A stretch of DNA of 48,544 nt from Bacillota bacterium (GTDB taxonomy: Bacteria; Bacillota; Limnochordia; DUMW01), in NCBI GenBank assembly GCA_012839765.1, contig DUMW01000045.1:1-48544 (forward strand), given 5' to 3'. Each line of letters begins with the position of its first letter. Within the stretch, counting starts at the first letter, position 1. The position numbers were made by a program, and so were the translations under genes. The notes beneath the pieces are model-generated. The model did no database searches. It saw nothing but the letters and a program-made list of their open reading frames with translations, and was not told the DNA's origin. Positions 1 to 48,544 of the stretch are shown piece after piece.

Positions 1-2
1 AA

Positions 3-2021
3 ACAGGGTTGCTTGGGATTAGCGACGAGGTATTGCGTACCGGGAAGCCAAGAACCATAGAAATGTATTTTGCCCCCCTACAGCGATACTACTACGTCAG
101 TCTTTATTCAACATCCGATGATCAGTTAGCCGTGATTTTCGACGACATCACCGACCGAAAACTGGCCGAAGAGGAGTTGCGCAGGAGTACCCAATTGTTG
201 GAGGATGCCCAGCGCCTAGGCCGATTGGGGGGCTGGGAATGGGATGTGAAAGAAGAGCGATTGCTATGGACTAAGGAGACTTATCGGATCCATGGTTTGG
301 ACCCGGAGAATGTCTCTTTGTCTTCTAGGGAATTGATGGAGATTAGTTTCAGATGCTTTGCGGAGCCGGAACGGACCATCATCGAAGGGGCCTTTCTCCG
401 TTGTCAGATGACAGGGACTCCCTATGATCTGGAATTGCCCATGACGACCGTGGACGGTGACCCCCGCTGGGTGCGGGTGGTTGCTTATGCTGTCTTTGAT
501 CATGAGGGCAAAGTGGCCAAAGTATTGGGCAATATGGTTGATATTACCGAGCGTAAGCAGGCAGAGGTAGAACTGCAGAACAGTGAGCAGCGGTTCCGCA
601 AACTGGTGGAACTGGCTCCCGATGCGATCTTCGTGGAGATCGACGGTAAGTTCACTTACCTCAACGATGCCGCGTTGAGTCTTTTTGGAGTTACCAGGCC
701 AGAGGAACTCATTGGAAAACCGGTGCTGGACAGAATCGCCCCGGAATACAAGGAGACTGTAGCCCAACGGCTACACAAGTTGAATGTGGAACGGGAACGG
801 GTCCCCCGTAACGAGGAAGTCTTTCTGCAGGTGGATGGTACCCGGGTGGATGTGGAAGTGGCTGCGGTACCCATCCAGTTCCAGGCGGAATGGGGTGCCT
901 TGGTATATGCGCGGGATATCACCCAAAGGAAGCAGGCCGAGGAGCAATTGCGGTACTTGACCTTCCATGATCCCGTCACCGGTTTGTATAATCGGACCTT
1001 CCTGGAACAGAAACTGAAGGAGCTGGACACCGAGGCCAGTCTTCCTTTGGGAGTGCTGATGGCCGATGTGAACGGGTTGAAGGTGATTAACGACTCCCTA
1101 GGCCATCAACAGGGGGACGTTCTACTCAAACGGGTGGGTCAGATCCTTCAGGAGGCCTGTCATCCCACCGATACTATTGGACGTTGGGGCGGTGACGAGT
1201 TTGTTGCGTTATTGCCCCATACCACCGAGGCGAGACTTCGGGAGATCTGCACTAGAATCGAACAGGCCTGTGAGGAAGAAGGCTTCGTCCCCTTCTACAT
1301 CAGTTTGGCCGTGGGCTATGCGGTAAAGGAACGGGAAGAAGAAAGCATAGACGAGGTCATCAAGGCCGCGGAAGACGCTATGTATCAACGGAAAATGAAT
1401 AAAGCCCTCAGCAATAAGAGTGCCCTGGTGACCTCTCTGCAACGGGCCTTGGGTGAGAAGAGCCACGAGACGGAGCACCACGCCCGGAGGCTGCAGCAGA
1501 TGGCGGTAGCCTTGGGGGAACGGTGGGGGCTTTCCGGTGCGCAGTTGGACGAAGTGTCCTTGCTGGCGTTACTTCATGACATCGGCAAAGTGGCTATCTC
1601 CGAGGAGATCCTCATGAAGGAAGGCAAGCTGACGATGGAAGAAAGGGAAATCATCCGAAGACACCCGGAGATTGGCTATCGGATCGCCACTGCTTCCCCT
1701 GACTTGGCTGTGGTGGCCGAAGGAATCCTTTCCCATCACGAGCGCTGGGATGGGAGAGGGTATCCCCGGGGACTGAAGGGAGAGGATATCCCCCTTTCCG
1801 CCCGGATCGTGGCCATTGTGGATGCCTTTGAAGCGATGACCAGTGGCCGGCCCTATTGTGAGAAAATGATCACCGAAGAGGCTTTGCAGGAAATCATGGC
1901 CTGTGCCGGCAGTCAGTTCGATCCGAAGTTAGCAAAGGTGTTTGTGGAAATGATCAGGGATTGGGAACAATCTTCAGCGGAGTCAGCGGCCAGCGATGAC
2001 CATGAGGGACAAGGGATGTGA
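3..2021 (+). CDS. PAS-GGDEF-HD-GYP cyclic-di-GMP signalling protein (5' end outside window)
   Basis: The reading frame is open to the left edge, so the N-terminus is missing; a TTG at position 9 is not a convincing start. In order it shows the end of one PAS domain, two further PAS domains (about 180-570 and 570-950), a GGDEF diguanylate cyclase domain with an intact GGDEF motif at 1188-1202, and an HD-GYP phosphodiesterase domain with the HD pair near 1575 and the HHExWDGxGYP signature near 1738-1766. Both output domains keep their catalytic motifs, so it could both make and degrade c-di-GMP. The usual inhibitory RxxD site before GGDEF reads HPTD, so product inhibition may be lost. No membrane segment is visible in the part present; ligand and targets are unknown. 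Confidence 0.93.
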   Translation, partial: TGLLGISDEVLRTGKPRTIEMYFAPLQRYYYVSLYSTSDDQLAVIFDDITDRKLAEEELRRSTQLLEDAQRLGRLGGWEWDVKEERLLWTKETYRIHGLDPENVSLSSRELMEISFRCFAEPERTIIEGAFLRCQMTGTPYDLELPMTTVDGDPRWVRVVAYAVFDHEGKVAKVLGNMVDITERKQAEVELQNSEQRFRKLVELAPDAIFVEIDGKFTYLNDAALSLFGVTRPEELIGKPVLDRIAPEYKETVAQRLHKLNVERERVPRNEEVFLQVDGTRVDVEVAAVPIQFQAEWGALVYARDITQRKQAEEQLRYLTFHDPVTGLYNRTFLEQKLKELDTEASLPLGVLMADVNGLKVINDSLGHQQGDVLLKRVGQILQEACHPTDTIGRWGGDEFVALLPHTTEARLREICTRIEQACEEEGFVPFYISLAVGYAVKEREEESIDEVIKAAEDAMYQRKMNKALSNKSALVTSLQRALGEKSHETEHHARRLQQMAVALGERWGLSGAQLDEVSLLALLHDIGKVAISEEILMKEGKLTMEEREIIRRHPEIGYRIATASPDLAVVAEGILSHHERWDGRGYPRGLKGEDIPLSARIVAIVDAFEAMTSGRPYCEKMITEEALQEIMACAGSQFDPKLAKVFVEMIRDWEQSSAESAASDDHEGQGM

Positions 2022-2098
2022 ACTATGGCTGGCAGGAATACTGGAGCAGCTCGAGAACAATATTAGAGTTAATATGATCTACCGAGGAGGAGACCTAG

Positions 2099-2911
2099 AT
2101 GGCGAAAGTCGGCATTATCCATTACAATGCGCCGGGGAAAACCCTAGAGGAGTTCGCGGACTTTGCACAACAGGCAGGTTACAAGTATGTGGAGTTGTCC
2201 ATCGGGGATGTGTGGGCAGAAGGCAAGGAGTCCGATCTGGAAGCGGAGCGGCGTGCCCATGAGGTGAGAGCCCTGTTGGAGAAGCGTGGTCTGCAGGTAT
2301 CTGCTTTGGCCGCCTACAACGATTTCGTTGTACTCGATGAGGACGCGGTAAGGTACCAAGTGGAGCGAATGAAGAAGGTGTGTCGCCTGGCTCGCCTTTT
2401 GGGTACTGACGTGATCCGCACCGAAGGAGGGCAGCCGAAGGAAAGGGTCCCGGAAGAGCAGTGGGCTGAGGCTATTGCCGGCTGTCTTTCTAAACTTAAG
2501 AGCTTCGTGGAGACCGAAGGTTTCTACCTAGCGGTGGACAACCATGGGTTAGTGACCAATAGTGTGGATATACAACTGCAAGTCTTTGAGGCGGTGAAGT
2601 CCCCCAATATCGGAGCTAACCTGGATACCATGAACTACCGCTGGTTCGGGTATGACTTGTCAGAACTCCATAGCGTATACCAACGGATCGCTCCCTACGT
2701 CCTCCATACCCACCTGAAGGACGGCTTTGGTACCCGAGGAGAGTATCGGGGCACCGCTTTGGGCGAGGGCGAGATCGATTTGGTCTTCGCGATGAAGTGC
2801 CTGAAGGATGTGGGCTATGACGGTGTATGGTGCGTGGAATATGAAGGTTCCGATCCCAAAGGAGGATACGAGTTTAGCCTCCGTTGGCTATTGAACCAGC
2901 TAAACTCTTAA
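2099..2911 (+). CDS. Sugar phosphate isomerase/epimerase-like TIM-barrel protein
   Basis: This 270-residue protein has the layout of the xylose-isomerase-like TIM barrel family (AP endonuclease 2 fold). Visible conserved pieces are the strand EGGQ near residue 104, AVDNHG near 141, NLDTMN near 175, HTHLKDG near 201 and WCVEYEG near 244; these acidic and His residues normally bind the catalytic metal. A GAGGAGG ribosome site lies 8 bases before the ATG. It starts 77 bases after the c-di-GMP gene and may share its transcript. Family members isomerise or epimerise sugars and inositols; the substrate cannot be read from the sequence. Confidence 0.85.
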   Translation: MAKVGIIHYNAPGKTLEEFADFAQQAGYKYVELSIGDVWAEGKESDLEAERRAHEVRALLEKRGLQVSALAAYNDFVVLDEDAVRYQVERMKKVCRLARLLGTDVIRTEGGQPKERVPEEQWAEAIAGCLSKLKSFVETEGFYLAVDNHGLVTNSVDIQLQVFEAVKSPNIGANLDTMNYRWFGYDLSELHSVYQRIAPYVLHTHLKDGFGTRGEYRGTALGEGEIDLVFAMKCLKDVGYDGVWCVEYEGSDPKGGYEFSLRWLLNQLNS

Positions 2912-3246
2912 GGACGGAGGACCTCTCCGAAAGTCTCCCTGGTGATGTTCCTGTTGCTGGGTACGGTGTCCGTTTGCGAGATTTGGTCCGGACACCGTCT
3001 GGTTTACGATCGACATTGGCTTTTTGCTCTGGGCCAATTGGCGTCATCAATATTCAGGGGGAATCTAGCCCCAAGCAATGGCACCTTTCGTCTGGACAAA
3101 CCGGGTGAGATTTGCCGGGCCGATGGCGGAAAAGGCCAGCGAAGGTGGTACCAGTATCCCCGTATAGGATGGTGGGAACAAAGGTAACATTCATCTTTCC
3201 TAGCGATGTGGAGCTTGTGTTAACCCAGAATGAGGGTTTAACGAAG
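2912..3246. other. Intergenic stretch without a recognised gene; one strong hairpin
   Basis: No convincing coding frame is seen in these 335 bases. A perfect 10-bp inverted repeat (ACGGTGTCCG at 2963-2972, CGGACACCGT at 2989-2998, 16-base loop) could form a hairpin after the isomerase gene. No T-run follows, so it is not a standard intrinsic terminator. It may protect the 3' end or act as a weak terminator. Confidence 0.4.
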
Positions 3247-3272
3247 GGAAAAAAGGCCCCGGATTCGGGGCC
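3247..3272 (-). terminator. Intrinsic terminator of the dfx-perR-rbr operon
   Basis: Read on the minus strand just after the rubrerythrin stop codon, GGCCCCG and CGGGGCC pair as a 7-bp stem with a 4-base loop, followed by six T. This is a textbook Rho-independent terminator. Confidence 0.9.
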
Positions 3273-3279
3273 TTTAGAC

Positions 3280-3852
3280 TTACCAGTTTTCGCAGAGCAA
3301 CTCGAAATGTGCTTGGGGATGAGCACAGGCAGGGCAAATCTCTGGAGCAGTGTTGCCTTCGTGGAGATATCCACAATTGCGACAGCGCCAGACCACCCGG
3401 TTTTCCCGGGCGAACACCTTGCCGGTTTCCACATTGTTCAGCAAGGCACGGAAACGTTTCTCGTGGAACTTCTCGGATACGGCAATAGCTTCAAAGACCG
3501 CGGCTACTTCCTCAAAGCCCTCTTCCCGAGCTTCCTTGGCAAAGGTGGGATACATGTCCTCCCACTCGTACTGTTCACCCTGGGCCGCGGACAAGAGGTT
3601 GTCCGCCGTGGACCCGATGACGCCTGCGGGGAAGCTGGCGGTGATTTCTACTTCGCCACCTTCCAACAGCTTGAACAACCGCTTGGCGTGTTCTTTCTCC
3701 TGATCAGCAGTCTCCTCGAAAATCGCGGCAATCTGTACATATCCATCCTTCTTCGCCTGGCTGGCAAAGTAGGTATAGCGGTTTCGTGCCTGGGACTCAC
3801 CAGCGAAAGCAGTCAAGATGTTCCTTTCAGTTTTTGTGCCTTTCAACGACAT
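3280..3852 (-). CDS. rbr: Rubrerythrin
   Basis: A 190-residue rubrerythrin: an N-terminal ferritin-like di-iron four-helix domain ([21 protein letters not shown] and a later EExxDQEKEH block supply the Glu and His ligands), then a C-terminal rubredoxin domain with [10 protein letters not shown] and CPAC holding one iron. Rubrerythrins reduce hydrogen peroxide in anaerobes. The frame extends upstream, but the start was placed at 3852 because MSLKGTKT is the family N-terminus and AAGGGAG lies 8-10 bases before it. It is the last gene of an operon with superoxide reductase and PerR; its start overlaps the 3' end of perR by 26 bases, suggesting translational coupling. Confidence 0.95.
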
Positions 3853-4270
3853 GATCTGATCTCCCTTCGTTGTGATGATGTTCATGGCAACTTCTACAAA
3901 TACCTTGAAACTCAAGGTTGTGTTCAAACACTACATGACCTGTAGTGTTTTGCACGCACTCATCAAGCCCGGCAAACACTTCTATGGGCAAATCCACGAT
4001 TCGGTCGCACTTGACGCACCGTAGATGGTAGTGGTTTTCCGGATTGCCGTCAAACCGCATTTGGGAACTGGCCGACGTCAAGGTCCGAATGAGCCCACAG
4101 CTCGACAATAAGTTCAGATTGCGATAGACAGTGGCCAGACTGATCTTCGGCAGTCTTTTGCGCACCATCTCATAGACCTCATCGGCACTAGGGTGAGTCT
4201 GTACTTTCCGCAACTCTTCGAGGATGATTCGCCGTTGTTTGGTTAATCGTGGCTGGGAATCATCCCGCAA
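3827..4270 (-). CDS. perR: PerR-type peroxide-sensing repressor (Fur family)
   Basis: Fur-family protein with an N-terminal winged helix ([12 protein letters not shown]) and a C-terminal dimerisation domain. By alignment from memory with B. subtilis PerR, all five regulatory metal ligands are kept: His in THPSAD, Asp in MRFDG, both His in NHYH, and Asp in RIVDL. The structural zinc site uses CVKC and CRSC. This makes PerR more likely than Fur or Zur. The frame opens at a TTG at 4315 that overlaps dfx and has a poor ribosome site. The TTG at 4270 follows GAGGAGG at a spacing of 10 and gives the usual length of 147 residues, so it was chosen. Genes before and after it detoxify superoxide and peroxide. 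Confidence 0.88.
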
Positions 4271-4293
4271 TTCCTCCGAACCTCCTCTACCAC

Positions 4294-4680
4294 CTAGGGA
4301 CCATCTGCTCTCCAAAGACCATGCAGGTTGCAGTATTCCCGGGCAGTGACCACTTCGGCATCGACACAGAATTCCGCCACCGGCGGCTCACCGGGTTTAA
4401 GGAACTTCCGGTAGGACTTCCCGTCTTCGGTGATGATTTGAATCCATTCGATGTAATGCTCAGGGATCATAGGATGCTCAACGCTTCCGACAGTGACCCG
4501 AACTCCACCATCGATCTTAGTGATTACCGGTACGTGCTTCTCCTGTGAGGCGTCTACCGTGTTCTCCACCTGTAAAGTCATCGGTTGACCGCAGCAGACC
4601 AACTGTCCCTGGCTTGCAAATACTACCTCAATAATGTTTCCACAGATCTCACACTTGTATACCTCGTGAATCTTGGCCAT
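4294..4680 (-). CDS. dfx: Desulfoferrodoxin (2Fe-type superoxide reductase)
   Basis: A 128-residue protein with an N-terminal desulforedoxin domain (CEIC and LVCCGQPM, four Cys for the first iron) and a C-terminal neelaredoxin domain whose Glu/His/Cys residues (EKHVP, HPM, HYIEW, CNLHG) form the catalytic iron centre. It reduces superoxide to peroxide without releasing oxygen. Start ATG at 4680 has GGAGGTG 7 bases upstream; the frame opens further upstream but that part lies in the promoter and operator. First gene of the dfx-perR-rbr operon, so the peroxide it makes can be removed by the last gene. Confidence 0.95.
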
Positions 4681-4703
4681 CACCGCACCTCCATCACCAG
4701 TAA

Positions 4704-4746
4704 TAGTAATCATTATCAATATAACCTATGGTCTGTCCTTTGTCAA
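4704..4746 (-). promoter_or_regulatory. Sigma-A-type promoter with PerR-box-like operator
   Basis: On the minus strand TTGACA (4741-4746), a 17-base spacer and TATATT (4718-4723) form a near-consensus promoter. A 15-base interrupted palindrome, TGATAAT-G-ATTACTA (4704-4718), abuts the -10 box and covers the likely start site. It matches the 7-1-7 PerR box (TTATAATNATTATAA) at 11 of 14 arm positions. The second gene of the operon is perR, so the simplest reading is PerR autorepression of the whole operon. Confidence 0.8.
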
Positions 4747-4910
4747 TGGTTAACTTCATTTTTCCCTGCGACGATGACCTTGACTAGCTAAAAAGAGGAC
4801 CGATGTGTTTGCGAAATCTTCCTTATGCACGGGCTCTATCAGGCATAGAACAGTTGCCGGCTGGTAGATACTACAGAGGCAGAGCAATTTGTGAAGGGTG
4901 TGGGAACCTG

Positions 4911-5348
4911 ATGGTTGTTGAGGACCGTGTGCTCAGAGGCTTTATCTCGGGGTTGGGGGCGGGTGTGGCGATGACGATCCCCGACCTAATACTCACGTAT
5001 CTTGGTTTTACCGAAGTTCTCTATCGGGACTGGGCTGCCATTTTGATTAACGGGTATGAAGCAGGCAGTCTTTTGTCGCGGATCATCGGCCATGCGGGGC
5101 ACCTACTCTTTGCGGGGGTCATGGGGATCCTTTTTGCCTATTTCGTTCTTCTTACTAGTTCCCGGGCCCTGTATTTCAAAGGGGTACTCTTCAGCCTGGT
5201 GATTTGGTTTTCCTCCTACGTTGTGGTAAGTCTGTTTCAGTTTTCTCCGTTACTGATCATTTCGCCCGTTACCACCGTCGCCGATGGGGTGACATCCATG
5301 GTCTACGGTCTAGTTCTTCCCTGGCTCCTGGCAAGACTGGATAAATGA
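4911..5348 (+). CDS. Small integral membrane protein of unknown function
   Basis: From the ATG at 4911 the protein has 145 residues and four predicted membrane segments (about 10-30, 55-80, 85-110, 120-142), ending in a basic LARLDK tail. I do not recognise the family with confidence. The frame is open back to an ATG at 4803, which has AAAGAGG just upstream, but the extra 36 residues are hydrophilic and Cys-rich, unlike a membrane protein start; both starts are possible. It is divergent from the superoxide reductase operon and convergent with thpR. Confidence 0.6.
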   Translation: MVVEDRVLRGFISGLGAGVAMTIPDLILTYLGFTEVLYRDWAAILINGYEAGSLLSRIIGHAGHLLFAGVMGILFAYFVLLTSSRALYFKGVLFSLVIWFSSYVVVSLFQFSPLLIISPVTTVADGVTSMVYGLVLPWLLARLDK

Positions 5349-5360
5349 CCGTCTGGGAGG

Positions 5361-5876
5361 TTATTTCCCCAAGGACGCTTCCTCAACCACTTCGTAGATT
5401 GGTCCCTCTCGGGTCAGGGTGCTTTTCACCAACAATAGCTTGGTGACGGGGATGCTAGGCCAAGTGATCTTGTAATTCCTCCATTGATCCAGTAATTCTG
5501 GCGAGCCTCCCTTGGGCAATCTGCCCATAGTGACGTGGGGCTTTGGTTGGTGGTTTCCTAAAGCTTTTGACAGCTGTATCACGATCCTTTCGCTGGCGGG
5601 TTTCAACCCCACCCACAGTACTCGCGGCTGGTGCCAATTGGGAAAAACCCCGGTTCGACTCCACTCCAGATGGAAGGCTGAGACTGTCGCTGCGGTTTCT
5701 TGAAGCAGAGCAGAGGCTGAAGAAACCTGGGCCGGAGTGATCTCCCCCAGGAAGTTCAAGGTAAGATGCACATGGGGTTGACGTACCCAACGTACTTCCT
5801 GACTCCAGTGAAAGTCTTGATGAAGCTCACTGATATCCAGCAAGTCCCAAAGGCCAACGGCATAGAAGGCGCGCAT
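5361..5876 (-). CDS. thpR: RNA 2',3'-cyclic phosphodiesterase (2H family)
   Basis: A 171-residue LigT/ThpR-type protein with both HxTx motifs of the 2H phosphoesterases: HLTLNFLG near residue 37 and HVTMGRL near 114. The two His-Thr pairs form the active site that opens 2',3'-cyclic phosphates on RNA ends. AGGAG lies about 10 bases before the ATG. It converges on the membrane-protein gene with only 12 bases between stop codons. In vivo role is unclear in most bacteria. Confidence 0.9.
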   Translation of the reverse strand: MRAFYAVGLWDLLDISELHQDFHWSQEVRWVRQPHVHLTLNFLGEITPAQVSSASALLQETAATVSAFHLEWSRTGVFPNWHQPRVLWVGLKPASERIVIQLSKALGNHQPKPHVTMGRLPKGGSPELLDQWRNYKITWPSIPVTKLLLVKSTLTREGPIYEVVEEASLGK

Positions 5877-6015
5877 CTCTAACCAGCTCCTGTCAGTTTT
5901 CTACCTCAAATCCTACCTTTTGGATGCCCTTTTGTCCAGTATCCTTTGTGTTACGAAGTAATTTACCACTTTGTGCATCTTGAGCAGGAAAATTGCCGCA
6001 AGAAGGAAAGATACT

Positions 6016-6031
6016 TAAGTAAGAGTACTTA
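6016..6031. promoter_or_regulatory. Candidate operator in front of the nitroreductase gene
   Basis: A perfect inverted repeat TAAGTA-AGAG-TACTTA sits 19-34 bases before the nitroreductase start codon. Sites of this kind are bound by HxlR/YodB- or MarR-type regulators, which often control nitroreductases, but no such regulator gene is in the window. Inference only. Confidence 0.35.
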
Positions 6032-6049
6032 GCAGTGGGAGGGTTAGCC

Positions 6050-6583
6050 ATGAGCCTCAGTTGCATCGAAGCCATCAAACAACGGCGAAGCATCCGTCAG
6101 TATTCTACCAAGGAAGTTCCCCGGGAAGTGTTGATGGAGATCATTCAATCTGCCCTGCGTGCCCCCAGTGCCGGTAACCTACAACCCTGGCACATCTACG
6201 TGGTCACCGACCAGCAAAAAAAGATCGCGCTGGCCCAAGCTGCTTTAGGGCAGCGGTTCGTCCAGGAAGCTCCGGTGGTACTGGTGGTCTGCGCCGAACC
6301 GGAGCGTTCTGCCGCCCGGTATGGAGCCCGGGGTAGAGAGTTGTACTGTCTGCAGGATACGGCCAATCTGACCTATGCGATCATGTTAGCGGCCACCTCC
6401 TACGGACTGGGTACCTGTTGGGTGGGGGCCTTTCAGGAACAAGGGGTCCAGGAGACCTTGGGGCTGGACTCTGGACGGAGGCCCGTGGCCATTATCCCTA
6501 TTGGTTATCCTGAAAAAATAGGGGCGGAAAGACCACGGCGTGGTGTGGAAGAAATCGTGAGTTTCGTCGACGGACAGGAGTAG
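6050..6583 (+). CDS. Nitroreductase family FMN oxidoreductase
   Basis: A 177-residue nitroreductase. The N-terminal RRSIRQY block and APSAGNLQPWH bind FMN; the GLGTCWVGAF segment is the usual second FMN/dimer contact, and IPIGYPE is near the C-terminus. GGAGGG lies 6 bases before the ATG at 6050. The frame extends 5 codons upstream but without a better site. Such proteins reduce nitro groups, quinones or flavins using NAD(P)H. It stands alone; the substrate is not evident. Confidence 0.92.
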   Translation: MSLSCIEAIKQRRSIRQYSTKEVPREVLMEIIQSALRAPSAGNLQPWHIYVVTDQQKKIALAQAALGQRFVQEAPVVLVVCAEPERSAARYGARGRELYCLQDTANLTYAIMLAATSYGLGTCWVGAFQEQGVQETLGLDSGRRPVAIIPIGYPEKIGAERPRRGVEEIVSFVDGQE

Positions 6584-6841
6584 AATGACTGACTAGAGAA
6601 TTACTAATGGAGTATCGGTGTTTTCCTGTTGAAGAACTAGCTGGCAGGAATCACCCTGTTTGACCATCGCTTTGGTTCCCAGGAAGTATATCATGTACGA
6701 CCAAGAGGACGGTTTCAACTGGTCCTGGGCGGATTCCAATCGGGACCCGAGACAGGGTGACTTCCCGAAGCCCCTTTGGGGGCTGTTGTAAGGAAGTCTT
6801 TACAGGTATTCGTCGAACAACGCTGCATAGGGGTGAGGACG

Positions 6842-9634
6842 ATGAATTCAATGCCGGTTCCTCCCAGAACTACCGTTGCAGGCCTTCGCAGCCTGTTTTC
6901 CTGTTTTCCCAAGTTATTGCCAGTTGTTCTCTTCCTCTGCTTGGTCCAACCGGCCTTTGCCCAGTGGTCCACCGTGGAAACGGAACACTTTAAGATTCAC
7001 TTTGGCGAAGGTTACGAGGAATATGCACTTAGGACCGCCATGATCGCCGAGGAGGTGCACGCCACCCTCACTGCGGAGTTTGGGTATAGTCCTCGGGAGA
7101 AGACCCATATTGTGCTGTTTGACAATACGGATCTGGCCAATGGCTACGCCAATTCTTTCTTGTTTAATGTGATTGGCATCAATTTGATTTACCCCGCTGC
7201 CGGCGGGGACCTAGATGTAGGCACCGAAGAATGGTTACGCTATGTGCTGTTCCACGAATACACCCATATTTTGCAGACGGATATGGCGACAGACCGGATC
7301 TTGGTCGTGAGAGATATCCTTGGAAAACTGCCCCTTGTTACCCATCCTAACAGTGCCTTGCCCTTGTGGATGTTGGAGGGTACTGCCATTTTCCAGGAAT
7401 CGAAATATACCTCCGGGGGCAGGGCCGAGGGTTCGATCTATGACATGTATATGCGGGCGGCCATTCTTGCGGGTGCGATCCCCTCCCTGGAGGAGGCCGC
7501 TGGGGCCTATACTCTAGAAGAATGGCCCCGGGGGACGATCCCCTATCTTTTTGGCAGCAGGTTTATCAGTTACTTAGTCGCCCGGTTTGGTGAGGGGTTC
7601 ATCGCAGATATGAGCTGGGAAGCAGTGAACAAGGCCTTTGTGGATCCGCGACCCATCTTCCCAGAACTGACCGGCCACACCTTAGATGAGCTTTGGGAGG
7701 AGTGGCTTTTGGAATTGGAGGAGTATTACCGGGAAGAGGCTAGAGGGATTACTGCCCAGGGCCTTACCCCAGCCCAGCAGCTTACTTTCCATGGGTACAT
7801 GGTGGGGCATCCAAAGTTTGACCCGGCAGGAAGACAGCTTGCCTACGTGGCCTATGGAAGACTGCTTCCTGCTTTGCGATTATTTTCCCTGGAAGAAGGT
7901 AAAGACCAGCAGCTGGTCCCGGGATATATCGGCCTTACGGGTGATTATAGCTGGAGTCCCGATGGCACTCAACTGGTCTATCCGAAGCTGGATTACTATG
8001 ACTTCACAGAGGAGTTCAATGATCTGTACATCTTCGATCTGGTAACGGGCCGCGAAGAACGTTTGACCTTTGGAGAACGGGCTGATAGTCCCAGCTGGCG
8101 TCCGGGCAGCGATGAAATTACATACATCAGGCGCTTTGGGTACAAGACTGAAATCTGGAGCTATTCCCTGACTACCGGCACCAGTACGCCCATGCTGGCG
8201 GTGGACGAGAGTGTGCAAGTGGCCAAACTTAGCTGGTCGCCCCAAGGGGATCGCCTGGTGATCTCTCTGTGGAGCTATGGGTCCGGGTATGATCTTTATG
8301 AGTATGATGTGGCAGAGAAACTGCTTCGTCCCCTGGTTACGGGCCCCAGTGCGGACTTGGACCCCGTATGGACCCCCGATGGTCGGTGGCTGGTTTATAC
8401 CTCCGATCGCACTGGAGTTTTTAATCTCTATGCTCTGGACCCGAAAACCGGCGAGACATGGCAAGTGACTAATCTGCTATACGGAGCCTTTGCGCCCACT
8501 GTCTCCCCCGACGGTACCAACATTGCCTATGTAGGGTATTCTGCCGCCGGATATGATCTTTACATGTCGCCCTTGATGCCCCAACAGTGGGTCTCGGTGG
8601 TGATGGAAGAACCGACAGCAGGAGTTTTGCTGGAGGCGGACACCTTGGTCAGCAGACATCCTTTGCCGAGCAAGGATCTCGACTTGCCGATTCAGCCCTA
8701 TAACCCCTGGGACAGTCTGGCACCCAAGTTTATTTCGCCCACCCTAAGTTTCACCAGTGAGGGGATAGCCCTTGGCTTTGTGACAATGGGCATGGACGCT
8801 TTGGGAGATCGCACCTACTACCTTGACTTTCTCCTTGGTGGACCAGCGACCCTGGGGTTGAATTTGGAGTACCAGCAAAGGCTAAGCAGACTCCCCCGGG
8901 CGCCCATCGTGACTTTGCAACTGAGCAAGTTGGGAGTGTTAGCAGAGAAGAGGATGGGCGGCTTTTATGTGCAATTGGGGATCCCTCTTTGCTTGCAGTT
9001 GTTGCGGGGGACTGATCTCACATTGGGGTACCAGGCTCAGTATCTTGATTTTGCGGAATGGGATATTAAGTTCAAGCGGGCCCATGCTACCCTGAACTCC
9101 ACCTGGATTGGTGGTAAGGACGAAAATATCATCACCAACAACCTAGTGGTGGAAGGGGCCTGGAAAGAGCATCCGGAGCGATCCGGCCTTACCCTGTTTG
9201 GACACTACCAGCGGAAGATTAGGTTGGATCAGGATCGGACTTTGGCGTTTGCTTCCGAGGCCGCCTACAGTCCCACCGCGGAGATGTTTGCTGTGGGTGG
9301 AGGTTATATCGGCGATGTTGCCTTCGACTTGAGGGGTTATCCCACAGACCTGTTCCGAGGGAACAAGGCTGTTCTTATTACCGGGGAGTATCGACGCAAA
9401 TTGATGGATATTCGCCGGGGTGTTTTCGATCAGCTGACTGGGGTGGTCTTTGTCGAAGGGGGCAACGCTTGGGATGTGGACTTCGGCGGGCTACATACGG
9501 CCATTGGTGGCGAGCTGGTCCTTCAGACGGTCTATCAATATCTTTACAAGTCTACCATGGCAGTGGGGGTCGCGGTGGGGATGGACGCCAGCGCTCCCTT
9601 CGAGTTTTACATTAGAGCCGGCTTTTCCTTTTGA
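6842..9634 (+). CDS. Secreted gluzincin peptidase - beta-propeller - outer-membrane barrel protein
   Basis: A 931-residue exported protein. A signal peptide (LLPVVLFLCLVQPAFA) ends near residue 40. Residues 45-300 form a peptidase-MA-like zinc protease: HEYTH at 138-142 gives two zinc ligands and the catalytic Glu, and LEGTA with Glu179 the third. Residues 330-600 carry repeated TolB/PD40 blades (WSPDGTQLVYP, WTPDGRWLVYT, VSPDGTNIAYV). Residues 630-931 read as amphipathic strands resembling an Omp85/BamA-like surface-antigen barrel and end in IRAGFSF, with the terminal Phe typical of outer-membrane barrels. ATG 6842 follows AGGGGTGAGG; upstream codons of the frame are probably untranslated. 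If the barrel is real, the cell has an outer membrane. Substrate unknown. Confidence 0.85.
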   Translation: MNSMPVPPRTTVAGLRSLFSCFPKLLPVVLFLCLVQPAFAQWSTVETEHFKIHFGEGYEEYALRTAMIAEEVHATLTAEFGYSPREKTHIVLFDNTDLANGYANSFLFNVIGINLIYPAAGGDLDVGTEEWLRYVLFHEYTHILQTDMATDRILVVRDILGKLPLVTHPNSALPLWMLEGTAIFQESKYTSGGRAEGSIYDMYMRAAILAGAIPSLEEAAGAYTLEEWPRGTIPYLFGSRFISYLVARFGEGFIADMSWEAVNKAFVDPRPIFPELTGHTLDELWEEWLLELEEYYREEARGITAQGLTPAQQLTFHGYMVGHPKFDPAGRQLAYVAYGRLLPALRLFSLEEGKDQQLVPGYIGLTGDYSWSPDGTQLVYPKLDYYDFTEEFNDLYIFDLVTGREERLTFGERADSPSWRPGSDEITYIRRFGYKTEIWSYSLTTGTSTPMLAVDESVQVAKLSWSPQGDRLVISLWSYGSGYDLYEYDVAEKLLRPLVTGPSADLDPVWTPDGRWLVYTSDRTGVFNLYALDPKTGETWQVTNLLYGAFAPTVSPDGTNIAYVGYSAAGYDLYMSPLMPQQWVSVVMEEPTAGVLLEADTLVSRHPLPSKDLDLPIQPYNPWDSLAPKFISPTLSFTSEGIALGFVTMGMDALGDRTYYLDFLLGGPATLGLNLEYQQRLSRLPRAPIVTLQLSKLGVLAEKRMGGFYVQLGIPLCLQLLRGTDLTLGYQAQYLDFAEWDIKFKRAHATLNSTWIGGKDENIITNNLVVEGAWKEHPERSGLTLFGHYQRKIRLDQDRTLAFASEAAYSPTAEMFAVGGGYIGDVAFDLRGYPTDLFRGNKAVLITGEYRRKLMDIRRGVFDQLTGVVFVEGGNAWDVDFGGLHTAIGGELVLQTVYQYLYKSTMAVGVAVGMDASAPFEFYIRAGFSF

Positions 9635-9698
9635 GAAAGGAGAGGGGTTCTCTGATCCTTTCTGGAGGCTCAGGGGCCCTTCTGTTTTCACTCCATTT

Positions 9699-9728
9699 TT
9701 GACGTTGATTTCTCCTGACGGCTATGGT
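9699..9728 (+). promoter_or_regulatory. Promoter of tRNA-Arg
   Basis: TTGACG (9699-9704), an 18-base spacer and TATGGT (9723-9728) precede the tRNA by 20 bases. Position fits a start site just before the mature 5' end. Confidence 0.5.
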
Positions 9729-9748
9729 AACATATAAACAGCTCATGC

Positions 9749-9824
9749 GCCCCCGTAGCCAAGCGGATAAGGCAGAGGTTTCCTAAACCTCGATGCGCAG
9801 GTTCGATTCCTGCCGGGGGCGCCA
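9749..9824 (+). tRNA. tRNA-Arg (anticodon CCT)
   Basis: Acceptor GCCCCCG pairs with CGGGGGC, discriminator G, CCA encoded. D arm GCC/GGC, anticodon stem GAGGT/ACCTC with loop TTCCTAA (anticodon CCT), T arm GCAGG/CCTGC. It reads AGG codons. Length 76. Confidence 0.97.
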
Positions 9825-10098
9825 CTTTTTTGTTCCCTCAATGCTTTCCATCCAGTATTCAAAGGCAAATCCCTTTACCGTTTACGATAACTCCCCCTTT
9901 GTTCGATCTTTGACAGGCAATCTTTGCCATGGAAACCTGTTCTTGAACTCTGACCACAAGAATGTACCAGGAATCGCAAAATGCTCTCATGCCCTTGTTT
10001 TCCGCCTGTGATACCATAAGGACGAAAAGATTAACGCAAGAAATTATGAGAGATTATTGTAGTCTTCTACATGGAGTATATATCTGACCAACTGTCTG
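9825..10098. other. Intergenic stretch without a recognised gene
   Basis: No plausible gene. A weak promoter candidate (TTGTAG at 10057-10062, 16-base spacer, TATATC at 10079-10084) overlaps a small inverted repeat TGTAG-TCTT-CTACA (10058-10071) and could drive the following UroD-like gene. Confidence 0.3.
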
Positions 10099-10143
10099 AA
10101 AGGGGGGCTAGACCATCCCCGGTAGAAATCCTACCGGGTGGTC
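10099..10143 (+). promoter_or_regulatory. Shine-Dalgarno followed by a stem-loop that bridges to the start codon
   Basis: AAAGGGGGG (10099-10107) is the only good ribosome site before the UroD-like gene, but it is 46 bases from the ATG. The gap holds a 13-bp stem-loop: GACCA (10111-10115) with TGGTC (10139-10143), a 2-base bulge, then CCCGGTAG (10118-10125) with CTACCGGG (10131-10138) and a 5-base loop. Folding it leaves 3 bases before and 10 after, an acceptable effective spacing. Two other genes in the window share this arrangement. Confidence 0.6.
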
Positions 10144-10153
10144 GTATGCGAGT

Positions 10154-11167
10154 ATGAAACGGAATATGATGGACTGGTTGGAACAAATGCGGACTTCTCC
10201 ACGGAAGAAGGCGATGCCCATTCTTTCGTTTCCAGCCGTTCAGAAACTAGGTATCACTGTCGCAGAGCTCATTTCCAACAAGGACCGCCAAGCTGAAGGG
10301 ATGAAATACGTGGCGGATCATACCGACTCTGCTGCCTCTGTGAGCATGATGGACCTGTCGGTAGAGGCGGAATGTTTTGGCGCCGAGATCCGTGTTTCCG
10401 ACGATGAAGTGCCGACGGTGGTGGGGAAAACCATTACTTCCCATGAAGACTTGGACAGTCTTCAGATTCCCAAGGTGGGCGATGGACGCACCGGCCTCTA
10501 CATTGAGGCCTGCAAAAAGGCTCTGGAACTGATCACCGACCGACCGGTGTTCGCTGGCATTATTGGTCCCTATACTTTAGCCGGGCGGTTGATGGATGTG
10601 ACAGAGATCATGGTGCGCAGCTGGGAGGATCCTCAGCTGGTTCATCGTCTATTGGATATTGTCACCAACTTCCAGATCGAATATTGCCAGGCTTACAAAG
10701 AAGCGGGAGCAAACGGTGTGGTAATGGCAGAACCTTTGGCAGGCCTCCTTTCCCCGGATATGTCGGCGGAGTTTCATACCCCCTATGTGAAGCGGATCGT
10801 TGATGCAGTGCAGGATGAGAATTTCATCGTCATCTACCACAATTGTGGCAATGCGGTACTGAGGATCGTGGATACCATCCTGGCCACAGGCGCAGCGGCT
10901 TATCACTTTGGTAATGCCATTGATATGGAAGAAATGATGCAGCGCATTCCGCCGGAGACCATTGCCATGGGGAACATTGATCCGGCGGGACAGTTCCGCA
11001 ATGGTACTCCCGAGTCGATACGGGAAGCTACCCTGTCCCTGTTGGAGCGATGCCATCGGTATCCAAACTTTGTGATCTCTTCTGGCTGCGATATCCCGCC
11101 TATGTCGAAGTGGGAGAATATCGATGCCTTCTTTGCGGCGGTAGCGGAGTTCTACGATAGGATGTAA
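10154..11167 (+). CDS. Uroporphyrinogen decarboxylase-like / corrinoid methyltransferase-like protein
   Basis: A 337-residue protein of the UroD superfamily. The IYHNCGNA motif near residue 227 and SSGCDIPP near residue 316 supply the His-x-Cys and Cys that bind zinc in the MtaA/MtbA/CmuA methyltransferase branch, whereas true HemE enzymes lack this pattern. It therefore more likely transfers methyl groups from a corrinoid protein than decarboxylates uroporphyrinogen. No corrinoid protein or partner methyltransferase lies beside it. Start ATG at 10154 has no close ribosome site and appears to use the hairpin-bridged one upstream; a second ATG at 10166 is no better placed. A strong terminator follows. 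Confidence 0.8.
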   Translation: MKRNMMDWLEQMRTSPRKKAMPILSFPAVQKLGITVAELISNKDRQAEGMKYVADHTDSAASVSMMDLSVEAECFGAEIRVSDDEVPTVVGKTITSHEDLDSLQIPKVGDGRTGLYIEACKKALELITDRPVFAGIIGPYTLAGRLMDVTEIMVRSWEDPQLVHRLLDIVTNFQIEYCQAYKEAGANGVVMAEPLAGLLSPDMSAEFHTPYVKRIVDAVQDENFIVIYHNCGNAVLRIVDTILATGAAAYHFGNAIDMEEMMQRIPPETIAMGNIDPAGQFRNGTPESIREATLSLLERCHRYPNFVISSGCDIPPMSKWENIDAFFAAVAEFYDRM

Positions 11168-11188
11168 ATGAGGAGTAACAGATGATAA

Positions 11189-11215
11189 AGGCGGGGGTGC
11201 CCCCGCCTTTTTTTT
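11189..11215 (+). terminator. Intrinsic terminator after the UroD-like gene
   Basis: AGGCGGGGG and CCCCCGCCT pair around a 2-3 base loop and are followed by eight T. The T-run contains the complement of the stop codon of the convergent SGNH hydrolase gene. Confidence 0.92.
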
Positions 11216-11861
11216 AAACGGTAAGACCGCTTGTCCCTAGGATGGTAAGGGCGAGCAACGCGTGGCCATAGGCGTTAGGATGTACCCCGTCGGTGGTGAG
11301 CTTAAGGCTTGGACGCGTCTGGATGCTCTGCCGGAAGACTTGGTTTGTGGGTACCACCGTCAGACCATACTTGTCCGCCAGTCTGTGAATGACCTCAAGG
11401 TATGGTGCCAGCAAGGCATTGCCTTCGCTGGTGAGATCCTCGCCGTGTACCGTGGCCTCCATGGGCCGAATGCGGCAATTAGGTAGTTTTTCCAAGGTGG
11501 TCTCCAACATGGTCCGGTAGTTCTCTTCGAATTCGTCGACCAAAACAGCTTCTTCATGGCGGTTTTCCAACTGACGCCACACATCATTGATGCCGATCAT
11601 GATGTAGAGCCAGTCGGGGGCTTCCGCGATGACATCACTTTCCCACCGGCGTACAAGATCCCGGCTGGTGTTTCCGCTGATTCCCCGGTTTACGATCTCG
11701 ATGTTCAGCTGGGGAGCTGCGATGGTGACTACGTTGTTAATTAGACTGACATAACCGGAACCTAGTCCCTGGGGACAACTCCGTCTTCCGCAGTCGGTGA
11801 TGCTGTCCCCAATGAAGAGGACTTTGTCATTTTGACTCCATCGCGTGGCAAGTTCAGACAT
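11214..11861 (-). CDS. SGNH/GDSL hydrolase
   Basis: A 215-residue GDSL-like lipase/esterase. FIGDSITD carries the nucleophilic Ser (block I), NRGISGNTS the block II Gly, IGINDVW the block III Asn, and DGVHPN the catalytic Asp-x-x-His (block V). No signal peptide. The frame opens at a TTG at 11879, but AAGGA followed by 7 bases points to the ATG at 11861, which overlaps the lgt stop by 8 bases; the pair is likely co-transcribed and coupled. Members hydrolyse acyl or acetyl esters on sugars and lipids; substrate unknown. Confidence 0.9.
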   Translation of the reverse strand: MSELATRWSQNDKVLFIGDSITDCGRRSCPQGLGSGYVSLINNVVTIAAPQLNIEIVNRGISGNTSRDLVRRWESDVIAEAPDWLYIMIGINDVWRQLENRHEEAVLVDEFEENYRTMLETTLEKLPNCRIRPMEATVHGEDLTSEGNALLAPYLEVIHRLADKYGLTVVPTNQVFRQSIQTRPSLKLTTDGVHPNAYGHALLALTILGTSGLTV

Positions 11862-12636
11862 GGTCAGCTTCCTTTCCAAGATTTGATCTTAGTCTATGCT
11901 TCCTTTTTTGGAAGATTAGCAAAATCAGGGCTACCACTGCAGTGGTGATACTGGCGATCTGACCTAAGGATAAGTACTGGGTGACCCGAAACTCGGGGCG
12001 AAGAATGTCCAAGAGGGCTCGAACCACCGAGACGTAAATCAGGGTGAGGAGAAACACTTGTCCCGGAAAGCGGCGCCGGTGGAACAACCCGATGATTAGC
12101 CCCAGCAGGATCACCGATGTGATGATCTCATACAACTGAAGCGGATGACGGGGTGTATAGGTGCCCGGGAAGACTATGCCCCAGGGGAGATTGGTGGATG
12201 AGCCGTAAAGTTCACCGTTGATGAAGTTGCCTAGCCGGACGAAGATGTGCCCAATGGCGATGCATGGAGCGATGGCATCGGCAAGGGACCAGGTGTCAAG
12301 TCCCTTGCGGCGGGAAAGGAAGACCCCGACGATGACGGTGAGGATGAAGGCTCCATGGGAGGCCAGTCCGCCTTTATAGATTCGGAAGATGTCCAAAGGA
12401 TTTTGACTGTAGTATTCCCAATTGGTTACCACATGTCCCAAACGGGCCCCAATGATAATGGCCAAGATCATGGGCACATAAAGATCGGCCACCTTATCTG
12501 GATCTTGGCCGAGCTTCTTGGCATAGTATTCCGTAACAAACATTGAAATCAACAGGGCTGCAGTGACCAAGACACCGTACCAACGAATGGAGAGTGGACC
12601 CAGATCAATCAGAACGGGGTCTATGTTAACCGGCAC
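11854..12636 (-). CDS. lgt: Prolipoprotein diacylglyceryl transferase
   Basis: A 260-residue, seven-helix membrane enzyme that transfers diacylglycerol from phosphatidylglycerol to the Cys of prelipoproteins. The Lgt signature is clear: RLGNFINGELYG followed by a PWGIVFP segment and RHPLQLYE. The N-terminal DPVLIDLGPLSIRWYG is typical. The frame extends upstream, but the GTG at 12636 follows AGGAGGGG at the right distance and matches the family start. The SGNH hydrolase gene overlaps its end. Confidence 0.96.
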   Translation of the reverse strand: MPVNIDPVLIDLGPLSIRWYGVLVTAALLISMFVTEYYAKKLGQDPDKVADLYVPMILAIIIGARLGHVVTNWEYYSQNPLDIFRIYKGGLASHGAFILTVIVGVFLSRRKGLDTWSLADAIAPCIAIGHIFVRLGNFINGELYGSSTNLPWGIVFPGTYTPRHPLQLYEIITSVILLGLIIGLFHRRRFPGQVFLLTLIYVSVVRALLDILRPEFRVTQYLSLGQIASITTAVVALILLIFQKRKHRLRSNLGKEADHV

Positions 12637-13320
12637 ATTATCCCCTCCTAGGAAGAGTAAGTGAAATCCTTTTTGTATTATAACGAAAATACAGGGAACA
12701 TGCCATAGCTGAGAGGACCGATGTAGCAACAACTCGCCAATTGGGGAACTCAGGGATTCGTTAGTTACTGACCGCTTGGTAAGACCTGGCGAAACGGGCT
12801 AAGTGGAGGCTATTCTGTTTAAACGTTGCTAGACAGGGGCTAAGAACGGCCCTCTTTTCCAATGGTGTTTTCCGATTCTGAAACCCAGTAAGGTACCTAT
12901 AAACACCTTTATCCCGGCCCTTTGTTGGTAGGACTTTTTCGATCGAAGATGAAGACATAGATATGGTTGCTGTAACACTTTCAAGCCAAACGACTGATTA
13001 GTCTGTGGACATTGTCGATCATTTGTCCAAGCTCGTGCGTCGACCACCAATAGCGGAAAAGCCCGGGGCGCGACGTGGAGCAAGAAGGATGGTAAAATTG
13101 ATGGAAGGGCTCTATCAAGCGCTTTTCGAAGATTACCCATGTTGGCGCGAGGAGAACAACTATTCGGTCCATACAACAAAACCCCAGTGTAACCAGTTTT
13201 GGATTTGGATCTTTCTATCAGGGTTGGAAGGCCAAAGGCCTAGGCCATATTTGGGGACTATACAGACCGGTCGGGTCTTGTGAGGTCAATCGAGCGGCAA
13301 TGGCGAATGGGCTTTCGGTC
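12637..13320. other. Intergenic region of about 0.7 kb with no recognised gene
   Basis: Several overlapping open frames exist on both strands (for example 13005-13283 plus and 12829-13179 minus), but none has a convincing ribosome site, consistent composition or a recognisable motif. It may be a decayed gene between lgt and tadA. Confidence 0.4.
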
Positions 13321-13348
13321 TTGCGTTTCGTTGAAATTATGGTATCAT
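13321..13348 (+). promoter_or_regulatory. Promoter immediately before tadA
   Basis: TTGCGT (13321-13326), a 16-base spacer and TATCAT (13343-13348). The ATG chosen for tadA begins only 9 bases after the -10 box, so the message would have almost no leader. Confidence 0.5.
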
Positions 13349-13357
13349 AGTATCGCA

Positions 13358-13834
13358 ATGGTCTTCTCCGATGGTAAAGAGCAAGAACTACATGAAATGT
13401 TCATGGAAGCGGCTTTGGTACTAGCTAGGGAAGCAGCCCGGCATGGGGAGGTCCCTATTGGCGCGGTGGTGGTCCGAGACAACCAGATTATTGCCGAGGG
13501 CTACAATCTGAGAGAGACTAATCGGGATCCTGTTGCCCACGCCGAGGTAGTGGCTTTGCGCAAGGCTGCGGCCCGTTTGGGTGGTTGGCGATTGACCAAT
13601 TGTGACCTGTATGTTACCATTGAGCCTTGTCCCATGTGCGCTGGGGCCCTAATTCAGGCCCGGATACGACGGGTGATTTATGGTGCCGACGATCCTAAAG
13701 CTGGGGCAGCTGGTTCCGTAGTGAATTTGTTCCAGCCAGGACTTTTCAATCATGATGTCGAAGTAATCCCCGGGGTACTGAATGTCCAGTGCGGGCAAGT
13801 CATGAAAGAGTTCTTTGCCAGACGGCGCAAGTAG
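13358..13834 (+). CDS. tadA: tRNA-specific adenosine deaminase
   Basis: A 158-residue TadA: the zinc/catalytic motif HAEVVAL and PCPMCAGAL are intact (His, Glu proton shuttle, two Cys), and the C-terminal FNHDVEVIPGVL matches the family. It converts A34 to inosine in tRNA-Arg(ACG). The start at 13358 gives an N-terminus like other TadA proteins; no Shine-Dalgarno precedes it. Later ATGs at 13397 and 13403 are alternatives but also lack a site. The order tadA, tRNA-Ser, SRP RNA, dnaX matches B. subtilis. Confidence 0.93.
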   Translation: MVFSDGKEQELHEMFMEAALVLAREAARHGEVPIGAVVVRDNQIIAEGYNLRETNRDPVAHAEVVALRKAAARLGGWRLTNCDLYVTIEPCPMCAGALIQARIRRVIYGADDPKAGAAGSVVNLFQPGLFNHDVEVIPGVLNVQCGQVMKEFFARRRK

Positions 13835-13838
13835 GCGT

Positions 13839-13928
13839 GGAGAGGTGCTGGAGTGGTTGAACAGGGCGGTCTCGAAAACCGTTAGGCGACTTGTCGCCTC
13901 GTGGGTTCGAATCCCACCCTCTCCGCCA
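13839..13928 (+). tRNA. tRNA-Ser (anticodon CGA)
   Basis: Class II tRNA of 90 bases with CCA encoded. Acceptor GGAGAGG/CCTCTCC, discriminator G, anticodon loop CTCGAAA, a long variable arm (TTAGGCGACTTGTCGCCTC region) and T arm GTGGG/CCCAC. Reads UCG. Starts 4 bases after the tadA stop codon. Confidence 0.97.
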
Positions 13929-13988
13929 TATTTTGATAGGTGCTTGCCAGAAGACCTTTTTTGATGTACAATCTATTGTGTGTTCTGC

Positions 13989-14078
13989 GGAGAGATGGCC
14001 GAGTGGTTGAAGGCACACGCCTGGAGAGCGTGTGAGGGGGTAACTCCTCCGTGGGTTCGAATCCCACTCTCTCCGCCA
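13989..14078 (+). tRNA. tRNA-Ser (anticodon GGA)
   Basis: Class II tRNA of 90 bases with CCA encoded. Acceptor GGAGAGA/TCTCTCC, anticodon stem ACGC/GCGT with loop CTGGAGA, long variable arm and T arm GTGGG/CCCAC. Reads UCC and UCU. Confidence 0.97.
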
Positions 14079-14125
14079 TTTTTTCGTCTATGGATGGTAC
14101 TGCCATTAAGAAGGAGGCTTAACGG

Positions 14126-14314
14126 ATGAACCCTCACGTAGACCCCGATAAGTGCATCGGGTGCGGTCTGTGTGTAGACATATGTCCTGAGGCTTTCGAG
14201 ATGGACGACGAGGCTGGCGTAGCTCGAGCTACTGCCAATGCCGCAGAAGCTGACCAGGATTGTCTTGAAGAAGCAGCCAGTTCGTGCCCAACGGATGCTA
14301 TCGAGTTAGAGTAA
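14126..14314 (+). CDS. Small [4Fe-4S] ferredoxin
   Basis: A 62-residue ferredoxin. CIGCGLC at residues 10-16 and the later CP at 54-55 bind one [4Fe-4S] cluster; the two extra Cys (20 and 46) probably form the disulfide seen in single-cluster ferredoxins such as those of Thermotoga and Desulfovibrio. AAGGAGG precedes the ATG. It carries electrons for unidentified redox partners. The SRP RNA begins 28 bases after its stop, so the two could be read through from one promoter. Confidence 0.95.
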   Translation: MNPHVDPDKCIGCGLCVDICPEAFEMDDEAGVARATANAAEADQDCLEEAASSCPTDAIELE

Positions 14315-14342
14315 CATTTCGAGATTGTTTGACCAAAGAGTT

Positions 14343-14614
14343 TGACCGTGCTAGACGGGGAGGTAGCGGTGCCCTGTACCCGCAATCCGCTGCAGCGGGG
14401 TCGAATTCCCGTCGTGAGGTTTGTCTTATGTGGGGTCTGGCCGGAGTAAGTGGTGTTGACGAGTGGGTCTTGCGCAACGGAACCTTGTGAACCCCGTCAG
14501 GTCCGGGAGGAAGCAGCGGTAAGCAAGTCCTTCCGTGTGCCGCAAGGGTGCCTGCTAAGAGCTAACTGCTTCGGTATCGCCCGGATAAGCAAATCGATGA
14601 CGGGTGCACGGTCA
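14343..14614 (+). ncRNA. ffs: Signal recognition particle RNA, long Bacillus type
   Basis: About 272 bases, the size of the B. subtilis scRNA with Alu and S domains. The ends pair (TGACCGTGC at 14343-14351 with GCACGGTCA at 14606-14614), and the universally conserved helix-8 motif GTCAGGTCCGGGAGGAAGC is at 14496-14514, where Ffh binds. A T-run follows the closing stem and would serve as terminator. It lies directly upstream of dnaX, as in B. subtilis. Confidence 0.95.
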
Positions 14615-14703
14615 TTTTTTTACCCAAAGGAATATGCAGTGGAGATAGCGAAGTACTACACTGTTGCCTGAATGATGCTCAGCAACAGGGAGGTCCCCAG
14701 TTC

Positions 14704-16374
14704 GTGGCATATCTTTCCTTATATCGCAAATGGCGGCCCCAGGGATTCGACGATGTGGTCGGTCAGGAACATGTGGTGCGGACCCTGAAGAACGCACTGG
14801 ACGAAGGACGCATCGCCCACGCATATCTCTTTTCCGGCCCCAGGGGTACGGGGAAAACGACCCTGGCCAGGCTCCTGGCTAAGGGCCTAAATTGTGTCGA
14901 AGGTCCCACCAGTCAGCCCTGTAATCGGTGCGAGAATTGTACAGCCCTCAACTCGGGTTACGCAATGGATGTGATCGAGATCGACGGTGCCTCCAATCGA
15001 GGGATCGACGAGATCAGGGATCTACGGGAAAAGACCAGATATGCACCGGCCGCCGGACGCTACAAGGTATATATCATCGACGAGGTGCACATGTTGACCA
15101 CCGAGGCCTTCAACGCACTGCTCAAGATCCTGGAAGAGCCTCCTGCCCATGTGCTTTTTGTTTTTGCCACCACTGAGCTCCATCGGATTCCAGCTACCAT
15201 CATTTCCCGTTGCCAAACCTTTGATTTCCGTCGGTTTTCCAGTCAAGAGATCTATGCGCGCCTGGCCTATATCGCCCAGCAGGAGGGCTTTGAGATTGCA
15301 GAAGAGGCCCTCCGTTTGATTAGTCGACGGGCCGAAGGTGGTATGCGGGATGCCCTTGGAATCCTCGATCAGTGTGTTTCTTTCGCGGGGACCCGAGTGG
15401 ATTTGGACTCAGTACTCCAGGTGCTGGGAACTGTATCCAAGGACACTTTGTTTAGGTTTGTGGCGGTGATCCTGGGTGGCGATGTGGCCACAGCCTTGGG
15501 GATCGTCAAAGAAGTCTTAGATGGCGGACACGATGCCCGCCAGTTCATTATCGATGTGGATCGTTGTCTGCGGGATCTTACCGTGGCCAAAGTGGTGGGG
15601 GCACAGACCGATGAGTTGATGGAGATGTCTTCCCAGGAGATCGGGCAGCTCTTGGAGCGGTTCCCCACGGTGACGGTGGATCGACTGTTGACGATCTATG
15701 ATCTGTTTGCGGAGGCGGAAGCAGAGATTAAACGTTCTGCCGAAGTCAGATTGCCCCTGGAGCGGGCAGTGATTAGGGCTACCCATGAGGCTAGCCAGCC
15801 TTCGATGGAAGATTTATTGCAGCGGATTGAGGAATTAGAGAAGCAGGTGGCCTCCTTGTGTGAGGCCCGGGTGGCTGCGGTTGAAGTGGAAAAACCCGCA
15901 ACCGAAAAACCATCGACTGTAGCCCCCCAGGAGCCTGCGGCAAGGAAAGAGACCCCGACCCCGGCCGCCGAGGCGAGGCAAGGGGGGAAGACGGAGCAAC
16001 AGGTGCTTGCCCGGCTGCAGACGGACTGGGAACGGATCATCCGTCGGTGCAGGGAAGATCGGCGGGTAGATATTGAGGCCTTCCTCAAGGAGGCGGTTCC
16101 GACGGATCTAGCCAACGGGGTGTTGGTCTTATCCTTTTCCCAGGACAAACGTTTCCATAAGGCTAGCGTGGAACAGCAGAAGAACAAGGAATATGTGGAA
16201 CGGTTTTTCAGTAAGGTGACTGGCCAGCGCATCACCGTGCAATGCCGTTTCATGAAGGAAGGAAAGACCCCAAAAGATCCGGAGGAGAAAGCCCTGATTG
16301 ACGATCCGGTACTGGAGGCGGCCTTGAAGTTTTTCCCGGGAACAGTGACGAAGATTGACGAGCCTGGGGATTAG
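14704..16374 (+). CDS. dnaX: DNA polymerase III subunits gamma and tau
   Basis: A 556-residue clamp-loader ATPase. Walker A GPRGTGKT is at 45-52, zinc-binding Cys at 64, 73, 76 and 79, Walker B DEVH at 126-129 and the SRC sensor motif at 168-170. Domain III follows and then a low-complexity Glu/Pro/Ala linker (about 385-435) leading to the tau tail. The GTG at 14704 follows GGGAGGT by 9 bases. I see no A-run of the kind used for the gamma frameshift, so only the full product is expected. First of a dnaX-ybaB-recR operon. Confidence 0.96.
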   Translation: MAYLSLYRKWRPQGFDDVVGQEHVVRTLKNALDEGRIAHAYLFSGPRGTGKTTLARLLAKGLNCVEGPTSQPCNRCENCTALNSGYAMDVIEIDGASNRGIDEIRDLREKTRYAPAAGRYKVYIIDEVHMLTTEAFNALLKILEEPPAHVLFVFATTELHRIPATIISRCQTFDFRRFSSQEIYARLAYIAQQEGFEIAEEALRLISRRAEGGMRDALGILDQCVSFAGTRVDLDSVLQVLGTVSKDTLFRFVAVILGGDVATALGIVKEVLDGGHDARQFIIDVDRCLRDLTVAKVVGAQTDELMEMSSQEIGQLLERFPTVTVDRLLTIYDLFAEAEAEIKRSAEVRLPLERAVIRATHEASQPSMEDLLQRIEELEKQVASLCEARVAAVEVEKPATEKPSTVAPQEPAARKETPTPAAEARQGGKTEQQVLARLQTDWERIIRRCREDRRVDIEAFLKEAVPTDLANGVLVLSFSQDKRFHKASVEQQKNKEYVERFFSKVTGQRITVQCRFMKEGKTPKDPEEKALIDDPVLEAALKFFPGTVTKIDEPGD

Positions 16375-16393
16375 GTTTTGAGGAGGAAGTAGT

Positions 16394-16717
16394 ATGAGCA
16401 GTCAGATGCGCAAGATGATGAAAGAAGCAAAGAAGATGAAGAATCAACTGATCAAGCTCCAGGAAGAGATTAGTCAGAGGACCGTGGAGGCCACCGCCGG
16501 GGGCGGTGTAGTGAAAGTAGTGGCCAATGGTAACTTGGAGATCCTAGAGATCAAAATTGACAAGGACATTGTTGATCCGGAAGATATCGAGATGCTGCAG
16601 GATCTGATTCTGGCTGCGGTAAACGAGGCCATCCGCAGCGCCCAAAAGATGTCCGAAGAGGCTATGCAGTCCCTGACCGGCGGTCTTAGTCTTCCTGGAC
16701 TAGACGGTCTGTTATAG
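16394..16717 (+). CDS. ybaB: YbaB/EbfC family nucleoid-associated protein
   Basis: A 107-residue DNA-binding protein with the family layout: basic N-terminal helix (MRKMMKEAKKMKNQLIKLQ), central VEATAGGGVVKVVANG strand region and a C-terminal helix. It forms dimers that bind DNA. GAGGAGG precedes the ATG. It lies between dnaX and recR as in most Firmicutes. Confidence 0.95.
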   Translation: MSSQMRKMMKEAKKMKNQLIKLQEEISQRTVEATAGGGVVKVVANGNLEILEIKIDKDIVDPEDIEMLQDLILAAVNEAIRSAQKMSEEAMQSLTGGLSLPGLDGLL

Positions 16718-16738
16718 TCTTGAGGGGATGAACCGTCA

Positions 16739-17338
16739 ATGGTGGCGTATGCACGGCCCCTGGCCCGGCTAATTGATGAACTGGTTAAGCTCCCGGGGAT
16801 TGGCCCGAAGACGGCCCAAAGGCTAGCTTTTGAGATTATCAGTTGGTCTCCGGGGGAAGTGAAGCAGTTGGCCGAGGCCATTGTGGAAGCAAAAACCCTT
16901 TTGCGGTATTGCTCTGTATGTTTTAATCTGACGGAGCAGGATCCCTGTCAGATTTGTAGTAATCCTAATAGGGAGCGTAGCTCCATTTGTGTGGTGGAAC
17001 AGCCCAAGGACGTCATTGCCATGGAGAAGACTAGGGAGTTTCGGGGGCTGTACCACGTGTTGCATGGTGTCATTTCCCCCATGGACGGTATCGGCCCCAA
17101 TGATATCCGCATCCGTGAACTGTTGAGCCGCTTGAAGGACAGTGGCGTGGCGGAGGTTATCGTGGCCACGGACCCCGATGTGGAGGGGGATGCTACCGCA
17201 ATGTATATAGCCCGGATCCTGAAGCCCATGGGCCTGAAGGTTACCCGGATGGCCAGTGGGTTGCCGGTGGGTGGAGACCTGGAGTATGTGGATGAGGTGA
17301 CCTTGGCCAAGGCCCTGCAAGGGCGGCATGAACTGTAG
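16739..17338 (+). CDS. recR: Recombination mediator protein RecR
   Basis: A 199-residue RecR. A helix-hairpin-helix ([14 protein letters not shown]), a four-Cys zinc finger (CSVC and CQIC), a Toprim domain with Glu in VVEQPKD and the DPDVEGD loop, and the C-terminal [16 protein letters not shown] segment are all intact. It works with RecO/RecF in loading RecA at gaps. GAGGGGATG precedes the ATG. Last gene of the dnaX group; the yaaL and bofA genes that follow recR in B. subtilis are absent here. Confidence 0.96.
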
Positions 17339-17342
17339 ACTA

Positions 17343-17391
17343 TTGATACCAATTTGAGCGGTTTTATGTACATGAAAATGTACACGTGTAC
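17343..17391 (+). promoter_or_regulatory. Promoter and overlapping palindromic operators of the LacI-type gene
   Basis: TTGATA (17343-17348), a 16-base spacer and TATGTA (17365-17370) form a promoter. Two perfect palindromes overlap by GTAC just downstream: GTACAT-GAAA-ATGTAC (17368-17383) and GTACACGTGTAC (17380-17391). Position over and after the -10 box suggests autorepression by the LacI-family protein encoded 18 bases further on. Confidence 0.65.
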
Positions 17392-17408
17392 TAGGTGGAG
17401 GTAAAGCA

Positions 17409-18422
17409 ATGGCTACCCGGGATGAGGTTGCAAAACTAGCTGGTGTTTCTGGAGCCACTGTGTCCAGGGTGTTCAACAATCAACCGGGAGTGGCTTCAAA
17501 GACCCGCAAGCTGGTTTTAGAGGCGGCCCAAAAGTTGAACTACTATCCCAACAGCAACGGAAGGCGGTTGGTGAGCCAACGGAGCAATACCCTGGCGGTG
17601 TTGGTTCCCTATGTATCGGACAAAGTACATATCTTTTACCGGCACTATTTTGCCGAGATCCTAAGTGGTATCGCCCAGGCTGCCAACGACAGGGGATACG
17701 ACATGCTGGTCAAATTCTATCCCATCGGCGAAAGTCCTGCGCTCAGTTGCCTTAGCATCCTCGGTGAAAAGAAGGCTGATGGGGCCCTAATCTTGGGAGC
17801 CTTCGCTGATGATCCTCAACTGGTACAACTTTGTGATGCTGCGGTTCCCTTTGTTCTTATTGGTGGAGTATCGACCTGCCCCAATGTCTCCTTTGTGGAC
17901 GGAGACCACCGACAGGGTGCGCGGGACGTGGTGGATTATCTAGTGCGCTTGGGTCATCGTCGTATTTGCTTTGTTAACGGTCCCTGGGAATACTCCAACA
18001 GTCGAGATCGTTATGCGGGTTATGTGGAGGGTTTAGAAGCTGCCGGATTGCCGGTGGATGCAAATCTTGTCCTCACCGGTCGGTACAGCCGCACTAGCGG
18101 CTACCAGTTGGTGGATGAAATCCTGGCCAGGTCACCGGACGCCATCTTTGCTGCCAACGACCGGATGGCCTTTGGTGTGTATCAGGGTTTGCGGGAACGA
18201 AGGATTAAGATTCCCGAGGATTTCAGTCTGGTAGGCTACGATGACTCCGAACTAGCCCAATCCATGGAACCGCCTTTGACCAGCGTGCGGGTGCCCCTAT
18301 ATGAAATGGGAATCCATGGTGCACAGATAGTCCTGGACATGTTAGGGGAGCCGGAATACTCTCCCGTGCAACGACTTTTGCCCACTTGGCTGGTGCCTCG
18401 TCAGTCGGTGGGTAGTAGATAA
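17409..18422 (+). CDS. LacI/GalR-family transcriptional regulator
   Basis: A 337-residue regulator with an N-terminal HTH (TRDEVAKLAGVSGATVSRVFNN), the hinge helix region (LNYYPNSNGRRLVSQRS) and a periplasmic-binding-like sensor domain (FANDRMAFGVYQGL and VGYDDSELAQSMEPPLTSV near the C-terminus). GGTGGAGG precedes the ATG. It opens a block of sugar-modifying oxidoreductase genes on the same strand with short gaps, so it most likely controls them in response to a sugar or sugar derivative. Confidence 0.92.
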   Translation: MATRDEVAKLAGVSGATVSRVFNNQPGVASKTRKLVLEAAQKLNYYPNSNGRRLVSQRSNTLAVLVPYVSDKVHIFYRHYFAEILSGIAQAANDRGYDMLVKFYPIGESPALSCLSILGEKKADGALILGAFADDPQLVQLCDAAVPFVLIGGVSTCPNVSFVDGDHRQGARDVVDYLVRLGHRRICFVNGPWEYSNSRDRYAGYVEGLEAAGLPVDANLVLTGRYSRTSGYQLVDEILARSPDAIFAANDRMAFGVYQGLRERRIKIPEDFSLVGYDDSELAQSMEPPLTSVRVPLYEMGIHGAQIVLDMLGEPEYSPVQRLLPTWLVPRQSVGSR

Positions 18423-18444
18423 ACATCAACAGAAAGGAGCAGCC

Positions 18445-19602
18445 ATGATGCAAACCTTGAATGTGGGTCTAATTGGGTACAAGTTCATGGGGAAGGCACA
18501 TAGTCATGCTCTGAAGGATGTTGGGATGTTTTTCGATCTGTCGGTGAAGCCTGTGATGAAAGTCATTTGCGGTCGGGATGAAGCGGGAGTGGCTAAGGCG
18601 GCCCAACAGTACGGTTGGGAGGAGTTCACCACCTCCTGGGAGGAGTTGGTGACCCGGGACGACATCCAGATCATCGATATCACCGCGCCGAGCAATGCCC
18701 ACAAGGAGATTGCCATCGCCGCGGCCCGACACGGCAAGCATATCTTCTGTGAGAAGCCCTTGGCCTTGACCTTGGAGGACGCAGAGGAGATGCTGGAAGC
18801 GGTGACCGCTGCGGGTGTGAAACACATGGTGGGGTTCAACTACCGCCGGGTGCCCGCCATCATGCTAATCAAACAGATGATCGATTCCGGCAAACTGGGG
18901 AAGATTTATCATTTCCGGGGTACTTATCTACAGGACTATATCATCGATCCCAATTTCCCTCTGGTTTGGCGGCTGCGGAAGGAGATCGCCGGTTCTGGTT
19001 CCCTCGGGGATCTAGGTGCCCATACCATTGACCTGGCCCGGTGGCTGGTTGGGGAGTTTGACGAAGTGGTGGGGATGAGCGAGACCTTCATTAAAGAACG
19101 GCCCCTGCCCACAGAAATGGCTGGACTTAGTGCCGCCAGTTCTCAAGATGCGGAGCTGGGGGAGGTTACCGTGGACGATGCTACGGCCTTCCTCGCCAGG
19201 TTCAAGAACGGAGCCCTGGGAACCTTTGAGGCCACCAGGTTCGCTGCCGGACACCGGAACGGCAACTGTTTTGAGATCAATGGCAGTAAGGGTAGTGTCT
19301 ATTTCAATTTCGAACGGATGAACGAGCTGCTCTACTACTCCACCGAAGATGAAGAGGGCTTACAAGGATTTCGGCGGGTTCAGACCACTGAAGCCATCCA
19401 TCCCTATATGGAAGCCTGGTGGCCCGCTGGACACATCATTGGCTATGAGCATACCTTCATCCACGAGATGAAAGACTTCCTGGAGGCCATCGTCTATGAC
19501 CGCATGCCGGAACCGAACTTCTTCGACGGTGTGGCCTGCCAGAAGGTATTGGACGCGGTGGAAAAATCCATCGAAGGTCGTTGTTGGGTCAAAGTTGACT
19601 AA
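18445..19602 (+). CDS. Gfo/Idh/MocA-family sugar oxidoreductase (copy 1)
   Basis: A 385-residue NAD(P)-dependent oxidoreductase. The N-terminal Rossmann fold begins VGLIGYKFMGKAHSHAL; the conserved EKP is in FCEKPLALT near residue 102, and the substrate-side motif GDLGAHTIDLARW near residue 191 has the catalytic His. GAAAGGAGC precedes two adjacent ATGs. Family enzymes oxidise sugar hydroxyls, often giving 3-keto sugars. It is followed 31 bases later by a ThuA-like gene, as ThuB (also Gfo/Idh) pairs with ThuA in trehalose oxidation in Sinorhizobium. A decayed 3' copy of this gene lies at 21447-21827. Confidence 0.92.
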   Translation: MMQTLNVGLIGYKFMGKAHSHALKDVGMFFDLSVKPVMKVICGRDEAGVAKAAQQYGWEEFTTSWEELVTRDDIQIIDITAPSNAHKEIAIAAARHGKHIFCEKPLALTLEDAEEMLEAVTAAGVKHMVGFNYRRVPAIMLIKQMIDSGKLGKIYHFRGTYLQDYIIDPNFPLVWRLRKEIAGSGSLGDLGAHTIDLARWLVGEFDEVVGMSETFIKERPLPTEMAGLSAASSQDAELGEVTVDDATAFLARFKNGALGTFEATRFAAGHRNGNCFEINGSKGSVYFNFERMNELLYYSTEDEEGLQGFRRVQTTEAIHPYMEAWWPAGHIIGYEHTFIHEMKDFLEAIVYDRMPEPNFFDGVACQKVLDAVEKSIEGRCWVKVD

Positions 19603-19633
19603 TCAGCAAACTTAGAAAGGAAGCGAGAGTATC

Positions 19634-20305
19634 ATGACGAAGAAGGCACTTATCGTTCAAGGTGGCTGGGATGGGCACGAGCCCGTGCAGGTTTCGGAGC
19701 TTTTCCGGGACATTCTAACGGAGGAAGGGTTTGCGGTAAGGGTTGAGGATACCCTCGACGCCTTCCTCGACGAAGAGGAATTGTTGTCCTTGCATCTTAT
19801 CGTTCCGGTCTGGACCATGGGCAAGATTACCCAGGCGCAGCTTAACCCGGTTTTGAAGGCTGTGGCCGGCGGTGTGGGAATCGCCGGTTGTCACGGAGGG
19901 ATGTGTGATGCCTTTAGGGAGTGTGTGGATTGGCAGTTCATGACCGGAGGCAATTGGGTGGCCCATCCTGGAAACGATGGCACCGAGTATGTGGTAAACA
20001 TCAAACGGGGTTCTAGTCCCATTGTGGAAGGGATTGAGGACTTTACCGTGAAAAGTGAGCAGTATTATCTCCACGTGGATCCGGCAGTGGAGGTCTTAGC
20101 CACCACTCGTTTTCCCACCGCAGATGGCCCCCACGTAACCAACGGGCCGGTGGATATGCCGGTGGTGTGGACGAAGCGTTGGGGCAAGGGCCGCGTCTTC
20201 TATTGTTCCTTGGGACATCATGCGGACATCGTGGCCATGAAACCGGTAAAGACCATCATGCGCCGGGGGTTTTTGTGGGCCGCGGAAGGCAAGGATTTGG
20301 CCTGA
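19634..20305 (+). CDS. ThuA-like protein (copy 1)
   Basis: A 223-residue ThuA-family protein with the glutamine-amidotransferase-like fold. Visible family features: KALIVQGGWDGHEP at the N-terminus, GIAGCHGGMCDAF where the family has its conserved Gly-His-Gly turn, and RVFYCSLGHHADI near residue 188. ThuA proteins act on oxidised (3-keto) disaccharides or glycosides with Gfo/Idh dehydrogenases. GAAAGGAAG precedes the ATG. It lies between two Gfo/Idh genes with gaps of about 20-30 bases, so they form one operon. Confidence 0.9.
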   Translation: MTKKALIVQGGWDGHEPVQVSELFRDILTEEGFAVRVEDTLDAFLDEEELLSLHLIVPVWTMGKITQAQLNPVLKAVAGGVGIAGCHGGMCDAFRECVDWQFMTGGNWVAHPGNDGTEYVVNIKRGSSPIVEGIEDFTVKSEQYYLHVDPAVEVLATTRFPTADGPHVTNGPVDMPVVWTKRWGKGRVFYCSLGHHADIVAMKPVKTIMRRGFLWAAEGKDLA

Positions 20306-20326
20306 CAAGAGGGGAGGAGCTAGAGG

Positions 20327-21415
20327 ATGGAACCGATGAAGGTCGGTGTGGTTGGTTGCGGTAACATCAGCGGAATCTACTTTACTAACCTGCAGCGATT
20401 GCCTGGAGTGACGCTGGTGGCTTGTAGTGATCTGATCCCCGAACGGGCTCAGGCCAAGGCCGCTGAGTTTGGGATTAAAGCCTGCAGTGTGGAGGAATTA
20501 CTAGCAGATCCACAGATCGATATCGTCCTTAACCTGACGATCCCCAAGGCCCACGCGGAAGTGAACCTAGCGGCCTTGGAAGCGGGCAAGCACGTTTACG
20601 TGGAAAAGCCCTTGGCCATCAGCTTGGAGGACGGAAGGAAGACCCTGGAGCTGGCAGCTCAAAAGGGGTTGCGGGTGGGTTCTGCCCCGGATACCTTCCT
20701 CGGCGGGGGACTACAGACCTGCCGTAAATTGATTGACGATGGGGCCATAGGCACTCCTGTGGCGGCTACCGCCTTCATGACCTGTCCAGGCCATGAAGGG
20801 TGGCACCCTGACCCCGAGTTCTATTACAAACCCGGTGGCGGTCCCATGTTTGACATGGGCCCCTATTACCTTACTGCGCTGGTTTCCCTCGTTGGGCCCA
20901 TCCGGGAAGTGACGGGCATGACAAGGATTACCTTCCCCGAGCGGACGATCACCAGCGCTCCCAAGTACGGACAAAAGATCAAAGTGGAGGTTCCCACCCA
21001 TGTGACGGGACTGATGCAATTTGCCAACGGGGCCATTGGGACCATCATTACCAGCTTCGACGTCTGGGGAGCCCATCTGCCCTGGATTGAGATCTACGGT
21101 AGTGAAGGTAGTCTTGCTGTGCCTGATCCCAACAACTTCGGGGGTCGGGTATTGTTGAAGAGACAGGGGGACTCCGAATGGAAGGAAGTGCCCCTCACCC
21201 ATGGCTATGCGGAGAACTATCGTGGACTGGGAGTGGCTGACTTGGCCCACGGGATCAAAAACAATAGGCCCCATCGGGCCAGCGGGGAACTGGCCAATCA
21301 CGTGTTAGAAGTGATGCACGGTTTTCACATTGCATCAGACCAAAGGGGCTTTTATCGGGTGGAAAGCACCTGCCAGCGCCCTGCGGCGCTACCGGTGGAT
21401 GGTAGTCTAGACTAG
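20327..21415 (+). CDS. Gfo/Idh/MocA-family sugar oxidoreductase (second type)
   Basis: A 362-residue oxidoreductase distinct from the one at 18445. The NAD(P) site is [17 protein letters not shown] is in YVEKPLAIS, and the substrate domain has the [17 protein letters not shown] motif typical of the family branch with Tyr in place of the usual His. GGGGAGGAG precedes the ATG; a second ATG 9 bases on is also possible. Last intact member of the first operon copy. Its own decayed duplicate is at 22552-22843. Confidence 0.9.
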
Positions 21416-21446
21416 GGAAACAAGAGAAACCGTCCGCATCCTTTCA

Positions 21447-21827
21447 CGAACGAAGCTCCCGGGGATCTCTAAGGCTACTCGGTTCGTCGCCGAATACCGG
21501 AAAAGGAACTACTGTGAAATCAACGGCTTTAGGGGTAGTGTCTATTACAGCTTCGAAGGGATGAGCGAACTGTTTTAGTACTCCGAAAAGGATTTATCCG
21601 GTTCTCGGCGAATTCCAAACCAACGAAGCTACCTGTCCCTTTATGGAGGCCTAATGGACCGCTGGACATATCGTTGGTTGTGAACATACCTTCATTCTCG
21701 AGACGAAATACCTCCTGGAGGCCATCGCCTGTCGGAACCGAAGTCTTTCGACGGCGTGGCCTGCCAGAAGGTATTGGACGCGGGGGCAAGATCCAGCGAA
21801 AATCGTTGTTGAGTCTAAGGAGACTAA
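21447..21827 (+). pseudogene. Decayed 3' remnant of a duplicated Gfo/Idh gene
   Basis: These bases align by eye with 19206-19602 of the first Gfo/Idh gene (shared stretches include GGTAGTGTCTATT and GCCTGCCAGAAGGTATTGGA). The copy has in-frame stops (TAG at 21576, and TGG changed to TAA at about 21651), small indels and no start, so it is not expressed as protein. It ends at the position matching the parent stop codon, directly before the second ThuA gene, mirroring the order of the first copy. Confidence 0.85.
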
Positions 21828-21858
21828 TCGGGAGCATTGGAAAGGAAGCGAGAACGTC

Positions 21859-22548
21859 ATGGAGAAGAAGGCACTTATCGTTCGAGGCGGCTGGGACGGA
21901 CACCAGCCGGTGGAGGTTTCGGAAGTCTTCAGGGACATCCTGACCGAAGAAGGGTTTGCGGTGAGGGTAGAAGAAACCCTTGATGCCTTTCTCGACGAAG
22001 AGGAATTGTTGTCCTTGCATCTCATCGTGCCGGTCTGGACCAACGGCAAGATCACCCAGGCGCAGCTCCAGCCGGTTCTGAAGGCTGTGGCCAGTGGTGT
22101 GGGGATTGCAGGTTGTCACGGCGGTATGTGTGCTGCCTTCAAGGAATGTGTGGACTGGCAGTTCATGACCGGTGGCTATTGGGTGGGCCATCCCGGAAAC
22201 GATGGTGTAGAGTATGTGGTGAACATCAAACGGGGTTCTAGCCCTATCGTGGAGGGCATTGAGGACTTTACCGTGAAAACTGAGCAGTACTATCTTCACG
22301 TGGACCCGGTGGTGGAGGTCTTGGCTACCACTAGATTCCCTACCGTCGATGGCCCCCACGCTGCCAACGGGCCGGTGGATGTGCCGGTGGTGTGGACGAA
22401 ACGCTGGGGCAAAGGCCGGGTCTTCTATTGTTCCCTAGGACATCATGCGGACATTTTACTCATCGAACCGGTGAAAACCATCATGCGCCGAGGGCTTTTG
22501 TGGGCCGCAGAGGGCAAAGACTTGGCCTTGCAAGAGGGGAAGAGCTAA
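21859..22548 (+). CDS. ThuA-like protein (copy 2, intact duplicate)
   Basis: A 229-residue duplicate of the ThuA-like protein at 19634, differing by about 25 substitutions, most of them conservative, with no frameshift. The parent stop TGA has become TTG, adding six residues (LQEGKS). GGAAAGGAAG precedes the ATG, exactly as in copy 1. Both flanking Gfo/Idh copies are wrecked while this frame is clean, so it has probably been under selection. Its expression must come from read-through of the first operon or a promoter inside the upstream remnant. Confidence 0.88.
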   Translation: MEKKALIVRGGWDGHQPVEVSEVFRDILTEEGFAVRVEETLDAFLDEEELLSLHLIVPVWTNGKITQAQLQPVLKAVASGVGIAGCHGGMCAAFKECVDWQFMTGGYWVGHPGNDGVEYVVNIKRGSSPIVEGIEDFTVKTEQYYLHVDPVVEVLATTRFPTVDGPHAANGPVDVPVVWTKRWGKGRVFYCSLGHHADILLIEPVKTIMRRGLLWAAEGKDLALQEGKS

Positions 22549-22551
22549 AGG

Positions 22552-22843
22552 ACGGAACCGATAAGATTTTTGGTCTGTCTGTTCCCAACGGTTTCGGTGG
22601 CAAGCCACCGTCGAAGAGGAGGGGGGACTTCGCAAGGAAGGAAGTCCCCTTACTCATGGTTATGCGGAAGACTTTCGGGTCCTGGGGGGCCGACTTGGTC
22701 CACAAGACCAGGAATTGCAGGCCCCATCGCTGGCCAGCCACATGCTGGAAGAGTCCACGGTTTTCATATCGCCTTAGACCATAGGGGTCTTTGCCAGGCG
22801 CAAAGCACTGCGGGCGCTGCCGGTGGATGGTAGTGAGGAATAG
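22552..22843 (+). pseudogene. Internally deleted remnant of the duplicated second Gfo/Idh gene
   Basis: The first 18 bases match the start of the gene at 20327 (with the ATG changed to ACG); then about 770 bases are missing and the sequence resumes at the equivalent of about 21113 (CCCAACGGTTTCGG against CCCAACAACTTCGG) and runs to the parent stop. Frameshifts and nonsense changes are present. Not functional. Confidence 0.85.
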
Positions 22844-22851
22844 AGAAAGAG

Positions 22852-22890
22852 AAAAACCCCCGCATCTTTTGTGATGGGGGGGTTCTTTTT
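22852..22890. terminator. Bidirectional terminator
   Basis: AACCCCC-CATC and GATG-GGGGGTT pair with a short loop (22855-22884). A T-run follows on the plus strand and a T-run also follows on the minus strand, so it can end both the sugar operon and the convergent regulator gene. Confidence 0.85.
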
Positions 22891-24229
22891 AACTGATGCT
22901 TTCGAACATATCTCCGGCTTTGGAAAGCAGCTCCTGAGCCTTTTCCGTGTCGCCTAGCTGCTGATACACCAATCCCAGTTGGTATGTGGCTGCAGCGGTC
23001 TGTTTGGCGTTTTCCGCTTGGGCCGGGGCATGGGGCTGCTGGGCCTTCAAGGTAGCCAAAGCCGTCTCTAGATGGTTTTGGGCTGCGGTGTAGTCCTTCA
23101 ATTGACGATACACCTTGCCTAAGGCGATCTGCACCGGCACCTGCGCGACGGGATCTTCCAACATACCCAAAGCCTTCTCGAGATATTCTACCGCTTCCTT
23201 GTGTTTTTGCTGGCTGCTCAGGACAAACCCGTATTCTTCGTACAGTAGTGGTTCAAGATCCGCTGCCGGTTCTTCTTGCAACAAAGCCTCCGCTGTCTGC
23301 AATCGCCGGTAGGCTTCTTCCAGCTGGTTCTGTTCCCGATGAATCACCGCGAGGTTAATGTTAAGCCTGGCCATTTCCCTTTTCGGTCCTTTGGTCACTT
23401 GCAGGAAAGCCAAGGCATCCACGGTGTATTCCAGAGCTTCCTTCAGACGGCCTTGGGCATGGAAGACATAGCCCATGGTGGTCAGTACCGAACCGTATTC
23501 GAAGTAATCGTTGTTTTCCCGGCTCAGTTTCATGACCTGCTGCAGATAATTCAGGGCTTCGGGATAGTTGCCCAAAAGGGCGTGGGTTTTGCCCAGTCCG
23601 ATGAAGATCTTCAGTTCCAAGTGGGGTTCGATGATGTCCGCATGGTTCATCAGTTCACGGGCAAGCTCAAAGGCAGTCTTCGCGGTGTCGTACCAACCCA
23701 AGTTGTGACAAATTGCACCGTAAAGGTAGTGGGCCTGCACCGTGAGGAAGTCATCCCCCGCAAGCTCTAATTCCTCGATGGCGTTCTTAATGGGTTCCAA
23801 AGCACCGTTCATATCCTCCTGCCCGATGTAGCACCGGGCGAGGTTCAAATAGATGCGGCCCCGGGAATAGAAATCGTCCACGGCCACCTCTTCCAGTGCC
23901 TCTTCATAAAGACCGATGGCCTGATTCCACCGCTCCTTTTTTTCACAACTGCGGGCAACCGCCAAGGTCTTCTCTAACCGATGATTAAGTTCCCGGATTG
24001 GAGTGGTGGTTTCGTCATCGAGAAAGAAGCTTATGGGTTTGTTCAACCGCTGCGCGATGATTTGCAGGCTCTTTAGGGATGGGTTGGCTTCGTTCTTTTC
24101 CAGCTGACTGATAAAACTCTTCGTGAAATCATCTCCAGCCAATTCCTGCTGCGTCATGTTCAAGCGCTTGCGCATCCGACGTATTTTTTCACCAAGGGTT
24201 ACCTGGGTCACGTGACACACCACCTTCAT
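22889..24229 (-). CDS. XRE-type regulator with TPR repeats (RRNPP-like peptide receptor)
   Basis: A 446-residue protein with an N-terminal Cro/C1 HTH (TLGEKIRRMRKRLNMTQQEL through FISQLEKNEANPSLKSL, residues 11-58) and about eight TPR repeats from residue 95 to the end (for example ARCYIGQEDMNGALEPI, GLGKTHALLGNYPEALNYL, GLVYQQLGDTEKAQELL). This is the architecture of the RRNPP cytoplasmic receptors (PlcR, PrgX, NprR, Rap, AimR) that bind short re-imported peptides in the TPR groove. The ATG at 24229 has AAGGG upstream; a GTG at 24211 is an alternative. It is divergent from a secreted peptide precursor with repeats, which strengthens the receptor reading. Confidence 0.85.
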   Translation of the reverse strand: MKVVCHVTQVTLGEKIRRMRKRLNMTQQELAGDDFTKSFISQLEKNEANPSLKSLQIIAQRLNKPISFFLDDETTTPIRELNHRLEKTLAVARSCEKKERWNQAIGLYEEALEEVAVDDFYSRGRIYLNLARCYIGQEDMNGALEPIKNAIEELELAGDDFLTVQAHYLYGAICHNLGWYDTAKTAFELARELMNHADIIEPHLELKIFIGLGKTHALLGNYPEALNYLQQVMKLSRENNDYFEYGSVLTTMGYVFHAQGRLKEALEYTVDALAFLQVTKGPKREMARLNINLAVIHREQNQLEEAYRRLQTAEALLQEEPAADLEPLLYEEYGFVLSSQQKHKEAVEYLEKALGMLEDPVAQVPVQIALGKVYRQLKDYTAAQNHLETALATLKAQQPHAPAQAENAKQTAAATYQLGLVYQQLGDTEKAQELLSKAGDMFESIS

Positions 24230-24265
24230 CTGGCCCTTATGTTCATAAAAGCTGAACGCAAATCC

Positions 24266-24294
24266 AACTTACCATATAAATGGACGGGAGTCAA
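24266..24294 (-). promoter_or_regulatory. Possible promoter of the XRE-TPR gene
   Basis: On the minus strand TTGACT (24289-24294), a 17-base spacer and TAAGTT (24266-24271), about 37 bases before the start codon. The -10 box is weak. Confidence 0.4.
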
Positions 24295-24316
24295 ACGAAA
24301 TATGGTCCAGAAGGTC

Positions 24317-24345
24317 TTGACAATAGGTAAAGTGGTTGTTATCAT
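24317..24345 (+). promoter_or_regulatory. Promoter of the peptide-precursor gene
   Basis: TTGACA (24317-24322), a 17-base spacer and TATCAT (24340-24345): close to the sigma-A consensus. The spacer contains GTAAAGTGG (24327-24335), whose exact inverse CCACTTTAC lies at 24391-24399; these could be two halves of a looping operator for the neighbouring regulator. The leader also contains a GC-rich hairpin region at 24366-24392. Confidence 0.7.
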
Positions 24346-24421
24346 AGGGGTGTCGGCAAGGGGGGGCCGGTGGGGACAAGTCGCCCCAGGCCACTTTACA
24401 TAGGAACGGAGGTGAGCTTCG

Positions 24422-24646
24422 TTGCGGCTGAAAATGCGGCTGCCAGCTCTGTTGTTGAGTGCGGTGTTGGTTATAGCGGTGTTTTCAGGCATCTTGCTTT
24501 CCGCCCCGGAGGCAGCATCCATGGTGGAAGGTTCCCAGGCCCGGATGTCCATTCCACCGATCAAGCCCTTCGGAGAGGAAAAAGTAGCGCGCATGTCCAT
24601 CCCGCCTATTAAGCCCTTCAGCGATGGTTCCTCGGCTTCTGCCTAA
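24422..24646 (+). CDS. Secreted repeat-containing peptide-pheromone precursor
   Basis: A 74-residue precursor. TTG at 24422 is the start because GGAGGTGAG ends 6-7 bases before it; the ATG at 24434 is too far. Residues 1-7 are basic, 8-28 are a hydrophobic Sec signal, and cleavage is likely near APEAAS (28-33). The mature part contains the same 11 residues twice, ARMSIPPIKPF, at 40-50 and 56-66, one every 16 residues. The two coding repeats (24539-24571 and 24587-24619) differ at six third-codon positions and at no amino acid, showing selection on the peptide. No Cys or modification genes nearby. Together with the divergent XRE-TPR gene it reads as the ligand of a peptide-signalling pair. Confidence 0.8.
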   Translation: MRLKMRLPALLLSAVLVIAVFSGILLSAPEAASMVEGSQARMSIPPIKPFGEEKVARMSIPPIKPFSDGSSASA

Positions 24647-24702
24647 AGATAGTCTCGTTGGACTCACAGCGCATTATTCTATGATCAGACCGTCCAATGG
24701 TC

Positions 24703-24726
24703 GGGTGACGCACTCACGCGTCACCC
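24703..24726. terminator. Hairpin after the peptide-precursor gene
   Basis: Perfect 9-bp stem GGGTGACGC / GCGTCACCC with a 6-base loop, about 57 bases after the stop codon. It lacks a T-run, so termination is probable but not certain. Confidence 0.5.
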
Positions 24727-24921
24727 CCTTGTCCAATATAAGTTGACAGCCAATCCGAAGACTCTTTCCTTTCTTAGTTTATCCCCTCGTCCCTAGTCAC
24801 TGCCGCCCTTTTCCTGCATAGAATAGAACAACAGGTTAATTGGGCTTGCTCCGGGGAGCAGGGAAAGGGGAAGATGTGTGTAATATAGTAGTATGGAAGC
24901 GAAGAGTGAGGCGGTGACCCT

Positions 24922-25122
24922 ATGGATGGCCTAGCAAAGGATGCTTGTCTGATTTGTCGGGAGGAGCCCAAGACAGGGGTAACATTCTGCAATACCACCC
25001 TTTGTAGCGCCTGTGAACGGCTGATCCTGCAGATTTCCCCGGGGGATCCCGGGTATGAACGGATAGTGGAGCAAATCAAGGAGTTTTGGGTGCGGAATCC
25101 AGCCTATATCAGCTTGGCTTAG
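24922..25122 (+). CDS. gin: Sigma-G inhibitor Gin (CsfB) family protein
   Basis: A 66-residue protein with the Gin zinc-ribbon pattern: CLIC at residues 9-12 and CSAC at 28-31, followed by a helix (ERIVEQIKEFWVRNP) that corresponds to the conserved C-terminal part. In B. subtilis CsfB/Gin binds sigma-G and sigma-E to time sporulation gene expression. GAGGCGGTGA precedes the ATG. It lies upstream of the yaaO-like decarboxylase and tmk just as csfB does in B. subtilis, which supports the assignment and implies a sporulating lineage. Confidence 0.85.
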   Translation: MDGLAKDACLICREEPKTGVTFCNTTLCSACERLILQISPGDPGYERIVEQIKEFWVRNPAYISLA

Positions 25123-25178
25123 TGTCCAGGTGCTTCGCCGTATATTACTTTCTCGTATCTTTTGGAGAGTTTGATAGG

Positions 25179-26591
25179 TTGCAGAACTTGACACCATATC
25201 TATCTGGTCTTTTAGCCTATGTAAGGCGGGGGATTGTTCCCTTCCATACACCGGGCCATAAACAAGGGCGGGCACTGCCTAGTGTCTTGGCCGAGTGTCA
25301 GGAACACTGGGCCGCGCTGGATCTGTCCGATGTGGTGGAATGTCCAAGCTTGGATCATGCCGAGCCGTTGGTGCTACAGGCGGCGGAGAAACTGGCCGCG
25401 GAGCTATATGGGGTCCATTCCACCCTTTTTTTGTCTAATGGGACAAGCCAGGGGATCATCGGGATGCTGTTGGCGGCAGGGTTTGGCCGGAGAGTGCTTC
25501 TTTCCCGGAATTGTCACATTTCCGCGGTGCGGGGCTTGATCCTGAGTGGTGCAACTCCCCAATGGCTACCGGTTATTTACGATGAATCCTGGGGCCTGGT
25601 GGTGGGGGTAGATTTAGAAGTCCTAAGGAACCTCACACCGGGTTTCGAAGCTGCCCTCATCGTCCATCCCACCTATCATGGTTTTGTGAACGACTTTACA
25701 TTGCTGCGGGATTTCTGCCGGGCCGGTGAGGTCAAGTTGCTGGTAGACGAGGCCCATGGACCCCACTTCATTGCCCATCGGCATCTGCCAAAATCCGCGG
25801 TGACTTGGCCCGAGGCTACTGCCGTGGCCCAAAGCCCCCATAAGATCCTCGGTGCCTTCACCGGTGCATCCTGGTTACATCTGGTCCAGGCCTGGGAGGG
25901 CTTGGAAGCATGTGTCCGGCTGGTCCAATCCACCAGCCCCTCACCCTTGTTGTTTGCTTCCTTGGATGCTGCCCGTTGGCAACTGGCCCAGGAAGGCCCC
26001 AGTCTTTTCGGACAGACATTACAACTGGCCGAGGAGCTTCGGGAGGAGATCTCCCGGATCCCGGGGCTTTGGTGCCCAACGCCGGAGCAGTTAAAGGCTA
26101 AGGGGATCGTTGATTTTGATCCCCTGAAGCTTTTGATCTTCGTGGACCAGTTGGGAATAAGTGGTATCCAGGCGAAAAGGTTCCTCCGGGATCGAGGAAT
26201 TGAAGCGGAGTTGGCGGATCCCCACAGCGTGCTTTTTATCCTGACCCCCGGGGATGATGAAAAGACCGCCAAGACTTTGCTCCGGGGACTGGCCTGTTTG
26301 AGTCGGGAATTGCGGGGGAGGGGGGCCGCGGTTCCCGTACTACACTGGCCTTCCCTGCCTCCCCAACGGTTGATTCCCCGGGAAGCCTTCTTTGCACCTG
26401 GAGAAGAGTTGGATATTAGGAGTGCACGGGGGCGGATCGCCGCGACGGTGCTAGCGCCCTATCCGCCCGGTATACCGGTGCTTGTCCCGGGGGAAGAGAT
26501 TACGGAGGAGATCATTGCCTATGTGGAGCAGGCGTTGGCTTTAGAGGTGAGCTTTAACCATGATCCCTTAAGGATCCGAGTGGTGAAATAG
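25179..26591 (+). CDS. Orn/Lys/Arg decarboxylase family PLP enzyme (YaaO-like)
   Basis: A 470-residue fold-type-I PLP enzyme. FHTPGHKQGRALP is the family N-terminal signature, LFLSNGTSQG the phosphate-binding region, LLVDEAHGPH carries the cofactor Asp and His, and AQSPHKILGAFTG has the Schiff-base Lys. A short C-terminal domain follows (VPVLVPGEEIT). TTG at 25179 was chosen because GGAGAG lies 9 bases upstream; the longer frame starting at 25086 would overlap gin. It decarboxylates a basic amino acid, possibly for polyamine synthesis; which one cannot be told. Confidence 0.88.
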   Translation: MQNLTPYLSGLLAYVRRGIVPFHTPGHKQGRALPSVLAECQEHWAALDLSDVVECPSLDHAEPLVLQAAEKLAAELYGVHSTLFLSNGTSQGIIGMLLAAGFGRRVLLSRNCHISAVRGLILSGATPQWLPVIYDESWGLVVGVDLEVLRNLTPGFEAALIVHPTYHGFVNDFTLLRDFCRAGEVKLLVDEAHGPHFIAHRHLPKSAVTWPEATAVAQSPHKILGAFTGASWLHLVQAWEGLEACVRLVQSTSPSPLLFASLDAARWQLAQEGPSLFGQTLQLAEELREEISRIPGLWCPTPEQLKAKGIVDFDPLKLLIFVDQLGISGIQAKRFLRDRGIEAELADPHSVLFILTPGDDEKTAKTLLRGLACLSRELRGRGAAVPVLHWPSLPPQRLIPREAFFAPGEELDIRSARGRIAATVLAPYPPGIPVLVPGEEITEEIIAYVEQALALEVSFNHDPLRIRVVK

Positions 26592-26643
26592 AGGGAAGGA
26601 GTGTGGAGCCATCCGGTAAGGAACGCGGAGGCTCGGGTTTGAG

Positions 26644-27273
26644 ATGAATTTGGGAAAACTGATTACCTTCGAAGGAATCGATCGCACCGGAAAGTCCACC
26701 CAGTTGGAATTGGTGAAGGATTGGTTGACGAAGCAAGATATTCCGGTCTTGATGACTCGACAGCCGGGGGGGACATCGGCCGGTGAGGTGATCCGGAAGC
26801 TAATCCTGTCCGGTAGCTGCTCCCTAGATCCCAAGGCGGAGCTACTTTTGATGATGGCGGACCGGGCCCAGCATGTGGCCGAAGTGATCCTTCCGGCTTT
26901 GGAACAGGGCATGGTGGTCCTTTGCGATCGGTTTGTCGATTCTTCGGTGGCCTACCAGGGATATGGAATGGGATTAGATTTGGAGTTGATCGATCAGCTT
27001 AACAAGTGGACCACCCAGCAGTTGATCCCTGTGTTGACCGTACTTTTCGATCGACCGGTGGACTTTTCCTTCGGTGGGGAGCGTCCTGGGGATCGTATCG
27101 AGAGCAGGGATCGGGCCTTTCAAGAGCGGGTGCGCCAGGGCTTTTTGGCTCTGTACCGGCGAGAACCACAGCGAATTGTGCGTGTTGATGTGGTAAACAA
27201 ATCCCCGGAAGAGATCTTCGCGGAAGTCCGGCCGGTAATTGCTAGGGCCCTTGGTTTGTCCGATGCATCCTAG
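26644..27273 (+). CDS. tmk: Thymidylate kinase
   Basis: A 209-residue dTMP kinase. The P-loop is FEGIDRTGKSTQ, the DR(F/Y/H) motif is CDRFVDSSVAYQG, the TRQPGGT block binds substrate, and the LID region contains an RIESRD segment. It makes dTDP for DNA synthesis. GGAGG lies upstream of the ATG. Position between the decarboxylase and holB matches B. subtilis. Confidence 0.96.
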   Translation: MNLGKLITFEGIDRTGKSTQLELVKDWLTKQDIPVLMTRQPGGTSAGEVIRKLILSGSCSLDPKAELLLMMADRAQHVAEVILPALEQGMVVLCDRFVDSSVAYQGYGMGLDLELIDQLNKWTTQQLIPVLTVLFDRPVDFSFGGERPGDRIESRDRAFQERVRQGFLALYRREPQRIVRVDVVNKSPEEIFAEVRPVIARALGLSDAS

Positions 27274-27344
27274 AAAGACGGACAAGGGTGTTCCGCCGTG
27301 GTATAATGATCAGTAATCGGGCCCACAAAAGGGAAGGGGATAGG

Positions 27345-28316
27345 ATGTCTGGGGTATTAGACCTGAATCAGATCGTCGGGCATGAGATGGTGCGACAGGT
27401 TCTGCAGCGGGCCATTGCCGAAGGGCGGGTCGCTAACGCCTATTTGTTCCATGGACCTAGTGGGGTGGGTAAGACTACTACCGCCTTCGCCTTTGCTAAG
27501 GCACTGCATTGTGTGGAGGGAACCGGTACCGACGGCTGTGCCAGTTGCCAGCGCTATGACGCGGGAGTGGCCCATCCGGACCTCATTGTCCTGGACGGGA
27601 CCGAGGGAGCTTTGAAAATCGATCAGATCCGCCGGATGCAAGAACAGCTGAACTATAAAGCCCAGTCCGGTGGGTACAAGGTCTGTATCATGATCGGGGC
27701 GGATCAGATAACGGTTCAGGCGGCCAACAGTGCTTTGAAGGTTTTGGAGGAACCCCCGGGGCAAAGCGTGATCATCCTCACCGGGGAAAGCCCTTCCCAG
27801 TTTCTACCCACGATCCTATCCCGCTGTCAGGTGTTAGCCTTTCAGCCCGTTGCTGTGGAAGTGTTGGCCCGACATTTGATTAGCCTGGGTAGTAGCGAAA
27901 GCCAGGCCCAAATCCTGGCCCGACTTTTCGAAGGACGGGTGGGCACCGCGGTGAACGCGCTATCCAGTGACGTTCTGGATATGCGTAACACTATGCTGGG
28001 TTATCTCCGGGATGTGCAGGGACATGGATGGGCGGGTCTGTACAGTGATAGCACCCTCTGGGAGAAGGAACGGGTCCAGGGCCGGTTGGCCTTAAAGATC
28101 ATGTTATCCTGGTACAGAGACCTGCTTCTGATCAAGACCGGTACCAGGGAGAACCTGGTGAACTTTGACTGGGAAGGTCCTTTGGAGGAAGCGGCCAAGA
28201 GATACGCGCTGGACGACTTGTTGCAGATTACCCAAGCCATTGAAGGGGCGTTGAACTATCGGCAGGGTACAGGCTATTACCGGATCTACCTGGACAGGAT
28301 TTTGTCCCTGCTTTGA
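27345..28316 (+). CDS. holB: DNA polymerase III delta-prime subunit
   Basis: A 323-residue clamp-loader subunit similar to the ATPase core of DnaX: P-loop HGPSGVGKTTT, zinc-binding Cys (CVEG, CASC), LKVLEEPPG, and ILSRCQ. The ATG at 27345 follows AGGGGATAGG; the frame is open back to 27288 but a TATAAT box lies there (27302-27307) and may be part of an internal promoter. It loads the sliding clamp with DnaX and HolA. Confidence 0.92.
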   Translation: MSGVLDLNQIVGHEMVRQVLQRAIAEGRVANAYLFHGPSGVGKTTTAFAFAKALHCVEGTGTDGCASCQRYDAGVAHPDLIVLDGTEGALKIDQIRRMQEQLNYKAQSGGYKVCIMIGADQITVQAANSALKVLEEPPGQSVIILTGESPSQFLPTILSRCQVLAFQPVAVEVLARHLISLGSSESQAQILARLFEGRVGTAVNALSSDVLDMRNTMLGYLRDVQGHGWAGLYSDSTLWEKERVQGRLALKIMLSWYRDLLLIKTGTRENLVNFDWEGPLEEAAKRYALDDLLQITQAIEGALNYRQGTGYYRIYLDRILSLL

Positions 28317-28348
28317 TCCGCAGTAAGTCACGATAGGAGAATGAATAT

Positions 28349-29290
28349 ATGGCAACAGTTGTGGGTGTTCGCTTCAAGAAAGCGGGTAAGATATATTATT
28401 TCGATCCAGGGGACCTGGATCTGGTGGAAAATGATCTGGTGATCGTGGAGACGGCCCGGGGCATGGAAGCAGGTACCGTGGTTATCGGCCGGAAGGAAGT
28501 ACCGGAAGAGGAAATCAGTCAACCTCTGAAGGCGGTGCTCCGTAAGGCTACTTCCGAGGACGAACAACAGATACGGGAAAACAAACAGAAAGCAAAGGAG
28601 GCCTTCGGCATCGGCCTCAAGAAGATCGCGGAACACCAGCTGCCGATGAAGCTGATCGACGTAGAGTACACCTTTGATAATAGCAAGATCATCTTCTATT
28701 TCACTGCCGAAGGACGTGTGGATTTCCGCGAGCTGGTGAAGGATCTTGCGGCGATCTTCCGTACCCGTATTGAGCTGCACCAGATCGGGGTGCGGGATGA
28801 GGCCAAGATGATTGGCGGCCTTGGTCCCTGCGGACGGGCCATGTGCTGCACTACTTTCCTGGGGGATTTTGAACCAGTCTCGATCAAGATGGCCAAGGAG
28901 CAGAATCTTTCCCTGAATCCCGCGAAGATCTCCGGGATCTGTGGACGACTGATGTGTTGTCTCAAGTTTGAACGGGATCTATATCGGGAGACGCCCAAAG
29001 GGGAGGAGGATGCGGAACAGGAATGCAGCTGTCCCTGCTCTCAGGAATGTACCGAGGAGATTGTCGAGGACACTGGTGAGGGAGTAGTGGAAATGGAGTC
29101 GGAGGTGGAAGTGCCGGAAGAGGCCGAGGTGGAAGTAGAACAGGAAGAGACGGCCCCTGCGGAGGAAGAAACGGCCAAGGCTCAAAAACCAAGCAAGCAG
29201 GGCAAGAAGAAACGGCGTCCTAAGTACAGGAAAAAAAAGAAGAAGCGTCCCAAAGAAAAGGGAAATGGAAATGGAAACCAAGGACAATAA
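28349..29290 (+). CDS. ricT: PSP1-domain protein RicT (YaaT)
   Basis: A 313-residue PSP1-domain protein. The domain covers residues 1-215, with the conserved Cys-rich part GPCGRAMCCTTF and SGICGRLMCCLKFE that in the RicA/F/T complex helps bind [4Fe-4S] clusters; that complex acts with RNase Y on RNA maturation and on sporulation and competence. The tail is unusual: CSCPCSQEC, then a long Glu/Val-rich acidic stretch (235-280), then a Lys/Arg-rich end, making it about 40 residues longer than B. subtilis YaaT. AGGAG precedes the ATG. RicA and RicF genes are not in the window. Confidence 0.93.
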   Translation: MATVVGVRFKKAGKIYYFDPGDLDLVENDLVIVETARGMEAGTVVIGRKEVPEEEISQPLKAVLRKATSEDEQQIRENKQKAKEAFGIGLKKIAEHQLPMKLIDVEYTFDNSKIIFYFTAEGRVDFRELVKDLAAIFRTRIELHQIGVRDEAKMIGGLGPCGRAMCCTTFLGDFEPVSIKMAKEQNLSLNPAKISGICGRLMCCLKFERDLYRETPKGEEDAEQECSCPCSQECTEEIVEDTGEGVVEMESEVEVPEEAEVEVEQEETAPAEEETAKAQKPSKQGKKKRRPKYRKKKKKRPKEKGNGNGNQGQ

Positions 29291-30146
29291 ACGGACATCA
29301 AAAGGAACCTTATATATCTGCGCTACGCCCATCGGCAATCTGGAGGACATTACCCTGCGGGTCTTGCGGGTATTGCAAGAAGTGGACCTAATTGCCTGCG
29401 AGGATACCAGGCGTACCCGGCAGCTTCTGGAGCATTATCAGATCAAGAACGCCCGGTTGGTGAGTTATCACGAGCATAATGAACAGGAGCGGACCGATGA
29501 GCTGATCGCGGCTTTGGAAGCAGGACAAGATGTGGCTTTGGTATCCGACGCAGGCACCCCTGGCATAGCAGATCCTGGGTTCGTGGTGGTTCGGAAAGCG
29601 CTCGAGGTGGGGATTCGGGTGACTTCTCTGCCGGGGGCCTGCGCAGCCATTGCGGCCTTGGTGATGAGTGGCTTAACCACCGATCGATTCTATTTCCATG
29701 GTTTTCTACCGCGAAAAGAAAGCAAGCGCATCCGCGAACTGGAAAGGATGAAGGAACAGGTAGGTACCCTCATTTTCTACGAGGCTCCTCATCGCATCGT
29801 TGCCTGTCTGACAGATTTGCTCCAAGTCTTTGGGCCTAGACCCGCGGTGTTGGTCCGCGAGTTGACAAAGCTCCACGAGGAAATGTGGACCGGTACCCTG
29901 GAAGAACTTCTCCACCGCACCAGACAGCAGCCACCTAAGGGGGAGATTGTCCTCTTGGTGCAGGGCACAACAACTCCCCAGCCAACTGCTAATCATGACG
30001 TCCTGGCCCTGATCCAGGAGCTGATGAAATCAGGTGTAGACAAGAAAACCGCTGTTTCGGTTACCGCGAAGATAACCAATCTCCCCAAAAAGGAAATCTA
30101 CAATCAAGTAGTGGAACTTCCCCCTTATTGGACGGAGAAAGACTAG
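29265..30146 (+). CDS. rsmI: 16S rRNA 2'-O-ribose C1402 methyltransferase
   Basis: A 293-residue SAM-dependent tetrapyrrole-methylase-fold enzyme. LYICATPIGNLEDITLRVL near the N-terminus, CEDTRRTRQLL, VSDAGTPGIADPG and FYEAPHRI are all RsmI signatures. It overlaps the end of ricT by 26 bases; ATG at 29265 or 29271 may be used, the second having better spacing from AAAGGG. It methylates C1402 in the ribosomal decoding centre. The same neighbour order occurs in B. subtilis (yaaT...yabC). Confidence 0.95.
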   Translation: MEMETKDNKRTSKGTLYICATPIGNLEDITLRVLRVLQEVDLIACEDTRRTRQLLEHYQIKNARLVSYHEHNEQERTDELIAALEAGQDVALVSDAGTPGIADPGFVVVRKALEVGIRVTSLPGACAAIAALVMSGLTTDRFYFHGFLPRKESKRIRELERMKEQVGTLIFYEAPHRIVACLTDLLQVFGPRPAVLVRELTKLHEEMWTGTLEELLHRTRQQPPKGEIVLLVQGTTTPQPTANHDVLALIQELMKSGVDKKTAVSVTAKITNLPKKEIYNQVVELPPYWTEKD

Positions 30147-30412
30147 GCAGTTTCTGTCTTATTGTCAGGCAGTTCCTTGAGCTCTGCCAAACACCGAGCA
30201 CACAGGAGTTTCCCCTTGAAACTGGTCAAGCCATCGGTACTGTTACAGATCACACAGGACGTCTCATATTTTTTCAGAACGATGGTGTTCTGATCTCCCA
30301 CGTAGATTTCCACGGGATCCCGTTCTGCCAGTCCAATGGTCATCCGCAGTTCCTTAGGAATAACGATCCTACCCAGACTGTCTAGGCGACGTACCATACC
30401 TGTGGGTTTCAT
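30143..30412 (-). CDS. abrB: AbrB/SpoVT-family transition-state regulator
   Basis: An 89-residue AbrB-like protein: swapped-hairpin DNA-binding domain MVRRLDSLGRIVIPKELR followed by a DPVEIYVG block, then a C-terminal module with CVIC and CARC, a possible zinc ribbon often seen in clostridial members but not in B. subtilis AbrB. The frame opens at 30541, but AAGGGAGGG points to the ATG at 30412. It converges on rsmI with the two stop codons sharing the palindrome CTAG. AbrB proteins repress post-exponential genes. Confidence 0.93.
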   Translation of the reverse strand: MKPTGMVRRLDSLGRIVIPKELRMTIGLAERDPVEIYVGDQNTIVLKKYETSCVICNSTDGLTSFKGKLLCARCLAELKELPDNKTETA

Positions 30413-30457
30413 GCAAATCCCTCCCTTGGAAGAATTATCTTCCTTTTTAGTAAGTAA

Positions 30458-30486
30458 AGTATACCACAGGGGGGAGAACGTCGTAA
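30458..30486 (-). promoter_or_regulatory. Possible promoter of abrB
   Basis: On the minus strand TATACT (30458-30463) is a good -10 box about 46 bases before the abrB start; the -35 region 17 bases further (TTACGA) is poor. Confidence 0.35.
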
Positions 30487-30522
30487 AGAAAAATCTGGGG
30501 ATTGCTGAAGTTTTTTCAAAGG

Positions 30523-30544
30523 GAGGTGGGCCGAAGCCCACCTC
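30523..30544 (-). terminator. UUCG-tetraloop hairpin after galK
   Basis: On the minus strand GAGGTGGGC-TTCG-GCCCACCTC: a perfect 9-bp stem closed by a C(UUCG)G tetraloop, one of the most stable RNA hairpins. It lies just after the galK stop. Only CCTTTG follows, so it is a weak terminator or a 3'-end stabiliser. Confidence 0.6.
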
Positions 30545-30553
30545 GGAAGGGCA

Positions 30554-31708
30554 TTACAGTTTGCGGCTGGAGGCACCATCGGCGGCAGTGACGATGTAGA
30601 TTTCCGGTTCCAGTTGGGTCCGGGCGGGATACTCCCTTTCGATTCTCGAACAGAGTTCTTCCACTTGCTCTCGGGCTACCAAAGTAATGGTGCAGCCCCC
30701 GAAACCAGCACCGGTCATTCGGGAACCCAGGACTCCGTCAGTGTCCAGGGCAATCTCGGTGAGGATGTCCAGTTCCCGGCAGCTCACTTCGTAAAGGTCT
30801 CTGAGGCTGGCATGGGATTCGTTCATGAGCTGGCCTGCCTTCGCCAGATCATTGTTCTTGAAAGCTTCCACCGTGTCTAGTACCCGCTGGTTCTCTTTTA
30901 CCACATGTTCACACCGCTTGGCCACGGTGGGAGATAGGAGATCACGGTGCTTTTCGAAATCCTCCACAGAGACATCCCGCAGTTTTTGGATCCCGGGGAG
31001 GACGGTGCGTAGTACCTCCACGCCCTCTTCACATTCGGCCCGGCGCCGATTGTATTCTGAATCTACTAAGCCCCTTTTAACGCCGGAGTTGACCACGACA
31101 AAGGCATGGTCATCCATGATCATGGGGACCAACTCATACTCCAAGGACCGGCAGTCCAAGAACAGAGCATGATCCTTCTCACCTAACCGGGAGATGAATT
31201 GATCCATGATACCGCAGGCCACACCCACGAATTCGTTCTCCGCCCGTTGGCAGAGTTTCACCATTTCCACTGGATCCATGGAAAACCCCGCCACCGCTTC
31301 GGCAAACATGGCTGTCGCTACTTCGAACCCCGCGGAGGAGGAAAGCCCGGCTCCCCGGGGGATGTTGCCGGAGATGACCATGTTCATGCCAGGCAGTTTA
31401 TATTGTTCCTGCAAATACAGCAGTACTCCCCGGATGTAATTGCTCCAAGTCTCCCGCTTAGAATGCTGGATGTCATCCAGGGGGAAGCGGGTGCTGCGGT
31501 TGAAATCTAGGGAGTAGACGTGGACTTCCCGGTCCGGACGCCTTGCCCCCACTATGTTCAAGGCTCTGTCGATGGCGATGGGTAATACGAAACCATCGTT
31601 GTAGTCTGTGTGTTCTCCAATCAGGTTTACGCGTCCGGGCCCCCGGGCATGGAAAAGCTCATCGGCCTGGCCAAAACGCTGATGATAGGCTTCAATAAGA
31701 CGTTGCAT
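30554..31708 (-). CDS. galK: Galactokinase
   Basis: A 384-residue GHMP kinase. GRVNLIGEHTDYNDGFVLP is the galactokinase signature, PRGAGLSSSAGFEVA the ATP-binding loop, and GSRMTGAGFGGC the third GHMP motif. It phosphorylates galactose at C1 in the Leloir pathway. GGGAGGTAATC precedes the ATG. It follows galT by 17 bases, forming an operon inserted between abrB and metG relative to B. subtilis. Confidence 0.96.
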   Translation of the reverse strand: MQRLIEAYHQRFGQADELFHARGPGRVNLIGEHTDYNDGFVLPIAIDRALNIVGARRPDREVHVYSLDFNRSTRFPLDDIQHSKRETWSNYIRGVLLYLQEQYKLPGMNMVISGNIPRGAGLSSSAGFEVATAMFAEAVAGFSMDPVEMVKLCQRAENEFVGVACGIMDQFISRLGEKDHALFLDCRSLEYELVPMIMDDHAFVVVNSGVKRGLVDSEYNRRRAECEEGVEVLRTVLPGIQKLRDVSVEDFEKHRDLLSPTVAKRCEHVVKENQRVLDTVEAFKNNDLAKAGQLMNESHASLRDLYEVSCRELDILTEIALDTDGVLGSRMTGAGFGGCTITLVAREQVEELCSRIEREYPARTQLEPEIYIVTAADGASSRKL

Positions 31709-31725
31709 CCGATTACCTCCCTAGG

Positions 31726-32715
31726 CTAGTCTATTTCCTCGAAGGATGCGGGTGGCGTGTTCCGCAACCGTTCTGCGGATTGTTCCGGCAACGTATCGTT
31801 GATGAAAGTTCCTGCACCGGATTCGCACCCCGCCAGATATTTCAGCTTTGTCTCCGTGCGGTTGGGCGGGTAGAACTCAATATGGAAATGGGCATGGTTG
31901 TTTTCTTGCCCGTCGGTGGGTGCCTGATGCATGATCATCATGTATGGCAAGGAAAAGCTAAAGAGATTGTCATACTTGGAGATCACCAGCTTTAGGATGC
32001 GGGCCAGGGATCTTTGCTCCTCTTCGTTGAACTCCAACAGGGAGCGGCGATGGTCCCGGGCATAGATGTGTATCTCATAGGGGTAACGGGCCGTAAAGGG
32101 GATAAAGGCCACAAAGTCTTGGTTCTCGGCGACGATCCGTCGTCCGTCCGCCAGTTCTTCTCCCAGAACGTCACAGTGCAGACACTTACCTGTTTCTTCC
32201 ATGTATTCCTTGGATGAGTTCAGCTCGCGCCCCACTTTGGGTGGGATGAAGGGGAAGGCATAGATCTGCCCATGGGGATGTTGCAGGGTGACACCAATGG
32301 CGTCGCCTTTATTCTCAAAGATGAACACATATTTGATCTCCTCGCGGCTGCCCAGCTCCTCATAACGGTCGGTCCAGACCTTAATGAGATTGGTGATATG
32401 CTCCACGGACATTTCCGTTAACGAAGAGTCATGTTCAGAGCTATACAGAACCACTTCGCAGACGCCTTTGGCCAGATCCACCGGGTGGAGGGCGGTTCCT
32501 TCCACCGCAGGTTCAGGAGGGTTCGGTTGCAGGGAGGGGAATTTGTTCTGGAAGACCACGATCTCGTAGTTTTCAGGTACCTCCGTGGGATAGCCCCCTG
32601 GTTCCGTGGGACAAAGGGGACAAAAATCCCGGGGGGGTTTGTATGTGCGGTCCTGTCGATGGGTGGCGGTAATCACCCATTCCCTCTGAATTGGATCCCA
32701 ACGTAGCTCAGACAC
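31726..32715 (-). CDS. galT: Galactose-1-phosphate uridylyltransferase
   Basis: A 329-residue GalT of the histidine-triad type. The active site is LQHPHGQIYA with the nucleophilic second His, and the C-terminal half has HQAPTDGQENNHAHFHIEFYPP. CPLC near residue 33 and CLHCD near 184 are likely zinc ligands. The GTG start at 32715 has AAGGAGG 9 bases upstream. It exchanges UMP between UDP-glucose and galactose-1-phosphate. Its start overlaps the end of a 42-codon gene by 8 bases. Confidence 0.95.
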   Translation of the reverse strand: MSELRWDPIQREWVITATHRQDRTYKPPRDFCPLCPTEPGGYPTEVPENYEIVVFQNKFPSLQPNPPEPAVEGTALHPVDLAKGVCEVVLYSSEHDSSLTEMSVEHITNLIKVWTDRYEELGSREEIKYVFIFENKGDAIGVTLQHPHGQIYAFPFIPPKVGRELNSSKEYMEETGKCLHCDVLGEELADGRRIVAENQDFVAFIPFTARYPYEIHIYARDHRRSLLEFNEEEQRSLARILKLVISKYDNLFSFSLPYMMIMHQAPTDGQENNHAHFHIEFYPPNRTETKLKYLAGCESGAGTFINDTLPEQSAERLRNTPPASFEEID

Positions 32716-32836
32716 TGGACTTTTCCTCCTTATTGCTCTGATCTTCCTTATTGCAGGATTTGCAGGTGGACTTCTCTTTGAAGCTGTAGTATATCAAATA
32801 GCGTCCATCGTCTTTGATAATCCTTCTTTTCTCCAT
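32708..32836 (-). CDS. 42-residue small protein coupled to galT
   Basis: An ATG-started 42-codon frame beginning MEKRRIIKDDGRYLIYYSF and containing CKSC before a charged Lys/Glu tail. AAGGGG lies about 8 bases upstream. Its stop overlaps the galT start by 8 bases (GTGTCTGA), and the galT ribosome site lies inside it, the pattern of a translationally coupled gene. I recall similar short RRIIKxDGRYLIYYSF proteins in other anaerobic Firmicutes but know no function. CxxC may bind a metal or be coincidental. Confidence 0.65.
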   Translation of the reverse strand: MEKRRIIKDDGRYLIYYSFKEKSTCKSCNKEDQSNKEEKSSV

Positions 32837-33096
32837 ACTTCAAACCCCTTTCCGTCGGTATATCCCTAGACGTATCCATTAGTCCAATCGGTTTGGGGCG
32901 GCGGTGTCCTTTACCGGGGGAAAACCCCCACATGCTAAGGACGGACGGTACGGCCTGCCCCTTATATAGGTTAACATAAGAGGTAAGAAAAGGACCAGCC
33001 TCCAGGTAAGTTTGCGATGTTGATGGGTTAAACTCGTGGAAGACCTTGGACACCCTATCAATACTTCTGCTTGTCTATGGTTTATCCTGCCCGAGG
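32837..33096. other. galT upstream region and leader
   Basis: No gene is recognised. On the minus strand a possible promoter TTGGAC - 17 - GATATA (about 32855-32885) lies before the small gene, and a 5-bp G/C hairpin with a TTTT loop (32916-32929) lies further upstream. Elsewhere nothing is seen. Confidence 0.3.
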
Positions 33097-33176
33097 TTGA
33101 CAAATAAATGCAGGCGGGGTATAGTAGTGCAAAAGGCGGCAAACATTACCCTAGAGGGGTAATGCCTGGTTTTTTT
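33097..33176 (+). promoter_or_regulatory. First promoter plus leader terminator before metG
   Basis: TTGACA (33097-33102), a 17-base spacer and TATAGT (33120-33125) would start RNA near 33132. Only about 12 bases later CATTACCC (33144-33151) and GGGTAATG (33157-33164) form a hairpin followed by CCTGG and seven T. The transcript would thus end after about 45 bases unless the terminator is bypassed. Confidence 0.65.
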
Positions 33177-33248
33177 GATCGTGAGGAAAGCTTTGCTATA
33201 CTCAACGGGACTTTTCCACCCCTCCCTGTTCCAAGAGGGGATTTTTTT
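33175..33248 (+). promoter_or_regulatory. Second promoter plus leader terminator before metG
   Basis: TTGATC (33175-33180, overlapping the T-run of the first terminator), a 16-base spacer and TATACT (33197-33202) give RNA starting near 33209. CCCCTC (33219-33224) and GAGGGG (33235-33240) then pair and are followed by A and seven T. Downstream a small stem ATCGG/CCGAT precedes the metG ribosome site. No T-box or S-box sequence is visible. Confidence 0.6.
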
Positions 33249-33283
33249 GATCGGCACAGAACCGATGAAAGGGGCAAGGTACA

Positions 33284-35197
33284 ATGAGCAAGGATACTTA
33301 CTATATAACTACTCCCATTTATTATCCTAGTGATCGATTGCATATCGGACACGCCTATACGACGGTCATCGCGGACGCCCTGGCACGGTACCATCGTTTT
33401 CTAGGTAAGAAGGTGCTGTTTATTACCGGCTCTGATGATCACGGGCAGAAGATCGAGAAGATTGCTGCCAGTCGCGGGGTCACCCCCAAGGAGTATGTGG
33501 ACGGGATCGTGGCCACCTTTAGGCAGCTTTGGACGCGATTGAATATTTCTTACGACGATTTCATTCGTACTACCGATGAGCGGCATCAGCGGGTGGTGCA
33601 GGAGGTCTTCCAGCGGATCTACGACCGGGGTGACATCTACAAAGGCTACTACGAAGGGTGGTACTGTACCCCCTGTGAAGCCTTTTGGTTGGAAAGCAAA
33701 TTGGAGGATCACAAATGTCCTGACTGTGGGCGACCGGTGGAGCTGCTGAGAGAAGAGGCCTATTATTTCCGTATCTCCAAGTATGCTGATCGTCTGCTCG
33801 CATACATCGAGGAAAACCCCGATTTTATCCAGCCCGCAAGCCGGAAGAACGAGATGGTGCAGTTTATCAAAAGCGGACTGGAAGATCTTTGTGTCACCAG
33901 GACCGGATTTAGCTGGGGGGTACCAGTCCCCATGGCACCGGGCCACGTTATTTACGTATGGTTTGATGCGCTGACCAACTATCTTACCGGTTGTGGTTAT
34001 CTGCAGGATGAAGAACTGTTTAAGACCTTCTGGCCTGCTGATTTACACCTGGTGGGTAAAGAGATCACCCGTTTCCACACTATCATCTGGCCCATCATCC
34101 TCATGGCCCTGGACCTGGAACTTCCCAGGCAGGTCTTCGGTCACGGTTGGCTGCTTCTGGATAGTGATAAGATGTCGAAATCCAAGGGCAACGTGGTAGA
34201 TCCCAATGAGCTCATTGATGAGTTCGGGGCCGATGCCATCCGGTACTTCCTTCTGCGGGAGATCTCCTTCGGCAGCGACGGGAACTTCTCCGTAGAGGCC
34301 TTGATCCAGAGGATCAATGCGGATTTGGCTAACGATTTGGGGAATTTACTCCATCGTAGTCTTAGTATGATCAAAAAATACTTCGACGGGGTTATTCCCA
34401 CACCGGGTCCGGAGGAGGAGCTGGATCGTGATCTGCGCACCATGGCGGAGCGGACCTGCCAGACGGTGGACAGGCATCTGGAACAGCTGGAGATCAATGA
34501 GGCCTTGGAGGCGATCTGGGCCTTCATTGGCCGGACGAACAAGTATGTGGATGAAAGTGCGCCATGGAATGTGGCCAAGGCAGAGGATAGGGAGCGCCTG
34601 GCCCGCATCATGTATAACCTAGGCGAAGCTTTGAGGCTCATCGCACAATTGGTGTGGCCCTTCATTCCCACTACGGCGGAACGCATGCTGCAACAACTAG
34701 GGGTGAAAGAAGAGTTCAGCGTTAAGCACCGGCAGTGGGGTGGTTTGAAACCCGAGACTGCCACCAACCCGGCCGAACCCCTCTTCCCTCGGATCGATAT
34801 TAAGGAACGGGAAGCGGCCTTAGCAGCTAAAGAGGCCAGTAAAGCCGAAACCGAAGCCTCTAAGCCGGAAGAGGAGTTCATTTCCATCGAGGACTTCCAG
34901 AAGGTGAAGCTGCGGGTGGGGAAAGTGATCCAGGCCGGGCCCCATCCCAACGCGGACAGACTCTTGGTTCTAAAGGTGGACCTGGGCGATGAGGTGCGGC
35001 AGGTTGTGGCGGGGATCGCCCAGCATTATGCCCCTGAGGACTTGGTCGGCAAGCGTGTCGTGGTGGTGGCCAATCTCAAGCCAAGCAAACTGCGCGGAGA
35101 GATTTCCGAGGGAATGGTGTTGGCCGCTGTGGATGGCAAGGATCTCGGCCTGATCACCGTGGATAAAGACCTCCCCGCCGGAAGTATTGTGCGGTAA
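33284..35197 (+). CDS. metG: Methionyl-tRNA synthetase
   Basis: A 637-residue class I synthetase: HIGH at residues 20-23, KMSKS at 296-300, a CTPC/CPDC zinc-binding insert, and a C-terminal EMAPII/Trbp111 tRNA-binding domain (about 530-637) joined by a Lys/Glu/Ala-rich linker. AAAGGGGCAAGG precedes the ATG. Its leader contains two promoter/terminator modules. Position before tatD is as in B. subtilis (metS-yabD). Confidence 0.97.
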   Translation: MSKDTYYITTPIYYPSDRLHIGHAYTTVIADALARYHRFLGKKVLFITGSDDHGQKIEKIAASRGVTPKEYVDGIVATFRQLWTRLNISYDDFIRTTDERHQRVVQEVFQRIYDRGDIYKGYYEGWYCTPCEAFWLESKLEDHKCPDCGRPVELLREEAYYFRISKYADRLLAYIEENPDFIQPASRKNEMVQFIKSGLEDLCVTRTGFSWGVPVPMAPGHVIYVWFDALTNYLTGCGYLQDEELFKTFWPADLHLVGKEITRFHTIIWPIILMALDLELPRQVFGHGWLLLDSDKMSKSKGNVVDPNELIDEFGADAIRYFLLREISFGSDGNFSVEALIQRINADLANDLGNLLHRSLSMIKKYFDGVIPTPGPEEELDRDLRTMAERTCQTVDRHLEQLEINEALEAIWAFIGRTNKYVDESAPWNVAKAEDRERLARIMYNLGEALRLIAQLVWPFIPTTAERMLQQLGVKEEFSVKHRQWGGLKPETATNPAEPLFPRIDIKEREAALAAKEASKAETEASKPEEEFISIEDFQKVKLRVGKVIQAGPHPNADRLLVLKVDLGDEVRQVVAGIAQHYAPEDLVGKRVVVVANLKPSKLRGEISEGMVLAAVDGKDLGLITVDKDLPAGSIVR

Positions 35198-35220
35198 GGA
35201 CTGCTTGATATGTAACTGAG

Positions 35221-35264
35221 AAAGGGAGGGAGCCGGGTATTTACCTTGAGGTAAACTACCCGGC
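35221..35264 (+). promoter_or_regulatory. Shine-Dalgarno followed by a stem-loop that bridges to the tatD start
   Basis: AAAGGGAGGG (35221-35230) is followed after one base by a 14-bp stem-loop: GCCGGGTA (35232-35239) with TACCCGGC (35257-35264), and TTTACC (35240-35245) with GGTAAA (35250-35255), one bulged C and a TTGA loop. Seven bases then separate it from the tatD ATG. Linear spacing is 41 bases, but about 8 once folded. Confidence 0.7.
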
Positions 35265-35271
35265 GCCGTTT

Positions 35272-36033
35272 ATGTTTGTGGACAGTCATGCCCATGTGAA
35301 CAATGATCGTTTGCTTAAAGATGAGGCGGAGGTCATTGCCCAGGCTGAAGCTGCCGGTGTCCAGGTGATAGTGAATGTGGGTTGGGACCTGCCTTCGTCT
35401 AAGAGGGCCGTGGAGCAGGCGGAGAAGTATCCAGGGGTCTACGCCGCGGTGGGGATTCATCCCCACGATGCCAAGACCTACACCGAAGAGGCTCTCGCAG
35501 AATTGGCGCGCCTGGCAAAGCATCCAAAGGTGGTGGCCTTGGGCGAGATGGGCCTAGATTACTATTACGACAATTCTCCCCGGGATCAGCAACGATTCGT
35601 GTTTAAGCAACAGCTGGAACTGGCTCGCAAATTGGGTCTTCCGGTGATCATCCACAACCGGGATGCCCATGGAGATACCTGGGAGATCCTCCAAAGGCAG
35701 GAAGTGGTGGGGGGCGTCATGCATTGTTATTCCGGCAGCGTGGAGTTAGCGAAAAAACTGCTGGACAGAGGATTCTATCTGGGGTTTGCTGGCCCCATCA
35801 CTTTCAAGAATGCGGTCAAACCTGTGGAGGTGGTGAACCAGGCCCCGATGGAGCGGATTTTGGTGGAGACCGATTGCCCCTACCTGACACCAGAGCCCCA
35901 TCGCGGAAAACGCAATGAACCAGCCTTTGTAACCTACGTTGCCCAAAAAGTGGCGGAAATCAAAGGCTTGGAGGTTGACGAAGTGGCCAGGATCACCACC
36001 GCTAACGCTAAGAGCCTATTCAAGATTGGCTAA
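35272..36033 (+). CDS. tatD: TatD-family metal-dependent hydrolase
   Basis: A 253-residue TIM-barrel DNase-type hydrolase: DSHAHVN at the N-terminus, GIHPHDA, GEMGLDYYY, IHNRDAH, HCYSG and ETDCPYLTPEPHRGKRNEP are the metal-binding and signature blocks of TatD. The start is fixed by the family N-terminus MFVDSHAH. Its ribosome site appears to be hairpin-bridged. It converges on the next gene with overlapping stop codons (36030-36033). Confidence 0.95.
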   Translation: MFVDSHAHVNNDRLLKDEAEVIAQAEAAGVQVIVNVGWDLPSSKRAVEQAEKYPGVYAAVGIHPHDAKTYTEEALAELARLAKHPKVVALGEMGLDYYYDNSPRDQQRFVFKQQLELARKLGLPVIIHNRDAHGDTWEILQRQEVVGGVMHCYSGSVELAKKLLDRGFYLGFAGPITFKNAVKPVEVVNQAPMERILVETDCPYLTPEPHRGKRNEPAFVTYVAQKVAEIKGLEVDEVARITTANAKSLFKIG

Positions 36034-37010
36034 CAGGTGAACTTGATGGCGGAAGAGTCGCCGATATTCAGCTGGGTGAAGTTGCCTTCTACCGCTGCAT
36101 GCTCGCCGATCAGGGAATTGGACAAGAGTATGTTTTCTACCTTGGCCCCTTCGTTGATGATGGAGTCTCGGACGATGGAGTTGGAGATTTCCGCTCCATC
36201 GGCTACCGAGACGAAGGGACCAATGATGGAATTGGATATTTTCGCCGACTCCGGAATGTAGACCGGAGGAATCAAGATGGAGCCGGGGATCTCCGGTGGT
36301 GGACCGTTCTTTCCCAACAGACACCGGTTGGTGGCTAGGAGCGTCTCCGGCTGACCGCAGTCGTACCACTCTTGCACATCAAAGACCGACAGTTTGAACC
36401 CTCTTTCTACCATCAATTGGAGGGCATCGGTTAGTTGATACTCGCCCTTGGAGCGAATCCCCCGATCCATGATTTCCTGCAGGACAGCGAAGAGAGGTGC
36501 TGATTCATTGATGTAATAGACCCCTACCACCGCCAGGTTGGTGGGTGGATCCGTCGGTTTTTCCACCAGCCTAGTGATGAGCCCATCCTGTAATTCCACA
36601 ATGCCGAACTTTTCCGGATTATCCACAGCCTTGACGCCGATGCAACTTTGGCCGCTCTCGAGCGCTGTGGCTAGATCCGCCTCGAAGACCGTGTCTCCCA
36701 GAACAATAAGCACAGGCTCGTTTTCTGGGAAGATGTCCTTGGTCAGATAGATGGCATGGCCCAGTCCCTTTCGTTCGGCCTGGTGGACAAAATGCACTTT
36801 GAGATCGTAGTTTGCCTGAACGTACTCCACGATCTTTTCGCCCAGATACCCTACAACCAGCACCACTTCGGTAATTCCCACGGGAATCAGGATATCCAGA
36901 ATATGCCCAAGAATGGGCTTGCCAGCCACGTGGACCAAGGCCTTAGGTACAGTGTGGGTCTGGGGACGAAGTCGTGAACCGATTCCGGCAACAGGTAAGA
37001 TTGCTTTCAT
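36030..37010 (-). CDS. NDP-sugar pyrophosphorylase (RmlA/GlmU-like nucleotidyltransferase)
   Basis: A 326-residue protein. Residues 1-235 are a nucleotidyltransferase domain with MKAILPVAGIGSRLRPQTHTVPKAL (nucleotide-binding loop and Lys), VLGDTVFEAD metal site and VVGVYYIN. Residues 245-326 carry hexapeptide repeats (ISNSIIGPFVSVADGAEISNSI) forming a left-handed helix. This matches the long glucose-1-phosphate thymidylyltransferase/uridylyltransferase group. It makes an activated sugar for surface polymers or glycosylation; the nucleotide cannot be decided. Its leader has a structured RNA and a hairpin-bridged ribosome site. Confidence 0.88.
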   Translation of the reverse strand: MKAILPVAGIGSRLRPQTHTVPKALVHVAGKPILGHILDILIPVGITEVVLVVGYLGEKIVEYVQANYDLKVHFVHQAERKGLGHAIYLTKDIFPENEPVLIVLGDTVFEADLATALESGQSCIGVKAVDNPEKFGIVELQDGLITRLVEKPTDPPTNLAVVGVYYINESAPLFAVLQEIMDRGIRSKGEYQLTDALQLMVERGFKLSVFDVQEWYDCGQPETLLATNRCLLGKNGPPPEIPGSILIPPVYIPESAKISNSIIGPFVSVADGAEISNSIVRDSIINEGAKVENILLSNSLIGEHAAVEGNFTQLNIGDSSAIKFTC

Positions 37011-37017
37011 CTGGTGT

Positions 37018-37064
37018 TAGGCAAAGCCATAGCCCTGTCGAGGGGACTTTGCCTATCCTCCTTT
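37018..37064 (-). promoter_or_regulatory. Shine-Dalgarno followed by a stem-loop that bridges to the pyrophosphorylase start
   Basis: Reading the minus strand: AAAGGAGG (37064-37057), one base, then a stem TAGGCAAAG (37055-37047) / CTTTGCCTA (37026-37018) with an inner CCCT-CGAC-AGGG hairpin, then seven bases and the ATG at 37010. The geometry (1 base before, 7 after) is identical to that of tatD. Confidence 0.7.
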
Positions 37065-37143
37065 CAGCTCCTAGGGAACTAGGGATGCTCTCCGTACGGG
37101 TGTATAGGAAAGTAATTCTGGTTTCAATAGGCAATTCCTGCAT

Positions 37144-37285
37144 AAAAAGAGAGCAGTTAGAGGTTCTAGCCAAAGCAACATGCCCTAACTTACGAGCATA
37201 ACGGGTAGAATGCCGATGACACATCGGGATTCATCCGTCTCGACCCTACGGTTCGAGCTGCTTGGGTAAAACATTACTGCTCTCT
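37144..37285 (-). ncRNA. Structured leader RNA of unknown class
   Basis: On the minus strand the ends pair perfectly over 10 bp (AGAGAGCAGT at 37285-37276 with ACTGCTCTCT at 37157-37148) and a T-run follows at once. Inside are local hairpins CTCGA...TCGAG (37257-37239) and CCGATG-TGT-CATCGG (37227-37213), plus a longer-range pairing CCAAGCA/TTGCTTTGG. An alternative stem AGTTAG/CTAACT (37190-37185 with 37160-37155) overlaps the closing stem by three bases, so the two are mutually exclusive. It ends about 80 bases before the pyrophosphorylase ribosome site, like a riboswitch or attenuator. I could not match it to T-box, 6S RNA or a known riboswitch. Confidence 0.55.
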
Positions 37286-37331
37286 TGGTCCTAGTTTGTC
37301 ACGGAAAGGGGAGAATATACCCGCTGGTACT

Positions 37332-37346
37332 TGGTATATTATACCA
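37332..37346 (-). promoter_or_regulatory. 15-base palindrome containing a -10 box
   Basis: TGGTATA-T-TATACCA is a perfect 7-1-7 palindrome. On the minus strand it contains TATAAT (37343-37338), which could be the -10 box of the transcript carrying the structured RNA; the -35 region is weak, as expected for an activated or tightly repressed promoter. Regulator unknown. Confidence 0.45.
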
Positions 37347-37374
37347 GAAAGCAAACGCCATTTTGACTGACAGA

Positions 37375-37401
37375 CAAAAAAACAGCACCTGACAAGGTGC
37401 T
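37375..37401 (-). terminator. Terminator of tRNA-Glu
   Basis: On the minus strand AGCACCT-TGTC-AGGTGCT followed by G and seven T, 12 bases after the tRNA. Confidence 0.92.
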
Positions 37402-37412
37402 AGACAAAAAAA

Positions 37413-37488
37413 TGGTACCCCCAACCGGATTTGAACCGGTGCCTTCGCCGTGAAAGGGCGGTGTCCTGGGCCGCTAGACGATGGGGGC
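37413..37488 (-). tRNA. tRNA-Glu (anticodon TTC)
   Basis: 76 bases with CCA encoded. Acceptor GCCCCCA/TGGGGGT (a G-U pair at 1-72), D arm GTC/GAC, anticodon stem CCGCC/GGCG(A) with loop CTTTCAC, T arm ACCGG/CCGGT. Reads GAA and GAG. Confidence 0.96.
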
Positions 37489-37807
37489 ACGCTTTAATGA
37501 GTTTGCTCTTTGCTCAGCGAGGGCCGAGCCCACGCATGATATTATCTTATTTTCTTCTTGATGTCAATACCCTGTAGTCAAGAAAACCTGACGCCAGGTT
37601 CGACAGGCGGGAAATATCCCGCAAACGTTGTTAATCATATCAGGTTTCGGATTGGTTGTCAACTGGTACAAGCCATAAACTCAGAGAGTTGGAGGCCCAG
37701 TGGACGACAACTCCCGATTTGGAACGGCATAGTTCCGCTCAGTTTTCCGCTCTTGTTTCGTCTTTCTTTGCTGGTCCAGGGTAGAATAGGAATGCTTTCC
37801 CTTTTCC

Positions 37808-37838
37808 TTGACAATAGGGTAGGGGGGTATGGTATATT
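37808..37838 (+). promoter_or_regulatory. csoR-copA promoter with CsoR-like operator
   Basis: TTGACA (37808-37813) and TATATT (37833-37838) are separated by 19 bases. The spacer ATAGGGTAGGGGGGTATGG closely resembles the G-rich CsoR operator known from the B. subtilis copZA promoter. The long spacer may hold the promoter weak unless -10 usage shifts. CsoR binding there would block RNA polymerase until Cu(I) is present. Confidence 0.65.
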
Positions 37839-37863
37839 CGAGACACAGAAGGAGGCGATGCCG

Positions 37864-38172
37864 ATGGAGGATATGAGACATACTCCAGCTTGCGATAAAT
37901 GTCGGGTGTGGACCGATGAAGAATTGTTGAAAGATCTCACCGTCCGCTTGAATCGCATTGAAGGTCAGATCCGGGGGATCAACCGAATGCTAAACGAAGG
38001 CGTCTATTGCAACGATGTGTTGGTGCAGATCGCTTCCGCCCAATCCGCTTTGCAGAGCGTGACAAAGCTGCTTTTGAAACAACACATGAAGTCCTGCGTT
38101 CTTGAACGGTTGAAAGCCGGGGAAGAACAGGTAATTGATGAGCTACTGCACACGATTTTCAAGTTGCGGTAG
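37864..38172 (+). CDS. csoR: Copper-sensing repressor CsoR
   Basis: A 102-residue all-helical repressor of the CsoR/RcnR family. Cys49, His74 and Cys78 (YCND and HMKSC) form the conserved Cu(I) site, and [15 protein letters not shown] is the DNA-contact helix. The frame is open far upstream, but AAGGAGG with 8-base spacing selects the ATG at 37864 (the ATG at 37858 is too close). It lies 17 bases before copA and likely represses both genes. Confidence 0.93.
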
Positions 38173-38189
38173 AAACAGGAGGCGATACC

Positions 38190-40583
38190 ATGGCTCAGAG
38201 TACTAAGGCACTTAGTGTGCTCAGACTGTCCATTGGTGGTATGAAGTGTGCCGGTTGTGTTGCGGGAATAGAAGAATACCTGAAACACAAACCTGGTGTT
38301 GTGGAAGTGCAGATCAATCTGGTCACCGAGGAAGGGACCATCACCTACGATGATACAGTGATTAGCGCCGGTGAACTTGTAAAGACGGTGGAGGAACTGG
38401 GTTACCAGGTGGGTACAAAACGGGTTGAGCTCGCGATTGAAGGCATGTCCTGCGCCTCTTGTTCCGGGAAGGTGGAGTCTCACCTCAACAGCTTGTCTGG
38501 GGTGAAGAAGGCCACCGTTAATCTGGCCACCGGCAAAGGTTTTGTGGAGTATTTTTCCGGTGTGCTTACCCCGGAAGAAATCCGGGCGGAAGTAGAAGGG
38601 CTTGGCTATCCTGCCACCATCCTCCAGGGGGCTGGCGACTATGAGCAACGGAAACAGGCCCGGGAGGCAGAGATCCGGAAGCAGTGGTTGCGCTTTTTGG
38701 GTGCACTGCTTTTATCCCTTCCCTTGATTGTGATTCACTTGATGCATATGCTCGGGATGACGGCAGCGGTCTTAGACCCGTGGATCCAGTTCTTGTTGGC
38801 CACCCCGGTGCAGTTTGTGGCCGGCTGGCCCTTTTACCGTGGTTCCTACCACGCTTTGAAGGCTGGTAGCCCTAATATGGATGTACTGATTGCCCTTGGG
38901 ACTTCCGCCGCATACTTCTACAGTGTGGCTGCCCTTTTTGCCGGTTGGGAGACTTTATATTTTGAATCGGCAGCGGTATTGATCACCATCATTCTCCTGG
39001 GGCGGGTATTGGAAGCGGTGGCCAAAGGGCGTACTTCCCAGGCCATTGAGAAACTGATGGATCTGCAGGTCAAAACCGCCTCGGTGCTCTACAACGGCGA
39101 GGAAAAACAGGTGCCGGTGGAAGAATTAGTGGTGGGGGACATTGTGCTGGTGCGTCCCGGGGAAAGGATCCCTGTGGATGGGGTTATCGTAGAGGGCAGA
39201 ACTAGTGTTGATGAATCGATGCTCACTGGGGAGAGTATTCCCGTAGAGAAGAATCCCGGCGACGAAGTGGTGGGAGCCACCATCAACAAACAAGGCAGTT
39301 TCACCTTCCGGGTTACTAGGGTGGGTGAGGATACGGTTCTGTCCCAGATTATCCGTCTGGTGGAGGAAGCCCAAGGTTCCAAGGCTCCGATTCAGCGCTT
39401 GGCTGATCAAGTGTCCCGGTATTTTGTACCCGGGGCCATCGTCCTGGCTGTGCTGACTTTCCTTGGTTGGTATCCCTTTGTTGGTTTTACTGAAGCGCTT
39501 CTGCACATGACTACGGTTTTGGTGGTGGCGTGCCCCTGTGCCATGGGATTGGCCACACCTACAGCCATCATGGTGGGAACAGGTCTCGGTGCCGAAGTGG
39601 GGATCTTGATCCGGGGTGGTGAGCACCTGGAGCGGATGGGTAAAGTGGATACGGTGGTCTTAGACAAAACCGGTACCATTACCGAAGGCTCTCCCACCGT
39701 TACCGACGTGATAGTGTTTCCGCCGCATGATGAAAAAGAGGTCTTAGGCTACGTGGGTGCCGCGGAAAAACTGTCCGAACATCCGCTGGCTGAAGCCATT
39801 GTCAATTACGCGGTGGAGATTGGGGCAAGTTTCCCTTCCATTGAAGATTTCGAAGCCATTCCCGGTAAGGGAATTCGCTTCAGTGTGCAGGATGTTCTCT
39901 GGTACGTGGGTAATGAGCGCTTGATGACAGAACAACAGGTTGAATTTGACTATTCCCTGGTCCAGCGTCTGGAAGATGAGGGCAAGACGGTGGTGTTGGT
40001 GGCTAACCGGGACCGGGCCATTGGCGTGCTGGCCGTGGCGGACAGAATCAAAGAATCGGCACCGGAGGCCATTCGGGAACTTGCCCGGATGGGCATCGAT
40101 GTGTACATGCTCACCGGAGATCGGGAGCGGACCGCCCGGGCCATTGCGTCACAAGTAGGTATTCAACATGTAGTGGCCCAAGTGCTGCCTGAAGACAAGG
40201 CAGTCCAGGTGAACCAACTGAAGGATCAAGGCCGGGTGGTGGCCATGGTGGGAGACGGGATCAATGACGCCCCGGCCCTGGCCTCGGCCGATGTGGGGTT
40301 GGCTGTTGGCACGGGCACCGATATTGCTATCGAAAGTGCCTCCATCACCCTAACCCGAGGGGATTTGCGAGCCATTCCGGCCGCGGTGCGGTTATCCCGG
40401 CAGACCTTGCGTAAGATCAAGCAAAACCTGTTTTGGGCCGTGGTTTACAACACAGCCGTGATTCCCTTGGCAATCTTCGGTGTGTTCACACCGGTGATTG
40501 GGGGTGCCGCCATGGCTCTGAGTTCCATTTCGGTGGTGGCCAACTCCCTGCTCCTAAGACGGTTCGATCCCTTTGCTTTCTAA
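38190..40583 (+). CDS. copA: Copper-exporting P1B-type ATPase
   Basis: A 797-residue heavy-metal ATPase with two N-terminal HMA domains (MKCAGC at 18-23, MSCASC at 86-91), an actuator domain with TGES, the CPC transport motif at 448-450, the phosphorylation motif DKTGT starting at Asp492, [10 protein letters not shown] and [10 protein letters not shown]. Eight membrane helices are expected. It exports Cu(I). AGGAGG precedes the ATG. A hairpin follows the gene. Confidence 0.97.
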
Positions 40584-40597
40584 ACACTAACCCAAAG

Positions 40598-40632
40598 GGT
40601 TCCCGAACGGAACTAGGCTCTGTTCGGGAACC
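40598..40632 (+). terminator. Hairpin after copA
   Basis: Perfect 11-bp inverted repeat GGTTCCCGAAC / GTTCGGGAACC with a 13-base loop, 15 bases after the copA stop. A pyrimidine stretch rather than a pure T-run follows. Confidence 0.6.
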
Positions 40633-40702
40633 TTCCTTCAAAGCTTGACAAGATCTTCGATCCCGTTCGCACGTTTTGTCGCTGGCAGATCTCAATAGAC
40701 TC

Positions 40703-40731
40703 TTGACTTGGGATTCTAGGGGAGCTATAAT
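40703..40731 (+). promoter_or_regulatory. Promoter of the tRNA-Val/Gly/Thr cluster
   Basis: TTGACT (40703-40708), a 17-base spacer and TATAAT (40726-40731), 14 bases before the first tRNA. Strong sigma-A-type promoter. Confidence 0.85.
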
Positions 40732-40744
40732 GTTAACACAAGGC

Positions 40745-40819
40745 GGGCGCGTAGCTCAGCGGGAGAGCGCTGCACTCACATTGCAGAGGTCGCTGGTTCG
40801 AAACCAGCCGTGCCCACCA
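40745..40819 (+). tRNA. tRNA-Val (anticodon CAC)
   Basis: 75 bases, CCA encoded. Acceptor GGGCGCG/CGTGCCC with one G-U pair, anticodon stem CTGCA/TGCAG with loop CTCACAT, T arm GCTGG/CCAGC. Reads GUG. Confidence 0.96.
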
Positions 40820-40832
40820 TTATTTATTTTGA

Positions 40833-40908
40833 GCGGGCGTAGCTCAGTTGGTAGAGCATCAGCTTCCCAAGCTGAGGGCCGCGGGTTCGAGCCCCGTCGC
40901 CCGCTCCA
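40833..40908 (+). tRNA. tRNA-Gly (anticodon CCC)
   Basis: 76 bases, CCA encoded. Acceptor GCGGGCG/CGCCCGC, anticodon stem TCAGC/GCTGA with loop TTCCCAA, T loop TTCGAGC. Reads GGG. Confidence 0.96.
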
Positions 40909-40913
40909 GCTGT

Positions 40914-40988
40914 GCCGGCGTAGCTCAATGGTAGAGCAGCTGAATCGTAATCAGCAGGTTGTAGGTTCAAGTCCTATCGCCGGCTCCA
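40914..40988 (+). tRNA. tRNA-Thr (anticodon CGT)
   Basis: 75 bases, CCA encoded. Acceptor GCCGGCG/CGCCGGC, anticodon stem GCTGA/TCAGC with loop ATCGTAA, T arm GTAGG/CCTAT. Reads ACG. An integrase remnant begins about 60 bases past its 3' end, so it may be the attachment site of the neighbouring island. Confidence 0.96.
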
Positions 40989-40991
40989 GAT

Positions 40992-41024
40992 AAAACCCCG
41001 ATTCTACAGGGGTTTTCTTTTTTT
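40992..41024 (+). terminator. Terminator of the tRNA cluster
   Basis: AAAACCCC / GGGGTTTT 8-bp stem with a 9-base loop, then C and seven T. Confidence 0.93.
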
Positions 41025-41049
41025 GTCCTGAAAGGGAGAAAGAAGAATC

Positions 41050-41812
41050 AGCCGGTCATTTGGCCGAAATCGGTTGAGCAGGACCAGTCCAATTGACAGT
41101 TGTTGTGGAGACGATTGCACAGGTCCTTCTGAGTGCCCAACGTCTTCGTTGGAGGAATATAATGGATCCCGACATTCCTTGCAAGAATGCGGAGGGCCTT
41201 GCGAATATAGCCAATGTCTGGTACATTCCCCGTTCGATCAGTCACCACAAGATTAGTCCCAACATTGTACCCTCTAATATCTCTTTCTCTGCCTTGTGTC
41301 GGGCTAGGGCCGCCACAGAAACGGTGTGGTGGGTAGGCACCTCGAACGCCCCGTCTTGGTAACTCCAATGACGGAATTCTCCGGTGTGCGCTCCTTGACT
41401 GCGGCATCAATGATGATATCGTGGTGGTGCATTCGTTCCCAACGCAAAGCAAGTATCTCGCCGGGGCGTAAATCCAACTTTACTCCAAGTACCAATGAAT
41501 ATGTCGTAGAGGTTTCAAACGTCAAGCAGGAATACACCTTCTGCACATCGTCAAAACTCCAGACGTCTTTCCCTGTCTCGTCTAGGGCGTGACGTCACCT
41601 CCAATTTGCGGAAATCGAGTCGGTGGCATTTGTCTCGGTTTGCGCACCAGTTCAAGGACGCTTGTAAGGCTCTCTTGTTGTGTCGGTCAATTCTTGGGTT
41701 CCTTGCCAAGGCTTTTCGAAGGTGTAAGACGGTCAGGCCTTTACGGCGTTTAGTGCCTAGTTCCGGCAATAGTTCGTCTTCAAATCGTTGCCGGTAGAAC
41801 CGAAGTTTATAT
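41050..41812 (-). pseudogene. Broken tyrosine recombinase (integrase)
   Basis: Pieces of one phage/island-type integrase are spread over different minus-strand frames. The arm/core-binding part is seen near 41780-41570, then KDVWSFDDVQKVYSCL and LRPGEILALRWE with a catalytic Arg in the region 41560-41410, AAVKERTPENSVIGVTKTGRSR near 41400-41330, and a final NLVVTDRTGN...ARNVGIHYIPPKTL piece near 41255-41120. The frames are joined only by frameshifts, and the usual HxLRHT and catalytic Tyr region is scrambled, so it is dead. It points to the tRNA-Thr gene. Confidence 0.75.
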
Positions 41813-41848
41813 GGCTTCTGTACTGGCTAATGTGTTCGCGTAGGCCTC

Positions 41849-42028
41849 TTGTACTGTCTGGTAGTTGGTGTCGGCATCCTGGGGCCATTGACGCTGACGG
41901 CTACCAATGCGGACGAAGTTGGTGCAGGTCCTCAGATACCAAGCGCGGAGTACTACTACTCACTGGCTAAGGCGCGAAAAGAATCCCGGGTCTTCTTGTT
42001 AGGGTGGCTGAACAGGGCCTATTCCTGA
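41849..42028 (+). CDS. Possible 59-residue membrane-anchored or secreted peptide
   Basis: A TTG-started frame with a hydrophobic N-terminus (CLVVGVGILGPLTLTA) and a polar C-terminus ending in LLGWLNRAYS. No good ribosome site is seen, and the 5' part may have been lost in island decay. It ends 16 bases before the next small gene. Family unknown; could be noise. Confidence 0.3.
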   Translation: MYCLVVGVGILGPLTLTATNADEVGAGPQIPSAEYYYSLAKARKESRVFLLGWLNRAYS

Positions 42029-42044
42029 TGGGGAGGTTTAACCC

Positions 42045-42170
42045 ATGGAACAGTTCCTTGAGTTTCTATTCACGTTCCAGGTGTTAGGCGTTCTAGCTTT
42101 TGTTGCTTTTTTCGCCTTGTTTTTCTCATGTGGTTCCTGGTGGAAAAGACGGGTATGCTGGTTGGGCTGA
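42045..42170 (+). CDS. 41-residue membrane peptide, possibly frameshifted into the next frame
   Basis: ATG at 42045 has GGGGAGG 10 bases upstream, the best ribosome site in this stretch. The frame encodes a single hydrophobic helix (FLEFLFTFQVLGVLAFVAFF) and ends at TGA 42168. At 42107-42113 it contains T-TTT-TTC in the phase of a canonical -1 slippery heptamer. A -1 shift there would enter the open frame continuing to 42517 with no stop. Either this is a coupled pair, a programmed frameshift, or a recent frameshift mutation in a larger gene. Confidence 0.45.
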   Translation: MEQFLEFLFTFQVLGVLAFVAFFALFFSCGSWWKRRVCWLG

Positions 42171-42517
42171 AAGGCTACGAGAAGCTATCCTTGGCCATGG
42201 AGGTTTTCTCGGACAAGTTTTACGAAGCGTTTGGCCGAGAGCCCGCGCCTGGCGATGGGGGGTGGGAGGTCAAGGTGCTTAGGTGGCTATGTAGACTTGA
42301 AAGGAAGGACGACGTCCGGGTCCTTTTTTCGAGTCAGCTCGAAGAATCCGAAGGAGACCGCGGCCTAGCGGGCGATGTCCATGTCTACTGGGAGGGGCAA
42401 TCGTGGACAAGTAGGGAGTGGGCCCAGTATCAGAGGGCCCTGCGACGAAACAAGGGCTGTTGGGAGGAGGAAGTCAGACGCTGGTGGAATAATAGGTCAC
42501 GTCCATCCAGCATTTAA
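42128..42517 (+). CDS. Hypothetical 129-residue protein (downstream frame)
   Basis: Open frame starting at an ATG inside the preceding small gene, -1 relative to it. The product is hydrophilic with many Trp, Arg and Glu (WEVKVLRWLCRLERKDD, WEEEVRRWW) after a short hydrophobic start. No own ribosome site is seen, so it would need coupling or frameshifting from the gene at 42045. I do not recognise it. Confidence 0.4.
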   Translation: MWFLVEKTGMLVGLKGYEKLSLAMEVFSDKFYEAFGREPAPGDGGWEVKVLRWLCRLERKDDVRVLFSSQLEESEGDRGLAGDVHVYWEGQSWTSREWAQYQRALRRNKGCWEEEVRRWWNNRSRPSSI

Positions 42518-42780
42518 TGTGAGATTGTTCCCTTCAAGTCAAGGGTCACGTCCCCATGGAAAGCCGAAGAGAGGCTTCGTAGGGGCCTTCTTAGATCTGT
42601 AGGTTGAGATGCCCTAGGGGCCGTCCTAGGCATTTCCCGCATGCAGAACGCTCCGGCGTCTTGGAGTTGTTGGAATGCAAAATGGTGGCCTATACAGGGG
42701 CTTGGACTCGCCTACTCAAATCTGCGTTTCCTGCAAAGAAACTGCTCGGAAAAATGGTTGTTTCGTGGATCACATAGTCA
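42518..42780. other. Intergenic, no recognised gene
   Basis: Nothing supported here apart from a small inverted repeat CCTAGG-GGCCGT-CCTAGG near 42613-42630. Confidence 0.3.
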
Positions 42781-42827
42781 TTGACGTAGCGGGTCCAATG
42801 CATTAGTATATAAGCATATGATTATAT
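42781..42827 (+). promoter_or_regulatory. arsR promoter and ArsR-type operator
   Basis: TTGACG (42781-42786), a 17-base spacer and TAGTAT (42804-42809). An A/T-rich inverted repeat ATATAA-GCATATGA-TTATAT (42808-42827) overlaps the -10 box and start site, as in ArsR/SmtB-repressed promoters. The gene right after it is arsR. Confidence 0.75.
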
Positions 42828-42833
42828 AAGGCG

Positions 42834-43214
42834 GTGGTTGCTATTACGGCATTAGTCGAAAGGTTGAAAGTCTTGGCAGATATTACCAGGCTGAGAATAC
42901 TGAAGTTGCTTATCGGCAGGGAGTATTGTGTTTGTGAGTTGAGGGAGATCATCGATATCAGTCAGCCCGGGATATCGCAGCATTTGCGAAAGCTTAAAAC
43001 AGCTGGCTTTGTAATTGAACGAAGAGAAGGCCAGTGGGTATACTACAAAGCCGACGAAGGAGCCCTTAGGGGGTTCCAGGCGGATCTTTCTCGCTTCCTC
43101 AGCGCTGATCTAGCATCCATTCCGGAAATGGCCAAGGAGTTAGAAAAGGCACAGCATCTGGATGAAAACCCGGTTGTGATAGCGTGCAAATCAGGCTCTA
43201 CAGGCAGTTGTTAG
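42834..43214 (+). CDS. arsR: ArsR-family arsenite-responsive repressor
   Basis: A 126-residue winged-helix repressor. The metal-binding ECVCEL-type motif appears as CVCEL (Cys32, Cys34) in the recognition-helix region, and QPGISQHLRKLKTAGFV is the DNA-binding helix pair. The GTG at 42834 directly follows AAGGCG; spacing is short. It heads the arsenic locus and probably represses it until As(III) binds. Confidence 0.9.
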   Translation: MVAITALVERLKVLADITRLRILKLLIGREYCVCELREIIDISQPGISQHLRKLKTAGFVIERREGQWVYYKADEGALRGFQADLSRFLSADLASIPEMAKELEKAQHLDENPVVIACKSGSTGSC

Positions 43215-43229
43215 TTGGCAATGGGAACG

Positions 43230-43570
43230 CGGCTGGTTGGCATCATGTTCTTATGTACAGGTAATCCTGCTGAAGTCAGATGGCTGAGGAGCTGGTCAAC
43301 GCCCTTGGGGAAGATGCAGGCCTTAAGCTCAGGTCTAAAGGCCCACGGTTTAAGTCCCAGAGCGGCGGACGCGATGAACGAGGTCGGGATAGATATATCC
43401 CGCAATACCTCTGATTTCATCAATCAAGAATTGCTGGTAACCATTGCCCACAGACTCCGTTATCGGTGAGGTTCCAATGGCGTTTTGATGATTCAGTTAA
43501 GGTAGTTGGCACAAGTTTAGGGAAATCCGGGATGACATCACCCAAAAGCTCAAGGAGTCTCCCAGGGCAA
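43230..43570 (+). pseudogene. Broken arsenate reductase (low-molecular-weight phosphatase type)
   Basis: Fragments of an ArsC of the thioredoxin-coupled type occur in order but in different frames: LVGIMFLCTGN (about 43227-43263), then SC-stop-SQMAEELVNALGEDAGL after a shift, then SGLKAHGLSPRAADAMNEVGIDISRNTSDFINQELL (43335-43437), then a shifted WRFDDSVKVVGT and finally FREIRDDITQKLKE (about 43519-43560). The Arg codon of the catalytic CX5R loop has become a TGA stop. At least three frameshifts make it non-functional. Confidence 0.85.
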
Positions 43571-43667
43571 TATGGGCTGGGGGTATAGCTGGGAACAACA
43601 CCACCAGCCGCTCCGATATTTACTGAGAAAAGCGTATTTGATATTCCAGGTAAAGGAGTTGTGGGAA

Positions 43668-43904
43668 GTGAACATCAAGGTGCTGGGTTCTGGCTGTGCG
43701 AAGTGCAATAAGTTCGAACAACTGGTACGGGAGGTAGTGGAAGAAGAAGGGATTGATGCAACAGTAGAAAAGGTTACAGACCTCATTGAGATTATGGGCT
43801 ATGGGGTCATGACCACCCCTGCCTTGGTTATTGATGACAAGGTGGTATCCAGTGGGACCCTACCAAACAAAGACAAGCTCAAGGAATTGTTGGGTAGGCA
43901 ATGA
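43668..43904 (+). CDS. Small thioredoxin-like redox protein
   Basis: A 78-residue thioredoxin-fold protein (MTH895/TM0996 type) starting MNIKVLGSGCAKCNKFEQL, with the redox CAKC at residues 10-13 and the cis-Pro in MTTPALVID. GTG at 43668 follows AAAGGAG by 9 bases; the longer frame has no site. Such proteins often sit beside ArsP-like permeases. With arsC broken, its original partner may be missing. Confidence 0.9.
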   Translation: MNIKVLGSGCAKCNKFEQLVREVVEEEGIDATVEKVTDLIEIMGYGVMTTPALVIDDKVVSSGTLPNKDKLKELLGRQ

Positions 43905-44028
43905 GTCTTCTCTTGTGGTGCTGCTGAAGGGTGGCACCCAGCTATTAATACCTGCAGAATAGGGATTTGCATATCTTCGGCGATGGTTCTCTCAATGATT
44001 GATTATGACGCAGGGAGAGATGATTAGT

Positions 44029-45042
44029 ATGGCTATCCTTGGCTGGCTGAACGATCAACTTCTGAAGATGGAATGGCTTTCAGCATTAGTTAAGACGTTG
44101 GTTGAGAACGTGCTTGGTTTCGATGCTTCCACTAGGCTAGGTGGCAGCATTCATTTTTTTGTCTATGATACAATCAAAATTCTAGTGTTGCTCTCAACCC
44201 TGATTTTTGGGATTTCCTATATCCAGAGTTTTTTCCCACCAGAGCGAACCAGGAGGATTCTAAGCAGATTCACTGGGGTGGGGGCCAACATCGTGGGAGC
44301 GCTGATGGGAACCGTGACTCCTTTCTGTTCATGCTCTTCTATACCGATTTTTATTGGTTTCACCAATGCGGGGCTGCCGATCGGAGTCTCCTTTTCTTTC
44401 TTGATCTCATCACCTCTGGTGGACTTGGCATCAATTCTGCTGTTGGCCAGTGTCTTTAATTGGAGGATAGCCATAGCCTATGTATTGGTCGGTGTGCTTC
44501 TGGCTGTCGCCGGCGGCACCCTTATCAGTAAACTTAAGCTGGAAAGCTATGTTGAGTCCTTTGTTTATCGGAACCAGGCGATTGCAGTTGCTGCTGATGA
44601 GGTAGCAGAGATGACCAGCCAGGAACGGCTCACGTTTGCCAAGGAGCGGGTAGTGGACATCATCCGTCGGGTTTGGTTTTATGTCCTACTGGGAGTTGGT
44701 ATTGGCGCAGGTATCCACAATTGGATACCCGAGGGTGTTATTACTGCTATACTAGGAAGAGAAAACGCCTTTTCAGTCTTGATAGCTACCGTTGTAGGTG
44801 TGCCGATGTATGCGGATATTTTCGGGACATTACCAATAGCTGAAGCCCTTGTGGCTAAGGGCGTGGGATTAGGCACGGTCTTGTCTTTCATGATGGGGGT
44901 TACTAGCTTATCGCTGCCGTCCCTTATTCTCTTAAGAAGACTAGTGAAACCTAGACTCTTAGCGGTTTTCACCGGAATCGTCATAGTCGGGATTGTGATT
45001 ATAGGGTATGTCTTTAACGCTGTTGGTCATTGGTTTCTGTGA
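44029..45042 (+). CDS. arsP: ArsP/YraQ-type permease
   Basis: A 338-residue membrane protein with eight or more helices and the family motif TPFCSCSSIPIFIGF (Cys-Ser-Cys), followed by GLPIGVSFSFLISSPLVDLAS. ArsP proteins export trivalent organoarsenicals such as methylarsenite; related DUF318 permeases have unknown cargo. ATG at 44029 follows AGGGAGAG by 9 bases; the frame also opens at TTG 43999 and ATG 44020. Placement before arsM supports export of methylated arsenic. Confidence 0.85.
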   Translation: MAILGWLNDQLLKMEWLSALVKTLVENVLGFDASTRLGGSIHFFVYDTIKILVLLSTLIFGISYIQSFFPPERTRRILSRFTGVGANIVGALMGTVTPFCSCSSIPIFIGFTNAGLPIGVSFSFLISSPLVDLASILLLASVFNWRIAIAYVLVGVLLAVAGGTLISKLKLESYVESFVYRNQAIAVAADEVAEMTSQERLTFAKERVVDIIRRVWFYVLLGVGIGAGIHNWIPEGVITAILGRENAFSVLIATVVGVPMYADIFGTLPIAEALVAKGVGLGTVLSFMMGVTSLSLPSLILLRRLVKPRLLAVFTGIVIVGIVIIGYVFNAVGHWFL

Positions 45043-45158
45043 AAGGTGATTTGCGAGGAGAGGGAGAGCGTTAATGTCTTTCAGGTGGGCAGCTGGCTGA
45101 GGGATTAGAGCAAGGGACTTGAGTGAAGGTAGCTAGAAACGCGGGAGGAGAGGATATA

Positions 45159-45989
45159 ATGATGTCCCACGAACAGGGAGGCAAAAAAGAGGTTCTCGAT
45201 ACCTACAGGCGGATCGCCAGGGGCGAACAGAGTAGCTGCTGCGCAAGTGGATGCAGCTGCCATGGAAGTGAGGATCAGGGAGGGTTGACAGTTGCAGAAC
45301 GGGCGAGGCAACTAGGTTACACCGCGGATGATCTGAGTAAGATTCCTCAAGGAGTAAATCTAGGTCTAGGATGTGGTAATCCCTTGGCCCTGCTTTCTCT
45401 CGAGGAGGGAGAGACGGTTCTAGATTTGGGTAGCGGGGCTGGGTTAGACTGCTTTCTTGCCCGGCAGAAGGTGGGTCCATCCGGTAAGGTAATCGGAGTG
45501 GATATGACGCCAGAGATGGTTTTCCGAGCCCGGGAGACGGCAAGGCAACAAGGGTACGATAATGTCGAGTTTCGTTTGGGCGAGATAGAGTATCTGCCGG
45601 TCCGTGACGAGTCTGTTGATGTAGTTATTTCCAACTGTGTGATTAACCTTTCCCCGGAGAAAGAGCAAGTATTCAAAGAGATCTATCGGGTTTTGCGGGC
45701 CGGCGGTCGACTTAGTATTTCCGATATAGTTGCTCTAAAGCCTTTACCAAGGGAACTCAAAGACGATCCTGCCATGCTCTCGGGTTGTGTGGCTGGTGCC
45801 ATATTGGTTGATGAACTGCGGCAGCTGCTCCATTCCGTGGGTTTTCAGCATGTCCAGATGCAGTTTCCCGATAACAGTGGAGAGATAATTGACTCATGGT
45901 CGCCTTACTCCTTGTCAGAGTATGTCAGCCCCTGTCTAATTCAAGCTGTCAAGCCCAAGGACACCGGGGACCGCAAGACAGAGAACTAA
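45159..45989 (+). CDS. arsM: Arsenite S-adenosylmethionine methyltransferase
   Basis: A 276-residue ArsM. The family block NLGLGCGNP, the SAM site VLDLGSGAGLD, and the As(III)-binding Cys (in SNCVINLSPEK and in SGCVAGA) are present, as is the N-terminal Cys-rich CCASGC. It methylates As(III). GGAGGAGAGG precedes ATG 45159. Together with arsP it forms a methylate-and-export route. Confidence 0.93.
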   Translation: MMSHEQGGKKEVLDTYRRIARGEQSSCCASGCSCHGSEDQGGLTVAERARQLGYTADDLSKIPQGVNLGLGCGNPLALLSLEEGETVLDLGSGAGLDCFLARQKVGPSGKVIGVDMTPEMVFRARETARQQGYDNVEFRLGEIEYLPVRDESVDVVISNCVINLSPEKEQVFKEIYRVLRAGGRLSISDIVALKPLPRELKDDPAMLSGCVAGAILVDELRQLLHSVGFQHVQMQFPDNSGEIIDSWSPYSLSEYVSPCLIQAVKPKDTGDRKTEN

Positions 45990-46089
45990 TCGGCTAGAGA
46001 AGCACTAAAGCCTAGGGGCTGTCCTGCCCTCTGCCAGGCAACTCTAGTACACTCAGCTTTCACGGGAGTCACAAGGTGTTGCCAAGGCG

Positions 46090-46280
46090 CTCGGATGAAG
46101 AACGAGATGTTCTATCACTGCTGGTGGGACAATGTGTCGGTAGAGCAGTTCATCGAAGGGCTTGATAACTACCTCAGATGGTACAATGAGGAACGCATCA
46201 AAATATCACTAGGGGGTATGAGTCTCATCACTTACCGATGCAGCCTCGGGTTGGCGGTATGGGGCAGCACGCAAGTTCAA
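46090..46280 (+). pseudogene. IS3-family transposase fragment
   Basis: MKNEMFYHCWWDNVSVEQFIEGLDNYL, RWYNEERIKISLGGMSL and YRCSLGLAV are the C-terminal end of an IS3/IS150 OrfB transposase, including the last Glu of the DDE triad in KNEMFY. The rest of the gene and the inverted repeats are absent. Confidence 0.85.
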
Positions 46281-46607
46281 GAAGACATCCGCAGCCCCCG
46301 CGGGTCACTTGTATGTTGCAATCACATCTAGTCTTGCGTATATTACCGCTCCGTATCTCTTCCGTGGTACATAGTGTGTAGCGGAACTACTTTACCATGG
46401 GGCACCCACAGGCCTTTCCTTCTTGTAGCTGTGTAGTCCTTGTTGTACTTTGTTCCCTACCAGGGCTTTGGGGGACAGGCAGGTCGAAACGTAGTTGAAA
46501 TCGAAGAGCAGTATTGGAGAGTAAACCTGTTTGTGAAAGATCTTCGTGACTGCTGGTGAGGGTGAGACTGTTGAAGCGGAAGTTCGAGGGAACAGGAGTG
46601 AAATCTG
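46281..46607. other. Intergenic, no recognised gene
   Basis: About 330 bases between the transposase fragment and the sulfatase. No gene, tRNA or clear promoter was found. Confidence 0.3.
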
Positions 46608-48104
46608 TTGAGCAAACCAAACATACTGCTAATCACCAGTGATCAGATGCGTGCCGATGCCATGGGGTGCAGCGGCAACCCGGACGTGAAAACTCCCCAT
46701 CTTGATCGCTTGGCCCAAAGCGGCGTCTGTTTCACCAATGCCTTTACACCGGACCCGATTTGTGTGCAAGCTAGGGCAAGCATTACCACCGGTTGTTATC
46801 CTCATAGATGTACGGGTTTTAAGGACAACAAAGGTGCCATTAGGGCGGGCTTTCCTCTACTTGGGGAAGAACTGAACCAACGGGGTTACCGCACCTATGC
46901 CCTAGGCAAGCTCCACTACTTACCCTATACACCCCCGGGGGAAAAACGGACTACCTACGGGATTGAGACGGTTGAACTGGCTGAGTCGGGAAGAATCGTG
47001 CAAAAGTATGATCCCTACGGTTGTCTGAAAGGATTGGAAGATTACCATGATTACTTGTACACGGTAGGCTGGGGAGGCTATACCAGAGGTCATGGCTTGG
47101 GGAACAACGATATCTTCGCCGCCGCAAGCCCCATTCCGGAAGAATACTATGTGGATGCCTGGGTGGCGGACAGAACCATCTACCATCTGGAAAGACATCT
47201 TGAGGGACAACCCGACACCCCCTTTTTCCTTTGGATGTCCTTCCCTAAACCCCATTCTCCCTATGACCCGCCGCGACCCTATGACAGTATGTACGATCCC
47301 CGTTCGATTTCACCGCCGGTCGGTGATTTCTCGAAGATCCAAAACAGGGGCCTCGACTTTTTTGTCCGGGAATACTTCAACCACATGTGGGACAAGGTAT
47401 CGCCGGAGGCAAAACGGGTAATCAAAGCCCATTATTATGGCCTAGTCTCTTTCCAAGATCGTCAGATCGGTCGGGTCTTGGACTTCTTGGAAGCAAAGGG
47501 CTTGAGAGAGGATACAATCATCATTTACACTGCTGATCATGGTGACATGTTAGGTGACTTCGGCCTTTTCTTCAAACGCAATTTTTACAACGGCTCTGTG
47601 CGAATTCCCTTCATAGTAAGTTATCCCCGGCGGGTTGCGGCTGGAAGAATTTCAAGGGAACTGGTTGGACTTCAGGATATTTTACCAACCCTGATGTCAC
47701 TGACGGGGACGCCGCTGCATCGGCCGGTGGACGGGGAAGATTTGACCCCGGTGTTGGAAGGACACGACAGTTCGATCAGGGAGTATTACGTCGGGCAGTG
47801 CATGGATCATCCACAACAGCAGTATATGGTGGTGGATGGAGAATGGAAGTACATCTATCACCAGCTGGGTGGTGTTGAAGAGTTGTACAATCAACTGCAA
47901 GACCCCCATGAGCTAAACAATCTAGCCGATAGTAAAGATGCTCCCATCAAGGTGGTGCGGCACCGCATGCGGGAATACTTGCGGCAATGGTGTATTGAAA
48001 ATGGAGACCAGTCCATGTTGGAAAACGGTGAGCTGGTGGTGTATCCCAGGGAAGAGTTTAAAATTCCCCAGCCCGGTGGCGTCTTTGGTCGCAGGTACTA
48101 CTGA
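46608..48104 (+). CDS. Sulfatase-family hydrolase with a variant active-site motif
   Basis: A 498-residue alkaline-phosphatase-fold sulfatase. NILLITSDQMRADAMG supplies metal-binding Asp residues, ICVQARASITTG is the nucleophile region, GKLHY and the TADHGDMLGDFGLF block supply further metal and Lys/His residues. The core motif is C-V-Q-A-R instead of C-x-P/A-x-R recognised for formylglycine formation. No signal peptide, so a cytoplasmic sulfatase or phosphonate/phosphate hydrolase is likely. TTG at 46608 follows AGGAGTG by about 9 bases. No formylglycine-generating enzyme is nearby. Confidence 0.9.
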   Translation: MSKPNILLITSDQMRADAMGCSGNPDVKTPHLDRLAQSGVCFTNAFTPDPICVQARASITTGCYPHRCTGFKDNKGAIRAGFPLLGEELNQRGYRTYALGKLHYLPYTPPGEKRTTYGIETVELAESGRIVQKYDPYGCLKGLEDYHDYLYTVGWGGYTRGHGLGNNDIFAAASPIPEEYYVDAWVADRTIYHLERHLEGQPDTPFFLWMSFPKPHSPYDPPRPYDSMYDPRSISPPVGDFSKIQNRGLDFFVREYFNHMWDKVSPEAKRVIKAHYYGLVSFQDRQIGRVLDFLEAKGLREDTIIIYTADHGDMLGDFGLFFKRNFYNGSVRIPFIVSYPRRVAAGRISRELVGLQDILPTLMSLTGTPLHRPVDGEDLTPVLEGHDSSIREYYVGQCMDHPQQQYMVVDGEWKYIYHQLGGVEELYNQLQDPHELNNLADSKDAPIKVVRHRMREYLRQWCIENGDQSMLENGELVVYPREEFKIPQPGGVFGRRYY

Positions 48105-48137
48105 GGCCTAGCGAGGCCTGGTTTAGGAACGAATAGT

Positions 48138-48159
48138 CGGGCACCATTGACGGTGCCCG
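48138..48159 (+). terminator. Hairpin after the sulfatase gene
   Basis: CGGGCACC / GGTGCCCG, 8-bp perfect stem with a 6-base loop, followed by TTGATCCCTTTT. Probable but weak intrinsic terminator. Confidence 0.65.
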
Positions 48160-48544
48160 TTGATCCCTTTTGAGCATTGCTGATTCCCGATGTTCAATAA
48201 CCGGGAGGATGTGGCGGCATATTGCCCTGACAGACCTTGGAGAGAGAGCTCTTCGTGCTAGCCGTCGTCAGCAGCCTATGCCGGGCATCTTTTCATCTTC
48301 TTTCCGTGGTTTCTTGCTTCCTCATGTGAAGTGTATTGGTGATGTACACCAAAATATGGTACGTCGTTATTGCAAACTGAGCCTCCCAGGAACTTTTTGT
48401 ACGTATGCTGTAATGGCCAGTATGCCGTCTTGCGTAAGCCATAGTGGCAGCTTCTTTGAACCCGAAGAATCCTTCCGTCCAGGATTGGTAAAGGCCGTGC
48501 GGCCCGGTGGCGCTGGGTCAATAATGCCAATTGTTGGGCGAGAT
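48160..48544. other. Right end of window, no recognised gene
   Basis: Open frames here are short and unconvincing. A minus-strand frame (48276-48530) has no family resemblance I can name; it may be the edge of a gene or of a decayed element continuing past the window. Confidence 0.3.

Follow-up and report, generated by a model that had tools for sequence, protein, structure and literature searches.

A candidate RRNPP-like receptor and peptide pair beside the sporulation gene gin in an almost uncultured class of the Bacillota

In the stretch of 48,544 nucleotides that was analysed here as a whole (the window), the gene of a TPR-containing regulator and a small ORF with an internal repeat lie back-to-back on opposite strands, separated by 192 bp. 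This arrangement raises the question of whether the regulator is the receptor of a peptide made from its neighbour, as had been proposed by a sequence-only reading of the locus, or whether another relation between the two genes explains it better.

The regulator gene is located at positions 22,889 to 24,229 on the minus strand and encodes an XRE-type protein of 446 aa with an HTH domain and nine TPRs, a putative peptide receptor. The initial assignment as an HTH and TPR protein of this length was confirmed by Pfam and by an AlphaFold (AF2) model: HTH_3 was detected at the N terminus with 38.8 bits (cut-off 23), many TPR families scored above the Pfam cut-off, and the model (mean pLDDT 91.8) contains the HTH domain and nine TPR helix pairs. 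The true start possibly lies within the first ten codons, since the orthologues begin near residue 8. At the 3′ end of the gene, an intrinsic-terminator-like hairpin followed by a U run was found (22,852 to 22,887, minus strand; RNA fold z −3.9).

The small ORF (24,422 to 24,646, plus strand) encodes a putative precursor of 74 aa with a TTG start codon and the Shine-Dalgarno sequence GGAGGTG 7 nt upstream. Its N terminus is strongly hydrophobic (3.16 over 12 residues), and a Sec-type signal sequence, MRLKMRLPALLLSAVLVIAVFSGILLSAPEAAS (24,422 to 24,520, plus strand), is predicted from the hydrophobicity, with the probable cleavage place chosen by eye from small residues at −3 and −1. Downstream of it, ARMSIPPIKPF with its PPxxP motif is encoded twice on the plus strand, at 24,539 to 24,571 and at 24,587 to 24,619, with a spacing of 48 nt or 16 residues. 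The two copies of 33 nt differ at six positions, every one a synonymous third position, exactly as had been noted at first sight. For six random changes the probability of this outcome is about 7e-5 (about 7 in 100,000), and the repeat is therefore peptide coding and under selection. Outside the precursor, ARMSIPPIKPF was not found in the 2.56 Mb assembly (121 contigs), and no homologue of the precursor was detected by tblastn or exact motif searches of phages, plasmids and genomes of the class. One match coding for IPPIKPF in the genome G030 was rejected because it is antisense to a CCA-adding-enzyme-like gene.

The comparison was based on 73 genomes of the class, in which the window genome is the single one of its order. 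Receptor homologues are present in 22 of the 73 genomes, most of them divergent from gin (PF10764) and a gene for an Orn/Lys decarboxylase. An initial filter for signal-bearing ORFs missed the peptides of the relatives, which were revealed by reading the receptor-gin gaps one by one: at the same place and on the same divergent strand, a small ORF with a related motif was found. In total, 14 genomes of three families carry it (the uncultured source organism and 13 relatives from its class), namely 1 of 1 in f1, 3 of 3 in f12 and 10 of 11 in f5, where the count of 10 includes the genome G015, whose receptor is cut by a contig end. The motif reads CSLSLPPLDPGP in all three f12 genomes, with the core LSLPPLDPG, and RSRxLNLPxTDPGD or a close variant in the ten f5 genomes; MSIPPIKPF of the window aligns with LSLPPLDPG in f12 and with LNLPPTDPG in f5. 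The expectation that related receptors would have an adjacent ORF with a repeat like SIPPIKPF thus came true in three families. It did not extend to all homologues, as one f5 receptor and many homologues in f4, f6, f14, f16 and other classes are without the small motif ORF.

The overall dimensions of the locus are similar in the relatives, with receptors of about 430 to 465 aa, small ORFs of 59 aa in f12 and about 65 to 85 aa in f5, and a distance of about 200 to 220 bp between the two genes in f12 and in the f5 group g8. The start codon of the f5 ORFs (GTG AGC in g8) is predicted from the Shine-Dalgarno sequence and the conservation of the reading frame alone. Within g8 (L047, L048, L050, L056 and L063), a block YREKYICCLIRE upstream of the motif is conserved in the precursor, and the N-terminal block is also conserved at the DNA level as CATATGCTGT. 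In a genome of another class (G344, locus L149, 4,001 to 4,195), a receptor homologue is followed at a distance of 7 bp by a secreted ORF of 64 aa, MARAKWLLVLFLVFALLLNTGAVVLANASATEAATTSGGGSAGPNDGPIDPPDYPPGSGDGDSG; this ORF ends in GPIDPPDYPPGSGDGDSG and also has a PPxxP motif. This PPDYPPG ORF was rejected as another pair, its nearest relatives having no such ORF.

The gap between the two genes was examined for promoters. A near-consensus sigma-A-type promoter, TTGACA-N17-TATCAT, had been proposed for the precursor at 24,317 to 24,345 (plus strand). It agrees with the consensus at 11 of 12 bases and has a spacer of 17. By chance, the region should hold about one site of promoter-like sequence, but this one is made credible by the recurrence of TTGACA-N17-TAnnnT in each of the 14 gaps with a peptide, where it precedes the small ORF and stands back-to-back with the receptor gene. 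A weak candidate promoter of the receptor, TTGACT-N17-TAAGTT (24,266 to 24,294, minus strand), lies back-to-back with it; it scored below the threshold of the scan and was taken from sequence comparison, GTCAAACGAAA at this site being common to the window and f12. The inverted repeat that had been seen in the spacer and leader of the precursor promoter is present as described, with the left arm GTAAAGTGG at 24,327 to 24,335 (plus strand) and the right arm CCACTTTAC at 24,391 to 24,399 (minus strand). Its proposed role as an operator is weak and as a conserved operator was rejected, as an equally long inverted repeat occurs in 4.2% of dinucleotide-shuffled gaps (0.042) and the repeat is absent from the gaps of the relatives. 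A third half-site in the genome, TATGTAAAGTGG on contig 75, was dismissed, with about one such site expected by chance.

For the statistical evaluation, a strict motif [LIM][SN][LIM]PxxZP was defined, in which Z is D, K, E, N or R. Six-frame translations of unrelated loci (683,748 residues) contain it once and control loci of the class (357,762 residues) three times, and it was not found in the gin or receptor loci of f3, f4, f6, f8, f9, f10, f14 and f16. Within the full set of gin and receptor loci that were examined, it occurs nowhere but in the gaps that bear a pair, and resampling of each gap resulted in a chance of 0.001 to 0.003 per gap. In the motif codons, dS is 0.26 and dN 0.01 in f12, and dS is 0.60 and dN 0.05 in f5; the excess of synonymous change is gone in shifted reading frames. 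These substitutions show strong purifying selection on the codons of the motif. The results bear on the view that the likeness of the three motifs is coincidental or reflects a DNA or RNA element, receptor and ORF being neighbours without a relation. It would agree with the lack of a precursor homologue in searches at BLAST level and with the N termini of the small ORFs, which differ between the families. The selection acts in frame, however, the low chance per gap applies to three families, the motif is missing from control loci and the promoter layout is common to 14 gaps, so that this view is very improbable.

The genomic surroundings also differ in their conservation. The pair was correctly placed by the sequence-only reading between a sugar operon and gin, the gene of an inhibitor of sigma-G (24,922 to 25,122, plus strand; PF10764, E 5.4e-12). 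Its idea of a population-dependent control of the sugar operon received no support: among the relatives examined, it is gin and not this operon that is conserved next to the pair. Within the window, a ThuA and Gfo/Idh gene pair is duplicated in tandem (19,634 to 22,840), and the second Gfo/Idh copy (about 22,550 to 22,840), directly behind the 3′ end of the receptor gene, appears to be a frameshifted remnant. In f5 loci, including L047 and L049, tRNA-Asn is encoded directly downstream of the receptor, and in these two the 5S rRNA as well, so that an rRNA operon ends there. The genome G006 has two gin genes, on contigs C25 and C89. In f16 (L052, L053, L054 and L057), the receptor homologue adjoins a convergent BofA-like gene, without a peptide ORF, and in L053 gin is also nearby, which suggests that the regulator belongs to an old bofA-gin sporulation block.

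Between the precursor and gin, a hairpin GGGTGACGC/GCGTCACCC without a T run was found (24,703 to 24,726, plus strand). Hairpins without a U run are also located after the motif ORF and before gin in f5 gaps. These hairpins of the window and f5 could be terminators or processing sites, and read-through into gin may be possible, since the interval from precursor to gin shows no convincing terminator with a T run.

If the regulator senses the peptide, its groove should bear traces of this. The TPR register was set by Gly8 and Ala20 of each repeat, with positions 2, 5, 9, 12 and 13 facing the ligand. In the peptide-bearing family f5, conservation is 0.74 in the groove versus 0.61 at other exposed positions (p 0.006), most of it in TPR3 to TPR6, and in the peptide-less family f16 the values are 0.51 versus 0.57 (p 0.83). 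Across f1, f12 and f5, identity in the groove is 0.23 without enrichment, the three families having different residues there. A joint divergence of peptides and grooves would have this result, but so would the absence of a ligand. Lineage-specific conserved sites were not enriched in the groove when all three families were taken together (3 of 16 sites); the within-family test alone was positive. Two residues distinguish the complete peptide-bearing receptors in the alignment, both picked post hoc and from few, related lineages: Y254 is present in 12 of 12 versus 0 of 9 others, and N292 in 12 of 12 versus 1 of 9 others. L059, the sole f5 receptor without a peptide, carries the groove exchanges Y254H, N292R and R298L and has also lost the TTGACA-N17-TAnnnT promoter. 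N292 is at what we take to be the repeat position of the groove Asn of RNPP receptors, two before Gly8. In these receptors, the conserved Asn anchors the peptide backbone, for example Asn227 in RapF (PMC3601957).

The groove data also help to judge whether the product of the small ORF is rather an effector that is secreted, for instance an antimicrobial, a surface peptide or a RiPP-like one with repeated cores, under the control of a regulator that does not sense the peptide. Repeated cores in a secreted precursor are known from multi-core peptides as well, and HaaT and FxSxx, TPR regulators of RiPP systems, are among the distant NCBIfam models, far below their cut-offs against the receptor. 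Those large ORFs of the window that were scanned and the conserved gin neighbourhood contain no modification enzyme or dedicated exporter, and the groove conservation tracks the peptide up to the joint loss in L059, leaving an effector improbable. Taken together, the pairing, the selection, the promoter layout, the groove conservation tracking the peptide and the joint loss in L059 argue for a receptor with a peptide ligand, so that the proposal of a functional pair is supported by 14 genomes, motif selection and matching groove conservation. From these comparisons, the peptide is quite probably the ligand of the neighbouring receptor.

Whether this ligand leaves the cell is a separate question. 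The two-copy, Sec-secreted precursor that had been described would apply to the window alone, where the signal is clear from hydrophobicity; in the relatives the motif is present in a single copy, the signal is weak in f12, and the larger family f5 has none. For this reason, a ligand that stays inside the cell has to be taken seriously as an alternative: the small protein would be a partner within the same cell, an antagonist or co-regulator that binds the TPR groove by its conserved motif, and the Sec signal of the window a derived or unrelated feature. In the f5 precursors, which have no signal sequence, the motif is best conserved and in most cases located at the extreme C terminus, and linear motifs at the C termini of cytosolic proteins are common partners of TPR grooves. 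On the other hand, the strong signal sequence and the two motif copies of the window fit a processed, secreted peptide, the N terminus in f12 is weakly signal-like, and export of RRNPP peptides without a SignalP-type Sec signal is known (PptAB, PMC10075063). An intracellular partner is rather unlikely, and the chances are about even that the peptide is also a secreted cell-to-cell signal in the source organism.

The best explanation of these sequence data, adopted with fair confidence, is a receptor that works with its peptide in the RRNPP manner, the small ORF supplying the groove ligand. The five-criterion signature of RRNPP systems includes a receptor of 250 to 500 aa with TPRs and usually an HTH domain, a propeptide of 10 to 100 aa, adjacent genes (−60 to 400 bp) and export of the propeptide by Sec or PptAB (PMC10075063). 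The window pair agrees with it in receptor length (446 aa), TPRs, small propeptide (74 aa) and adjacency (192 bp); for Sec export, the sequence offers a clear predicted signal in the window alone. As in PlcR-PapR, NprR-NprX, Rgg-SHP, AimR-AimP and Rap-Phr (RRNPP/RRNPPA), the receptor has TPRs and an HTH domain (Rap is without HTH), a small precursor is adjacent, and a short linear peptide and a conserved groove Asn are found. Duplication of the peptide within the precursor is described for Phr, NprX, PapR and AimP systems (PMC5199041, PMC9765709). The pair differs from these systems in its PPxxP peptide core, its divergent arrangement in a sporulation block and the missing Sec signal in most relatives, and it matches no known subfamily above cut-off: RNPP_C reached 22.0 of the required 26.5 bits in Pfam and no NCBIfam regulator model scored above cut-off. 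The sequence profile (2qfc, E 1e-12) and the fold (3u3w, E 4e-7) both point to PlcR as the nearest RRNPP receptor, but PlcR comprises only about 285 aa with five TPRs instead of 446 aa with nine repeats, and in the fold search the best matches were generic peptide-binding TPR proteins (LGN, OGT), with PlcR only at rank 50. Its peptide PapR7, ADLPFEF, has no PPxxP. Gin/CsfB of the bofA-gin block is encoded beside the pair in the window, f12 and f5, and a BofA-like protein beside the receptor in f16; to our knowledge, the classical bofA-csfB block of Bacillus contains neither the receptor nor the peptide. Neither SIPPIKPF nor LNLPLTDPGD is mentioned in the literature searched, and earlier RRNPP surveys were based on complete genomes only and do not name the class of the window. 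The locus probably represents an undescribed, RRNPP-like peptide-sensing system beside a sporulation gene and in no known subfamily. It is regarded as a candidate new RRNPP-like family rather than a proven quorum-sensing system.

In such a system, the small ORF would give rise to a short linear peptide with the core [LM][SN][LI]P(P/L/A)xxP. In the window, the precursor would be exported via Sec and cut into one nonamer-like peptide per repeat, about MSIPPIKPF, which may re-enter the cell through an oligopeptide permease; several genes of the oligopeptide-binding type (PF00496) are present in the source genome. The peptide would dock in the concave groove of TPR3 to TPR7 of the adjacent regulator and alter its DNA binding, most simply at the common divergent promoter region (autoregulation) and possibly also at gin downstream.

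The system offers a defined candidate ligand of nine residues and, in the groove, Y254, N292 and E331 as three candidate residues. A tentative extension, to which only a modest probability is assigned, is a class-specific family in which the conserved PPxxP core is kept with a TPR receptor beside gin and export depends on the lineage, from a secreted two-copy pheromone to an unexported ligand. If true, sporulation control would be tied to a peptide system that has moved between self-sensing and cell-cell signalling in one direction or the other. The difference in export signal between lineages opens the origin of bacterial pheromones from intracellular ligands to direct test. The pair itself would extend peptide-receptor regulation of the RRNPP type to an almost uncultured, deep class of the Bacillota, beside the inhibitor of a sporulation sigma factor.
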